Shown here one piece after another: positions 1 through 34,298 of a stretch of 34,298 nt of DNA (position 1 is its first letter; each line of letters begins with the position of its first letter). Below the pieces are notes generated by a model. That model saw only the letters and a program-made list of their open reading frames with translations, ran no database searches and had not been told where the DNA came from. A program made the position numbers and the translations under genes. Source of the stretch: Candidatus Bathyarchaeota archaeon BA1 (GTDB lineage Archaea; Thermoproteota; Bathyarchaeia; Bathyarchaeales; Bathyarchaeaceae); the NCBI GenBank assembly GCA_001399805.1, contig LIHJ01000085.1:1-34298 (forward strand), given 5' to 3'.

Positions 1-1518
<1,518 letters not shown>

Positions 1519-1586
1519 TAACTGGGAGTCGTTTAATCGTAGCCGCAAAGCCAGCTGGAACTGGGGAATGCGCCAAGCCCACCTTA

Positions 1587-1610
1587 GACCTGAATACATA
1601 CGTTCAGGTC
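1587..1610 (-). other. Perfect hairpin in the 16S leader
   Basis: GACCTGAA and TTCAGGTC form an 8-bp perfect stem around an 8-nt loop. It lies between the 16S 5' end and the predicted promoter, so it would be in the 5' leader of the pre-rRNA. It could be part of the leader fold or the processing stem, but the 3' partner strand of a 16S processing stem would be outside the window. The rest of 1519-1747 contains no credible gene. Confidence 0.45.
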
Positions 1611-1747
1611 CTCATCCTGTCCCCGCAACCGGAGGTCAACCACGTCATCCAAGGGCAAACCGCCTTAAATCGTCCGGGTTGACGCCGCCGCCGAAGTTGC
1701 GGGGCATCATGGCATTTCATTCGCCAAAATCACTTACTGTCTTTACA

Positions 1748-1757
1748 GATATAAATC
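1748..1757 (-). promoter_or_regulatory. Box A (TATA) promoter of the 16S operon
   Basis: On the minus strand this reads GATTTATATC, a good archaeal TATA box. Archaeal transcription usually starts about 25 nt downstream, which would put the start near 1725 and give a leader of about 200 nt before the 16S 5' end. It is the best TATA-like site upstream of the rRNA in this stretch. A start site has not been shown. Confidence 0.55.
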
Positions 1758-1858
1758 TTACTCCGCCCTCTCATAAGTTTAATGAGCGTATGGGCTGCCA
1801 TTATCTTGAGTGGCGGCATGTTGAGGGATTCGGAAACGGTGGTGTTCTATTCCTACCG

Positions 1859-2086
1859 TTAAGAGGGTGGCAAAGGCTGTTTTGCACCTGACTTCATCAT
1901 GTACAAGCCTATTGCGATGAAGACCAGCGACCCCACAATTCCTGGAGCCATGACCTTCAATGGTTCATACCAATAACGTGAGGGAAAAACTAGCATAAAC
2001 CATGAGATCCCGAAGAGGGCTACTGAAGCTAAACCTACAACAATCAAGCCGACCCAGAAGACCCAGGTCCTCTCGCTGTCTGACAT
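1859..2086 (-). CDS. Small two-helix membrane protein
   Basis: Unrecognised 75-residue protein. I start it at the ATG at 2086 (MSDSERTWVF...) rather than further upstream, because an AGAGG ribosome-binding site lies about 8 nt before it and the upstream extension is unlike protein. Two hydrophobic segments span residues about 8-30 and 46-62, with a short loop containing RYWYEP between them and a basic C-terminus, so it is probably an integral membrane protein. It stands alone next to the rRNA promoter. I cannot assign a function. Confidence 0.6.
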   Translation of the reverse strand: MSDSERTWVFWVGLIVVGLASVALFGISWFMLVFPSRYWYEPLKVMAPGIVGSLVFIAIGLYMMKSGAKQPLPPS

Positions 2087-2329
2087 AATAATTCCTCTAA
2101 ACCACAATTTAGCCTTCAAACGATAAATAAGTTTGCTTCTTGACACGCATGTTGTGTCGTGGGATTCTATTGCCTTTCCGTTGACCATCCCAAGCTGGTC
2201 AAAGCCGGATGGAGGAGAAATAGCATGAGAAGGCTGAGGTGTCCTGCGTCTGTGATGATCCCGGACAGCTACGCTTCATTCGAGGTTTTTTCACCCTAAC
2301 TGATGATATATTACATTGGAGTGATCTTT

Positions 2330-2671
2330 TTAGCAGGTTAAGTGGAAGGCAGCCACCACCCTCCTCCTCAATTGAAGGTGACGGTTGTAGGTTTTGCATG
2401 CTTGCTCGGTGCGCTGGGCAATCAGCTCGATGCCCCTAGATTTCAGGTAATCCTTGGTTTCTGGCGGTACCCTCATTAACCCCGAGTAGCCAGTGCCCAC
2501 TATGAGCACCTCCGGCTTTTCTTGAAGCACCTCTTTCAAGTCAACGACATCTAGTCGATGCCCCTCCCTCCTCCACCAACCATCCCTAACCCGATCCGGA
2601 AAGATTATCAAGTCTTTGGTGTACCGCCTTCCGTCAATGACGATTTGACCGAAATCGTAGGAATCAATCAT
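2330..2671 (-). CDS. Mth938-like domain protein
   Basis: 113-residue protein of the Mth938-like (DUF498/NDUFAF3-related) family, a small alpha/beta fold common in archaea. Family hallmarks are visible in order: an N-terminal strand with FGQIVIDGRRYTKDLIIFPD, the loop GHRLDVVDLKEVLQEKPEVLIVGTGYSGLM, then KSRGIELIAQRTEQACKTYN and the terminal VVAAFHLTC. The length matches the family. The molecular role of archaeal members is not established; the eukaryotic relative NDUFAF3 is a complex I assembly factor, which does not transfer directly. The gene is monocistronic as far as I can see. Confidence 0.88.
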   Translation of the reverse strand: MIDSYDFGQIVIDGRRYTKDLIIFPDRVRDGWWRREGHRLDVVDLKEVLQEKPEVLIVGTGYSGLMRVPPETKDYLKSRGIELIAQRTEQACKTYNRHLQLRRRVVAAFHLTC

Positions 2672-2800
2672 TCCAGGTCTCCGTTAAATGTATGTAGCCT
2701 TTGTCGTTTTTGAACTTTTAGCTCGGGTAAAGGATGATAGCGTAGAAGATTCGATAAAAGGCAACGCTAAAATTTTGGAAGTCCCATTTTTGATTGGGTA

Positions 2801-2965
2801 GTGAGGTTGGTTAAGGAAAGGTGCTCTCATGGAGAGGTGGAATTCCTAGGCACAGAAAAGGGGGAAAGAGGCGTGAACCGATACTACCGATGCTTGAAAT
2901 GCAGAAGCGTCTTAGTCCTATCTGAGGAAGGAGACGTCCTATACGAGGTTCCAGCCCCCTCATGA
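2801..2965 (+). CDS. Small zinc-ribbon-like protein (54 aa)
   Basis: Short unrecognised protein in the gap after the Mth938-like gene. A GTG start at 2801 (or TTG at 2807) gives MRLVKERCSHGEVEF... followed by RYYRCLKCRSVLVLSEEGDV and a TGA stop. A C-x-H pair near residue 8 and a C-x-x-C pair near residue 31 are spaced like a single zinc-binding knuckle pair, and the sequence is charged and soluble. The start is not fixed because no strong ribosome-binding site precedes it. The coherent Cys/His pattern is the main argument that it is coding. Confidence 0.55.
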   Translation: MRLVKERCSHGEVEFLGTEKGERGVNRYYRCLKCRSVLVLSEEGDVLYEVPAPS

Positions 2966-3214
2966 CCTATATTCCATTCAAATGCGATTACTTTATTTTG
3001 AGGCCTCTCTCCTTTGCGCCATACCTCCTCCAGTTTTCAGCGAAGCTGGGGTAAGGTTCGCCTAAAAAGGAACGATCGCCTTCGAGAGTTTAGGCTACAT
3101 AGTCGCTCGTGCAATTGGATATAGGCTCGGCAAGGAACGCAGCTTACCCTGAAATACCATTGATCGTGATCGTGTTCTTCAGGTGAATTTAACATGTTCA
3201 TTCTCAGATGGATG

Positions 3215-3222
3215 TTTATATC
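3215..3222 (+). promoter_or_regulatory. Box A promoter of the 42-aa Cys-rich gene
   Basis: TTTATATC, a near-consensus archaeal TATA box. The expected start site about 25 nt downstream falls around 3244, just before the ribosome-binding site GAGG (3245-3248) and the TTG start at 3257. The ordered set of TATA box, start region, ribosome-binding site and start codon supports the short gene that follows. Confidence 0.55.
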
Positions 3223-3256
3223 TTTCAATACGTCTCTCTCTTACGAGGCGTAAGGT

Positions 3257-3385
3257 TTGGCTAGAAGGATACGAAGGCCTAGACCCTTTGAGGGGGCGGA
3301 GTGCAAAACCTGTTCCCTGAAGGGAAGCACATATTGTTGGAGGCAGTGCCCGTACAACGCTTGGCGCCAACAACAAATAGAATAA
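3257..3385 (+). CDS. 42-aa cysteine-rich protein
   Basis: Very small unrecognised protein starting at TTG (3257). The middle reads FEGAECKTCSLKGSTYCWRQ and continues with C-P-Y-N-A-W, giving cysteines as C-x2-C-x7-C-x3-C in 42 residues, with a basic N-terminus (RRIRRPRP). That spacing suggests a metal-binding knuckle, perhaps nucleic-acid binding, but this is inference. A TATA box and a ribosome-binding site are correctly placed upstream. No other gene is convincing between 2966 and 3663; the rest of that stretch looks empty. Confidence 0.5.
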   Translation: MARRIRRPRPFEGAECKTCSLKGSTYCWRQCPYNAWRQQQIE

Positions 3386-3663
3386 CACCGCGGCTTACAG
3401 TTGAAGATGGTTGGGCAATATCAGCCACCCACATCCTAACAAGAGCAAAAGTGATCTCCGAAAGGTTTTCGAGGTCTTTAAAGGCTTGGGTTTGATTGTG
3501 CAAGCTGGAGATTTAATTCAGCTAAGCAAAGGGGCCTCCATGTGTTAGTTTTGGGTACACCTGCAGCCTCTCATAAGATAAGAAGAGCCTTGACTATCAA
3601 TCTGGAACCCCGACAGACCCTGCCCCCTCCTAACTAGGACAATTCGTCGCTATCTCGTCTTCC

Positions 3664-4585
3664 TTACTTAGTACTACCAGTAACCATTGATGCCCGAGCT
3701 AAATATAAGCTGATAAAAACTAATAATGCGCCTAGAACCTGAAGTAAAGTCATCCTTTCGGATAGGAAGAGCCATGCGACCGCCACGGCTATAACCGCTG
3801 TTAAGTTTGAATAGAGTGAGTTTCTTGCACTACAAACATGACCCACACCTGTGTACCAGATTGCGTAGCCGATAGCTATTGCCAAAACGGGAGAGTAGAT
3901 TAGGCATAGCCACCCCTGCCATGAAACAGAAACCCAGTTTTGTTCATTTAGGGAAGGAATAGAAACGAGAAGCAATGGCGGTGTGCCCATAACCACGGTT
4001 AAGGTAGCGAGTTTAAGGGGTGTATACTTCTGGAATAGCGGCCTTGATAGCACCGTATACGTCGCCCAGCAGATGGTGCTCTAATATAAGAAGGTCTCCT
4101 ATTACACTCTGGTCTGTAACGGTTAGGACCTTTCCGGATCCCTCTACAATCGAGAGGATGCCGATAAACGAGAGTGTGATGCTGTACCAAACTCTCCGCT
4201 CCACCCTTTCCAAGCCTAAAGCCGAGCTTAAGAGAGCTACAAAGATGGGTGTGGTAGCCAAGATTAGGGAGGAGTTGCTTGCGGTTGTGCGTGCAATGCC
4301 GTTAATGAAGCAGAGCTGATAGACGGTGTTTCCGATCAGCCCTAGCAGGATTAGACGAGCTATGTCCTTCCTTCGAAAGCCTATATCTCTCTCGAAAATC
4401 CATAGGAGGATCAACATGAACAACGAGGCTAAACCAAAGCGAAGCGAGTTGAAGGTTGAGGGGGATAGCTCCGTCAAGGCGGTTTTAACGATTGAAAAAT
4501 TTATGCCCCAGATGAGGGACATCCCGATCAGCATTGCATCAATGAACGAGAAATTCAACTTTGATGAGACATGGGAACCGTTCAT
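3664..4585 (-). pseudogene. EamA/DMT-family transporter, frameshifted
   Basis: Drug/metabolite transporter of the EamA (DUF6) type, normally about 300 residues with ten membrane helices and two EamA repeats. The first part starts at ATG 4585 behind an AGGAGA ribosome-binding site and runs through DAMLIGMSLIWGINFSIVK and later helices to GDLLIL. The reading frame then shifts by one base near 4078-4084: the next frame gives STICWATYTVLSRPLFQKYT, which continues through the second repeat to the stop at 3664. Joined, the two pieces make a full-length family member. One extra base explains the break, so it is either a recent pseudogene or a sequencing or assembly error. Confidence 0.8.
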
Positions 4586-4773
4586 GGTAATATGCTCTCC
4601 TGTACAGGACTTAACGCATAATAGGATTTTGAGCCTGTCATAAAACTTTTGATAATAAAATCGTCTTGAAAGAGCGGTTTTTGCCTTTACTTTCACGGGT
4701 CTCTCCGCTTCATTGGGTGTCGTTGCGTCGGGTATTTTAAATATGTGTGGCTGAGCAAAGTTGAGGGATGCGT

Positions 4774-4923
4774 ATGCGGCCACTGATTGAATGTTGTAAA
4801 AATCCTTGGAATGGGAAATGTAAGGGTACAGACATTGAGGTCTACATCTACTATAAGGGTAGGAGGCTGCCCATCTGTCGGGACTGCTGGTGTGACATCG
4901 CAGATAAAGACCTTGAGTGGTGA
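4774..4923 (+). CDS. 49-aa cysteine-rich zinc-binding protein
   Basis: Short unrecognised protein. From ATG 4774 it reads MRPLIECCKNPWNGKC, then a linker, then RRLPICRDCWCDIADKDLEW and stop. Two cysteines near residue 7, one near 16 and a C-x-x-C-x-C cluster near 38 look like a small treble-clef or zinc-ribbon fold. An alternative in-frame ATG lies six bases upstream; GAGG at 4764-4767 fits 4774 better. A TATA-like TTTTAAATAT around 4734-4743 precedes it. The next gene starts 4 nt after its stop, so the two are probably co-transcribed. Confidence 0.6.
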   Translation: MRPLIECCKNPWNGKCKGTDIEVYIYYKGRRLPICRDCWCDIADKDLEW

Positions 4924-4927
4924 AAGC

Positions 4928-5173
4928 ATGTCAAGATTTGACCTAAATTCCGCAAAGGTGTATGTGGGACACAATGTGAACCTCCATCTCAAGGATGGCT
5001 CCGTCATCATCAATGTGCTCATCACCCATATACATCGAGAACATCACGATCGGAACATAATCCTCTGCTGCTCCACACCCAAGAAGAGAACGATGAAAAT
5101 TCACCTGAGTGAGGTTGATTGGGCTGAGCGGCTAGACCCACACCTATTGAGGTATTCGCAAGCTAGAGGATAA
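4928..5173 (+). CDS. 81-aa protein of unknown function
   Basis: Unrecognised 81-residue protein starting at ATG 4928, 4 nt after the Cys-rich gene, with GGTG-type ribosome-binding sequence before it. It begins MSRFDLNSAKVYVGHNVNL, continues with LKDGSVIINVLITHIHREHH and ends RLDPHLLRYSQARG. The pattern of short beta strands around a DGS turn suggests a small beta-barrel (Sm- or PRC-like), but that is only a guess. A longer reading of this frame from upstream would overlap the Cys-rich gene and is less likely. From 5174 to about 5600 I see no credible gene. Confidence 0.5.
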   Translation: MSRFDLNSAKVYVGHNVNLHLKDGSVIINVLITHIHREHHDRNIILCCSTPKKRTMKIHLSEVDWAERLDPHLLRYSQARG

Positions 5174-5619
5174 TATCTGATATGTTGGGCACACAGAATT
5201 GCTATCCGTACAACGAACATTACTTTAATTAGCCAGTATTGTTGGCTGAGGACCCTTACGCGGTTTTGAACAAGGACGGAGGTAACCAAGCTTCTCTAAA
5301 AATTAGCCTATTCTGGGCCATGTAAGATATGATCGTGGAGGCCTTCGTGTAAGAGAACTGCGGATATATAACTGAAATCCTCTTGAGGACCCATGATATC
5401 TCAACATAATATCCAAGGTTATCATGTCAATTGCTCTTACGGGTTTTCTTCCTCATCCCTCAAGCCCCAAATTGCAAGCCCTGAGTCAACACCGAAAATG
5501 CTCTTGCGGCTGGTTGAAAGCCGTTTCATGAGGATCCTGTTATTGTTTCTGAAATCTTTCTCCTCCCGACCTTTTTGACAAATATTCATAGGCCTCATCT
5601 TTCAAAATGAGGGTTGTTT

Positions 5620-5936
5620 TCATGGGCACATCATCGCTGTCGCTGGTAGGTAGTAGAGCCCAACACACTGGAGGCCTGCGCAACTGTACACCCAGCCACC
5701 CCCATGATTATGAGCCTCAGCCACTCTTGTGCACCGAGCGTCACTTGTGGTTCCGACCTACGTCTTGAAACTCCAGCAGCCAAAAGCACCAAAAAGGCCA
5801 AAAAATACCGTATGGCAACGAAAACCAGCGGAGGCATTTCACGCAACCCCAGCTTGACAAGAACGTAGGAGGATGACCAAAGAAAGGTCACCAGTAGCGC
5901 CTCCATCAAAGACACCAGACGCGGTTTTTTGTTCAT
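5620..5936 (-). pseudogene. EamA transporter remnant (N-terminal third)
   Basis: Second broken EamA-family gene. It starts normally (MNKKPRLVSLMEALLVTFLW, then a helix containing SSYVLVKLGLREMPPLVFVA) and has the first three or so membrane helices. Near 5668-5675 it loses frame: shifting by one base gives the expected GLQCVGLYYLPATAMMCP, which stops at 5620. Only about 105 of the usual 300 residues remain, so it is a true remnant with both a frameshift and a truncation. It lies immediately upstream of the SRP RNA gene, on the opposite strand. Confidence 0.75.
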
Positions 5937-5991
5937 CCGTTAGAACCTCCAAATACAGCGGTACTCATACCCACCTGAATATTGATATAAA

Positions 5992-6000
5992 CTTTTATAC
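5992..6000 (+). promoter_or_regulatory. Box A promoter of the SRP RNA gene
   Basis: CTTTTATAC, a TATA box centred about 28 nt before the predicted first base of the SRP RNA at 6024. The spacing is that expected for an archaeal promoter. Confidence 0.6.
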
Positions 6001-6252
6001 ATTGGAATGAATTCAGTTTATTTGGCGGCGGGCCTCAGGCGGGGGGATAGGGGTCCCCTGAGAGGCACCACGTGCCTCGACCGTAAACCCCCTACACGAC
6101 GGGCCGAAAGCTGAGGTGAGGCGTCAAAGATCGTCAGGCCCTTCAGCCTCTAAACCGTGAGCATCCGTCCCCTGGGGCTGGCGGTCGCGGGGTGGCTTCC
6201 GTAGGGAAGCCGACCACCACGTCTACCAGGCGAACCTGGCCAGGCCCGGGAG

Positions 6253-7099
6253 ATGGGGTGCGGAGAAAATAGGAATGGAAAGTGGTCTATTGCCTAACTG
6301 GTTGCCGATGCTTGCAGTACGTCAGGGGAGTCCAGCAAAGGCTGTGGTAGCTGGGCGTAGGTATGTGTTAGCAGATTTATCCCCCGAGTTGCTTGAAAAA
6401 TTGTATGCCAGTGAAATAGAGTATTTCTATGTGCCAAGATCTCCAAAACGCGTGAGATTGCCGCGTTCTGTTACAACGAGCCTTGCGTATCTTGTGGGCT
6501 ATCACTTGGGCGATGGCTATCTAGAAGATATTGACAAAACAATTCGTAGGAAAGGCAGGCCAGACTACGAAATCGGCTATTCGGACAAAAGCAGAGAAAT
6601 GTTACGATTGGTACTAATGCCAATTTTTCAGAGACTTTTCGGCGTATCGCTACTTGTATCGAAGAAAAAGGGTGAAAACATGTACGTCGCACGATTATAT
6701 TCAAAAATCGTCTACATCTTTCTTCAGGCTGTACTTGGGCTTCCAAATGGAAAAAAGCCATCAGGGGGCATTCCGTCTCATGTCCAACATGATGAAAAAC
6801 TGCTGAAATATTTTCTACGAGGTTTCTTCGATGCTGAGGGATACGCATACTTTGATACATGGAACAGAAAACCAAGGGTAGGTATAACGAACTCTAATAA
6901 GGCGTTATTATATGAAATTAAGGCTCTACTCCGAAAAGGTTTCCACATACCTATGATGGGACCCTACAAAAAACACAGACAAGACTGCTGGGAACTAAAA
7001 TTATTCGAAGAAGGCGCAATTCAAGAGTTCGTGACTAATATAGGCTCTAGCCATCCTGAAAAGAAGAATAAGTTAGAATCTCTCTACACCCCACCTGAA
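6253..7099 (+). mobile_element. BHB intron in SRP RNA helix 8, encoding a homing endonuclease
   Basis: 847-nt intron predicted from a near-canonical bulge-helix-bulge. The central helix is CGGG (6247-6250) with CCTG (7094-7097). The bulges are AGA (6251-6253) and AAG (7098-7100). The inner helix is TGGGGTG (6254-6260) with CACCCCA (7087-7093), continuing as GGAGA/TCTCT. Cutting between the second and third bulge bases rejoins the SRP54-binding hairpin at exactly the length of the conserved core. The outer helix is weak in the unspliced form. The intron is unusually AT-rich inside a GC-rich RNA gene and holds a LAGLIDADG gene, as in archaeal rRNA homing introns. Confidence 0.85.
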
Positions 7100-7111
7100 G
7101 GAGCAACCTAA
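6275..7111 (+). CDS. LAGLIDADG homing endonuclease of the SRP RNA intron
   Basis: 278-residue two-motif LAGLIDADG protein. Motif 1 is LAYLVGYHLGDGYL at about residues 70-83 and motif 2 is LKYFLRGFFDAEGYA at about 177-191; each ends in the acidic residue needed for DNA cleavage. Such enzymes cut an intronless copy of their host gene so that the intron is copied in. The ATG at 6275 is just inside the intron. The last three codons and the stop TAA (7100-7111) lie in the downstream SRP exon, so splicing the RNA removes the true end of the ORF. No frameshift is seen, so it appears intact. Confidence 0.87.
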   Translation: MESGLLPNWLPMLAVRQGSPAKAVVAGRRYVLADLSPELLEKLYASEIEYFYVPRSPKRVRLPRSVTTSLAYLVGYHLGDGYLEDIDKTIRRKGRPDYEIGYSDKSREMLRLVLMPIFQRLFGVSLLVSKKKGENMYVARLYSKIVYIFLQAVLGLPNGKKPSGGIPSHVQHDEKLLKYFLRGFFDAEGYAYFDTWNRKPRVGITNSNKALLYEIKALLRKGFHIPMMGPYKKHRQDCWELKLFEEGAIQEFVTNIGSSHPEKKNKLESLYTPPEGAT

Positions 7112-7209
7112 GCTTGGGCGTTCAGCGCTCAGGGGGGTGCGGGTGTGAGTAAGGGGGTTGGGGGGCTTGGCGAACCACTGGGCGTCGAGCCTCGGTGACC
7201 CGCCGCCTA

Positions 7210-8160
7210 CTAGAGAATGGATAGTTGTTGAAGCATTTGGCACGGCTTGCATATTTCTCCGACGGTTGGCTCCCCACAGATCTTGCAGTCTTGCAGTTTC
7301 GCCTCCTCCCCCATCGCCTCCAGCGCTGGTCGAATCCTTTCTATGGATTTGAAAATGGTGAACTTGATTCCTGCGTGTTTCTCCTCCATTCGGTTGAGCA
7401 TGGTTCGTATGTCGCTTCGTAGGGCGGTTCTCGCATATGGGCAGGGGATGCCTTGAAACTCGATCCTCTTTAGGTATGCGTAGAGGGCGATCTCCTTCTC
7501 CGGAACCTCGCAGAGGGGCTTCACACGCCGTATGAGTTTGGGGTGAATGTCGGTGGTGACGGGCTTGACGCGAGCGATTCGTAGGGCATCGCCATGAATG
7601 ATGTTGAGGATCATGGTTTGAGTCTCGTCGTCCAGGTTGTGGGCAGTGGCGAGCTTATTCACGCCCGCATCTCTGGCAGCGGTGTTGAGAGCCCGCCTCC
7701 TCAGGACGCCGCAGTAGGCGCAAGGTGCTAGTCCCCTCTCGCCCCTCCCTCGAATCATGCCGACGAGCTCATCAAGTTTATATCCGTACATATCCTGGAA
7801 GGAGGCAACGATGTGTTCTATGCCCAGTTTCTGGCAGTTTTTCGCCGCCACCTTCAGGGCCTCATCTCGATAGCCCCTTATGCCCTCATCAACGGTGGCG
7901 GCACAGAGGGTGGCCCTTGGAAAGGCGCGCTCGATCCTCGCCAGTATATGGAGGAGGGTGACGCTGTCCTTTCCCCCGGAAACCGCCACCATGATGTGGT
8001 CATCTGGTTTGAGCATGTCATACTTGGAAATGGTGGCGCGAACCTTCTCTTCTATGGATTTGCGGAAGCATCTTTTGCAGAGGCGTTCCCCGGAGTAGGG
8101 GCGCATGAAAATGGCCTCCTCCCTCCCACACAACGTGCACATGGGCATATCCGGTTTCAC
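7210..8160 (-). CDS. tRNA 2-thiolation enzyme, TtuA/NcsA family
   Basis: 316-residue PP-loop sulfurtransferase of the Ncs6/TtuA family, which adenylates and thiolates uridine in tRNA (position 54 or wobble 34, depending on the organism). The N-terminal zinc finger uses C8, C11, C28 and C31. The PP-loop is SGGKDS at 61-66. C147-A-Y-C150 and C240 match the cysteines that hold the catalytic iron-sulfur cluster. HNLDDETQT follows at about 174, and a second zinc finger (CKICGEPT and CKPCQ) closes the protein. Length and layout are typical. The stop lies 2 nt from the convergent SRP RNA end. It is the second gene after the site-2 protease (4-nt gap), probably in one operon. Which uridine it modifies cannot be read from sequence alone. 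Confidence 0.92.
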   Translation of the reverse strand: MKPDMPMCTLCGREEAIFMRPYSGERLCKRCFRKSIEEKVRATISKYDMLKPDDHIMVAVSGGKDSVTLLHILARIERAFPRATLCAATVDEGIRGYRDEALKVAAKNCQKLGIEHIVASFQDMYGYKLDELVGMIRGRGERGLAPCAYCGVLRRRALNTAARDAGVNKLATAHNLDDETQTMILNIIHGDALRIARVKPVTTDIHPKLIRRVKPLCEVPEKEIALYAYLKRIEFQGIPCPYARTALRSDIRTMLNRMEEKHAGIKFTIFKSIERIRPALEAMGEEAKLQDCKICGEPTVGEICKPCQMLQQLSIL

Positions 8161-8164
8161 CTCT

Positions 8165-9292
8165 CTACACGGAGAGCCAGCCGTGCTTCATGAAGGTTAA
8201 TATCATGTTCACCGCGACCAGCGACCAAAATATGGCATTAAACACCATGCGAGCCACCAAGCGCCTCTTCTTCACCACTCCTCTTAAGGCGTGGTAGAGG
8301 AATTTATCTCCATCCCAGGGGTATATGGGGAGCATGTTGAAAACGGCGATGCTCAATGCTATTAGGAAGATCCAGTGCAATGTCATGTAAAGGTGGATAC
8401 CGATTAAGCGTTCCAGCCCCAATCTGCTTGGGTGATAATTGGAGATGGAGATGAGTCCCAATACTGCTCGATTTTTTGCGCCTCTTTCACTGGTGACGGC
8501 GATGCTGCCCCTTGATGTGTTGAGAATTAAGGTTTTTCCAATCGGTACATTTGCCATTAAATTTTCGAAATCTCGAATCGTGAATATGTTGTTTCCATTT
8601 ATGGCATAGATAACATCCCATTGTTTGAGACCAGATCTTTCCGCTGGCCCGTTTTCTAGCGTTTCATGGATTAAGACTCCTGAGGGTGGGGCGTATATGC
8701 CCATTAACAACAACAGAACAAGGAATCCAGTGAGGAGGTTTGTTGAGGAGCCAGCGGAAAGGACTCGAAGCTTCGAGAGCGTCGGGCTCCTCTCAAATTG
8801 CTTCTTGTCTGGCTCCACGAACCCGCCGAAAAACACCAGCAACAAAAGAAGGCCAGTCGATTTCACTGGAATCCCCTCGACAATTGCGGCGACGCCATGG
8901 GCCAGCTCATGTGTCATAATAAGTATTGCCATAGACGTGAAGAAGTAGGGTAGCCAATACAGTCGTATGGTGATTCCGGGCAGAACAAGGAAAACTGGGG
9001 CGGGCTCTCCTAAGGGATAGGCAAACCTTAGCAAATTACTCGTAAGGAAATAGATGCCGAAAATCATTTGCCCAACAGCCAACACCAAACCCACGTTACA
9101 TAGGATCCTCCAGAAAGCCACCCCTTTCCTCGACACCCAGTATAAGAGTTCCCTTAACCCCCTCGACTTGTAGGTGAGGTATGCGGGTCGTATCTCTAAC
9201 CCATGCCTCTTCAAATGAAAAGTGTTGCCGATCACGTAGAGAACCACCCAGAAAACAACGACGATGAAGGGAAAAACTGACTCCGCGCTCAC
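8165..9292 (-). CDS. Site-2 protease (M50) with PDZ domain
   Basis: 375-residue intramembrane zinc metalloprotease. HELAH at residues 128-132 is the zinc-binding active site in a membrane helix, and NMLPIYPWDG at about 319-328 supplies the third ligand (NxxPxxPxDG). Between them a PDZ domain (about 205-290; GLKQWDVIYAINGNNI) probably gates substrate entry. Several hydrophobic helices lie on both sides. Such proteases cut membrane-bound regulators or signal peptides; the substrate here is unknown. It ends 4 nt before the tRNA thiolase gene and is transcribed divergently from cutA. Confidence 0.93.
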   Translation of the reverse strand: MSAESVFPFIVVVFWVVLYVIGNTFHLKRHGLEIRPAYLTYKSRGLRELLYWVSRKGVAFWRILCNVGLVLAVGQMIFGIYFLTSNLLRFAYPLGEPAPVFLVLPGITIRLYWLPYFFTSMAILIMTHELAHGVAAIVEGIPVKSTGLLLLLVFFGGFVEPDKKQFERSPTLSKLRVLSAGSSTNLLTGFLVLLLLMGIYAPPSGVLIHETLENGPAERSGLKQWDVIYAINGNNIFTIRDFENLMANVPIGKTLILNTSRGSIAVTSERGAKNRAVLGLISISNYHPSRLGLERLIGIHLYMTLHWIFLIALSIAVFNMLPIYPWDGDKFLYHALRGVVKKRRLVARMVFNAIFWSLVAVNMILTFMKHGWLSV

Positions 9293-9371
9293 CTCTTTGA
9301 TTCCTCACCCTATGCTTTTAGAAGAAGTAACTAATAATACCTTGTTATACCTTTTATGGAGGGGCGAGAGC

Positions 9372-9707
9372 ATGTCATCGTTCATTATAGTTATCACAAC
9401 CGCCAAGAGTAGGGAGGAGGCTCTCAAAATCGTGCGTTGCCTGCTTAATGAAAGGCTTATTGCATGCGGTAACCTTGTTGGTCCCATTTCCTCCCTATTC
9501 TGGTGGGAAAACAAGATTGATGAGGCGAGCGAGATCCTGGTCTTCATGAAGTCGAGCGAAAACCTCTTTAAGAGACTGGCTGAAAGGGTGAAGGAGATTC
9601 ATAGTTATCAGGTGCCAGAACTCATCGCATTACCCATAATCAGAGGCTCACGATCCTACTTGGATTGGATGAACAGTTGTCTACGGTCGGTGGGTGAAGA
9701 TGGCTAA
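9372..9707 (+). CDS. cutA: CutA1 divalent-cation tolerance protein
   Basis: 111-residue CutA1, a very stable trimeric protein with a PII-like fold linked to metal tolerance in bacteria; its exact role in archaea is unclear. I start it at ATG 9372 behind GGAGGGG. The family pattern is clear: FIIVITTAKSREEALKIVRC, LLNERLIACGNLV, then FWWENKIDEASEILVFMKSS, HSYQVPELIALPI and a C-terminal YLDWM helix. The last 14 bases overlap the next gene, so the two are translationally coupled. A TATA-like run near 9340-9358 precedes it. Confidence 0.95.
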   Translation: MSSFIIVITTAKSREEALKIVRCLLNERLIACGNLVGPISSLFWWENKIDEASEILVFMKSSENLFKRLAERVKEIHSYQVPELIALPIIRGSRSYLDWMNSCLRSVGEDG

Positions 9708-10413
9708 AAAGCCAGTGACTCGAGCAGAGCGCGTGGAGGTTATTTACGAAAACAGGCGCTGGGAACTACTAAAGAGATTACGATCCAAGGCAATTCAAGT
9801 AATGAAGGCTTTGGATCATTTTCATGTGTCCTCCATTGTGCATGGAAGTATCGCTCGGGGTGACGTTTCAGAGAGGAGTGACATCGACGTTTTTGTGCCA
9901 GACCCGCCCTCCTCCTTCGTCATCGAAACCATTCTTGAACGCGCCAACATTCCCATTAATCGAAGGATTGTGGTGCAAGCCACACCCATGTATGCGATCA
10001 AGGGGCACATCGAGATGGACAAACAACAATGTGTTTCGTTTCCCCTCGTCAAACTTCGTCCTGTGGAAAGAGGCTTCTATAAGTTCAGCGGTGAGGTGTC
10101 GCTCCCCATGCTCAAAAACGATGTACGCGTTCTGGGTGTTGACAAGCGGCTCATGTTGATCGAACCCACCCAACAGGGTCATGTGGAGAGCACCATTGTA
10201 GGTCGCGAGGAGATGGTCTCCCGCCTCTTAGGGGTCACCCTTGAAACCGTGTTGGACCGGGTTCACGCCCTTTTGCGTCGTGACAAGGTTGGAAGAACAG
10301 GGGTCTTTATTGAGAGGGAGCTGTCCCCTAACGAGACTTTTGAGATACTTCTGAAAAGGCTCATGGATGAGAATCCCGCTGTGCGCAGACGCCTCAGACT
10401 CTTTGAGAAATGA
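9694..10413 (+). CDS. Predicted nucleotidyltransferase
   Basis: 239-residue protein of the DNA polymerase beta-like nucleotidyltransferase superfamily. The catalytic motif is visible at about residues 50-67: HGSIARGDVSERSDIDVFV, that is G-S-x(10)-D-x-D with the two metal-binding aspartates. A following basic region (RRIVVQ) and a helical C-terminal half (about 160-239) may bind the substrate. The overall type matches an archaeal family of conserved predicted nucleotidyltransferases without a defined substrate. It is larger than minimal MNT antitoxins, and no HEPN partner is adjacent, so a toxin-antitoxin role is not indicated. It overlaps cutA by 14 nt. Confidence 0.82.
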   Translation: MKMAKKPVTRAERVEVIYENRRWELLKRLRSKAIQVMKALDHFHVSSIVHGSIARGDVSERSDIDVFVPDPPSSFVIETILERANIPINRRIVVQATPMYAIKGHIEMDKQQCVSFPLVKLRPVERGFYKFSGEVSLPMLKNDVRVLGVDKRLMLIEPTQQGHVESTIVGREEMVSRLLGVTLETVLDRVHALLRRDKVGRTGVFIERELSPNETFEILLKRLMDENPAVRRRLRLFEK

Positions 10414-10466
10414 GCTGAAGAGTTTTATAGACGGTTGTTAACGGGGAACAACAGGTTGATAAGGCG

Positions 10467-11192
10467 GTGTTATTCGATTTTTGGGATACCCTCATCTTTC
10501 ATGAGCGTGGAGAGAGTCAAAGGCTCAAGCGAATAAGGGTGGAGGGCTTAACAGAGGCTCTAATCAAGGGAGGCTTTTCTGCTAGCCCAAGAAAAGTCGA
10601 GGAGGTTATGGAAGAGGTGGACATGGAGTGCGACCGGATTCGTGTGGAAAAGGGGCGAGAATTTGATCTGAACACCCAGGTTCATATGATGATGGAGAAA
10701 CTGGGCATACCCACATCCAACAAAAGGCTAGCACAAAACCTCTGGGATGTTTATGCACACTCCGTCTTATCCGTGCAACTGAGAGCCCAAGAGGGGGCTG
10801 AGTCCATTCTGCGGTTCCTTAAGGAAGGTGGGTACAAGGTGGGGCTCATCTGCAACACCTACCACACGCCAAGCAGCGTCATCAAGAAGATCCTGCGGAA
10901 ATTTGGCTTCCTCCACCACTTTGATGATGTACTAATGTTTTCAGACGAGTATGGGCTGTTGAAACCCCGACCCGAGATATTCTTGGAAGCGCTGTTAAGG
11001 ATGGGTGTGGAGCCAAGCGAAGCCTTGCACGTAGGAGACAAACCAGAACTCGATATATTGGGGGCAAAAAACGCGGGGTTAAGGGCGATTCATCTAAAAA
11101 TAACCGACCAGCCCTACCCCAATAACCTCCCCAAACCAGACGCCACCATCCAAGCACTCGATCACATTCCAGAGACTCTCAGAAAGCTTTAG
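10467..11192 (+). CDS. HAD-superfamily hydrolase
   Basis: 241-residue haloacid dehalogenase-type hydrolase, probably a small-molecule phosphatase. Motif I is FDFWDTL at the start (nucleophile Asp, then Asp+2 as acid/base, with W in place of the usual G or L). Motif II is LICNT at about 128, motif III the lysine in LLKPRPEIF at about 168, and motif IV HVGDKPELDILGAKNAG at about 195. A helical cap lies between motifs I and II. The only in-frame start near motif I is GTG 10467, so the leader is short. TTTTATAG at 10423-10430 is a suitable TATA box. The substrate is unknown. Confidence 0.88.
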   Translation: MLFDFWDTLIFHERGESQRLKRIRVEGLTEALIKGGFSASPRKVEEVMEEVDMECDRIRVEKGREFDLNTQVHMMMEKLGIPTSNKRLAQNLWDVYAHSVLSVQLRAQEGAESILRFLKEGGYKVGLICNTYHTPSSVIKKILRKFGFLHHFDDVLMFSDEYGLLKPRPEIFLEALLRMGVEPSEALHVGDKPELDILGAKNAGLRAIHLKITDQPYPNNLPKPDATIQALDHIPETLRKL

Positions 11193-11374
11193 ATAACTTC
11201 TGTCCTCGGATAGACTTTGTATCCAAGGGTCTTTGATGGGGAATTACAACATTTCGCATCGGCCCTTCAAGCTATGCGGGCAAATAGGGTATTCACCGCT
11301 AAGTTATGACAGCACTTTAATGTGACTTTGGATATAAACAGAGTTTAACCTGAAAGCTTTCTAAGGGCTGACCT

Positions 11375-12439
11375 TTAACCAAACGGGAAGCGTAGAAGCG
11401 CTGCAACACCACCTAACGAAAGCAGTTTGGCTCCTGCCTCATGCTCCGTGCTGATGACGATGACTTGTCCGCCCTTCTCCTCCACTTCCTTCATGAGCCT
11501 TTCTAGGGCGGTTCTCTTTTCGCTGGGGGTCTCCCTTAACGTGATATCTGCCAAAAGGAGTTTTTCAACAGCGCCAAATGTGGTGGCCCTTTCCACCTCA
11601 GTGAATCCATAGGTTACGTCTTGCCTCCCCTTCCCTAATCGTTCAAGCAACTCCTCCATGACCCTGTTTTCTTCCAATATCCGAACGTGCCTTAGGGCCT
11701 TGGTTAAAACCCCGGAGCGCAGTCCCTCATGTATCCCTGCTACGCCACCGCTATTGACACTTTTAATATCAATGATGGCGTTTGCGACCTCTGAAGATGC
11801 GTTTCTCACATATTTAACGAAGTCATTCTTTATGAATCCCGGTCCAATGATGACGATGGGGCTGTGGAGACCCACCCACACCTCCCAAAGGGATTTTAGG
11901 GCGGCTTTAAAGAACCCGCGCATCGCCTCCGCCCTTCTCTCCGCCTCTAACTTTCCAGGGAGCCTCGTCCTCTCCTCCACCTTGACATCGACTCCATACT
12001 GTCTCAAAACAGCCACGCAATATTCCTCGTCATCCATCGCCATCACGATGATGGGCGTCACCTCAGCCTTGCTGGCCCTCTCCAGTCGGTCGATTTGGTG
12101 CCTCAACCACTCCGATTTCATGATGGTGAGGGGCTTATCCACCGTCACGTTGATGGTGTGGTGTGAACCCTTTGCACCGATGTCCTCTGGTGCCTCGCAA
12201 ACGATTCCATGCACCCTCAATCGATTGAGGTTCCTGTCCCAGGTCACTCCCTCCACTCTCACACCCAAAAAAACGGAAACTCTCTTCCCCCTCTTAGGGC
12301 GGGTGTAAAGTTCTTGCACCTTTACTTCTCGAGTAGTTTGTGCATACACCTCGTCCTTTTCATGAATTATGTTATAGAGATGCCAGATATCGTCCAAACT
12401 CTCTGGCAAAACCTTTACTATACCCTTTTTTAGGTTCAT
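11375..12439 (-). CDS. pelA: Pelota (Dom34), ribosome rescue factor
   Basis: Archaeal Pelota, an aRF1 paralogue without the GGQ loop that splits stalled ribosomes together with the ABCE1 ATPase. I start at ATG 12439 (MNLKKGIVKVLPESLDDIWH...), giving about 354 residues, the usual length; an upstream in-frame extension is not conserved in type. An Sm-like N-terminal domain (to about 125; RVSVFLGVRVEGVTWD) is followed by the central eRF1-type domain (VTPIIVMAMDDEEYCVAVLR, IVIIGPGFIKNDF) and a C-terminal eRF1-like domain ending in GGVAALLRFPFG. It is divergent from polB, and the short gap presumably holds both promoters. Confidence 0.94.
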   Translation of the reverse strand: MNLKKGIVKVLPESLDDIWHLYNIIHEKDEVYAQTTREVKVQELYTRPKRGKRVSVFLGVRVEGVTWDRNLNRLRVHGIVCEAPEDIGAKGSHHTINVTVDKPLTIMKSEWLRHQIDRLERASKAEVTPIIVMAMDDEEYCVAVLRQYGVDVKVEERTRLPGKLEAERRAEAMRGFFKAALKSLWEVWVGLHSPIVIIGPGFIKNDFVKYVRNASSEVANAIIDIKSVNSGGVAGIHEGLRSGVLTKALRHVRILEENRVMEELLERLGKGRQDVTYGFTEVERATTFGAVEKLLLADITLRETPSEKRTALERLMKEVEEKGGQVIVISTEHEAGAKLLSLGGVAALLRFPFG

Positions 12440-12541
12440 ACCTAGGATCTTCAAAAAGCTACTCCCTTTTCTACTTGATGTATGTGCAACTAAACACTCA
12501 TTATCAAAAAGCGTTAAAAACATATTGGCGCCTTTATCTTC

Positions 12542-15500
12542 ATGGGGCAAAGGCTAATGCAAACGAGATTTTGGCTGTTGGACGTGAATTATGAGGTGAA
12601 GGAGCATCAGCCAGAGATGTGGATCTGGGGCATCGATGACGGGGGGAAGCGGGTTCTCATTATTGACCGCAACTTCCTTTGTTATTTTTATCTTGTGGTT
12701 GAGGATGGGGAGAATCCTCAGGTTGTGGTGGAAAGGATCAAATCCAGCGAGGCGGAGTTTCCATTTATCGTCAGGTTGGAGCCCATGGAGCTAAGGTTTT
12801 TTGGAAAGCCAACAAAGGTGATTAGGGTTGTTTGTCAAGACCCCGATCTCATACCAAAATATGCTAAGGGGGTTGGAAAAATTAAGGGGGTGAAGGATTG
12901 TCTTGAGGGTGATATCCGCTATTCCATGCGCTATCTCATTGATAACAATGTCAGTCCATGCGGCTGGCATGAGATAGAGGTTGAAGAAATAAAAAACGAA
13001 CTGGGGGTTCATGTCGATAAAGTATACCTGGCAAAATCTTTTCCTAAAGGTATCGAAAAAACAGAGGTACCGCGGTTAAGGATTTTGGGCTTTTCCATGA
13101 TTTGCCACAGCCCCAAGGGCGCGCCTAAACCCGAGAGAAACCCTGTGGTGGTCATCTCAGTCGCCACTAATGCGGGTGATGAAATACAGTTTTTAACGGA
13201 GAATTCTAATGATAAACCAGTCATAGAGTCATTCATAAAATATGTCAAGAACTTTGATCCCGACATCATCGTGGGCTATGGAACCAATCAACAAGACTGG
13301 CCCTATCTAGTCACTCGCTCCAAAAAGTTGGGCATCCACCTATTTATGGACCGGGCCAATACTGAGCCTCACACAAGCGTGTATGGTCACGTTTCAATTA
13401 CAGGACGAGCCAACATCGACTTTTTCGACTTCGCGGAAGACCTTCCCGGAGTGAAGGTGAAGACCTTAGAGAATGTAGCCGACTTCCTCGATGTTATGAA
13501 AATCGAAAAGCGCACTCTTATTGAGGACATAGACTTCCCCACCTACTGGGACGATCCTGAAAAGCGCCCAGCGCTGCTGAGGTTCTCCAAAGAAAATACT
13601 CAATGCATCATGGGGATAACCGACGCTATGCTGGACTTTGCCATGCAGCTGTCCAACATGGTCGGCCTGCCCCTAGACCATGTTGGAACTGCCGCTGTGG
13701 GCTTCCGGGTTGAGTGGTTCCTGATTCGAGAAGCCTACAAGATCGGCGAGCTGGTTCCCAAGAGAATTGAGCGCCCCTACATCCCATACGTGGGAGCCGT
13801 GGTCCTTGAACCCAAACCAGGAATTCACGAAAACATAGCGGTGCTCGATTTCAAGTCAGTTGATTACGATGAGCCAATAGTTTTAATGGATGATAACAAT
13901 AATCTATACTTAACTAAAATTGGAGAGTTTATTGACAAGCATGCTGGCTCATTAATGAAAATAAGCGATGAATGTGAAGTAGCTGAATTAAATTGTTGGA
14001 AAGTGCTATCTTTCGATGAGAATCTTAACGTTTGTTTAAATCCCATACGTCAATTCTCCCGGCATCGCTACAATGGAAAGCTGCTAAAAATAACAACAAA
14101 AACTGGGAGGGAGGTTAAAGTAACACCTAACCACAGCCTTTTCACATTAAGTAATCGCCTTAAGCCGATTCCCCTAAAGGCTAGTGACGTAAATAAAGGA
14201 AGTTTCATTGTCATTCCAAGGAGCGTAAAGCTCCCAATGGTGTATCAGGAACATGTGAGTCTTCTAAAGTTAATGAGGGGTCTCAATAAAGATCAGTTAA
14301 GTGACATATATTTCTACCGTAAATTTCCGAAAGGATATTGGAATTGGATAAAGGCAAAAGTATTAATCCTTGATGCCATAAGCTCAGGGGCTAATTCAAC
14401 AAGAAAGGCGGCCATCATAATTGGGCATAGGCATTGTAATATTTATCGACACATCTATGACTTGCATAAACACAAGCTAATCATATGGGATAAGGGGAGA
14501 GGTAATCTACAAATCACTAAATTAGGGAAGGAGTTTCTTCAACGAGAAAAATTATTGCTTAGGCTTCGTGAATACGTTCCATGGCGACGTTGTTATAGAT
14601 TCAGATTATCGGATGCACTTGATGTCTTAGAGAATGTTGACAGTCAATACTTAAAAAATTGGAAGATTGGTTTTAAGCGAACCCGGGAACAGCATTTGAT
14701 TGATGTCATATTACCAACTAAAACCTTAGCAACATTACTTGGGTATTATGTGGCAGAGGGATGCACATCTAAATCAGCTAGGAAGGAAAGAGCAGGTCAA
14801 TATCAGTATAAAGTACATTTCACCGCTGCAGATATAGTAAAAGAGATGAAAGAAGTGGCCGAAGCATTGGGATTTCACTCCTCTGCGATGAAGGGAACAG
14901 GGTTTAATAAGGGAGAAGTTGAAGAGGGCTTCTCTTTATCTTCTCAACTGCATTATTTTCTATTTGATGTATTGTTAAACGCTGGTAGGTGCGCCCGTGA
15001 GAAAAGAGTCCCGCCTATAGTTTTTTTGTTTGACGAAGTTGCTCGGCGCTCCTTTGTCGAGGCGTACTTAAAGGGCGATGGACACCTACGAAGCGACGGC
15101 GTATATATATTTGGATCTATGAGTGATAAGCTAATTCAAGGTATGTCCCTTCTTCTTATGAGCATGAGAAAACTAGGAGTCACCCTCTGGAAAGACGCTA
15201 AGTCAAATATGAATTTTGCTTGGATAAATGATTACTATAACAAGGCTGAAAAACATACGCATCTAACTCGTCAAATCCCGGTTAATTTTATCCCAAAGAC
15301 CTACCCAAGAAGCCAGCTTCCTCGCAAAATAATGGAAAAAGCCCAAATACGAACCATTTCACGAACAAAGCTTCTTCGCTGGGCAGAGAAAAACTATCCT
15401 GAACTCATCACCTTTTTTAAAAGTGACTTAACCTTAGATTATGTTGTTAAAATTGAAGAGGCGAATCCCACAACCGAATTTGTATATGACATCGGCGTGA

Positions 15501-18373
15501 ATCCAACGCAAAACTTTGTCTGTGGACACTGTTGGATATGCGCTCACAATAGTTTATACCCCAACATCATGATTTCCCAAAATGTTTCACCCGACACCTA
15601 CGTTTCACCCACTGAGCCGGAGCCACCATGCGGCGTGAACACAGCACCAGAGGTGAAACACAGGTTCCGCACAGAACCCTCCGGCTTCTACAAAGAGGTG
15701 CTATCCCACCTCATAATGGTTCGAGACGAGATCAGACCCAAGCTAAAGATGCTGGAGCCGCAAAGCGTGGAATATAGGGTTCTCGACGCTCGCCAAAAAG
15801 CAGTGAAAGTCATCACAAACGCATGTCTAGATTATGACACGCCCATTATTATAAGGCGAAATGGAAACATTTCCGTGGTTCGCATCGGCGAATTTATTGA
15901 TACCATGGTTAAAACTAATGATCCTGTGATTTGTGAAGATTTTAGTGAGTTTGTTAAACCGACCGAAAATCTTGAGACGCTTTCTTTTGATCCCATTACT
16001 TGGGAGGTGATGTGGAGGCGAGTTTTTCAATGTGTTCGCCATCGTCTAAATCACGAAATGTTAGAAATAGAATTAAAATCGGGCGCCAGCATTCGGGTTA
16101 CCCCTGAACATAAAATGTATGTACTTGATGAAGAGGGTGAATTAACAATTAAAAAAGCAGCAGACATTCATTGTGGCGAATGGTTGCCTCTTTTATCTCA
16201 AATGCCCTCATCCAAAAGGTATACGCAGCCTCAACTTAATCTATTGCGTTATCTTGTTAGGATTGAGCCTAAAAGAACAGAGAACATCATGGTGATTATC
16301 CAACATCCATATAGCAAAAAAACTAGGATTAATTATGAGGCGTGGTGTAGAATATTAGCAGCTCTGAAAGGCAAACCTTCAGGATGTATTAAGGAGATAG
16401 CACATCACGCTAACTATGGAAACCCGAAATCCGTATCGAAACACCTCATAAATCTTAAAAAGATGGGTTTTGTTGAGAGGGCTCCTTACATTGGAAGGGA
16501 ACGGAAGAAAGTGTTCAGAATAACTCCCAGCGGAGAGAATTTATATGACGCTCTTTCCGCCTTCTCTGAAAAGATTTTACGTGACCCCAATGGCCGACGC
16601 CACTATGTATGGTTTAACGATATTAGAGAGGTTGTCGAAAAACTACCCTTAAGTATAATTCACTCATGGTTGGTGAAATTATATAAGTCACGGGATGAAC
16701 TTCCCGTAATCATAACTGCTGTAGGCAAGGTAGCACGTCTAGTTGGGTATTATGTCTCTGATGGTACTTCCGATGAATTTAAGAATAAGACGGGAGGTAC
16801 TTCGAGAAGAATCATCTGGTGCAATTCAAATCCGAGGATCAGAGAAGACATTATTCACTGTTTTAACGAAGCATTTGGGCCTCATTTAAATGTAAGCCCA
16901 CGTCAAATTACTGCTAACTCAGGTTTAATATACATTATCTTCATAGATTTATTAAAAACTGGCAAACGTGTATATAGAAAAGCCGTCCCAGATTTCATAA
17001 TCAACGGGCCAAACAAATTGAAATGGGAATTTCTCCGTGCCTATGATTCAGGGGATGGCAATAAAACTCTCCCCTACACACGTTGGACGACAGTTAACTT
17101 TCATTTGCAAAACCAGCTAATCTTGTTAATGAAGCAACTTGGGGTTCAAGGGGGTTCCATCAGAAGAGACTGTGGCGCTCACAGAGTTCTGGTACATGAC
17201 TCGTTGCCCTCCAGAAGGGAGTATAGAGTTGGTCATCGAATGCATCAAAGTTTTATTATCCCTAGGAGCGTTGCTCTTCCATTGCTTAGAGAGACGAAAT
17301 CAAATTGCGATTATTTACGTTGGTCTGACTCAAACATTTCTAAAGCGCAAATAAAACGTATATTAAACGACGCAAAAAATGGAAAGGCTGTTGCCACTGA
17401 TCAACTCAGCAATTTAATCGCCAATAAGCTCTACTTTGAGCAGATAGCGAAAATTCGTAAAGTTGAACAACGTAGCCCATACATTTACGACATTACCATT
17501 GAAGCGCCACATACGCTATTTGCGGGCTTAGGCTTCATTGGTGTCTCCAATTGTTACGGCTACGCAGGTTGGTTGGGGGCGCGTTGGTACGTCAAGCCTG
17601 TTGCTGAGGCTACTACGGCTTGGGGTCGAAATGCCATCTTAAACACCATAGAATTGGCGAAGGAAATTGGATTGGAGGTTGTGTATGGCGACACAGACAG
17701 CATCTTCATCGAGCATGAACCTGATAAAATTGAGAAAATATCTGAGGAGATTAGTAAGACACTCGGGTTGGAGATTAAGCCTGATAAGGTATATCGCCGT
17801 GTTTTATTTACTGAGGCTAAGAAGCGGTATTGTGGGCTTTTGCCGGATGGCCGATTAGACATTGTGGGTTTGGAGGTGATACGGGGGGACTGGGCTGCTG
17901 TCGCTAAAAATGTGCAGGAGACGGTACTAAACATTATTCTTAAGGAGCTGTCGCCGGAGAAGGCTGCGGGGTTCGTGCGTCAATATGTTTCGGATTTAAG
18001 GGAAAAGAAGGTGCCGTATCGAGACCTCATCATATGGAAGACCCTGACAAAACCCTTAGAAGAGTACGCTGTGAGGGCTCCGCATGTGGAGGCTGCACGC
18101 ATGCTGTTGAGGGGGGGCTGGGACCTATCCATGGGCGACAAGATCGGTTATGTCATTGTTGCTGGTCCCGGTCGATTATACGAGAAGGCGAGGCCCCACG
18201 TCTTAGCCTCCTATGATGAGGTCGATATTGAATACTACGTTTCAAATCAGGTGGTGCCAGCCGTTTCCCGAATTCTATCCATGTTTGGTGTAGCTGAGGA
18301 TGAGTTGCTGGCTCCTACAACACCTACCCTCCATAAATTTGGAGGGTTAGCCCTGAATATCCGCAAACGTTAA
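12542..18373 (+). CDS. polB: Family B DNA polymerase precursor with two inteins
   Basis: 1943-residue precursor; removing the inteins (565 and 576 aa) leaves an 802-aa PolB. The polymerase motifs are intact: motif A D-F-K | S-L-Y-P-N-I (split by intein 1), motif B K-x-I-T-N-A | C-Y-G-Y (split by intein 2), and motif C YGDTDS at about residue 1715. The exonuclease domain is odd: Exo I, normally DIE, reads GFSMICH; Exo III, normally Y-x3-D, reads FSKEN; Exo II keeps only one Asp (TNQQDW). Proofreading is therefore probably lost. ATG 12542 is used, with ATG 12557 possible; the body begins FWLLDVNYEV. The 3' end overlaps dnaG by 27 nt, tail to tail. Confidence 0.93.
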   Translation: MGQRLMQTRFWLLDVNYEVKEHQPEMWIWGIDDGGKRVLIIDRNFLCYFYLVVEDGENPQVVVERIKSSEAEFPFIVRLEPMELRFFGKPTKVIRVVCQDPDLIPKYAKGVGKIKGVKDCLEGDIRYSMRYLIDNNVSPCGWHEIEVEEIKNELGVHVDKVYLAKSFPKGIEKTEVPRLRILGFSMICHSPKGAPKPERNPVVVISVATNAGDEIQFLTENSNDKPVIESFIKYVKNFDPDIIVGYGTNQQDWPYLVTRSKKLGIHLFMDRANTEPHTSVYGHVSITGRANIDFFDFAEDLPGVKVKTLENVADFLDVMKIEKRTLIEDIDFPTYWDDPEKRPALLRFSKENTQCIMGITDAMLDFAMQLSNMVGLPLDHVGTAAVGFRVEWFLIREAYKIGELVPKRIERPYIPYVGAVVLEPKPGIHENIAVLDFKSVDYDEPIVLMDDNNNLYLTKIGEFIDKHAGSLMKISDECEVAELNCWKVLSFDENLNVCLNPIRQFSRHRYNGKLLKITTKTGREVKVTPNHSLFTLSNRLKPIPLKASDVNKGSFIVIPRSVKLPMVYQEHVSLLKLMRGLNKDQLSDIYFYRKFPKGYWNWIKAKVLILDAISSGANSTRKAAIIIGHRHCNIYRHIYDLHKHKLIIWDKGRGNLQITKLGKEFLQREKLLLRLREYVPWRRCYRFRLSDALDVLENVDSQYLKNWKIGFKRTREQHLIDVILPTKTLATLLGYYVAEGCTSKSARKERAGQYQYKVHFTAADIVKEMKEVAEALGFHSSAMKGTGFNKGEVEEGFSLSSQLHYFLFDVLLNAGRCAREKRVPPIVFLFDEVARRSFVEAYLKGDGHLRSDGVYIFGSMSDKLIQGMSLLLMSMRKLGVTLWKDAKSNMNFAWINDYYNKAEKHTHLTRQIPVNFIPKTYPRSQLPRKIMEKAQIRTISRTKLLRWAEKNYPELITFFKSDLTLDYVVKIEEANPTTEFVYDIGVNPTQNFVCGHCWICAHNSLYPNIMISQNVSPDTYVSPTEPEPPCGVNTAPEVKHRFRTEPSGFYKEVLSHLIMVRDEIRPKLKMLEPQSVEYRVLDARQKAVKVITNACLDYDTPIIIRRNGNISVVRIGEFIDTMVKTNDPVICEDFSEFVKPTENLETLSFDPITWEVMWRRVFQCVRHRLNHEMLEIELKSGASIRVTPEHKMYVLDEEGELTIKKAADIHCGEWLPLLSQMPSSKRYTQPQLNLLRYLVRIEPKRTENIMVIIQHPYSKKTRINYEAWCRILAALKGKPSGCIKEIAHHANYGNPKSVSKHLINLKKMGFVERAPYIGRERKKVFRITPSGENLYDALSAFSEKILRDPNGRRHYVWFNDIREVVEKLPLSIIHSWLVKLYKSRDELPVIITAVGKVARLVGYYVSDGTSDEFKNKTGGTSRRIIWCNSNPRIREDIIHCFNEAFGPHLNVSPRQITANSGLIYIIFIDLLKTGKRVYRKAVPDFIINGPNKLKWEFLRAYDSGDGNKTLPYTRWTTVNFHLQNQLILLMKQLGVQGGSIRRDCGAHRVLVHDSLPSRREYRVGHRMHQSFIIPRSVALPLLRETKSNCDYLRWSDSNISKAQIKRILNDAKNGKAVATDQLSNLIANKLYFEQIAKIRKVEQRSPYIYDITIEAPHTLFAGLGFIGVSNCYGYAGWLGARWYVKPVAEATTAWGRNAILNTIELAKEIGLEVVYGDTDSIFIEHEPDKIEKISEEISKTLGLEIKPDKVYRRVLFTEAKKRYCGLLPDGRLDIVGLEVIRGDWAAVAKNVQETVLNIILKELSPEKAAGFVRQYVSDLREKKVPYRDLIIWKTLTKPLEEYAVRAPHVEAARMLLRGGWDLSMGDKIGYVIVAGPGRLYEKARPHVLASYDEVDIEYYVSNQVVPAVSRILSMFGVAEDELLAPTTPTLHKFGGLALNIRKR
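13856..15550 (+). mobile_element. Intein 1 of PolB (motif A site), LAGLIDADG with winged helix
   Basis: 565-residue in-frame intein inserted in polymerase motif A between D-F-K and S-L-Y-P. It begins with Ser (SVDYDEPIVLMDD), has splicing block B as VTPNHSLFT, block F as TEFVYDIGVNPTQNF, and ends CWICAHN before the +1 Ser, the canonical His-Asn. The homing endonuclease part has LLGYYVAEG (about residue 733 of the precursor) and AYLKGDGHL (about 840), both with acidic ends. Before it, at about 613-666, a stretch with IIIGHRHCNIYRHIYDLHKH and LQITKLGKEFL looks like a winged helix-turn-helix. All parts appear intact. Confidence 0.92.
15824..17551 (+). mobile_element. Intein 2 of PolB (motif B site), LAGLIDADG with winged helix
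   Basis: 576-residue in-frame intein inserted in polymerase motif B between K-V-I-T-N-A and C-Y-G-Y. It begins CLDYDTPIIIRRNGN, has block B as VTPEHKMYV, block F as SPYIYDITIEAPHTLFAG, and ends GFIGVSN before the +1 Cys. The penultimate residue is Ser, not the usual His, an uncommon but tolerated variant. The endonuclease motifs are LVGYYVSDG (about 1400) and AYDSGDGN (about 1500). A winged-helix-like domain at about 1270-1330 (SGCIKEIAHHANYGNPKSVS, then KKMGFVERAPYI) parallels that of intein 1, so the two may be related. Confidence 0.92.
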
Positions 18374-19483
18374 AAGGTGGACGCGTAATGGCTGCTTTAT
18401 TACGTCGGAGATGCGGGCTGCCACAAGATATTTGACGTTTCTCTCGCTGGCGATGTCAACAAGCCTTTGTGTTATTACACCATCAAAAACCACGGTGTCT
18501 ACGTTTCCCACTTGATGAAGTCTCTCCGCGAGCTCGCTAACAGGTAGTCGTTCAATTTGCTCCATCTTTTCATTAAGTAACACTGCCTCTAATGTCCCAT
18601 CCAAAACCTTCGCTATATCAACAATTTGCTTGGGGACGAGGATTCTCCTTCGCTCCTTCCTAACTTTGATTTCCTCAGTTGGCACTTTTTGCTGAAGGGC
18701 GGTCGTGATTTCCCTCATGCTTAGCTCCTGTACCTCTTTACCCGGCGGGGCTCTAGCAACATACTTGACGTTAGTGACCTGCGATAGCTCCTTCAGTATG
18801 AGGTCCCCTCCCCGATCTCCATCGAGAAGTGCAGTGGCCTCCTTCTCTCGGCATAATCGTATGATGGTCTCCGGGACCTTGGCGCCCTCAAGGGCAATAA
18901 CGTTTTGGATTCCGTATTTCAACAGGTTTATCACGTCAGCCCTCCCCTCCACGATGATTATTTCCCTGGCGCCTTCGATGTCAGGTCCTGCCGTTAGCTC
19001 CTCTGGTCCATACTTCTCAACCCTAGCCGTCCGTAAGGTCTCAGAAACCTCTCTAAAGATGGCCTCTGTGCTGGGGAGGGCTTCGATAGTCCATTCTTGA
19101 AGGATAGCCTTCGCCCTATCTATGATTACCCTCCGCCTCGCATCTCGCACATCTTCAATCTTATCTAGGGTGACCTTTGCTGCGCAGGGGCCCACCCTAT
19201 TTATGCTCTCTATGCTGGCTGCGATGATTGCTGTGGAGACCCTATCTAGGCTGGTTGGGATGAGTATTGTGCCGGTTGTTTTATCCTGTTTTGACTGTAG
19301 CTCGATTTCGATTCTCCCCAGCCTTCCTGACTTTTGGAGTTCACGAAGGTCCAGTTCAGAGCCGAACAATCCCTCCGTTTGTCCAAAAACAGCTCCGATG
19401 ACGTCAGATTTTTCCACCACTCCCTCCACTTCAAATTGGGCTTGGATCACATACTTGAAAGTAACGGTTTGTGATGATCCCAC
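18347..19483 (-). CDS. dnaG: DnaG-like primase / exosome subunit
   Basis: 378-residue archaeal DnaG. The N-terminal domain (FEVEGVVEKSDVIGAVFGQT) is the typical archaeal start. The Toprim core runs from IIIVEGRADVINLLKYG (about 171) through ALEGAK to LLDGDRGGDLILKEL (about 217), with the conserved Glu and DxD acidic residues. A C-terminal domain (about 290-378) probably binds the exosome Csl4 cap. In archaea the protein is best known as an RNA exosome component, with weak primase activity. It is the third gene of the tyrS-UPF0292-dnaG run and its end overlaps polB, tail to tail. Confidence 0.95.
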   Translation of the reverse strand: MGSSQTVTFKYVIQAQFEVEGVVEKSDVIGAVFGQTEGLFGSELDLRELQKSGRLGRIEIELQSKQDKTTGTILIPTSLDRVSTAIIAASIESINRVGPCAAKVTLDKIEDVRDARRRVIIDRAKAILQEWTIEALPSTEAIFREVSETLRTARVEKYGPEELTAGPDIEGAREIIIVEGRADVINLLKYGIQNVIALEGAKVPETIIRLCREKEATALLDGDRGGDLILKELSQVTNVKYVARAPPGKEVQELSMREITTALQQKVPTEEIKVRKERRRILVPKQIVDIAKVLDGTLEAVLLNEKMEQIERLPVSELAERLHQVGNVDTVVFDGVITQRLVDIASERNVKYLVAARISDVIKQPLRVHLLTFADIQG

Positions 19484-19539
19484 CGACTTTCACCTCGATC
19501 ATAGATTTTTTCACCAGAAATAAGGTGATGAGCCTTTAA

Positions 19540-19965
19540 TTAACTTACACCCTTATATGTATTCTCCATTTTTCTCTTTAACGTTTCGATGTATGCCGCC
19601 AAGCCTTCGACATCTTTCACGTCTCGCCCAATAAGACCCAACAATGCACTCCAAAATTGGGAATTAACCCTAACCCGCATCTCCTCAAGATGCCGCGTCA
19701 ATCGTTTGGTCCATTCCTTACCCCGTCTATCGAAGTCCATCAGAAGGATGACCTCACGCCTTCCCATTCTCTCCACCTCACCCAGTACGTCTAGGAAGGA
19801 CTTTCCCGAGGTTTTTGCTGAGATGATCTCTCCTGTCACATTCAATTCACGCAGGGCGTTCACATCGTTTTGGCCCTCCACGATGATCGGGACTCCCTTG
19901 GCCGACTCCAGCGTGAGCTCGTCGAGAAGTTTGAGAACCCTTTCCACCCTTTTTTGTAGAATCAT
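19540..19965 (-). CDS. Small Toprim-domain protein, UPF0292 family
   Basis: 141-residue small primase-like protein (UPF0292, COG1658 type). A single Toprim domain is visible: GVPIIVEGQNDVNALRELNV with the catalytic Glu, and VILLMDFDRRGKEWTKRL with the D-x-D. This resembles the Toprim core of RNase M5 and DnaG without further domains. The biochemical role is not established; rRNA or tRNA processing is a frequent guess. It starts 10 nt after the tyrS stop, behind AAGGTAG, and precedes dnaG by 56 nt. The run of tyrS and two Toprim genes suggests an information-processing operon. Confidence 0.87.
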   Translation of the reverse strand: MILQKRVERVLKLLDELTLESAKGVPIIVEGQNDVNALRELNVTGEIISAKTSGKSFLDVLGEVERMGRREVILLMDFDRRGKEWTKRLTRHLEEMRVRVNSQFWSALLGLIGRDVKDVEGLAAYIETLKRKMENTYKGVS

Positions 19966-19975
19966 GGATAAAGTT

Positions 19976-21091
19976 CTACCTTGTGGCCTCTATCCTGATC
20001 ATTGCCTCTAAGACTTGTGGATGTTTAAGGAAGTATTCCCTAACCGGGGCTAAAATCTCTATGAGGCCCTCTGCAACACCCTCCTTTAGGTCCAGGGGGT
20101 GAATCTTTCCCTTAAGATATGCCTTTTCCATCTCCTCATAACTATAAAAACGTTCTGGTCCGCCGTATTTAGATGGCCGCGGGATCATCAGTCCTTCCCT
20201 CTCAGCGAAGATCACGTATTTGGCTATGTCAAGTATAGGGTTTTCCCTCACCTGTTGAGGTGGGCAGTATGCGGCACGTATCTTCGATTTGACGTCGTGT
20301 GGAGTATCATGTATGAATATGCAGGTTCTGGGCAGACTCTTCGACATCTTCGAGCTGATTTGTAGGTTTAAGTCCGCATTTTCATCAAACTGCTTTTCAA
20401 CCTTTTCGGGACCCTGAAGTCCCATGAGGAGGTGGGTATGAATGCAAGCGGGCTTTTTCCAGCCGATTTTTTCGGCGGCATCCCTCGCCAGCATGTGGGC
20501 CTTTCTCTGATCCATCCCCGCGCAAGCCACATCAAGGTTCATGTGAAAGATGTCGGCTGCCTGCATGCAGGGGTAGTACACCCAAGCGGTTTCCATGTCT
20601 GTCAGGCTCATTTCTCGACCCATGATGGGTAGCGCCCGCCACGTTCTTTGAAGCGAGATGCTCTTGGCTATTCGAACCACCTTTTCCCAGTACCTTATGT
20701 CCTTCGCTATGTCAGAAGCCCAAACATACTGCACGCTCTCGGGCTGAATTCCCAGGGCGGTGAAGCAGTGCCTGAAATAATCACCACAGACACGAATATT
20801 TTCAAGGTCACCGCCTAGCTTGTTGTTGATCCAAGAGTGCCAGTCGGCGAGGAAGATGATGAAATTAAAGCCAGCCTTAATCATGTCTTTGATCTTGGAA
20901 CCGCAGACCAACCCCATTCCGATGTGCATTATTCTGGGTGAGCGTAGGGAGAGCGCCCACTATCCAGAACTCTCAAAACCCCAATATGCCCTGGGCTTGG
21001 CTTCCGTCTCCAATAACACTCGCAACTCGTCAGGGGTCACAACCTCTTCCGCGTTTCTCATAACAAGATTCATTTTTTGCTCCAGGTCCAA
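19976..21091 (-). CDS. tyrS: Tyrosyl-tRNA synthetase, split by a 30-nt intron
   Basis: Archaeal class I TyrRS. Exon 1 (20962-21091) starts at TTG behind GGGGGCG and encodes LDLEQKMNLVMRNAEEVVTP and on to YWGFESSG. Exon 2 (19976-20931) continues MHIGMGLVCGSKIKDMIKAG, with the KMSKS loop (SSKMSKS) later. In the genome a TAG lies between the exons. Removing 20932-20961 gives GFESSG-L-MHIGMG, the normal ATP-binding HIGH region, in frame. The spliced product is 361 residues, typical for the family. Starting only at the ATG of MHIG would drop the first beta strand and half of the active site. A TATA-like AATTTTAAG (21128-21137) lies upstream. Confidence 0.9.
20932..20961 (-). other. Predicted BHB intron in tyrS mRNA
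   Basis: 30-nt protein-gene intron with a canonical bulge-helix-bulge. Read on the minus strand: central helix CTGG with CCAG, bulges ATA and AAT, inner helix GTGGGCG with CGCTCAC (one G-U), and a 9-nt loop. The rule of cutting between the second and third bulge bases excises 30 nt and joins GGAT to TAATGCAC, giving codons Gly-Leu-Met-His. That restores the GFESSGLMHIG motif. The unspliced message has an in-frame TAG made of one exon base and two intron bases. Known archaeal mRNA introns (best studied in cbf5) use this mechanism. Confidence 0.88.
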
Positions 21092-21399
21092 GCAAATCGC
21101 CCCCTAAATGATTTCATCACGGCCTCACTTAAAATTTCTTATTATGGAGACTAGTTAAGAGTGTTTTGATTGCAACGAAATCGCTGGGTTATCAGTTACA
21201 ACTGCAACCACGTTAGATGTCGCATTTACCATCAAAATTGGGGATGATGGTCCGAAACCTTGCGATGCGAACTTATCAAGTCCATTCACAGATGTTGAAA
21301 TCACGTTCGTAATATTTGTGGGCAGCTTTATTATGCATAAGATTGAAGACGGATCAAATTCCATGAATGTGCACAAGGTTGTATCGCGGGCTGTCGCCA

Positions 21400-21600
21400 C
21401 ACGTAACTAACACTCAGCCTCATGGCAGAGCCTTCCGCTCGCCTCAGTTGAGCTCTCTCTGACGTGGGTTCTATGCGCCCGCGCCCACCGTGTCCCATGC
21501 CTGGGTAAACCCTCTGTCATGGGTAGATGCCATCAGCATCTTCCTCTGTTGGGTCCGTCTGCATGAGCCTGTTAAGGTATCGGTGGGATTTCCATCCTCG
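21400..21600 (-). other. Non-coding stretch with hairpins between tyrS and pheT
   Basis: The gap 21138-21664 has no convincing gene on either strand. Its GC-rich middle contains stems that suggest a structured RNA: CCCATG (21494-21499) with CATGGG (21518-21523) enclosing GGG/CCC, and GATGC (21526-21530) with GCATC (21536-21540). I could not match it to RNase P, C/D or H/ACA RNA. The strand is a guess based on the neighbours. The short frames in 21155-21400 lack start codons or family resemblance. Confidence 0.25.
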
Positions 21601-21664
21601 CTCATATCATCGCCACTAATAAAAACAGGGCTTGGTGGAGATAAAGTTTCCTAGCACCATTCTT

Positions 21665-23320
21665 TTAAAGTATCTCTTCAAGATCGATTTCGAAGGCGCT
21701 TGTGGGGTTTTCTATCTCAAAATTGTTGAGAACCTCTGGATGAACTTCTCCCACGATGCCGATTTTTCTGTTTCCGGCATATATTGCTGCCACTCTTCCT
21801 TGCATGAAGCTCGGATGCCTCGTCTCTTTTATCTCCCACTTAGTTAAGCCAAGGTTTGCGAGGAGTGCTTCAGTGAAAGACTTTATTTCGGTGAAGTTGG
21901 CGGTTGCATGAGAGGAGACCCCTGCTACATGAAGCCTCCGTTCACTACAGGTTTCGGCTTCTCTCCTGATTTTTATCACATCGGAAACCTCGAACAGTTG
22001 CTGGGGATAGCTTTCATGCCTATTATCCGTCAGATTTTTCATTAGGCCGGGCAGCAAATCCTCCCGCGCAATAGAGTGTTCTATGGAGGCGGGGTTAGCA
22101 AGCTTCACCATCCTACCTATTTTCCTTCGCATCTTCCCATAGTGGATGGTCTCGTTAGTAAGGATGAAGTTCGTTGCCTCGGTGAATCCCATTCCAATCA
22201 TGATTTGTCGCACATAGTTTGCCGATTCGCTGGCTCTGTGTAGTTTACCCGTGGTTATGGTTTTGGGGCGGCTTGGCTTTAACCTGAAATACCCATAACC
22301 AATAGCCACTTCTTCAACGAGATCCACTTCGTGCAAGATGTCGATCCGATAGACGGGGATCAAAACTTCCAAAACCCCTTTGCCAATCCTTATCACATCC
22401 ATTCGACATTTTTTGAGGCATTGCGTGGCTTTCGCCTCTGATAGCCTTAGTCCCAACAACCCACTCGCATAATCGATTCTCATTTTCATTTTTTGAGGTG
22501 TCAGGTCTGGTGAAATAATTGTACGATCTAGGTACCTCACTTGTACCCCTTCGATAATTCCACCCATATCCGCTAAGGCGGCGACCAACACGTTTAGGCT
22601 TCTCGTGATGGCATTTTGGTCGGTTCCAGTTATGTCAATGAACAGATTTTTGGTTTGGCTGTCCACCCTCGTCAGCTCACTGTTGATAATGGGTGGCATG
22701 GAGAGAACCCTCCCATTATCGTCCACGATTAATGGGTACCTTGGGGCCCAGTCTATGATGTGTCGGTATGCGATGCCCTTCTCATGCCTCTCCAGAATCT
22801 CCCGCATGCTCATCTCCTCAGTCTTGCCTAATGGAACAAATCGTACACCATCTGGGTCGCCCGTGGTGTAGGCAAAGGGGGGCTCAACTCTGTCCAGGTT
22901 GTGCACCCCGATTGAGGCCTTCCTCCGATTCCTACCCACGCCCCAGTGGAGGTCCTCCTGCATCTCCATAAGCTCCCGCACCGATTCATCGTCCAGCCTT
23001 ATGTTGCGTATGATGGCCGACACCACGTAGGGTCTAACCTCCGCCACCGTGGTATCTACGTTCAAAACGTTTTGTCCCTCTCGCACCACATATTTTGGTA
23101 GGCCCGTCTCCCATCCCATGAGTCCACGAAATGCTCTCGCCACCCCAGCATAGCTTGAGAGGTCGACACGGTTGGGGTTAAACTCCACCTTCAAGTAGTC
23201 GGGTCCAACCTCCTCTATGTCCACACCCAGCCATGGAAGCCATTTAGCCATATCCTCCACGGTGATTGGTTGGCCAATGTATGCGCAGAAGCGTTCTTTG
23301 TTTAGGATGATCACTGGCAT
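21665..23320 (-). CDS. pheT: Phenylalanyl-tRNA synthetase beta subunit
   Basis: 551-residue archaeal-type PheRS beta chain, which pairs with PheS as an alpha2-beta2 enzyme. Early B1-type region: MPVIILNKERFCAYIGQPIT, then VEFNPNRVDLSSYAGVARAF. The B3/B4 editing domain follows at about 90-270 (RRKASIGVHNLDRVEPPFAY). The B5 domain, near 285-345, contains LRLSEAKATQCLKKC. The C-terminal catalytic-like module contains LVEEVAIGYGYFRL and LANPASIEHSIAREDLLPGL. Length is typical for archaea and shorter than bacterial PheT. It overlaps pheS by 10 nt, showing translational coupling. Confidence 0.96.
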   Translation of the reverse strand: MPVIILNKERFCAYIGQPITVEDMAKWLPWLGVDIEEVGPDYLKVEFNPNRVDLSSYAGVARAFRGLMGWETGLPKYVVREGQNVLNVDTTVAEVRPYVVSAIIRNIRLDDESVRELMEMQEDLHWGVGRNRRKASIGVHNLDRVEPPFAYTTGDPDGVRFVPLGKTEEMSMREILERHEKGIAYRHIIDWAPRYPLIVDDNGRVLSMPPIINSELTRVDSQTKNLFIDITGTDQNAITRSLNVLVAALADMGGIIEGVQVRYLDRTIISPDLTPQKMKMRIDYASGLLGLRLSEAKATQCLKKCRMDVIRIGKGVLEVLIPVYRIDILHEVDLVEEVAIGYGYFRLKPSRPKTITTGKLHRASESANYVRQIMIGMGFTEATNFILTNETIHYGKMRRKIGRMVKLANPASIEHSIAREDLLPGLMKNLTDNRHESYPQQLFEVSDVIKIRREAETCSERRLHVAGVSSHATANFTEIKSFTEALLANLGLTKWEIKETRHPSFMQGRVAAIYAGNRKIGIVGEVHPEVLNNFEIENPTSAFEIDLEEIL

Positions 23321-24819
23321 ACGGGGGTCCTCCTGATCCAGCCTAGGTCGTTTTTATACAAGAACCGTATGTCCTCCACGCCCAGCTTCAGCATGATGAG
23401 GCGTTCCAGACCCCCTCCCCAGGCCAACACGGGATACTTTATGCCGAGGGGCGCCAGAACCTCGGGTCGAAATATCCCCATTCCGCAAAGCTCCAGCCAT
23501 GTTTTATGCTCCGGAACATAAACCGTGGATTGGACCGATGGCTCGGTGTAGGGGAAATAGCTGGGCCAGAACTGCACCCTCTTCAATCCTAGTTTTAGGT
23601 AGAACTCCCTCAGCGTTCCTATCAAGTCGCGCAGTGTTACATCCTTGTCCATGATGATCCCCTCGATGTGGTGGAACTCTGCGAGGCGTTTGTAATCCAC
23701 CTTCTCATTGCGGTACACACGATCCACAGAGAACACCTTCACAGGAGGATCCTTGTGTTCGGCCAGGTATCGAATCGTCACGGCGGTAGTGTGTGTCCTT
23801 AGGATCAGCTTCCTTGCCTCCTCGGGGCTCCATACGTACTCCCAGCCCCTTGATCCAGTTGTCCAACCATTTTCATGCGTTTTGGCCACAGCGTCCACGA
23901 TTCTTCTCGAGGGCAACCGGCCCTCTCGTGGATGGTCAAGATAAAAGGTGTCATGCATCTCCCTCGCTGGGTGGTCCTGCGGCTGGAAGAGGGCATCAAA
24001 GTTCCAAAAAGCCATTTCCACTATTGGACCGCGGATCTCCGTGAAGCCCATCTCAGTGAAGATCTCCTTCACCCTCTGGATGATCTGCTGAATCGGGTGT
24101 ATCTTGCCAGGATACACGACAGGACCCGGTGCCGTCACATCGAATCGTCTGAGCCTAGCCTGTCGCCATCTTCCAGTTCGAATCAGCTCCGGGCTTAGTT
24201 GACTAACCTCCTCAACGATCTCTATTCCCGCTTTGATCCGTTCCCATCCATTACTAGTCAGCTCCAGCTCCCTTACGACCTTCTCGTCGATCTTCAGGAG
24301 GTTTCGTCTTTTCAAAACAGGAACGGCATTTTGCAGTTCCTCACTTAATTCATCCATGATTATGGGACCCCTTTCTGCTAAGAGGGATAGGAGCCCTTCA
24401 TCGATTCCCATCGGTGGCTCCTTTGGGGCTTTCAGTGTGTGCTCCCTTCTCTCTATGGTCGCCCATCCCTTGCGACGTAGCCAACCCAGGGCTATGGCTT
24501 TAAACTGTTTTTCCAGAGCTATTTGCTCCACGACCGCATTGATTGGGGCCTCACCACCTAACTTGATTAGTGAGTGAATCAGGCGTCGTTCTGGAAGCCC
24601 CATCTTAGCGTGGGATTTTCCCTCCTCATTTAGGGCAACCCTAGTCTCTCTTTTTTCTTGGATGTCTGTCAGCCTCTTCGCTTTGAGGGACAGAGCGGCA
24701 CGCATCACCGCTGAGTGAGCTAAACCGCTTGCCTCAACGATTTGATCAACATGCCCCTTGCCGCCCAGCTTTTCCAGAGCAAGCAGGGTTTTCTGTTCTT
24801 CTTCCCTAAGCTTAACCAC
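23311..24819 (-). CDS. pheS: Phenylalanyl-tRNA synthetase alpha subunit
   Basis: Class II catalytic chain of PheRS. I start at GTG 24819 (next to GTG 24822), because GGGAGGAGG lies a few bases upstream; an ATG at 24858 would add about 13 residues that read through this site. The product is about 502 residues. The N-terminal half has repeated winged-helix segments (ALEKLGGKGHVDQIVEASGL). The catalytic core contains HPIQQIIQRVKEIFTEMGF, DHPAREMHDTFYLDHPREG, SVDRVYRNEKVDYKRLAEFH (motif 2) and GGGLERLIMLKLG (motif 3). A TATA-like TATTTTATTA near 24889-24899 precedes it, and it is divergent from trpS. Confidence 0.95.
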   Translation of the reverse strand: MVKLREEEQKTLLALEKLGGKGHVDQIVEASGLAHSAVMRAALSLKAKRLTDIQEKRETRVALNEEGKSHAKMGLPERRLIHSLIKLGGEAPINAVVEQIALEKQFKAIALGWLRRKGWATIERREHTLKAPKEPPMGIDEGLLSLLAERGPIIMDELSEELQNAVPVLKRRNLLKIDEKVVRELELTSNGWERIKAGIEIVEEVSQLSPELIRTGRWRQARLRRFDVTAPGPVVYPGKIHPIQQIIQRVKEIFTEMGFTEIRGPIVEMAFWNFDALFQPQDHPAREMHDTFYLDHPREGRLPSRRIVDAVAKTHENGWTTGSRGWEYVWSPEEARKLILRTHTTAVTIRYLAEHKDPPVKVFSVDRVYRNEKVDYKRLAEFHHIEGIIMDKDVTLRDLIGTLREFYLKLGLKRVQFWPSYFPYTEPSVQSTVYVPEHKTWLELCGMGIFRPEVLAPLGIKYPVLAWGGGLERLIMLKLGVEDIRFLYKNDLGWIRRTPVCQ

Positions 24820-25013
24820 CACATCCTCCTCCCAGATCTGTGAACCATAACCCACCATTATGTATGGATAGTGAGTTGATGAATCCCATAATAAAATACT
24901 TCTTGAAATTAGACAATAGCGGATGCCCTAAGCTAGTTAACAAGGGAGTCAGTACCGAAATGATGGGAATTGGCAGGGCATCCCTTCACCGTTTAATGGT
25001 ATAAACAAAAAGG

Positions 25014-25023
25014 TTATTTATAG
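25014..25023 (+). promoter_or_regulatory. Box A promoter of trpS
   Basis: TTATTTATAG is a TATA-like box in the pheS-trpS divergent gap. The expected start, about 25 nt downstream, falls near 25047, leaving a leader of about 20 nt before ATG 25069. Confidence 0.45.
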
Positions 25024-25068
25024 TTTATCTCGAAACCTTTAGAGAATACTTGTCTAAAACATGACAGA

Positions 25069-26205
25069 ATGGTGGCGGCTATGGTCAACGAAGGAGAGGA
25101 AATGATCGTTACGCCGTGGGAGGTCTCGGGCAAGATCGATTATGAAAAGTTGATGCGGCAGTTTGGAACCCAGCCCATCACCGACGAGCTGCTGGAGAGA
25201 ATAAGGAAGCACACGGGAGAGCTACATTTACAACTGCGAAGGAAGGTCTTCTTCTCCCACAGGGACATGGACTGGATCCTGGATTCATATGAGGCTGGGA
25301 AGCGATTCGTGCTTTACACAGGGAGGGGTCCCTCCGGGCCGGTACACATCGGGCACATCATCCCCTGGATATTCACGAAGCACCTTCAAGATGCCTTTGA
25401 TGCAAAGCTGTATTTTCAGATTACCAATGATGAGAGGTTCCTCATACACCCGGAACTGACGGTGGAAAAGGCACTGGATATCACCTACGAGAATGCGTTG
25501 GATGTGGTTGCTGTTGGCTTTCAACCAGAAAAAACCTCCATAATTTCGGACATAAAAAACATTGAAGCCCTCTACGAACTTTCGATACGCGTCGCCAAGT
25601 ATGTGACCTTCTCCACCGCGAAGGCGGTTTTCGGCTTCGAGGACAGCTCCAACATAGGAATAATCTTCTTCCCATCCATTCAGGCGGCACCCTGCTTCAT
25701 AGAATCAGCCTTGATAGGAGAAAATGTACCTTGCCTGATCCCCGCGGCAATTGATCAAGACCCATACTGGAGGATATCACGGGATGTTGCGCCGAAGCTC
25801 GGCTATTATAAGCCCGCTCAGATCCATTGTAGATTCTTGCCGGGTCTGGGGAAGGGCGGAAAGATGTCGGCCTCCCTCCCCGAAACATGCATATTTATGA
25901 TAGATCCACCAGAAGTTGCGGAGAAGAAAATATGGAATGCCTTCACTGGAGGTCAGCCCACCGAGAGGGAGCAGAAACTGTACGGCGGGGACCCATCCGT
26001 ATGCACCATCTATCAATACTTATACTTTCTCTTTGAGGATCATGACAAGAGGCTGGTGGAGCTTGAAAAAAGATGCAGGTCCGGGGGTGTAATCTGCGGG
26101 GAGTGCAAGGCTTTATTATCAGCTCGGGTGAAGGCATTTCTGAGGGAGCATCAAAGGAGAAGGAAGCAAGCAGAGAGCACCATAGAAAAATTCTTTCTAA
26201 AATAG
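25069..26205 (+). CDS. trpS: Tryptophanyl-tRNA synthetase
   Basis: 378-residue archaeal/eukaryotic-type class I TrpRS. The N-terminal extension carries VTPWEVSGKIDYEKLMRQFG, the family's start region. The HIGH motif is GPVHIGHIIPW, and the KMSKS counterpart is GKMSASLPET. The substrate region ITNDERFLIH and the AIDQDPYWRISRDVA helix are also typical. Translation could start at ATG 25069 or the in-frame ATG 25081 or 25102; the conserved part begins near the last. No intron or frameshift is apparent. With pheST and tyrS it makes three aromatic tRNA synthetases within 6 kb. Confidence 0.96.
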   Translation: MVAAMVNEGEEMIVTPWEVSGKIDYEKLMRQFGTQPITDELLERIRKHTGELHLQLRRKVFFSHRDMDWILDSYEAGKRFVLYTGRGPSGPVHIGHIIPWIFTKHLQDAFDAKLYFQITNDERFLIHPELTVEKALDITYENALDVVAVGFQPEKTSIISDIKNIEALYELSIRVAKYVTFSTAKAVFGFEDSSNIGIIFFPSIQAAPCFIESALIGENVPCLIPAAIDQDPYWRISRDVAPKLGYYKPAQIHCRFLPGLGKGGKMSASLPETCIFMIDPPEVAEKKIWNAFTGGQPTEREQKLYGGDPSVCTIYQYLYFLFEDHDKRLVELEKRCRSGGVICGECKALLSARVKAFLREHQRRRKQAESTIEKFFLK

Positions 26206-26277
26206 TCGTCTTCCTTAAACAGCAAACGAATCTGATCATTCATATAATTTTGAATATTAACGGTTTGAGGGATCAAG

Positions 26278-26841
26278 ATGGAGATTAAGAAGGTTGAGGT
26301 GGATTTGTATACCGCCTATCGGTTGTTGCACCCAAGGCATGTTGTGCTGGTAAGCTGCGTGGATACGGATGGCAAAGCGAACGTCATCACCTTAGCTTGG
26401 TCCATGCCCACCTCCCATCGCCCGCCACTAATCGCTATAAGTGTTGCTCCCAGACGGTATTCCCACCAACTTATCCAAGAAACCAAGGAGTTTGTGGTCA
26501 ACATCCCGACAGTAGACATCGTTAAGGAGACCCTGCTTTGTGGTAGGATAACCGGGAGAAGATACAACAAGTTTAGGGAGGCACGCTTAACCCCCCTGCC
26601 AGCCAAGATGGTTGAGCCACCTATCATAAAAGAGTGCGTGGCGCATCTAGAATGTAAATTGTGTCAACAAATAACCACAGGAGACCACACGCTATTCATC
26701 GGGTCCGTCTTAACCGCTTACGCAAATGAGGGGTTCTTCAAAGAAGGTAAAGTTGACCTCAGAAAGGTGAAACCGGTTTATCACGTCGGGGAGGATGACT
26801 TCGTGACCCCCTCTTCCAAAATCATCACCCCTCGGCTATGA
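26278..26841 (+). CDS. Flavin reductase-like FMN-binding protein
   Basis: 187-residue split-barrel flavoprotein of the flavin reductase/flavoredoxin family. Family features: HPRHVVLVSCVDTDGKANVI, TLAWSMPTSHRPPLIAISVA (FMN contact region), YSHQLIQETKEFVVNIPTVD and later LECKLCQQITTGDHTLFIGS. It probably binds FMN and works with a redox partner; several family members are non-enzymatic electron carriers. The two cysteines in LECKLCQ resemble those of archaeal members. An AT-rich CATATAATTT about 40 nt upstream may be the promoter. It is monocistronic. Confidence 0.9.
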   Translation: MEIKKVEVDLYTAYRLLHPRHVVLVSCVDTDGKANVITLAWSMPTSHRPPLIAISVAPRRYSHQLIQETKEFVVNIPTVDIVKETLLCGRITGRRYNKFREARLTPLPAKMVEPPIIKECVAHLECKLCQQITTGDHTLFIGSVLTAYANEGFFKEGKVDLRKVKPVYHVGEDDFVTPSSKIITPRL

Positions 26842-26976
26842 GAAGGTTCCATGAGTAATAATTACCATTTAATTGAGGATTGTTAGAATGTTCTAGCTTG
26901 TGGACGAAGGATTGGGTTAGTTCTGTATTTGCAAAATTTTTCCATAATTTTTATTTTTCCCAGACATCATTTTCTA

Positions 26977-27220
26977 ATGGTGAGAAGTTGGCTATAGTTA
27001 AGTTGACTCGCAAAGAAGGATATACATCCCGAGGGATTTGCCATTCAGGGCGGATAAAGCGATAATCATACCCTATGGGGGATCGTTTCTGCTTATTCCA
27101 GTTCCGGAGAAGGTCATCGAGATAGAGGTTGAGGCCTAAATAGAGGAGTTAAAAAGGAGGGCTGCGGAAAAGGCCAAGCGAGAGGTCATCATGAGGGTGA
27201 AGAGGCGTGATCAGGTGTAG
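26977..27220 (+). pseudogene. AbrB/VapB-type antitoxin, broken
   Basis: Decayed swapped-hairpin antitoxin. One frame gives GEKLAIVKL; after a one-base loss near 27004 the next frame continues DSQRRIYIPRDLPFRADKAI and IIPYGGSFLLIPVPEKVIEI. A TAA at 27137-27139 then interrupts it, after which the same frame runs on as IEELKRRAAEKAKREVIM to the stop at 27220. With one frameshift and one nonsense change it cannot be made as a single protein. The order before a broken VapC gene matches a vapBC operon. Confidence 0.75.
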
Positions 27221-27649
27221 GTGATAGGCTTGCTCCTTGAGTCTGACATATTTATAGCATATATAAAGAGGGAGGACTGGTTAAAAAAACCGCCGTGACG
27301 ATAATCGAAGCTATCGAAGACGGTCGATTAAGCCCCATTCAAGTATCCACCGAAGTTTTTCATGAAATTTATTATGTTTTCTCTGACTATGCCCCGCTCC
27401 ATGATCATGGCTGATGAAGCAAAAATCGCCACGATCAAGAATCTGGATTACATTAACCCAGATTATACAATATACCTTACGGCGCTAAATATCATGGGCA
27501 CTTATGGATTAACCTCCATTTTCGATGCCATGTACGCAGCCACAGCCTTAAGCGTTAACGTGCCAGACCATACGATAATATCAACGGATGAAGTTTATGG
27601 CATCATTAGGGGATTGAAACGGGTAGACCTACGACAACTCAAGATTTAG
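27221..27649 (+). pseudogene. VapC PIN-domain toxin, broken
   Basis: Decayed PIN-domain ribonuclease directly after the broken antitoxin. From GTG 27221 it reads VIGLLLESDIFIAYIKREDW, with the first acidic residue of the PIN site. It then loses frame in a run of seven A (27283-27289), continues as DGRLSPIQVSTEVFHEIYYV, and shifts again near 27400. The last part, MADEAKIATIKNLDYINPDY to a stop at 27649, keeps SIFDAMYAATAL and a terminal STDEVYG. At least two frameshifts make it non-functional. Confidence 0.78.
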
Positions 27650-27767
27650 CACGAATTTTTTGAACGTTCAGGAAATGTTTCTCAATCCTCTTCGCATAAG
27701 CATAGTATTATGCGAATTCTTAGCAAAATATAAATAATTAGATATATTCATTTACTTAGGGATTCGA

Positions 27768-28037
27768 TTGCCAGTTAGTACTGTTAGTAAAAAGGGTTTG
27801 ACCACTATTCCCAGCGAAGTAAGAGGTGCTTTAAAGATAAAAAAGGGGGACATGCTGGAATGGAAAATCGTCAAGGCTCACAATGAATTTATACTCCAAG
27901 TGAGGTTGATACCAAATCCATATGACTTCCTGAAAGGCAGGCGCAAAGACCCTGAGCTAACCTATGAAAAAATTGAGGATTTAGCGGACAAACTGATATT
28001 TGGGGAGTTAGGCGAGGAGAGGCATGCCAGTCATTGA
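27768..28037 (+). CDS. vapB: AbrB-family antitoxin (VapB-like)
   Basis: 89-residue antitoxin with an N-terminal SpoVT/AbrB swapped-hairpin DNA-binding domain: STVSKKGLTTIPSEVRGALK, then KKGDMLEWKI. The C-terminal part (about 50-89, with YDFLKGRRKDPELTYEKIED) would wrap around and block the toxin. It starts at TTG 27768; an AT-rich box (AGATATATTC, about 27740-27749) lies about 25 nt upstream, so it may be nearly leaderless. It overlaps vapC by 14 nt, the classic coupling. Such pairs repress their own promoter. Confidence 0.85.
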   Translation: MPVSTVSKKGLTTIPSEVRGALKIKKGDMLEWKIVKAHNEFILQVRLIPNPYDFLKGRRKDPELTYEKIEDLADKLIFGELGEERHASH

Positions 28038-28434
28038 GCTTGATATGCTTATAGCCTTTGTAAACCCGCTGGATAAGCATCACGCCATAACCAGCAACTT
28101 ATTCATGAAGATCAGGGATAGGCAAATAAAGAATGTTTCCACCACTGCGTCAGCCTACTTAGAATATCAGCTTATTCATAAAGCGCGAGGGTATGGAGAA
28201 AGTGAGATAAGAAGAGACCTCGAAATGTTCAGGGTATTCCCAAACCTCGGCGAAAGAAATCTTTCCTTAAACATATTAATCAAGGCTTCAGAGCTCAGAG
28301 ATAAATATGGCTTATCCTTTTTTGACTCCCTGCATGCAGCAACGGCGATGCTAACAGACCAAAAGGTCATATCTAGTAACCAAACGTATGATCGTATCGC
28401 GGGGCTGGTTAGATTAGATCCTCAAAGACTTTAA
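28024..28434 (+). CDS. vapC: VapC-like PIN-domain ribonuclease toxin
   Basis: 136-residue PIN-domain protein, the toxin partner of the upstream antitoxin. It opens MPVIELDMLIAFVNPLDKHH with the first acidic residue at D7. It has the second acidic position near the YLEYQL segment and the third in GLSFFDSLHAATAM. The usual fourth acidic residue, in an ISxD-like strand, appears as SSNQTYD, with Asn in its place, so activity may be reduced or use the nearby Asp. The target is probably tRNA or rRNA, by analogy. It sits immediately after a decayed vapBC pair, so one system may have replaced another. Confidence 0.85.
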   Translation: MPVIELDMLIAFVNPLDKHHAITSNLFMKIRDRQIKNVSTTASAYLEYQLIHKARGYGESEIRRDLEMFRVFPNLGERNLSLNILIKASELRDKYGLSFFDSLHAATAMLTDQKVISSNQTYDRIAGLVRLDPQRL

Positions 28435-29113
28435 TTAGATATCAGAATTGGTGGGCTTCACCGGTTTTAATACAACAACCCTCACTTCCAGTATTTTCTC
28501 ATCAACGAATCTGACGAAATTTTCAGCCGTGGGCGTCAGTACTGGAAAGGTTTGGTAATGCATGGGGATGACTATGGCTGGTTTGATGAGCTTCACCGCT
28601 TCTGCTGCTTCCCTTGCGCCCATTGCATAATAGTTTCCGATAGGGATCAACGCTACATCTGGTTTGTGAATCTCGCCGATGAGCCGCATGTCTCCGAAGA
28701 GTCCTGTGTCGCCAGCGTGATAGATGGTTTTTCCCTCCCCCTCTATGATGAAGCCCGTGGGCGCCCCTCTAGTGCAGGAATGGAAGGCTTGAACCATTGA
28801 TATCTTTATTCCCTTCACCTCGGTCGTCCCACCGATATTGATGCCGATTGTTTCTTTCACACCATTTTCCTGCGCAAAGGCACGGAGTTCCGGTATTGTG
28901 ATGAAGGTGGCTCCGGTCTGTTTACAAATGGGGATGGCGTCGCCGAGATGGTTCTCGTGGTCGTGGGTGGCACAGACGATGTCAGCTTTCTTGATGTCGG
29001 CAGCCCTTATAGGAGCCTTTGGGTTTCCGTTCAGCCATGGGGTCAATCAAAATGGTTTTGTTCGTTAGTTCGATCTCAAAACTGGCGTGTCCTAACCACC
29101 TTATCCTTCCCAT
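28435..29113 (-). pseudogene. UPF0173 metallo-beta-lactamase-fold hydrolase, frameshifted
   Basis: Metal-dependent hydrolase of the UPF0173 (beta-lactamase fold) family, about 226 residues if joined. The N-terminus from ATG 29113 reads MGRIRWLGHASFEIELTN and KTILIDP. At a run of four C (minus strand, 29039-29042) one extra base shifts the frame. The next frame gives the expected PWLNGNPKAPIRAADIKKAD, then THDHENHLGD with the metal-binding THxHxxH-type site, AGDTGLFGDM and MHYQTF to the stop at 28435. Only the one base separates it from an intact gene, so sequencing error and true pseudogene are both open. Confidence 0.8.
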
Positions 29114-29179
29114 ATAATTGTCCTACTTTTCTAAACCTTTTTAACCGTTTTTCCATTTAAAGGAATTGGCGTACGAGCG

Positions 29180-30082
29180 ATGGCAATCCCTGAAGAGGTT
29201 CTTCAAAAATATCAGCGGGCTGGGAAAATAGCCGCTGAGGTTCGGGAAGAGGTGAGGATGATAGTTCATGAGGGAATGCCCATCCTTGACCTTTGTGAAA
29301 AAACAGAGTCATTGATCCGAGAGAAGGGAGGGAAGCCAGCGTTTCCCTGCAACGTGTCTGTGGATGAGGTCACCGCGCATTACACCTCCCCTCCACAGGA
29401 CAGGCGGGCTATCCCTGAAAACGCCATTGTTAAGATAGACCTCGGTGCTCACGTGGATGGATTTATTGCTGACACCGCCGTTACCGTGTGCTTCAACCCA
29501 GAGTATGACAGCCTCGTGCATACGGCTGAAGAGGCTCTTAAGAGGGCCATTGAGATCCTTCGCCCGGGATTGTTTGTTGCGAGGTTCGGTTCAATTATTC
29601 AAAAGACAATAGAGGCCCACGGTTGCAAACCCATCTCGAACCTCACCGGGCATAAAATCGAGCGGTACCTGGTGCATGCGGGGAAGTCCCTGCCTAACGT
29701 ATCCCACATCTCCACCACCAGGGTAGAAGAAGGCGAGGTTTATGGGGTTGAGCCCTTCGTGACGCTCGCCAACGCTGTTGGCAGGGTGGAGAGCGGTCAA
29801 GAGGCGCATATCTTTCGATTTTTAAAGCAGAAATCGTTAAGGGATCCTCATGCCAGGCGCCTCCTCGACCACATCAAGGCGAATTTTCGAACCCTGCCGT
29901 TCACCGAGCGGTGGCTTGGCGGGGTTGTTCCACCCGGTCATTACAGGGCTGCCTTCTCTGAGCTTCTTTCCTCGAGGAGTTTGATGTCGTATCCCGTGTT
30001 TATAGAGGCGAGCCGCAAACCCGTGGCGCAGGCTGAGCATACCGTTTTGATCATGAGGGACGGGTGTGTCGTGTTGACCTAG
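29180..30082 (+). CDS. map: Methionine aminopeptidase, type II
   Basis: 300-residue archaeal MetAP2, which removes the initiator Met from new proteins. The metal ligands are visible: Asp in VKIDLGAHVDGFIADTAVTV (two Asp), His in NLTGHKIERY, Glu in YGVEPFVTLA and Glu in VAQAEHTVLIM. The active-site His is in EVTAHYTSPP. A type II insertion (about 195-260) is present. It is divergent from the UPF0173 gene. The last 4 bases overlap the convergent zinc-ribbon gene. Confidence 0.97.
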   Translation: MAIPEEVLQKYQRAGKIAAEVREEVRMIVHEGMPILDLCEKTESLIREKGGKPAFPCNVSVDEVTAHYTSPPQDRRAIPENAIVKIDLGAHVDGFIADTAVTVCFNPEYDSLVHTAEEALKRAIEILRPGLFVARFGSIIQKTIEAHGCKPISNLTGHKIERYLVHAGKSLPNVSHISTTRVEEGEVYGVEPFVTLANAVGRVESGQEAHIFRFLKQKSLRDPHARRLLDHIKANFRTLPFTERWLGGVVPPGHYRAAFSELLSSRSLMSYPVFIEASRKPVAQAEHTVLIMRDGCVVLT

Positions 30083-30483
30083 AGTTCCCTCCCTCCCTTT
30101 TCCTTAACCTCACGGTAGATGGAGGCGATCATCATTTTCTCATTGCACTTAGGGCAGGCCTCCGCCTCCTTGAAGATGTAGTCCCCACGCTGAAAGTCTC
30201 GAATATTCTTAAAACCACACTTTTGACACAGGGCTGTGGTGATGATTCGCTGAGGCTCAATCATGAGCTTGAGCATCCTCCTCCTTGTTTGAAACAGCAT
30301 GTATGATGAGAGGGAGATCCCAAAGAGGCTTATCATCATGAAATTGAGTACCTCGCTGAACCTTTGGCCTCTGTAGGAGTCAATTGCTTGATAAAGTGCT
30401 GTAACCGATAAGGCAAGCGTTACAATGATTATTGCAATGAAGAGGGAAGATATCCTCTTTGTCGGAGCGGGTGGCTCACCCAT
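30079..30483 (-). CDS. Membrane protein with C-terminal zinc ribbon
   Basis: 134-residue protein of unknown function. Two hydrophobic segments (about 13-33 and 46-63) form a membrane hairpin after a Pro-rich cytoplasmic start. The C-terminal half is a zinc ribbon with C-x-x-C twice (LCQKCGFKN and CPKCNEKM), joined by DFQRGDYIFKEAEA. Such proteins are common in archaea but uncharacterised. It lies 8 nt after the DUF1512 gene, so the two are likely one operon and may work together at the membrane. Confidence 0.75.
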   Translation of the reverse strand: MGEPPAPTKRISSLFIAIIIVTLALSVTALYQAIDSYRGQRFSEVLNFMMISLFGISLSSYMLFQTRRRMLKLMIEPQRIITTALCQKCGFKNIRDFQRGDYIFKEAEACPKCNEKMMIASIYREVKEKGGREL

Positions 30484-30491
30484 CTTTCCAC

Positions 30492-31613
30492 CTACTGTCC
30501 AATCCCTATGGTATTCCCTATCCCAGCGATTATGACAGCGTCCCCCCCTCTTGTTCGTTCCAAGATTAACCGCTTTATCCTTTCGATGGCGGCGTCCGCA
30601 GCGTTAAAGATTTCCTTGCGCATCGGCGAGACAGCGTCTCCAATGTCCTCCTTCACAATGATGGCGTTCACAGGGATCTTGTATTTGAGCACGGTTTCCT
30701 CGACCTTAAACTGCTCAACCCCGGGCCCACCAATCGCGACGCCCACCCCCTCAGCCACCTCACCTGGTTTCTCCCCCTCAAGCTTCAGCGCAGCGTCTAT
30801 AGCGATAATCGTGGCTATTCTCCCACCATTTTCCTCTATGATCTGCTTTATCGCCTCGCCTGGTTTACCCACGTTTCCACCGGGGCCCTCCGCCTTCAAG
30901 ACGTATGCTGTTCGGCCCTCGATGGGCACCTTGGCGACCACCATGTCCTTGGGCACTTTTGTTATTTCATGTCCATGTATGAGCTTGGCGGCGACAAGTG
31001 CGCCAGCACCATCACCTATGGGTTGACCGTAAGTGAAGGCTCTCAAGGCGCTGGCGTAGGCCTCTGCCTCCCGCATCACGAGGGGCAGCACCATCTGAAG
31101 CTGCATGATAATGTAGAGGCTCAGGGTTTTTTTGCCGAGCATGTAGAAGTGCCTTATCACCTTGTATATGATGTTTAAGGCGAGGGCAGCCTCCAGCGTG
31201 TTCTCTAGGTTGTTCACCTGGGTCTCGTCCGCTGCGGGCGCCATGAGCTTTACATCGTCCTTAAAACGGGCGTCGCGGACATCAAGCAGATGCTCCAGCT
31301 TCCAGACTATGCCTGAGGGGTCCATGTCAACAGGCGCTAGGGTCAAGTACTCTAGGAATTGGTCAACGCGGGCGGTTGGGTCCCCCTCCAGCCTCCCCAA
31401 CTCCTTGATAACCGATATGGCGGTTTTTCTCCCCTCATCCCTCATGAACTTGAGACGCCACAGGGAGCCCTCCACCTCCCTCAGCATCACCCACATCTGG
31501 ATGCGCTGACCATAAAATATGAAAACTACAAAGAATAGGAGCCAGGCTATCTGAAGAATCCAGCCAATAATATTGTCTTGTGTTGGAAACAGCTGCGATA
31601 TTTCCAGAGGCAT
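30492..31613 (-). CDS. DUF1512 archaeal membrane protein
   Basis: 373-residue protein that I recognise as DUF1512, an archaeal family without a defined function. One N-terminal membrane helix (about 17-35, IGWILQIAWLLFFVVFIFYG) is followed by a helical segment (about 45-190) and a Rossmann-like C-terminal part. The latter has Gly-rich stretches: GDGAGALVAAKLIHG, AEGPGGNVGKPGEAI, and the terminal GGDAVIIAGIGNTIGIGQ, which could bind a nucleotide. It is the first gene of a two-gene operon with the membrane zinc-ribbon protein. Confidence 0.8.
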   Translation of the reverse strand: MPLEISQLFPTQDNIIGWILQIAWLLFFVVFIFYGQRIQMWVMLREVEGSLWRLKFMRDEGRKTAISVIKELGRLEGDPTARVDQFLEYLTLAPVDMDPSGIVWKLEHLLDVRDARFKDDVKLMAPAADETQVNNLENTLEAALALNIIYKVIRHFYMLGKKTLSLYIIMQLQMVLPLVMREAEAYASALRAFTYGQPIGDGAGALVAAKLIHGHEITKVPKDMVVAKVPIEGRTAYVLKAEGPGGNVGKPGEAIKQIIEENGGRIATIIAIDAALKLEGEKPGEVAEGVGVAIGGPGVEQFKVEETVLKYKIPVNAIIVKEDIGDAVSPMRKEIFNAADAAIERIKRLILERTRGGDAVIIAGIGNTIGIGQ

Positions 31614-31703
31614 TATTCACACCCTCTTTCAAAAGACTATACATGGTCAGTAATAAATTTTGAGTATTTCCCCCCGTAAATACAATTTAAAACCAAGCTA
31701 AAT

Positions 31704-31863
31704 GGGCTGCCAGCTTTCCCGGCTTCGCGTGGCCGAGGACCACACTAACACCGGGAACGGAGCGCGGTTTAACTTCCGAGCTACCGATAAGAGGCGTCAC
31801 TTTCATGCGCCCTCATTTTCGGAACGGGATCGGGTGGGTCCCGCGCCCTATGGCCGGCAACCC
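31704..31863 (-). rRNA. rrf: 5S ribosomal RNA with a 37-nt insertion
   Basis: 5S rRNA on the minus strand. The terminal helix pairs GGGTTGCC at the 5' end (31856-31863) with GGCAGCCC at the 3' end (31704-31711). Conserved segments include GATCCCGTTCCGAA and CTCGGAAGTTAAACCGCG. The gene is 160 nt; the usual length is about 120-125. The excess is a 37-nt segment (31781-31817) in loop C; without it the RNA would be 123 nt. The rRNA genes are unlinked in this window. A weak TATA-like sequence lies near 31893. Confidence 0.93.
31781..31817 (-). other. Insertion in 5S rRNA loop C (intron or expansion)
   Basis: Read on the minus strand, the insertion sits between CCGAA and CTCGG, a conserved stretch that is normally continuous. 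It folds into a hairpin: GAGG(G)CG with CGCCTC. Its 3' part contains TCGG, which can pair with the exon CCGA, mimicking the normal CCGA/TCGG helix III. A bulge-helix-bulge can be drawn but is imperfect, and the canonical cut would leave two extra bases. It may therefore be a relaxed intron or a retained expansion, as known for Halococcus 5S RNA. Confidence 0.75.
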
Positions 31864-31917
31864 AAATAAGTTGGGAGCTCAATCCTCATTAAGTTTTCGC
31901 TCAAAGCCTACCAGAAA

Positions 31918-31928
31918 CCTATATATTC
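31918..31928 (+). promoter_or_regulatory. Box A promoter of the tRNA gene at 31953
   Basis: CCTATATATTC, a strong TATA box centred about 30 nt before the tRNA 5' end, the usual archaeal spacing. Being nearly symmetrical, it might also serve the divergent 5S gene. Confidence 0.6.
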
Positions 31929-32070
31929 AAAACATGCGAAGTGTTGAGTGATGGGGCCGTAGTCTAGGCATGGCTTCGGCAACACCGAGCCGCTGGAGAG
32001 GTATGACGACAATTAGCATGACAACATGCTAACCGTTAGGGGCTCCAGAATAGAGGCACACGGGTTTGCG

Positions 32071-32109
32071 GACCAAGAGCTGGGATGAAGAGCTTCTGGA
32101 GCGTGAGAA
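32071..32109 (+). other. Predicted anticodon-loop intron (37/38) of the tRNA
   Basis: 39-nt segment. The proposed BHB has central helix TTTG (32065-32068) with TGAG (32104-32107), mostly wobble pairs, and bulges CGG (32069-32071) and AAA (32108-32110). The central strand TGAG and the bulge CGG are the same as in the tRNA-Val intron of this window. Inside, CCAAGAGCT pairs with AGCTTCTGG (one mismatch) around a 9-nt loop. It occupies the canonical intron position. Confidence 0.55.
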
Positions 32110-32115
32110 ACCCGT

Positions 32116-32143
32116 AGGAACAGCATGACGCTGTTCTGGGTAG
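32116..32143 (+). other. Predicted variable-region intron of the tRNA
   Basis: 28-nt segment with a clean BHB: central helix ACCC (32110-32113) with GGGT (32138-32141), bulges GTA (32114-32116) and AGA (32142-32144), and inner helix GAACAGC (32118-32124) with GCTGTTC (32130-32136). The canonical cut joins CCCGT to AGGTC, the same variable-region sequence as in tRNA-Val here. An intron at this non-canonical place, together with others, is known mainly from Thermoproteales-type archaea. Confidence 0.65.
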
Positions 32144-32163
32144 AGGTCGTCGGTTCGAATCCG

Positions 32164-32178
32164 GCCGGCCCCATCAAA
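32164..32178 (+). repeat. Direct repeat, left copy (tRNA 3' end)
   Basis: GCCGGCCCCATCAAA, the 3' end of the tRNA plus five bases. It recurs at 33061-33075 with one difference (14 of 15 bases the same). tRNA 3' ends are the usual attachment sites of archaeal integrating elements. Confidence 0.5.
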
Positions 32179-32217
32179 GCCTATTTTGCTAAAAGAAGTA
32201 AATATGGGATTCTAAAT

Positions 32218-32430
32218 ATGGGATTTATTCTATTAAACAGGGATATTTCTGACCCCTTTGACTCTCAGAAGAAAGTTCCTGATCGATCAATTTCGCTCCT
32301 AGATTTGAACCTACAAGTAGCAAAAAGGCTCAGACCTGGGGTGAGAGGGAGGAGCAGGATCATGGGTGTCGTGAGCAAGAGGCGGAGGGGAAAAGCGTTC
32401 ATAAGTGAGGCTGGCGTGCATAACACTTAA
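32218..32430 (+). CDS. 70-aa basic protein, doubtful
   Basis: Short frame starting at ATG 32218: MGFILLNRDISDPFDSQKKV, continuing to LDLNLQVAKRLRPGVRGRSR and ending SEAGVHNT. The second half is strongly basic, which could mean nucleic-acid binding. I do not recognise it, and the ribosome-binding site is poor. It precedes the ribbon-helix-helix gene on the same strand. It could also be chance. Confidence 0.3.
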   Translation: MGFILLNRDISDPFDSQKKVPDRSISLLDLNLQVAKRLRPGVRGRSRIMGVVSKRRRGKAFISEAGVHNT

Positions 32431-32468
32431 ATGTATTTTAGTATACAAATATGTATAGAGGTATTTGT

Positions 32469-32810
32469 ATGAGAGCAGTTAAGAAATCTCGCCAAGTTGC
32501 CTGCACACTCCCCGTTAGAACTTATGAAAAGATAGGGAGACTAATCGAGGACGGAATGTTCCTAAACTATTCAGACTTCGCAAGGACGGCTATCGAAAAC
32601 GAGTTGGCTAGGATGGGCGCCATGAACCTCATAGAGATCAAAGATTACACCCTTGAGGAAGCCAAGAAACTAATACTGGAATACCTGCAAAATCATGGCG
32701 GGGAGGTTCTCCCAAGCGACATAGCAGACCACTACGGTATGGAATTAGACATCTGCTTCAAGGCAGTGAAAGCCCTCGTTGAAGAGAGAAAGGTCGAAGA
32801 GGCAAGCTGA
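32469..32810 (+). CDS. Ribbon-helix-helix regulator with C-terminal helical domain
   Basis: About 113 residues from ATG 32469, which follows GAGG by 8 nt; a TATA-like run lies about 30 nt further upstream. The N-terminal part, VACTLPVRTYEKIGRLIEDG then MFLNYSDFARTAIENELARM, is a ribbon-helix-helix DNA-binding fold (beta strand, two helices). The C-terminal part (LEEAKKLILEYLQNHGGEVL, SDIADHYGMELDICFKAVKA) looks like a winged helix-turn-helix. Such two-domain regulators are common on archaeal mobile elements. It is followed after 2 nt by a 57-aa gene. Confidence 0.78.
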   Translation: MRAVKKSRQVACTLPVRTYEKIGRLIEDGMFLNYSDFARTAIENELARMGAMNLIEIKDYTLEEAKKLILEYLQNHGGEVLPSDIADHYGMELDICFKAVKALVEERKVEEAS

Positions 32811-32812
32811 AA

Positions 32813-32986
32813 ATGACAATACATATTAAAGCTGGCGACACCCTAATCGGCGAGGTCGTCGTATACGAAGCCTCAAAAGTGACAGGCCCCTCTCTAATAG
32901 CAAAATCGGGAAAACACAGGGGATTAAGAGGAAAGCTTTACAACGCAAAATGCGTGATCCAAAAACCAATACGACTCCGGCACTAA
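32813..32986 (+). CDS. 57-aa basic protein downstream of the regulator
   Basis: Short protein starting at ATG 32813, 2 nt after the regulator stop, so co-translated with it. It reads MTIHIKAGDTLIGEVVVYEA then SKVTGPSLIAKSGKHRGLRG and ends in a basic strand IQKPIRLRH. The alternation of short strands with Gly turns suggests a small beta barrel. I do not recognise a family. The context suggests a partner or target of the regulator. Confidence 0.5.
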   Translation: MTIHIKAGDTLIGEVVVYEASKVTGPSLIAKSGKHRGLRGKLYNAKCVIQKPIRLRH

Positions 32987-33060
32987 CCTCGTTAGGGATT
33001 AGATGGATCCCACTAGACACCACCCATTATTTCGAATGTTTGAACAGAAAACTTAAGCTA

Positions 33061-33075
33061 GCCGGCCCCACCAAA
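33061..33075 (+). repeat. Direct repeat, right copy
   Basis: GCCGGCCCCACCAAA, matching 14 of 15 bases of the tRNA-end repeat at 32164-32178. It includes CCACCA, as a tRNA end with encoded CCA would. No complete T arm precedes it, so it is not itself a tRNA gene. Confidence 0.5.
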
Positions 33076-33253
33076 TTGAGCATCTATCGTTATTGAACCA
33101 AATTGCTTTGGCATAACTTACTGCGGCGCATCCTGCACTCAGGCCATAAGGGATAAACGAAAGGTATAAAGGGTTTAGTTAACTGTTTAAACTTAGGATG
33201 GGCCGGTAGTCTAGCTGGCTAACCTAAATAGGCCTAGGGACGGCGCCCTCACG

Positions 33254-33729
33254 GATGATGTAGATGTGCAAGAAAATAAATGAGACCGAACAGAACGAGA
33301 TAAAGACTTTGAGAGTAGCTGGAATCAGCTACAAAGAGATAGCCAAGAAAGTGGGTGTAAGAGTAGCGACAGCCTACAAATACGCCGAAGACGTTTCACT
33401 TTCCGGCGAGGCGAGACGCCGCTTGTTTGGGAAAATCAAGGAAAACCAGGTGAGGTTTGCTGAGAAATTTGCTAAACAAAGGGATGTGAAGGTATTGCAT
33501 GAGAGATTGACATTGCAGAAGGCACGCATAGTAGGTCATTGTATGTGGGATGGTAGCGTATCTTGCGACACTGTTAGATATAATAGCACGTCAAGGGCTC
33601 TAGTTGATGAGTTCGTCAATGACATGAAAGAGGTTTATGGTATATCACCAGACAAAATGAGCGAAATCAAAAGGTCGGAAAGAATGAAACTTGAATTCGG
33701 TCTATAAGCGTCATCTGCATCATTGAGAA
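33254..33729 (+). mobile_element. BHB intron of tRNA-Val carrying an ORF
   Basis: 476 nt with a canonical bulge-helix-bulge: outer helix GCGCC/GGCGC, central helix CTCA (33248-33251) with TGAG (33724-33727), bulges CGG (33252-33254) and AAC (33728-33730), and inner helix ATGATGTAGATG with CATCTGCATCAT (12 bp, one G-U). Ordinary archaeal tRNA introns are 15-100 nt, so this one is very long. It contains an HTH/LAGLIDADG-like ORF, which explains the size. Confidence 0.9.
33264..33707 (+). CDS. Intron ORF with HTH and a single LAGLIDADG-like motif
   Basis: 147-residue protein within the tRNA-Val intron. Residues 14-43 (KTLRVAGISYKEIAKKVGVR then VATAYKYAE) form a clear helix-turn-helix. Residues about 87-130 (ARIVGHCMWDGSVS, RYNSTSRALVDEFVNDMKEV) match the start of a LAGLIDADG endonuclease domain, with the acidic residue in WDG. 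Only about 60 residues follow the motif, half the usual domain, and a stop comes 22 nt before the intron ends. It is therefore either a degenerate enzyme whose second half was deleted, or a dimeric or maturase-like short form. The start ATG lies inside the intron stem. Confidence 0.72.
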   Translation: MCKKINETEQNEIKTLRVAGISYKEIAKKVGVRVATAYKYAEDVSLSGEARRRLFGKIKENQVRFAEKFAKQRDVKVLHERLTLQKARIVGHCMWDGSVSCDTVRYNSTSRALVDEFVNDMKEVYGISPDKMSEIKRSERMKLEFGL

Positions 33730-33875
33730 CGGCGCAGGTCGCAGGTTCAAATCCTGCCCGGCCCACCATCCTTTTGACTTCTCTAAAAGGAGGTTGAAAA
33801 TCGTTATCAAATCGTCGCCTACAAACATCTAGCTCCATTGTTTACTCAAGCGGAGAGGCAGCAATAAGATGAAGC

Positions 33876-34277
33876 TTAGGATACTTCATGTCTTACTTCT
33901 TTAAGCAGCTGACCTACAACAGTTCTGATAGAGTCGAAGGCTGCTAGAACGTCTTCTGGCCCAAGCTCCACCTCGTAAAAATTGGTGTGCAGGTAGCTTG
34001 CGGTTCTGAAGACCTCGTAGACCCTTGTATCGCCCAGCTCCTTGGCCAGCTCCCGTGTAAAGTTCCAGGGCTCTCTATGGATTCTGAGCTCTATCCCTTT
34101 GCTTGCGGCGACAGCCTTAACCGCTTCTGCTACGCTACCCCAAAGGAACTCGCTTGCTTTATCATAGTCGCCTTGATTAAGAGATATCAACCCATTTTCA
34201 AGATAGCGAAGGCTTTGGTCCATGTATTTTTTAGCGTTGGTTGACGCAGGCTGCCGCCTTATTACATGATGTCGCAA
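33876..34277 (-). CDS. PaREP1-family protein
   Basis: 133-residue protein of the PaREP1 type, a helical family expanded in many archaea, related in style to HEPN-type proteins but of unknown role. The family core is visible: YLENGLISLNQGDYDKASEF, LWGSVAEAVKAVAASKGIEL, then ELGDTRVYEVFRTASYLHTN and FYE. It starts at TTG 34277 behind AGGTG; a later start at Met 34223 is possible. It is next to the window edge on the far side of tRNA-Val. Confidence 0.78.
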   Translation of the reverse strand: MRHHVIRRQPASTNAKKYMDQSLRYLENGLISLNQGDYDKASEFLWGSVAEAVKAVAASKGIELRIHREPWNFTRELAKELGDTRVYEVFRTASYLHTNFYEVELGPEDVLAAFDSIRTVVGQLLKEVRHEVS

Positions 34278-34298
34278 AGCACCTGGAGAAAAGGAACC

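What the first reader, a model, noticed from the sequence alone, without database searches (positions are those of the whole stretch)
6024..7207. SRP RNA gene interrupted by a homing intron spliced at a BHB motif
The SRP RNA ends pair perfectly, but the SRP54-binding hairpin is split by 847 nt. A near-canonical bulge-helix-bulge (CGGG/CCTG, bulges AGA and AAG) sits at the borders, and the predicted cut restores a helix 8 cap that aligns base for base with the conserved core. The intron carries an intact two-motif LAGLIDADG protein. Archaeal BHB introns are known in tRNA, rRNA and a few mRNAs, and BHB processing of a permuted SRP RNA is known in Thermoproteus. I am not aware of an SRP RNA invaded by an endonuclease-bearing intron. 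It would be a new host site at one of the most conserved RNA elements.
Basis: partly seen in the sequence, partly recalled or inferred. Interest (0 to 1): 0.95.

Follow-up and report, generated by a model that had tools for sequence, protein, structure and literature searches.

The report
Homing intron splits archaeal SRP RNA
In a probable Bathyarchaeia archaeon, the gene for the universal protein-targeting RNA (SRP RNA) is split in its most conserved stretch by an 847-base insert that carries a gene of the LAGLIDADG homing-endonuclease family and is predicted to be spliced out, likely at the same bond where the archaeon Thermoproteus seals its circular SRP RNA.

Summary
Confirmed and sharpened. 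The SRP RNA gene (6024-7207) is cut by exactly 847 nt (6253-7099). Nine of nine related Bathyarchaeota genomes carry an uninterrupted SRP RNA with the joined sequence CCGGGAG^GGAGCAACCTAAG. Rfam's model maps exon 1 to positions 1-210 and exon 2 to 211-317. The joined RNA keeps 98 of 104 pairs predicted from the homologues. The insert's ends form a canonical bulge-helix-bulge whose cuts equal the comparative borders. The insert encodes an intact, I-DmoI-like two-motif LAGLIDADG protein.

New here: the junction is the bond inferred for the permuted, circular SRP RNA of Thermoproteus-type genomes, whose describers proposed an ancestor with 'simple BHB introns'. Six related endonucleases end in EGAT or ERAT, as if their frames also ran into SRP exon 2, so the element probably recurs at this site.

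Splicing in the cell, endonuclease activity and absence of a second SRP RNA gene are not shown. The paper searches gave no report of an endonuclease-bearing SRP RNA intron. New variant of a known kind.

The parts
5990..5999 (+). TATA-like promoter element (AACTTTTATA) 34 nt before the SRP RNA start
   Evidence: A like motif (AA[C/G]TTT(T)A[T/A]) stands 32-35 nt before the start in all nine relatives; promoter function is inferred
6024..6252 (+). SRP RNA exon 1 (5' Alu domain, helix 5 strand, helix 6, 5' strand of helix 8)
   Evidence: RF01857 model positions 1-210; alignment with nine intronless homologues
6247..6253 (+). BHB 5' side: central helix CGGG and bulge AG|A; predicted cut 6252/6253
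   Evidence: border equals that set by relatives
6253..7099 (+). 847-nt predicted BHB intron
   Evidence: absent from nine of nine homologues; no Rfam family at gathering score and no intron family up to E 10
6254..6260 (+). intron helix, 5' strand UGGGGUG
6275..7111 (+). LAGLIDADG endonuclease-family ORF, 278 aa; motifs VGYHLGDGY and RGFFDAEGY (motif boundaries recalled); ends 12 nt inside exon 2
   Evidence: PF14528 E 4.6e-10; AlphaFold2 pLDDT 91.2, pTM 0.90; Foldseek I-DmoI
7087..7093 (+). intron helix, 3' strand CACCCCA
7094..7100 (+). BHB 3' side: CCUG and bulge AA|G; predicted cut 7099/7100
   Evidence: border equals that set by relatives
7100..7207 (+). SRP RNA exon 2 (3' strand of helix 8 to the 3' end)
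   Evidence: RF01857 model positions 211-317

Best explanation
The SRP RNA gene of this probable Bathyarchaeia archaeon is interrupted at the tip of helix 8 by an 847-nt insert (6253-7099) that carries an ORF of the LAGLIDADG homing-endonuclease family and is predicted to be removed as a bulge-helix-bulge intron. Inferred mechanism: the gene is transcribed whole from its own TATA promoter; the tRNA splicing endonuclease cuts both bulges (AG|A and AA|G); RtcB joins the exons and restores CCCGGGAG^GGAGCAACC, the SRP54-binding cap of helix 8. Before splicing the precursor would serve as mRNA for the endonuclease, whose frame ends at a TAA supplied by SRP exon 2. The endonuclease would cut intronless SRP RNA genes in the 20-nt stretch around the insertion bond, and repair from the intron-bearing copy would spread the intron. 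Shown: anatomy, exact borders, empty sites, intact RNA pairing and intact ORF. Inferred: splicing, cleavage, homing.
For: Halves of the Rfam model abut at 210/211. Nine of nine relatives have the joined 20-mer CCGGGAGGGAGCAACCTAAG and the window does not have it contiguous; it is the longest invariant run of the ten-sequence alignment, next 9 nt. Joined RNA keeps 98 of 104 pairs (homologues 95-101) and 69 of 70 exon 1-exon 2 pairs. BHB with exact cut sites, 5e-6 by chance. Intact ORF, LAGLIDADG family, confident I-DmoI-like model. EndA family in 8 of 9 and RtcB in 6 of 9 relatives. The same junction is used by permuted Thermoproteus-type SRP RNA, where ligation by RNA-Seq and cleavage of the BHB by the splicing endonuclease in vitro are published (PMC4731332). 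Related proteins P0001-P0005 and P0007 end as expected for the same exon 2.
Against: No RNA data. No whole genome, so a second SRP RNA gene cannot be excluded. Six consensus pairs are broken in the joined RNA (homologues 3 to 8). RtcB was not found in 3 and EndA not in 1 of 9 relatives, which may be incomplete. No second intron-bearing SRP RNA could be read as DNA; the genome scans found no close endonuclease and no other intron. P0006, of the same protein clade, does not end in SRP exon 2.
Confidence: 0.9

Rival explanations
1. Dead copy: an endonuclease gene landed in one SRP RNA gene copy that is no longer used, and an intact second copy serves the cell.
For: No whole genome is held, so a second gene is not excluded. 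In one search eight of the class genomes listed on screen from the strong end, and some weaker ones, gave two or three matches, of unchecked nature.
Against: One SRP RNA match in each of nine relatives. The exons keep structure as well as working homologues do (98 of 104 pairs), the promoter motif is kept, and the borders form an exact BHB, which a dead copy would not need.
Confidence: 0.05
2. Cut but not joined: the BHB is cleaved and the intron released, but the SRP RNA works as two pieces held together by pairing.
For: Seventy consensus pairs link the exons, 69 of them kept, enough to hold two pieces.
Against: In T. tenax the ends at this bond are ligated, and an open S-domain bound SRP19 and SRP54 with significantly reduced affinity (PMC4731332). 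RtcB family found in 6 of 9 relatives.
Confidence: 0.03
3. Assembly accident, or another intron class (group I) rather than a BHB intron.
For: The window is probably a metagenome record. Group I introns with LAGLIDADG genes occur in archaeal rRNA (PMC6125680, passages).
Against: A protein differing at one of 278 residues and also ending EGAT comes from a 40,475-nt contig (P0001). No Rfam family reached its gathering score in the insert and no intron family was among the three matches up to E 10. The BHB fits exactly.
Confidence: 0.02

Closest known systems
Archaeal BHB introns of rRNA genes with LAGLIDADG endonucleases (16S introns of Thermoproteales, PMC4496867, passages; I-DmoI of a 23S rRNA intron, host gene recalled)
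   Same: BHB at the borders, two-motif LAGLIDADG ORF, insertion in a highly conserved stretch of a structured RNA gene, intronless alleles in relatives
   Different: Host gene is SRP RNA; the ORF's last codons and stop are read from the 3' exon; only distant sequence similarity to I-DmoI (profile E 4e-5)
Permuted circular SRP RNA of Thermoproteus (Plagens et al. 2015, PMC4731332)
   Same: BHB processing at the tip of SRP helix 8, at what the sequences show as the same bond GGGAG^GGAGCA
   Different: There the gene halves are swapped, the RNA is circular and helix 1 is missing; no intron and no endonuclease gene is described. Here the gene order is normal and the ends pair in helix 1
BHB introns outside rRNA and tRNA: cbf5 mRNA and the 5' UTR of HVO_1309 (PMC7714728, passages)
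   Same: Splicing endonuclease substrates in other genes
   Different: mRNA hosts; no endonuclease gene is mentioned in the passages seen
Archaeal group I introns (PMC6125680, passages)
   Same: LAGLIDADG genes in introns of structured RNA genes
   Different: Self-splicing core, not detected here; all 39 of theirs are in rRNA genes

Membership tests
Archaeal BHB intron | 4-bp central helix flanked by 3-nt bulges on opposite strands at the exon-intron borders | tested here: met
   cut positions equal the borders set by relatives
Archaeal BHB intron | Removal by EndA and ligation by RtcB | not testable with these tools
   Only the presence of the enzyme families in relatives was tested: 8 of 9 and 6 of 9
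Homing intron | Intronless alleles at the same place in related genomes | tested here: met
   nine of nine homologues
Homing intron | Endonuclease cuts the intronless allele and promotes transfer | not testable with these tools
   needs an assay
LAGLIDADG endonuclease (monomeric, two motifs) | Two LAGLIDADG motifs with an acidic residue, and the fold | tested here: met
   D80 of GDG invariant in 13 of 13 relatives and in the 47-row alignment; second motif GFFDA invariant, E188 replaced by D in part of the relatives; model and Foldseek match to I-DmoI
Archaeal SRP RNA (RF01857) | Score over the gathering cut-off (96.5 bits) | tested here: not met
   31.9 bits unspliced; halves 63.6 and 26.5 bits; the joined RNA could not be given to the tool
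Archaeal SRP RNA (RF01857) | Conserved helix 8 core and consensus pairing after joining | tested here: met
   invariant 20-mer; 98 of 104 pairs
Permuted SRP RNA (Thermoproteus) | 3' half of the gene before the 5' half | tested here: not met
   exon order is normal
Group I intron | Catalytic RNA core | tested here: not met
   no intron family among Rfam matches to 6253-7099 up to E 10

The most novel reading that the evidence does not exclude
A lineage of LAGLIDADG endonucleases is specialised on the SRP54-binding site of SRP RNA genes, reads its last codons and stop from SRP exon 2, and has spread through several archaeal lineages. Invasion at this single bond made SRP RNA dependent on the tRNA splicing machinery, and a later rearrangement of such an intron-bearing gene gave the permuted, circular SRP RNA of Thermoproteus. 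The window holds the 'simple BHB intron' arrangement that Plagens et al. postulated as the ancestor.
Probability: 0.35. Interest if true: 0.92.

Novelty: new variant of a known kind. Interest (0 to 1): 0.83.

Why it matters
SRP RNA is among the few RNAs used by nearly all cells, and helix 8 is its most conserved part. A homing intron there would add SRP RNA to the short list of archaeal BHB-intron hosts and would make the protein-targeting particle depend on the tRNA splicing machinery. Because the insertion bond equals the inferred sealing bond of Thermoproteus circular SRP RNA, it makes a published but untested idea testable: that the permuted gene descends from an intron-bearing one. It also shows how annotation can miss SRP RNA: the unspliced gene scores 31.9 bits against a cut-off of 96.5.

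Tried and rejected
1) Other SRP RNA introns in genomes. RF01857 over 256 genomes of the class: 214 match, 202 over the cut-off. Over 398 of the phylum: 368 match, 325 over. The two sets overlap, and both scans used stricter filters that lose weak matches. Of those below the cut-off I re-scanned 27 of 54 and 22 of 73; the rest were not looked at again. From I read four of nine loci (L027-L030): runs of N, a contig end or collapsed hairpins, not introns. From I looked at 12 of 22 loci: L084, L086, L088 and L089 are permuted; L081 and L082 show an uninterrupted helix 8 site, while the GGAGCA pattern did not occur in the middle part of L083, whose model match is full length (1-317 in 318 bases); L085 ends at a contig end; L087, L095, L097 and L101 showed no permuted pattern. 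L085 and L028 break off at a contig end inside helix 8, cause unknown.

2) The endonuclease in genomes: 7 of 256 class genomes at E 1e-8, best 31% identity; 38 of 398 phylum genomes at 1e-10 with the profile, best 76.9 bits; 15 viral-contig loci at 24-34% identity. None is close.

3) Whether the whole clade of 50 proteins (177 bits or more, next 95 bits) sits in SRP RNA. A scan of N-termini for read-through of exon 1 was not significant (best 12 of 14, reached by 120 of 600 shuffled segments) and is dropped. The C-terminal test holds for P0001-P0005 and P0007 only. P0048 also scored 10 of 10, but away from its end; P0006, of the same clade, has no such end; P0010 and P0017 end in NAT (8 of 10) and do not fit.

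4) Group I intron: no sign.

5) Rfam on the 3' half of the permuted gene in L089 gave no SRP match, so its 5' end rests on the sequence and on the published lengths.

6) A covariance model of my own was not attempted, so the joined RNA has no model score.

Full report
What is there. The window is archaeal (16S rRNA at 1-1518). By the gene next to the SRP RNA its nearest named relatives are Candidatus Bathyarchaeota genomes, up to 79% protein identity (nine of ten loci; the tenth is a distant bacterial one), so the host is probably a Bathyarchaeia archaeon. No whole genome is held. The SRP RNA gene runs from 6024 to 7207 but is interrupted by 847 nt. Scored whole, Rfam's archaeal SRP model reaches 31.9 bits against a cut-off of 96.5. 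Scored apart, exon 1 (6026-6252) covers model positions 1-210 and exon 2 (7100-7205) covers 211-317: the halves abut exactly.

The borders are fixed by relatives. The nine Bathyarchaeota genomes have one SRP RNA match each, over the cut-off and over the full model. In seven of the nine loci the SRP RNA lies tail to tail with the same neighbour gene as in the window, within about half a kilobase; in the other two it lies elsewhere in the genome; tblastn found no trace of the endonuclease in the nine loci. All nine contain CCGGGAGGGAGCAACCTAAG, which is exon 1 joined to exon 2 at 6252^7100; the window does not contain it in one piece. Shifting the border by one base breaks the match. This 20-nt stretch is the longest invariant run in the ten-sequence alignment; the next longest has 9 nt.

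The RNA is not decayed. With a structure derived from the nine homologues alone, the joined window RNA keeps 98 of 104 pairs (homologues 95 to 101) and 69 of the 70 pairs that link exon 1 to exon 2. Against L016 it has two double compensatory changes, ten one-sided kept changes and six broken pairs; against L014 three, nine and five. A TATA-like motif stands 34 nt before the start in the window and 32-35 nt before it in all nine relatives.

The borders form a canonical BHB: central helix CGGG/CCUG, bulges AGA and AAG, and a 7-bp intron helix UGGGGUG/CACCCCA. The usual cut after the second bulge base on each strand (recalled rule) gives exactly the comparative borders. Random ends with the insert's dinucleotide transitions do as well at a rate of 5e-6 in 200,000 trials. 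The insert has no Rfam match at gathering score and no intron family among the three matches up to E 10. EndA-family genes (PF01974) were found in 8 of 9 relatives, two in six of them, and RtcB (PF01139) in 6 of 9; the genomes may be incomplete.

The insert's gene. ORF 6275-7111 encodes 278 aa with PF14528. The AlphaFold2 model from 47 sequences has mean pLDDT 91.2 and pTM 0.90. Foldseek's best matches are intein endonucleases and I-DmoI, the latter with target-normalised TM-scores of 0.71-0.77 in the rows listed; a profile search of PDB sequences also finds an intein endonuclease first and then I-DmoI (E 4e-5). The ORF runs 12 nt into exon 2, so its last residues G-A-T and its stop are SRP sequence (GGA GCA ACC TAA). 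In this form it can be translated only from unspliced RNA.

It probably recurs. The protein search gave 14 relatives and the profile search 73, with a clade of 50 at 177 bits or more and then a gap to 95 bits. In a tree of the window with 46 of these 50 (four short ones left out), the window and P0001-P0007 form one clade (support 0.934), with P0044 and P0045 as its sister; P0044 is named MSBL1 by its source. P0001, P0002, P0003 and P0007 end EGAT and P0004 and P0005 end ERAT, exactly where GGAGCAACCTAA or AGAGCAACCTAA would be read (10 of 10 and 9 of 10 motif bases); L030, a damaged SRP RNA locus, carries AGAGCAACC. In shuffled segments a 10 of 10 match anywhere was seen 7 times in 600. P0006 of the same clade lacks the ending. 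The DNA of these proteins could not be fetched, so the same site in other lineages is likely, not shown. P0001 differs from the window's protein at one residue of 278 and comes from a 40,475-nt contig, which speaks against an assembly accident.

The same bond as in Thermoproteus. Among phylum genomes with weak SRP matches, four (L084, L086, L088, L089) have the permuted arrangement: mature 5' end GGAGCACCC, 3' end GGUCCGGGAG, 309, 307, 307 and 309 nt. In L089 a 23-nt leader would start 21 nt after a TTAATA (counted on the output). Plagens et al. report for T. tenax a 309-nt RNA, a 23-nt leader, a TTAATA box 26 nt upstream of the start, identical ligation junctions at the tip of helix 8, and cleavage of the BHB substrate by the T. 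tenax splicing endonuclease in vitro (PMC4731332, parts 1 and 2 of 4 read). In L089 the last base of GGGAG maps to model position 210, as does the last base of exon 1 in the window; the other half of L089 gave no Rfam match. The junction GGGAG^GGAGCA is thus the same bond. [quoted passage not shown] The window has that arrangement, and its endonuclease offers a reason why this bond, in the most invariant DNA of the gene, was the one opened. Common descent of the two cases is not shown; the same bond could have been used twice.

How rare. Of 256 class genomes 202, and of 398 phylum genomes 325, have an SRP RNA over the cut-off. I found no other intron, but 27 class and 51 phylum genomes below the cut-off were not looked at again, and not every weak locus was read (see Tried and rejected).

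Is it in print? 'SRP RNA' with LAGLIDADG: no paper. 'Signal recognition particle RNA' with intron and homing endonuclease: one cyanobacterial paper, seen as a listing. SRP RNA with intron and BHB or permuted: 2, 8 and 4 papers, of which I opened only the Thermoproteus paper. Direct phrases such as 'SRP RNA intron': one algal paper, listing only. PMC7714728 (passages) names BHB motifs in tRNA and rRNA, the cbf5 mRNA and a new 5' UTR intron, and holds no mention of SRP. Most subscription papers and preprints are not held, so prior notice cannot be excluded.

Verdict. The observation and its reading stand. The kind is known (a BHB intron with a LAGLIDADG gene); the host gene and the shared junction are new as far as searched. 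Splicing, cutting and homing remain to be tested at the bench.

Noticed in passing
window 31705-31861 (-): The 5S rRNA gene has a 37-nt insertion between CCGAA and CTCGG compared with three relatives (L109, L110, L112). Its ends can pair in a BHB-like way, but the usual cut would not give the comparative border, so intron or permanent extension is open.
   Followed up: partly
window 31953-32176 (+): A tRNA-like gene: GGGGCCG...CGGCCCC ends and a T arm, hit weakly by the tmRNA model (17.3 bits) and not called by ARAGORN; it probably holds one or more large introns.
   Followed up: no
window 12542-18373 (+): A family B DNA polymerase gene of 1943 codons with intein splicing domains in two stretches.
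   Followed up: no
L085 and L028, contig ends: Two other genomes' SRP RNA genes break off at a contig end inside helix 8, close to the insertion bond; whether an insert lies beyond is unknown.
   Followed up: partly
L020, L022, L024: Loci with distant relatives of the endonuclease also hold a tRNA match nearby; whether these are tRNA introns was not examined.
   Followed up: no
window 27768-28434 (+): Two adjacent small ORFs that read like an AbrB-type antitoxin and a PIN-domain toxin; named by eye, not by a search.
   Followed up: no
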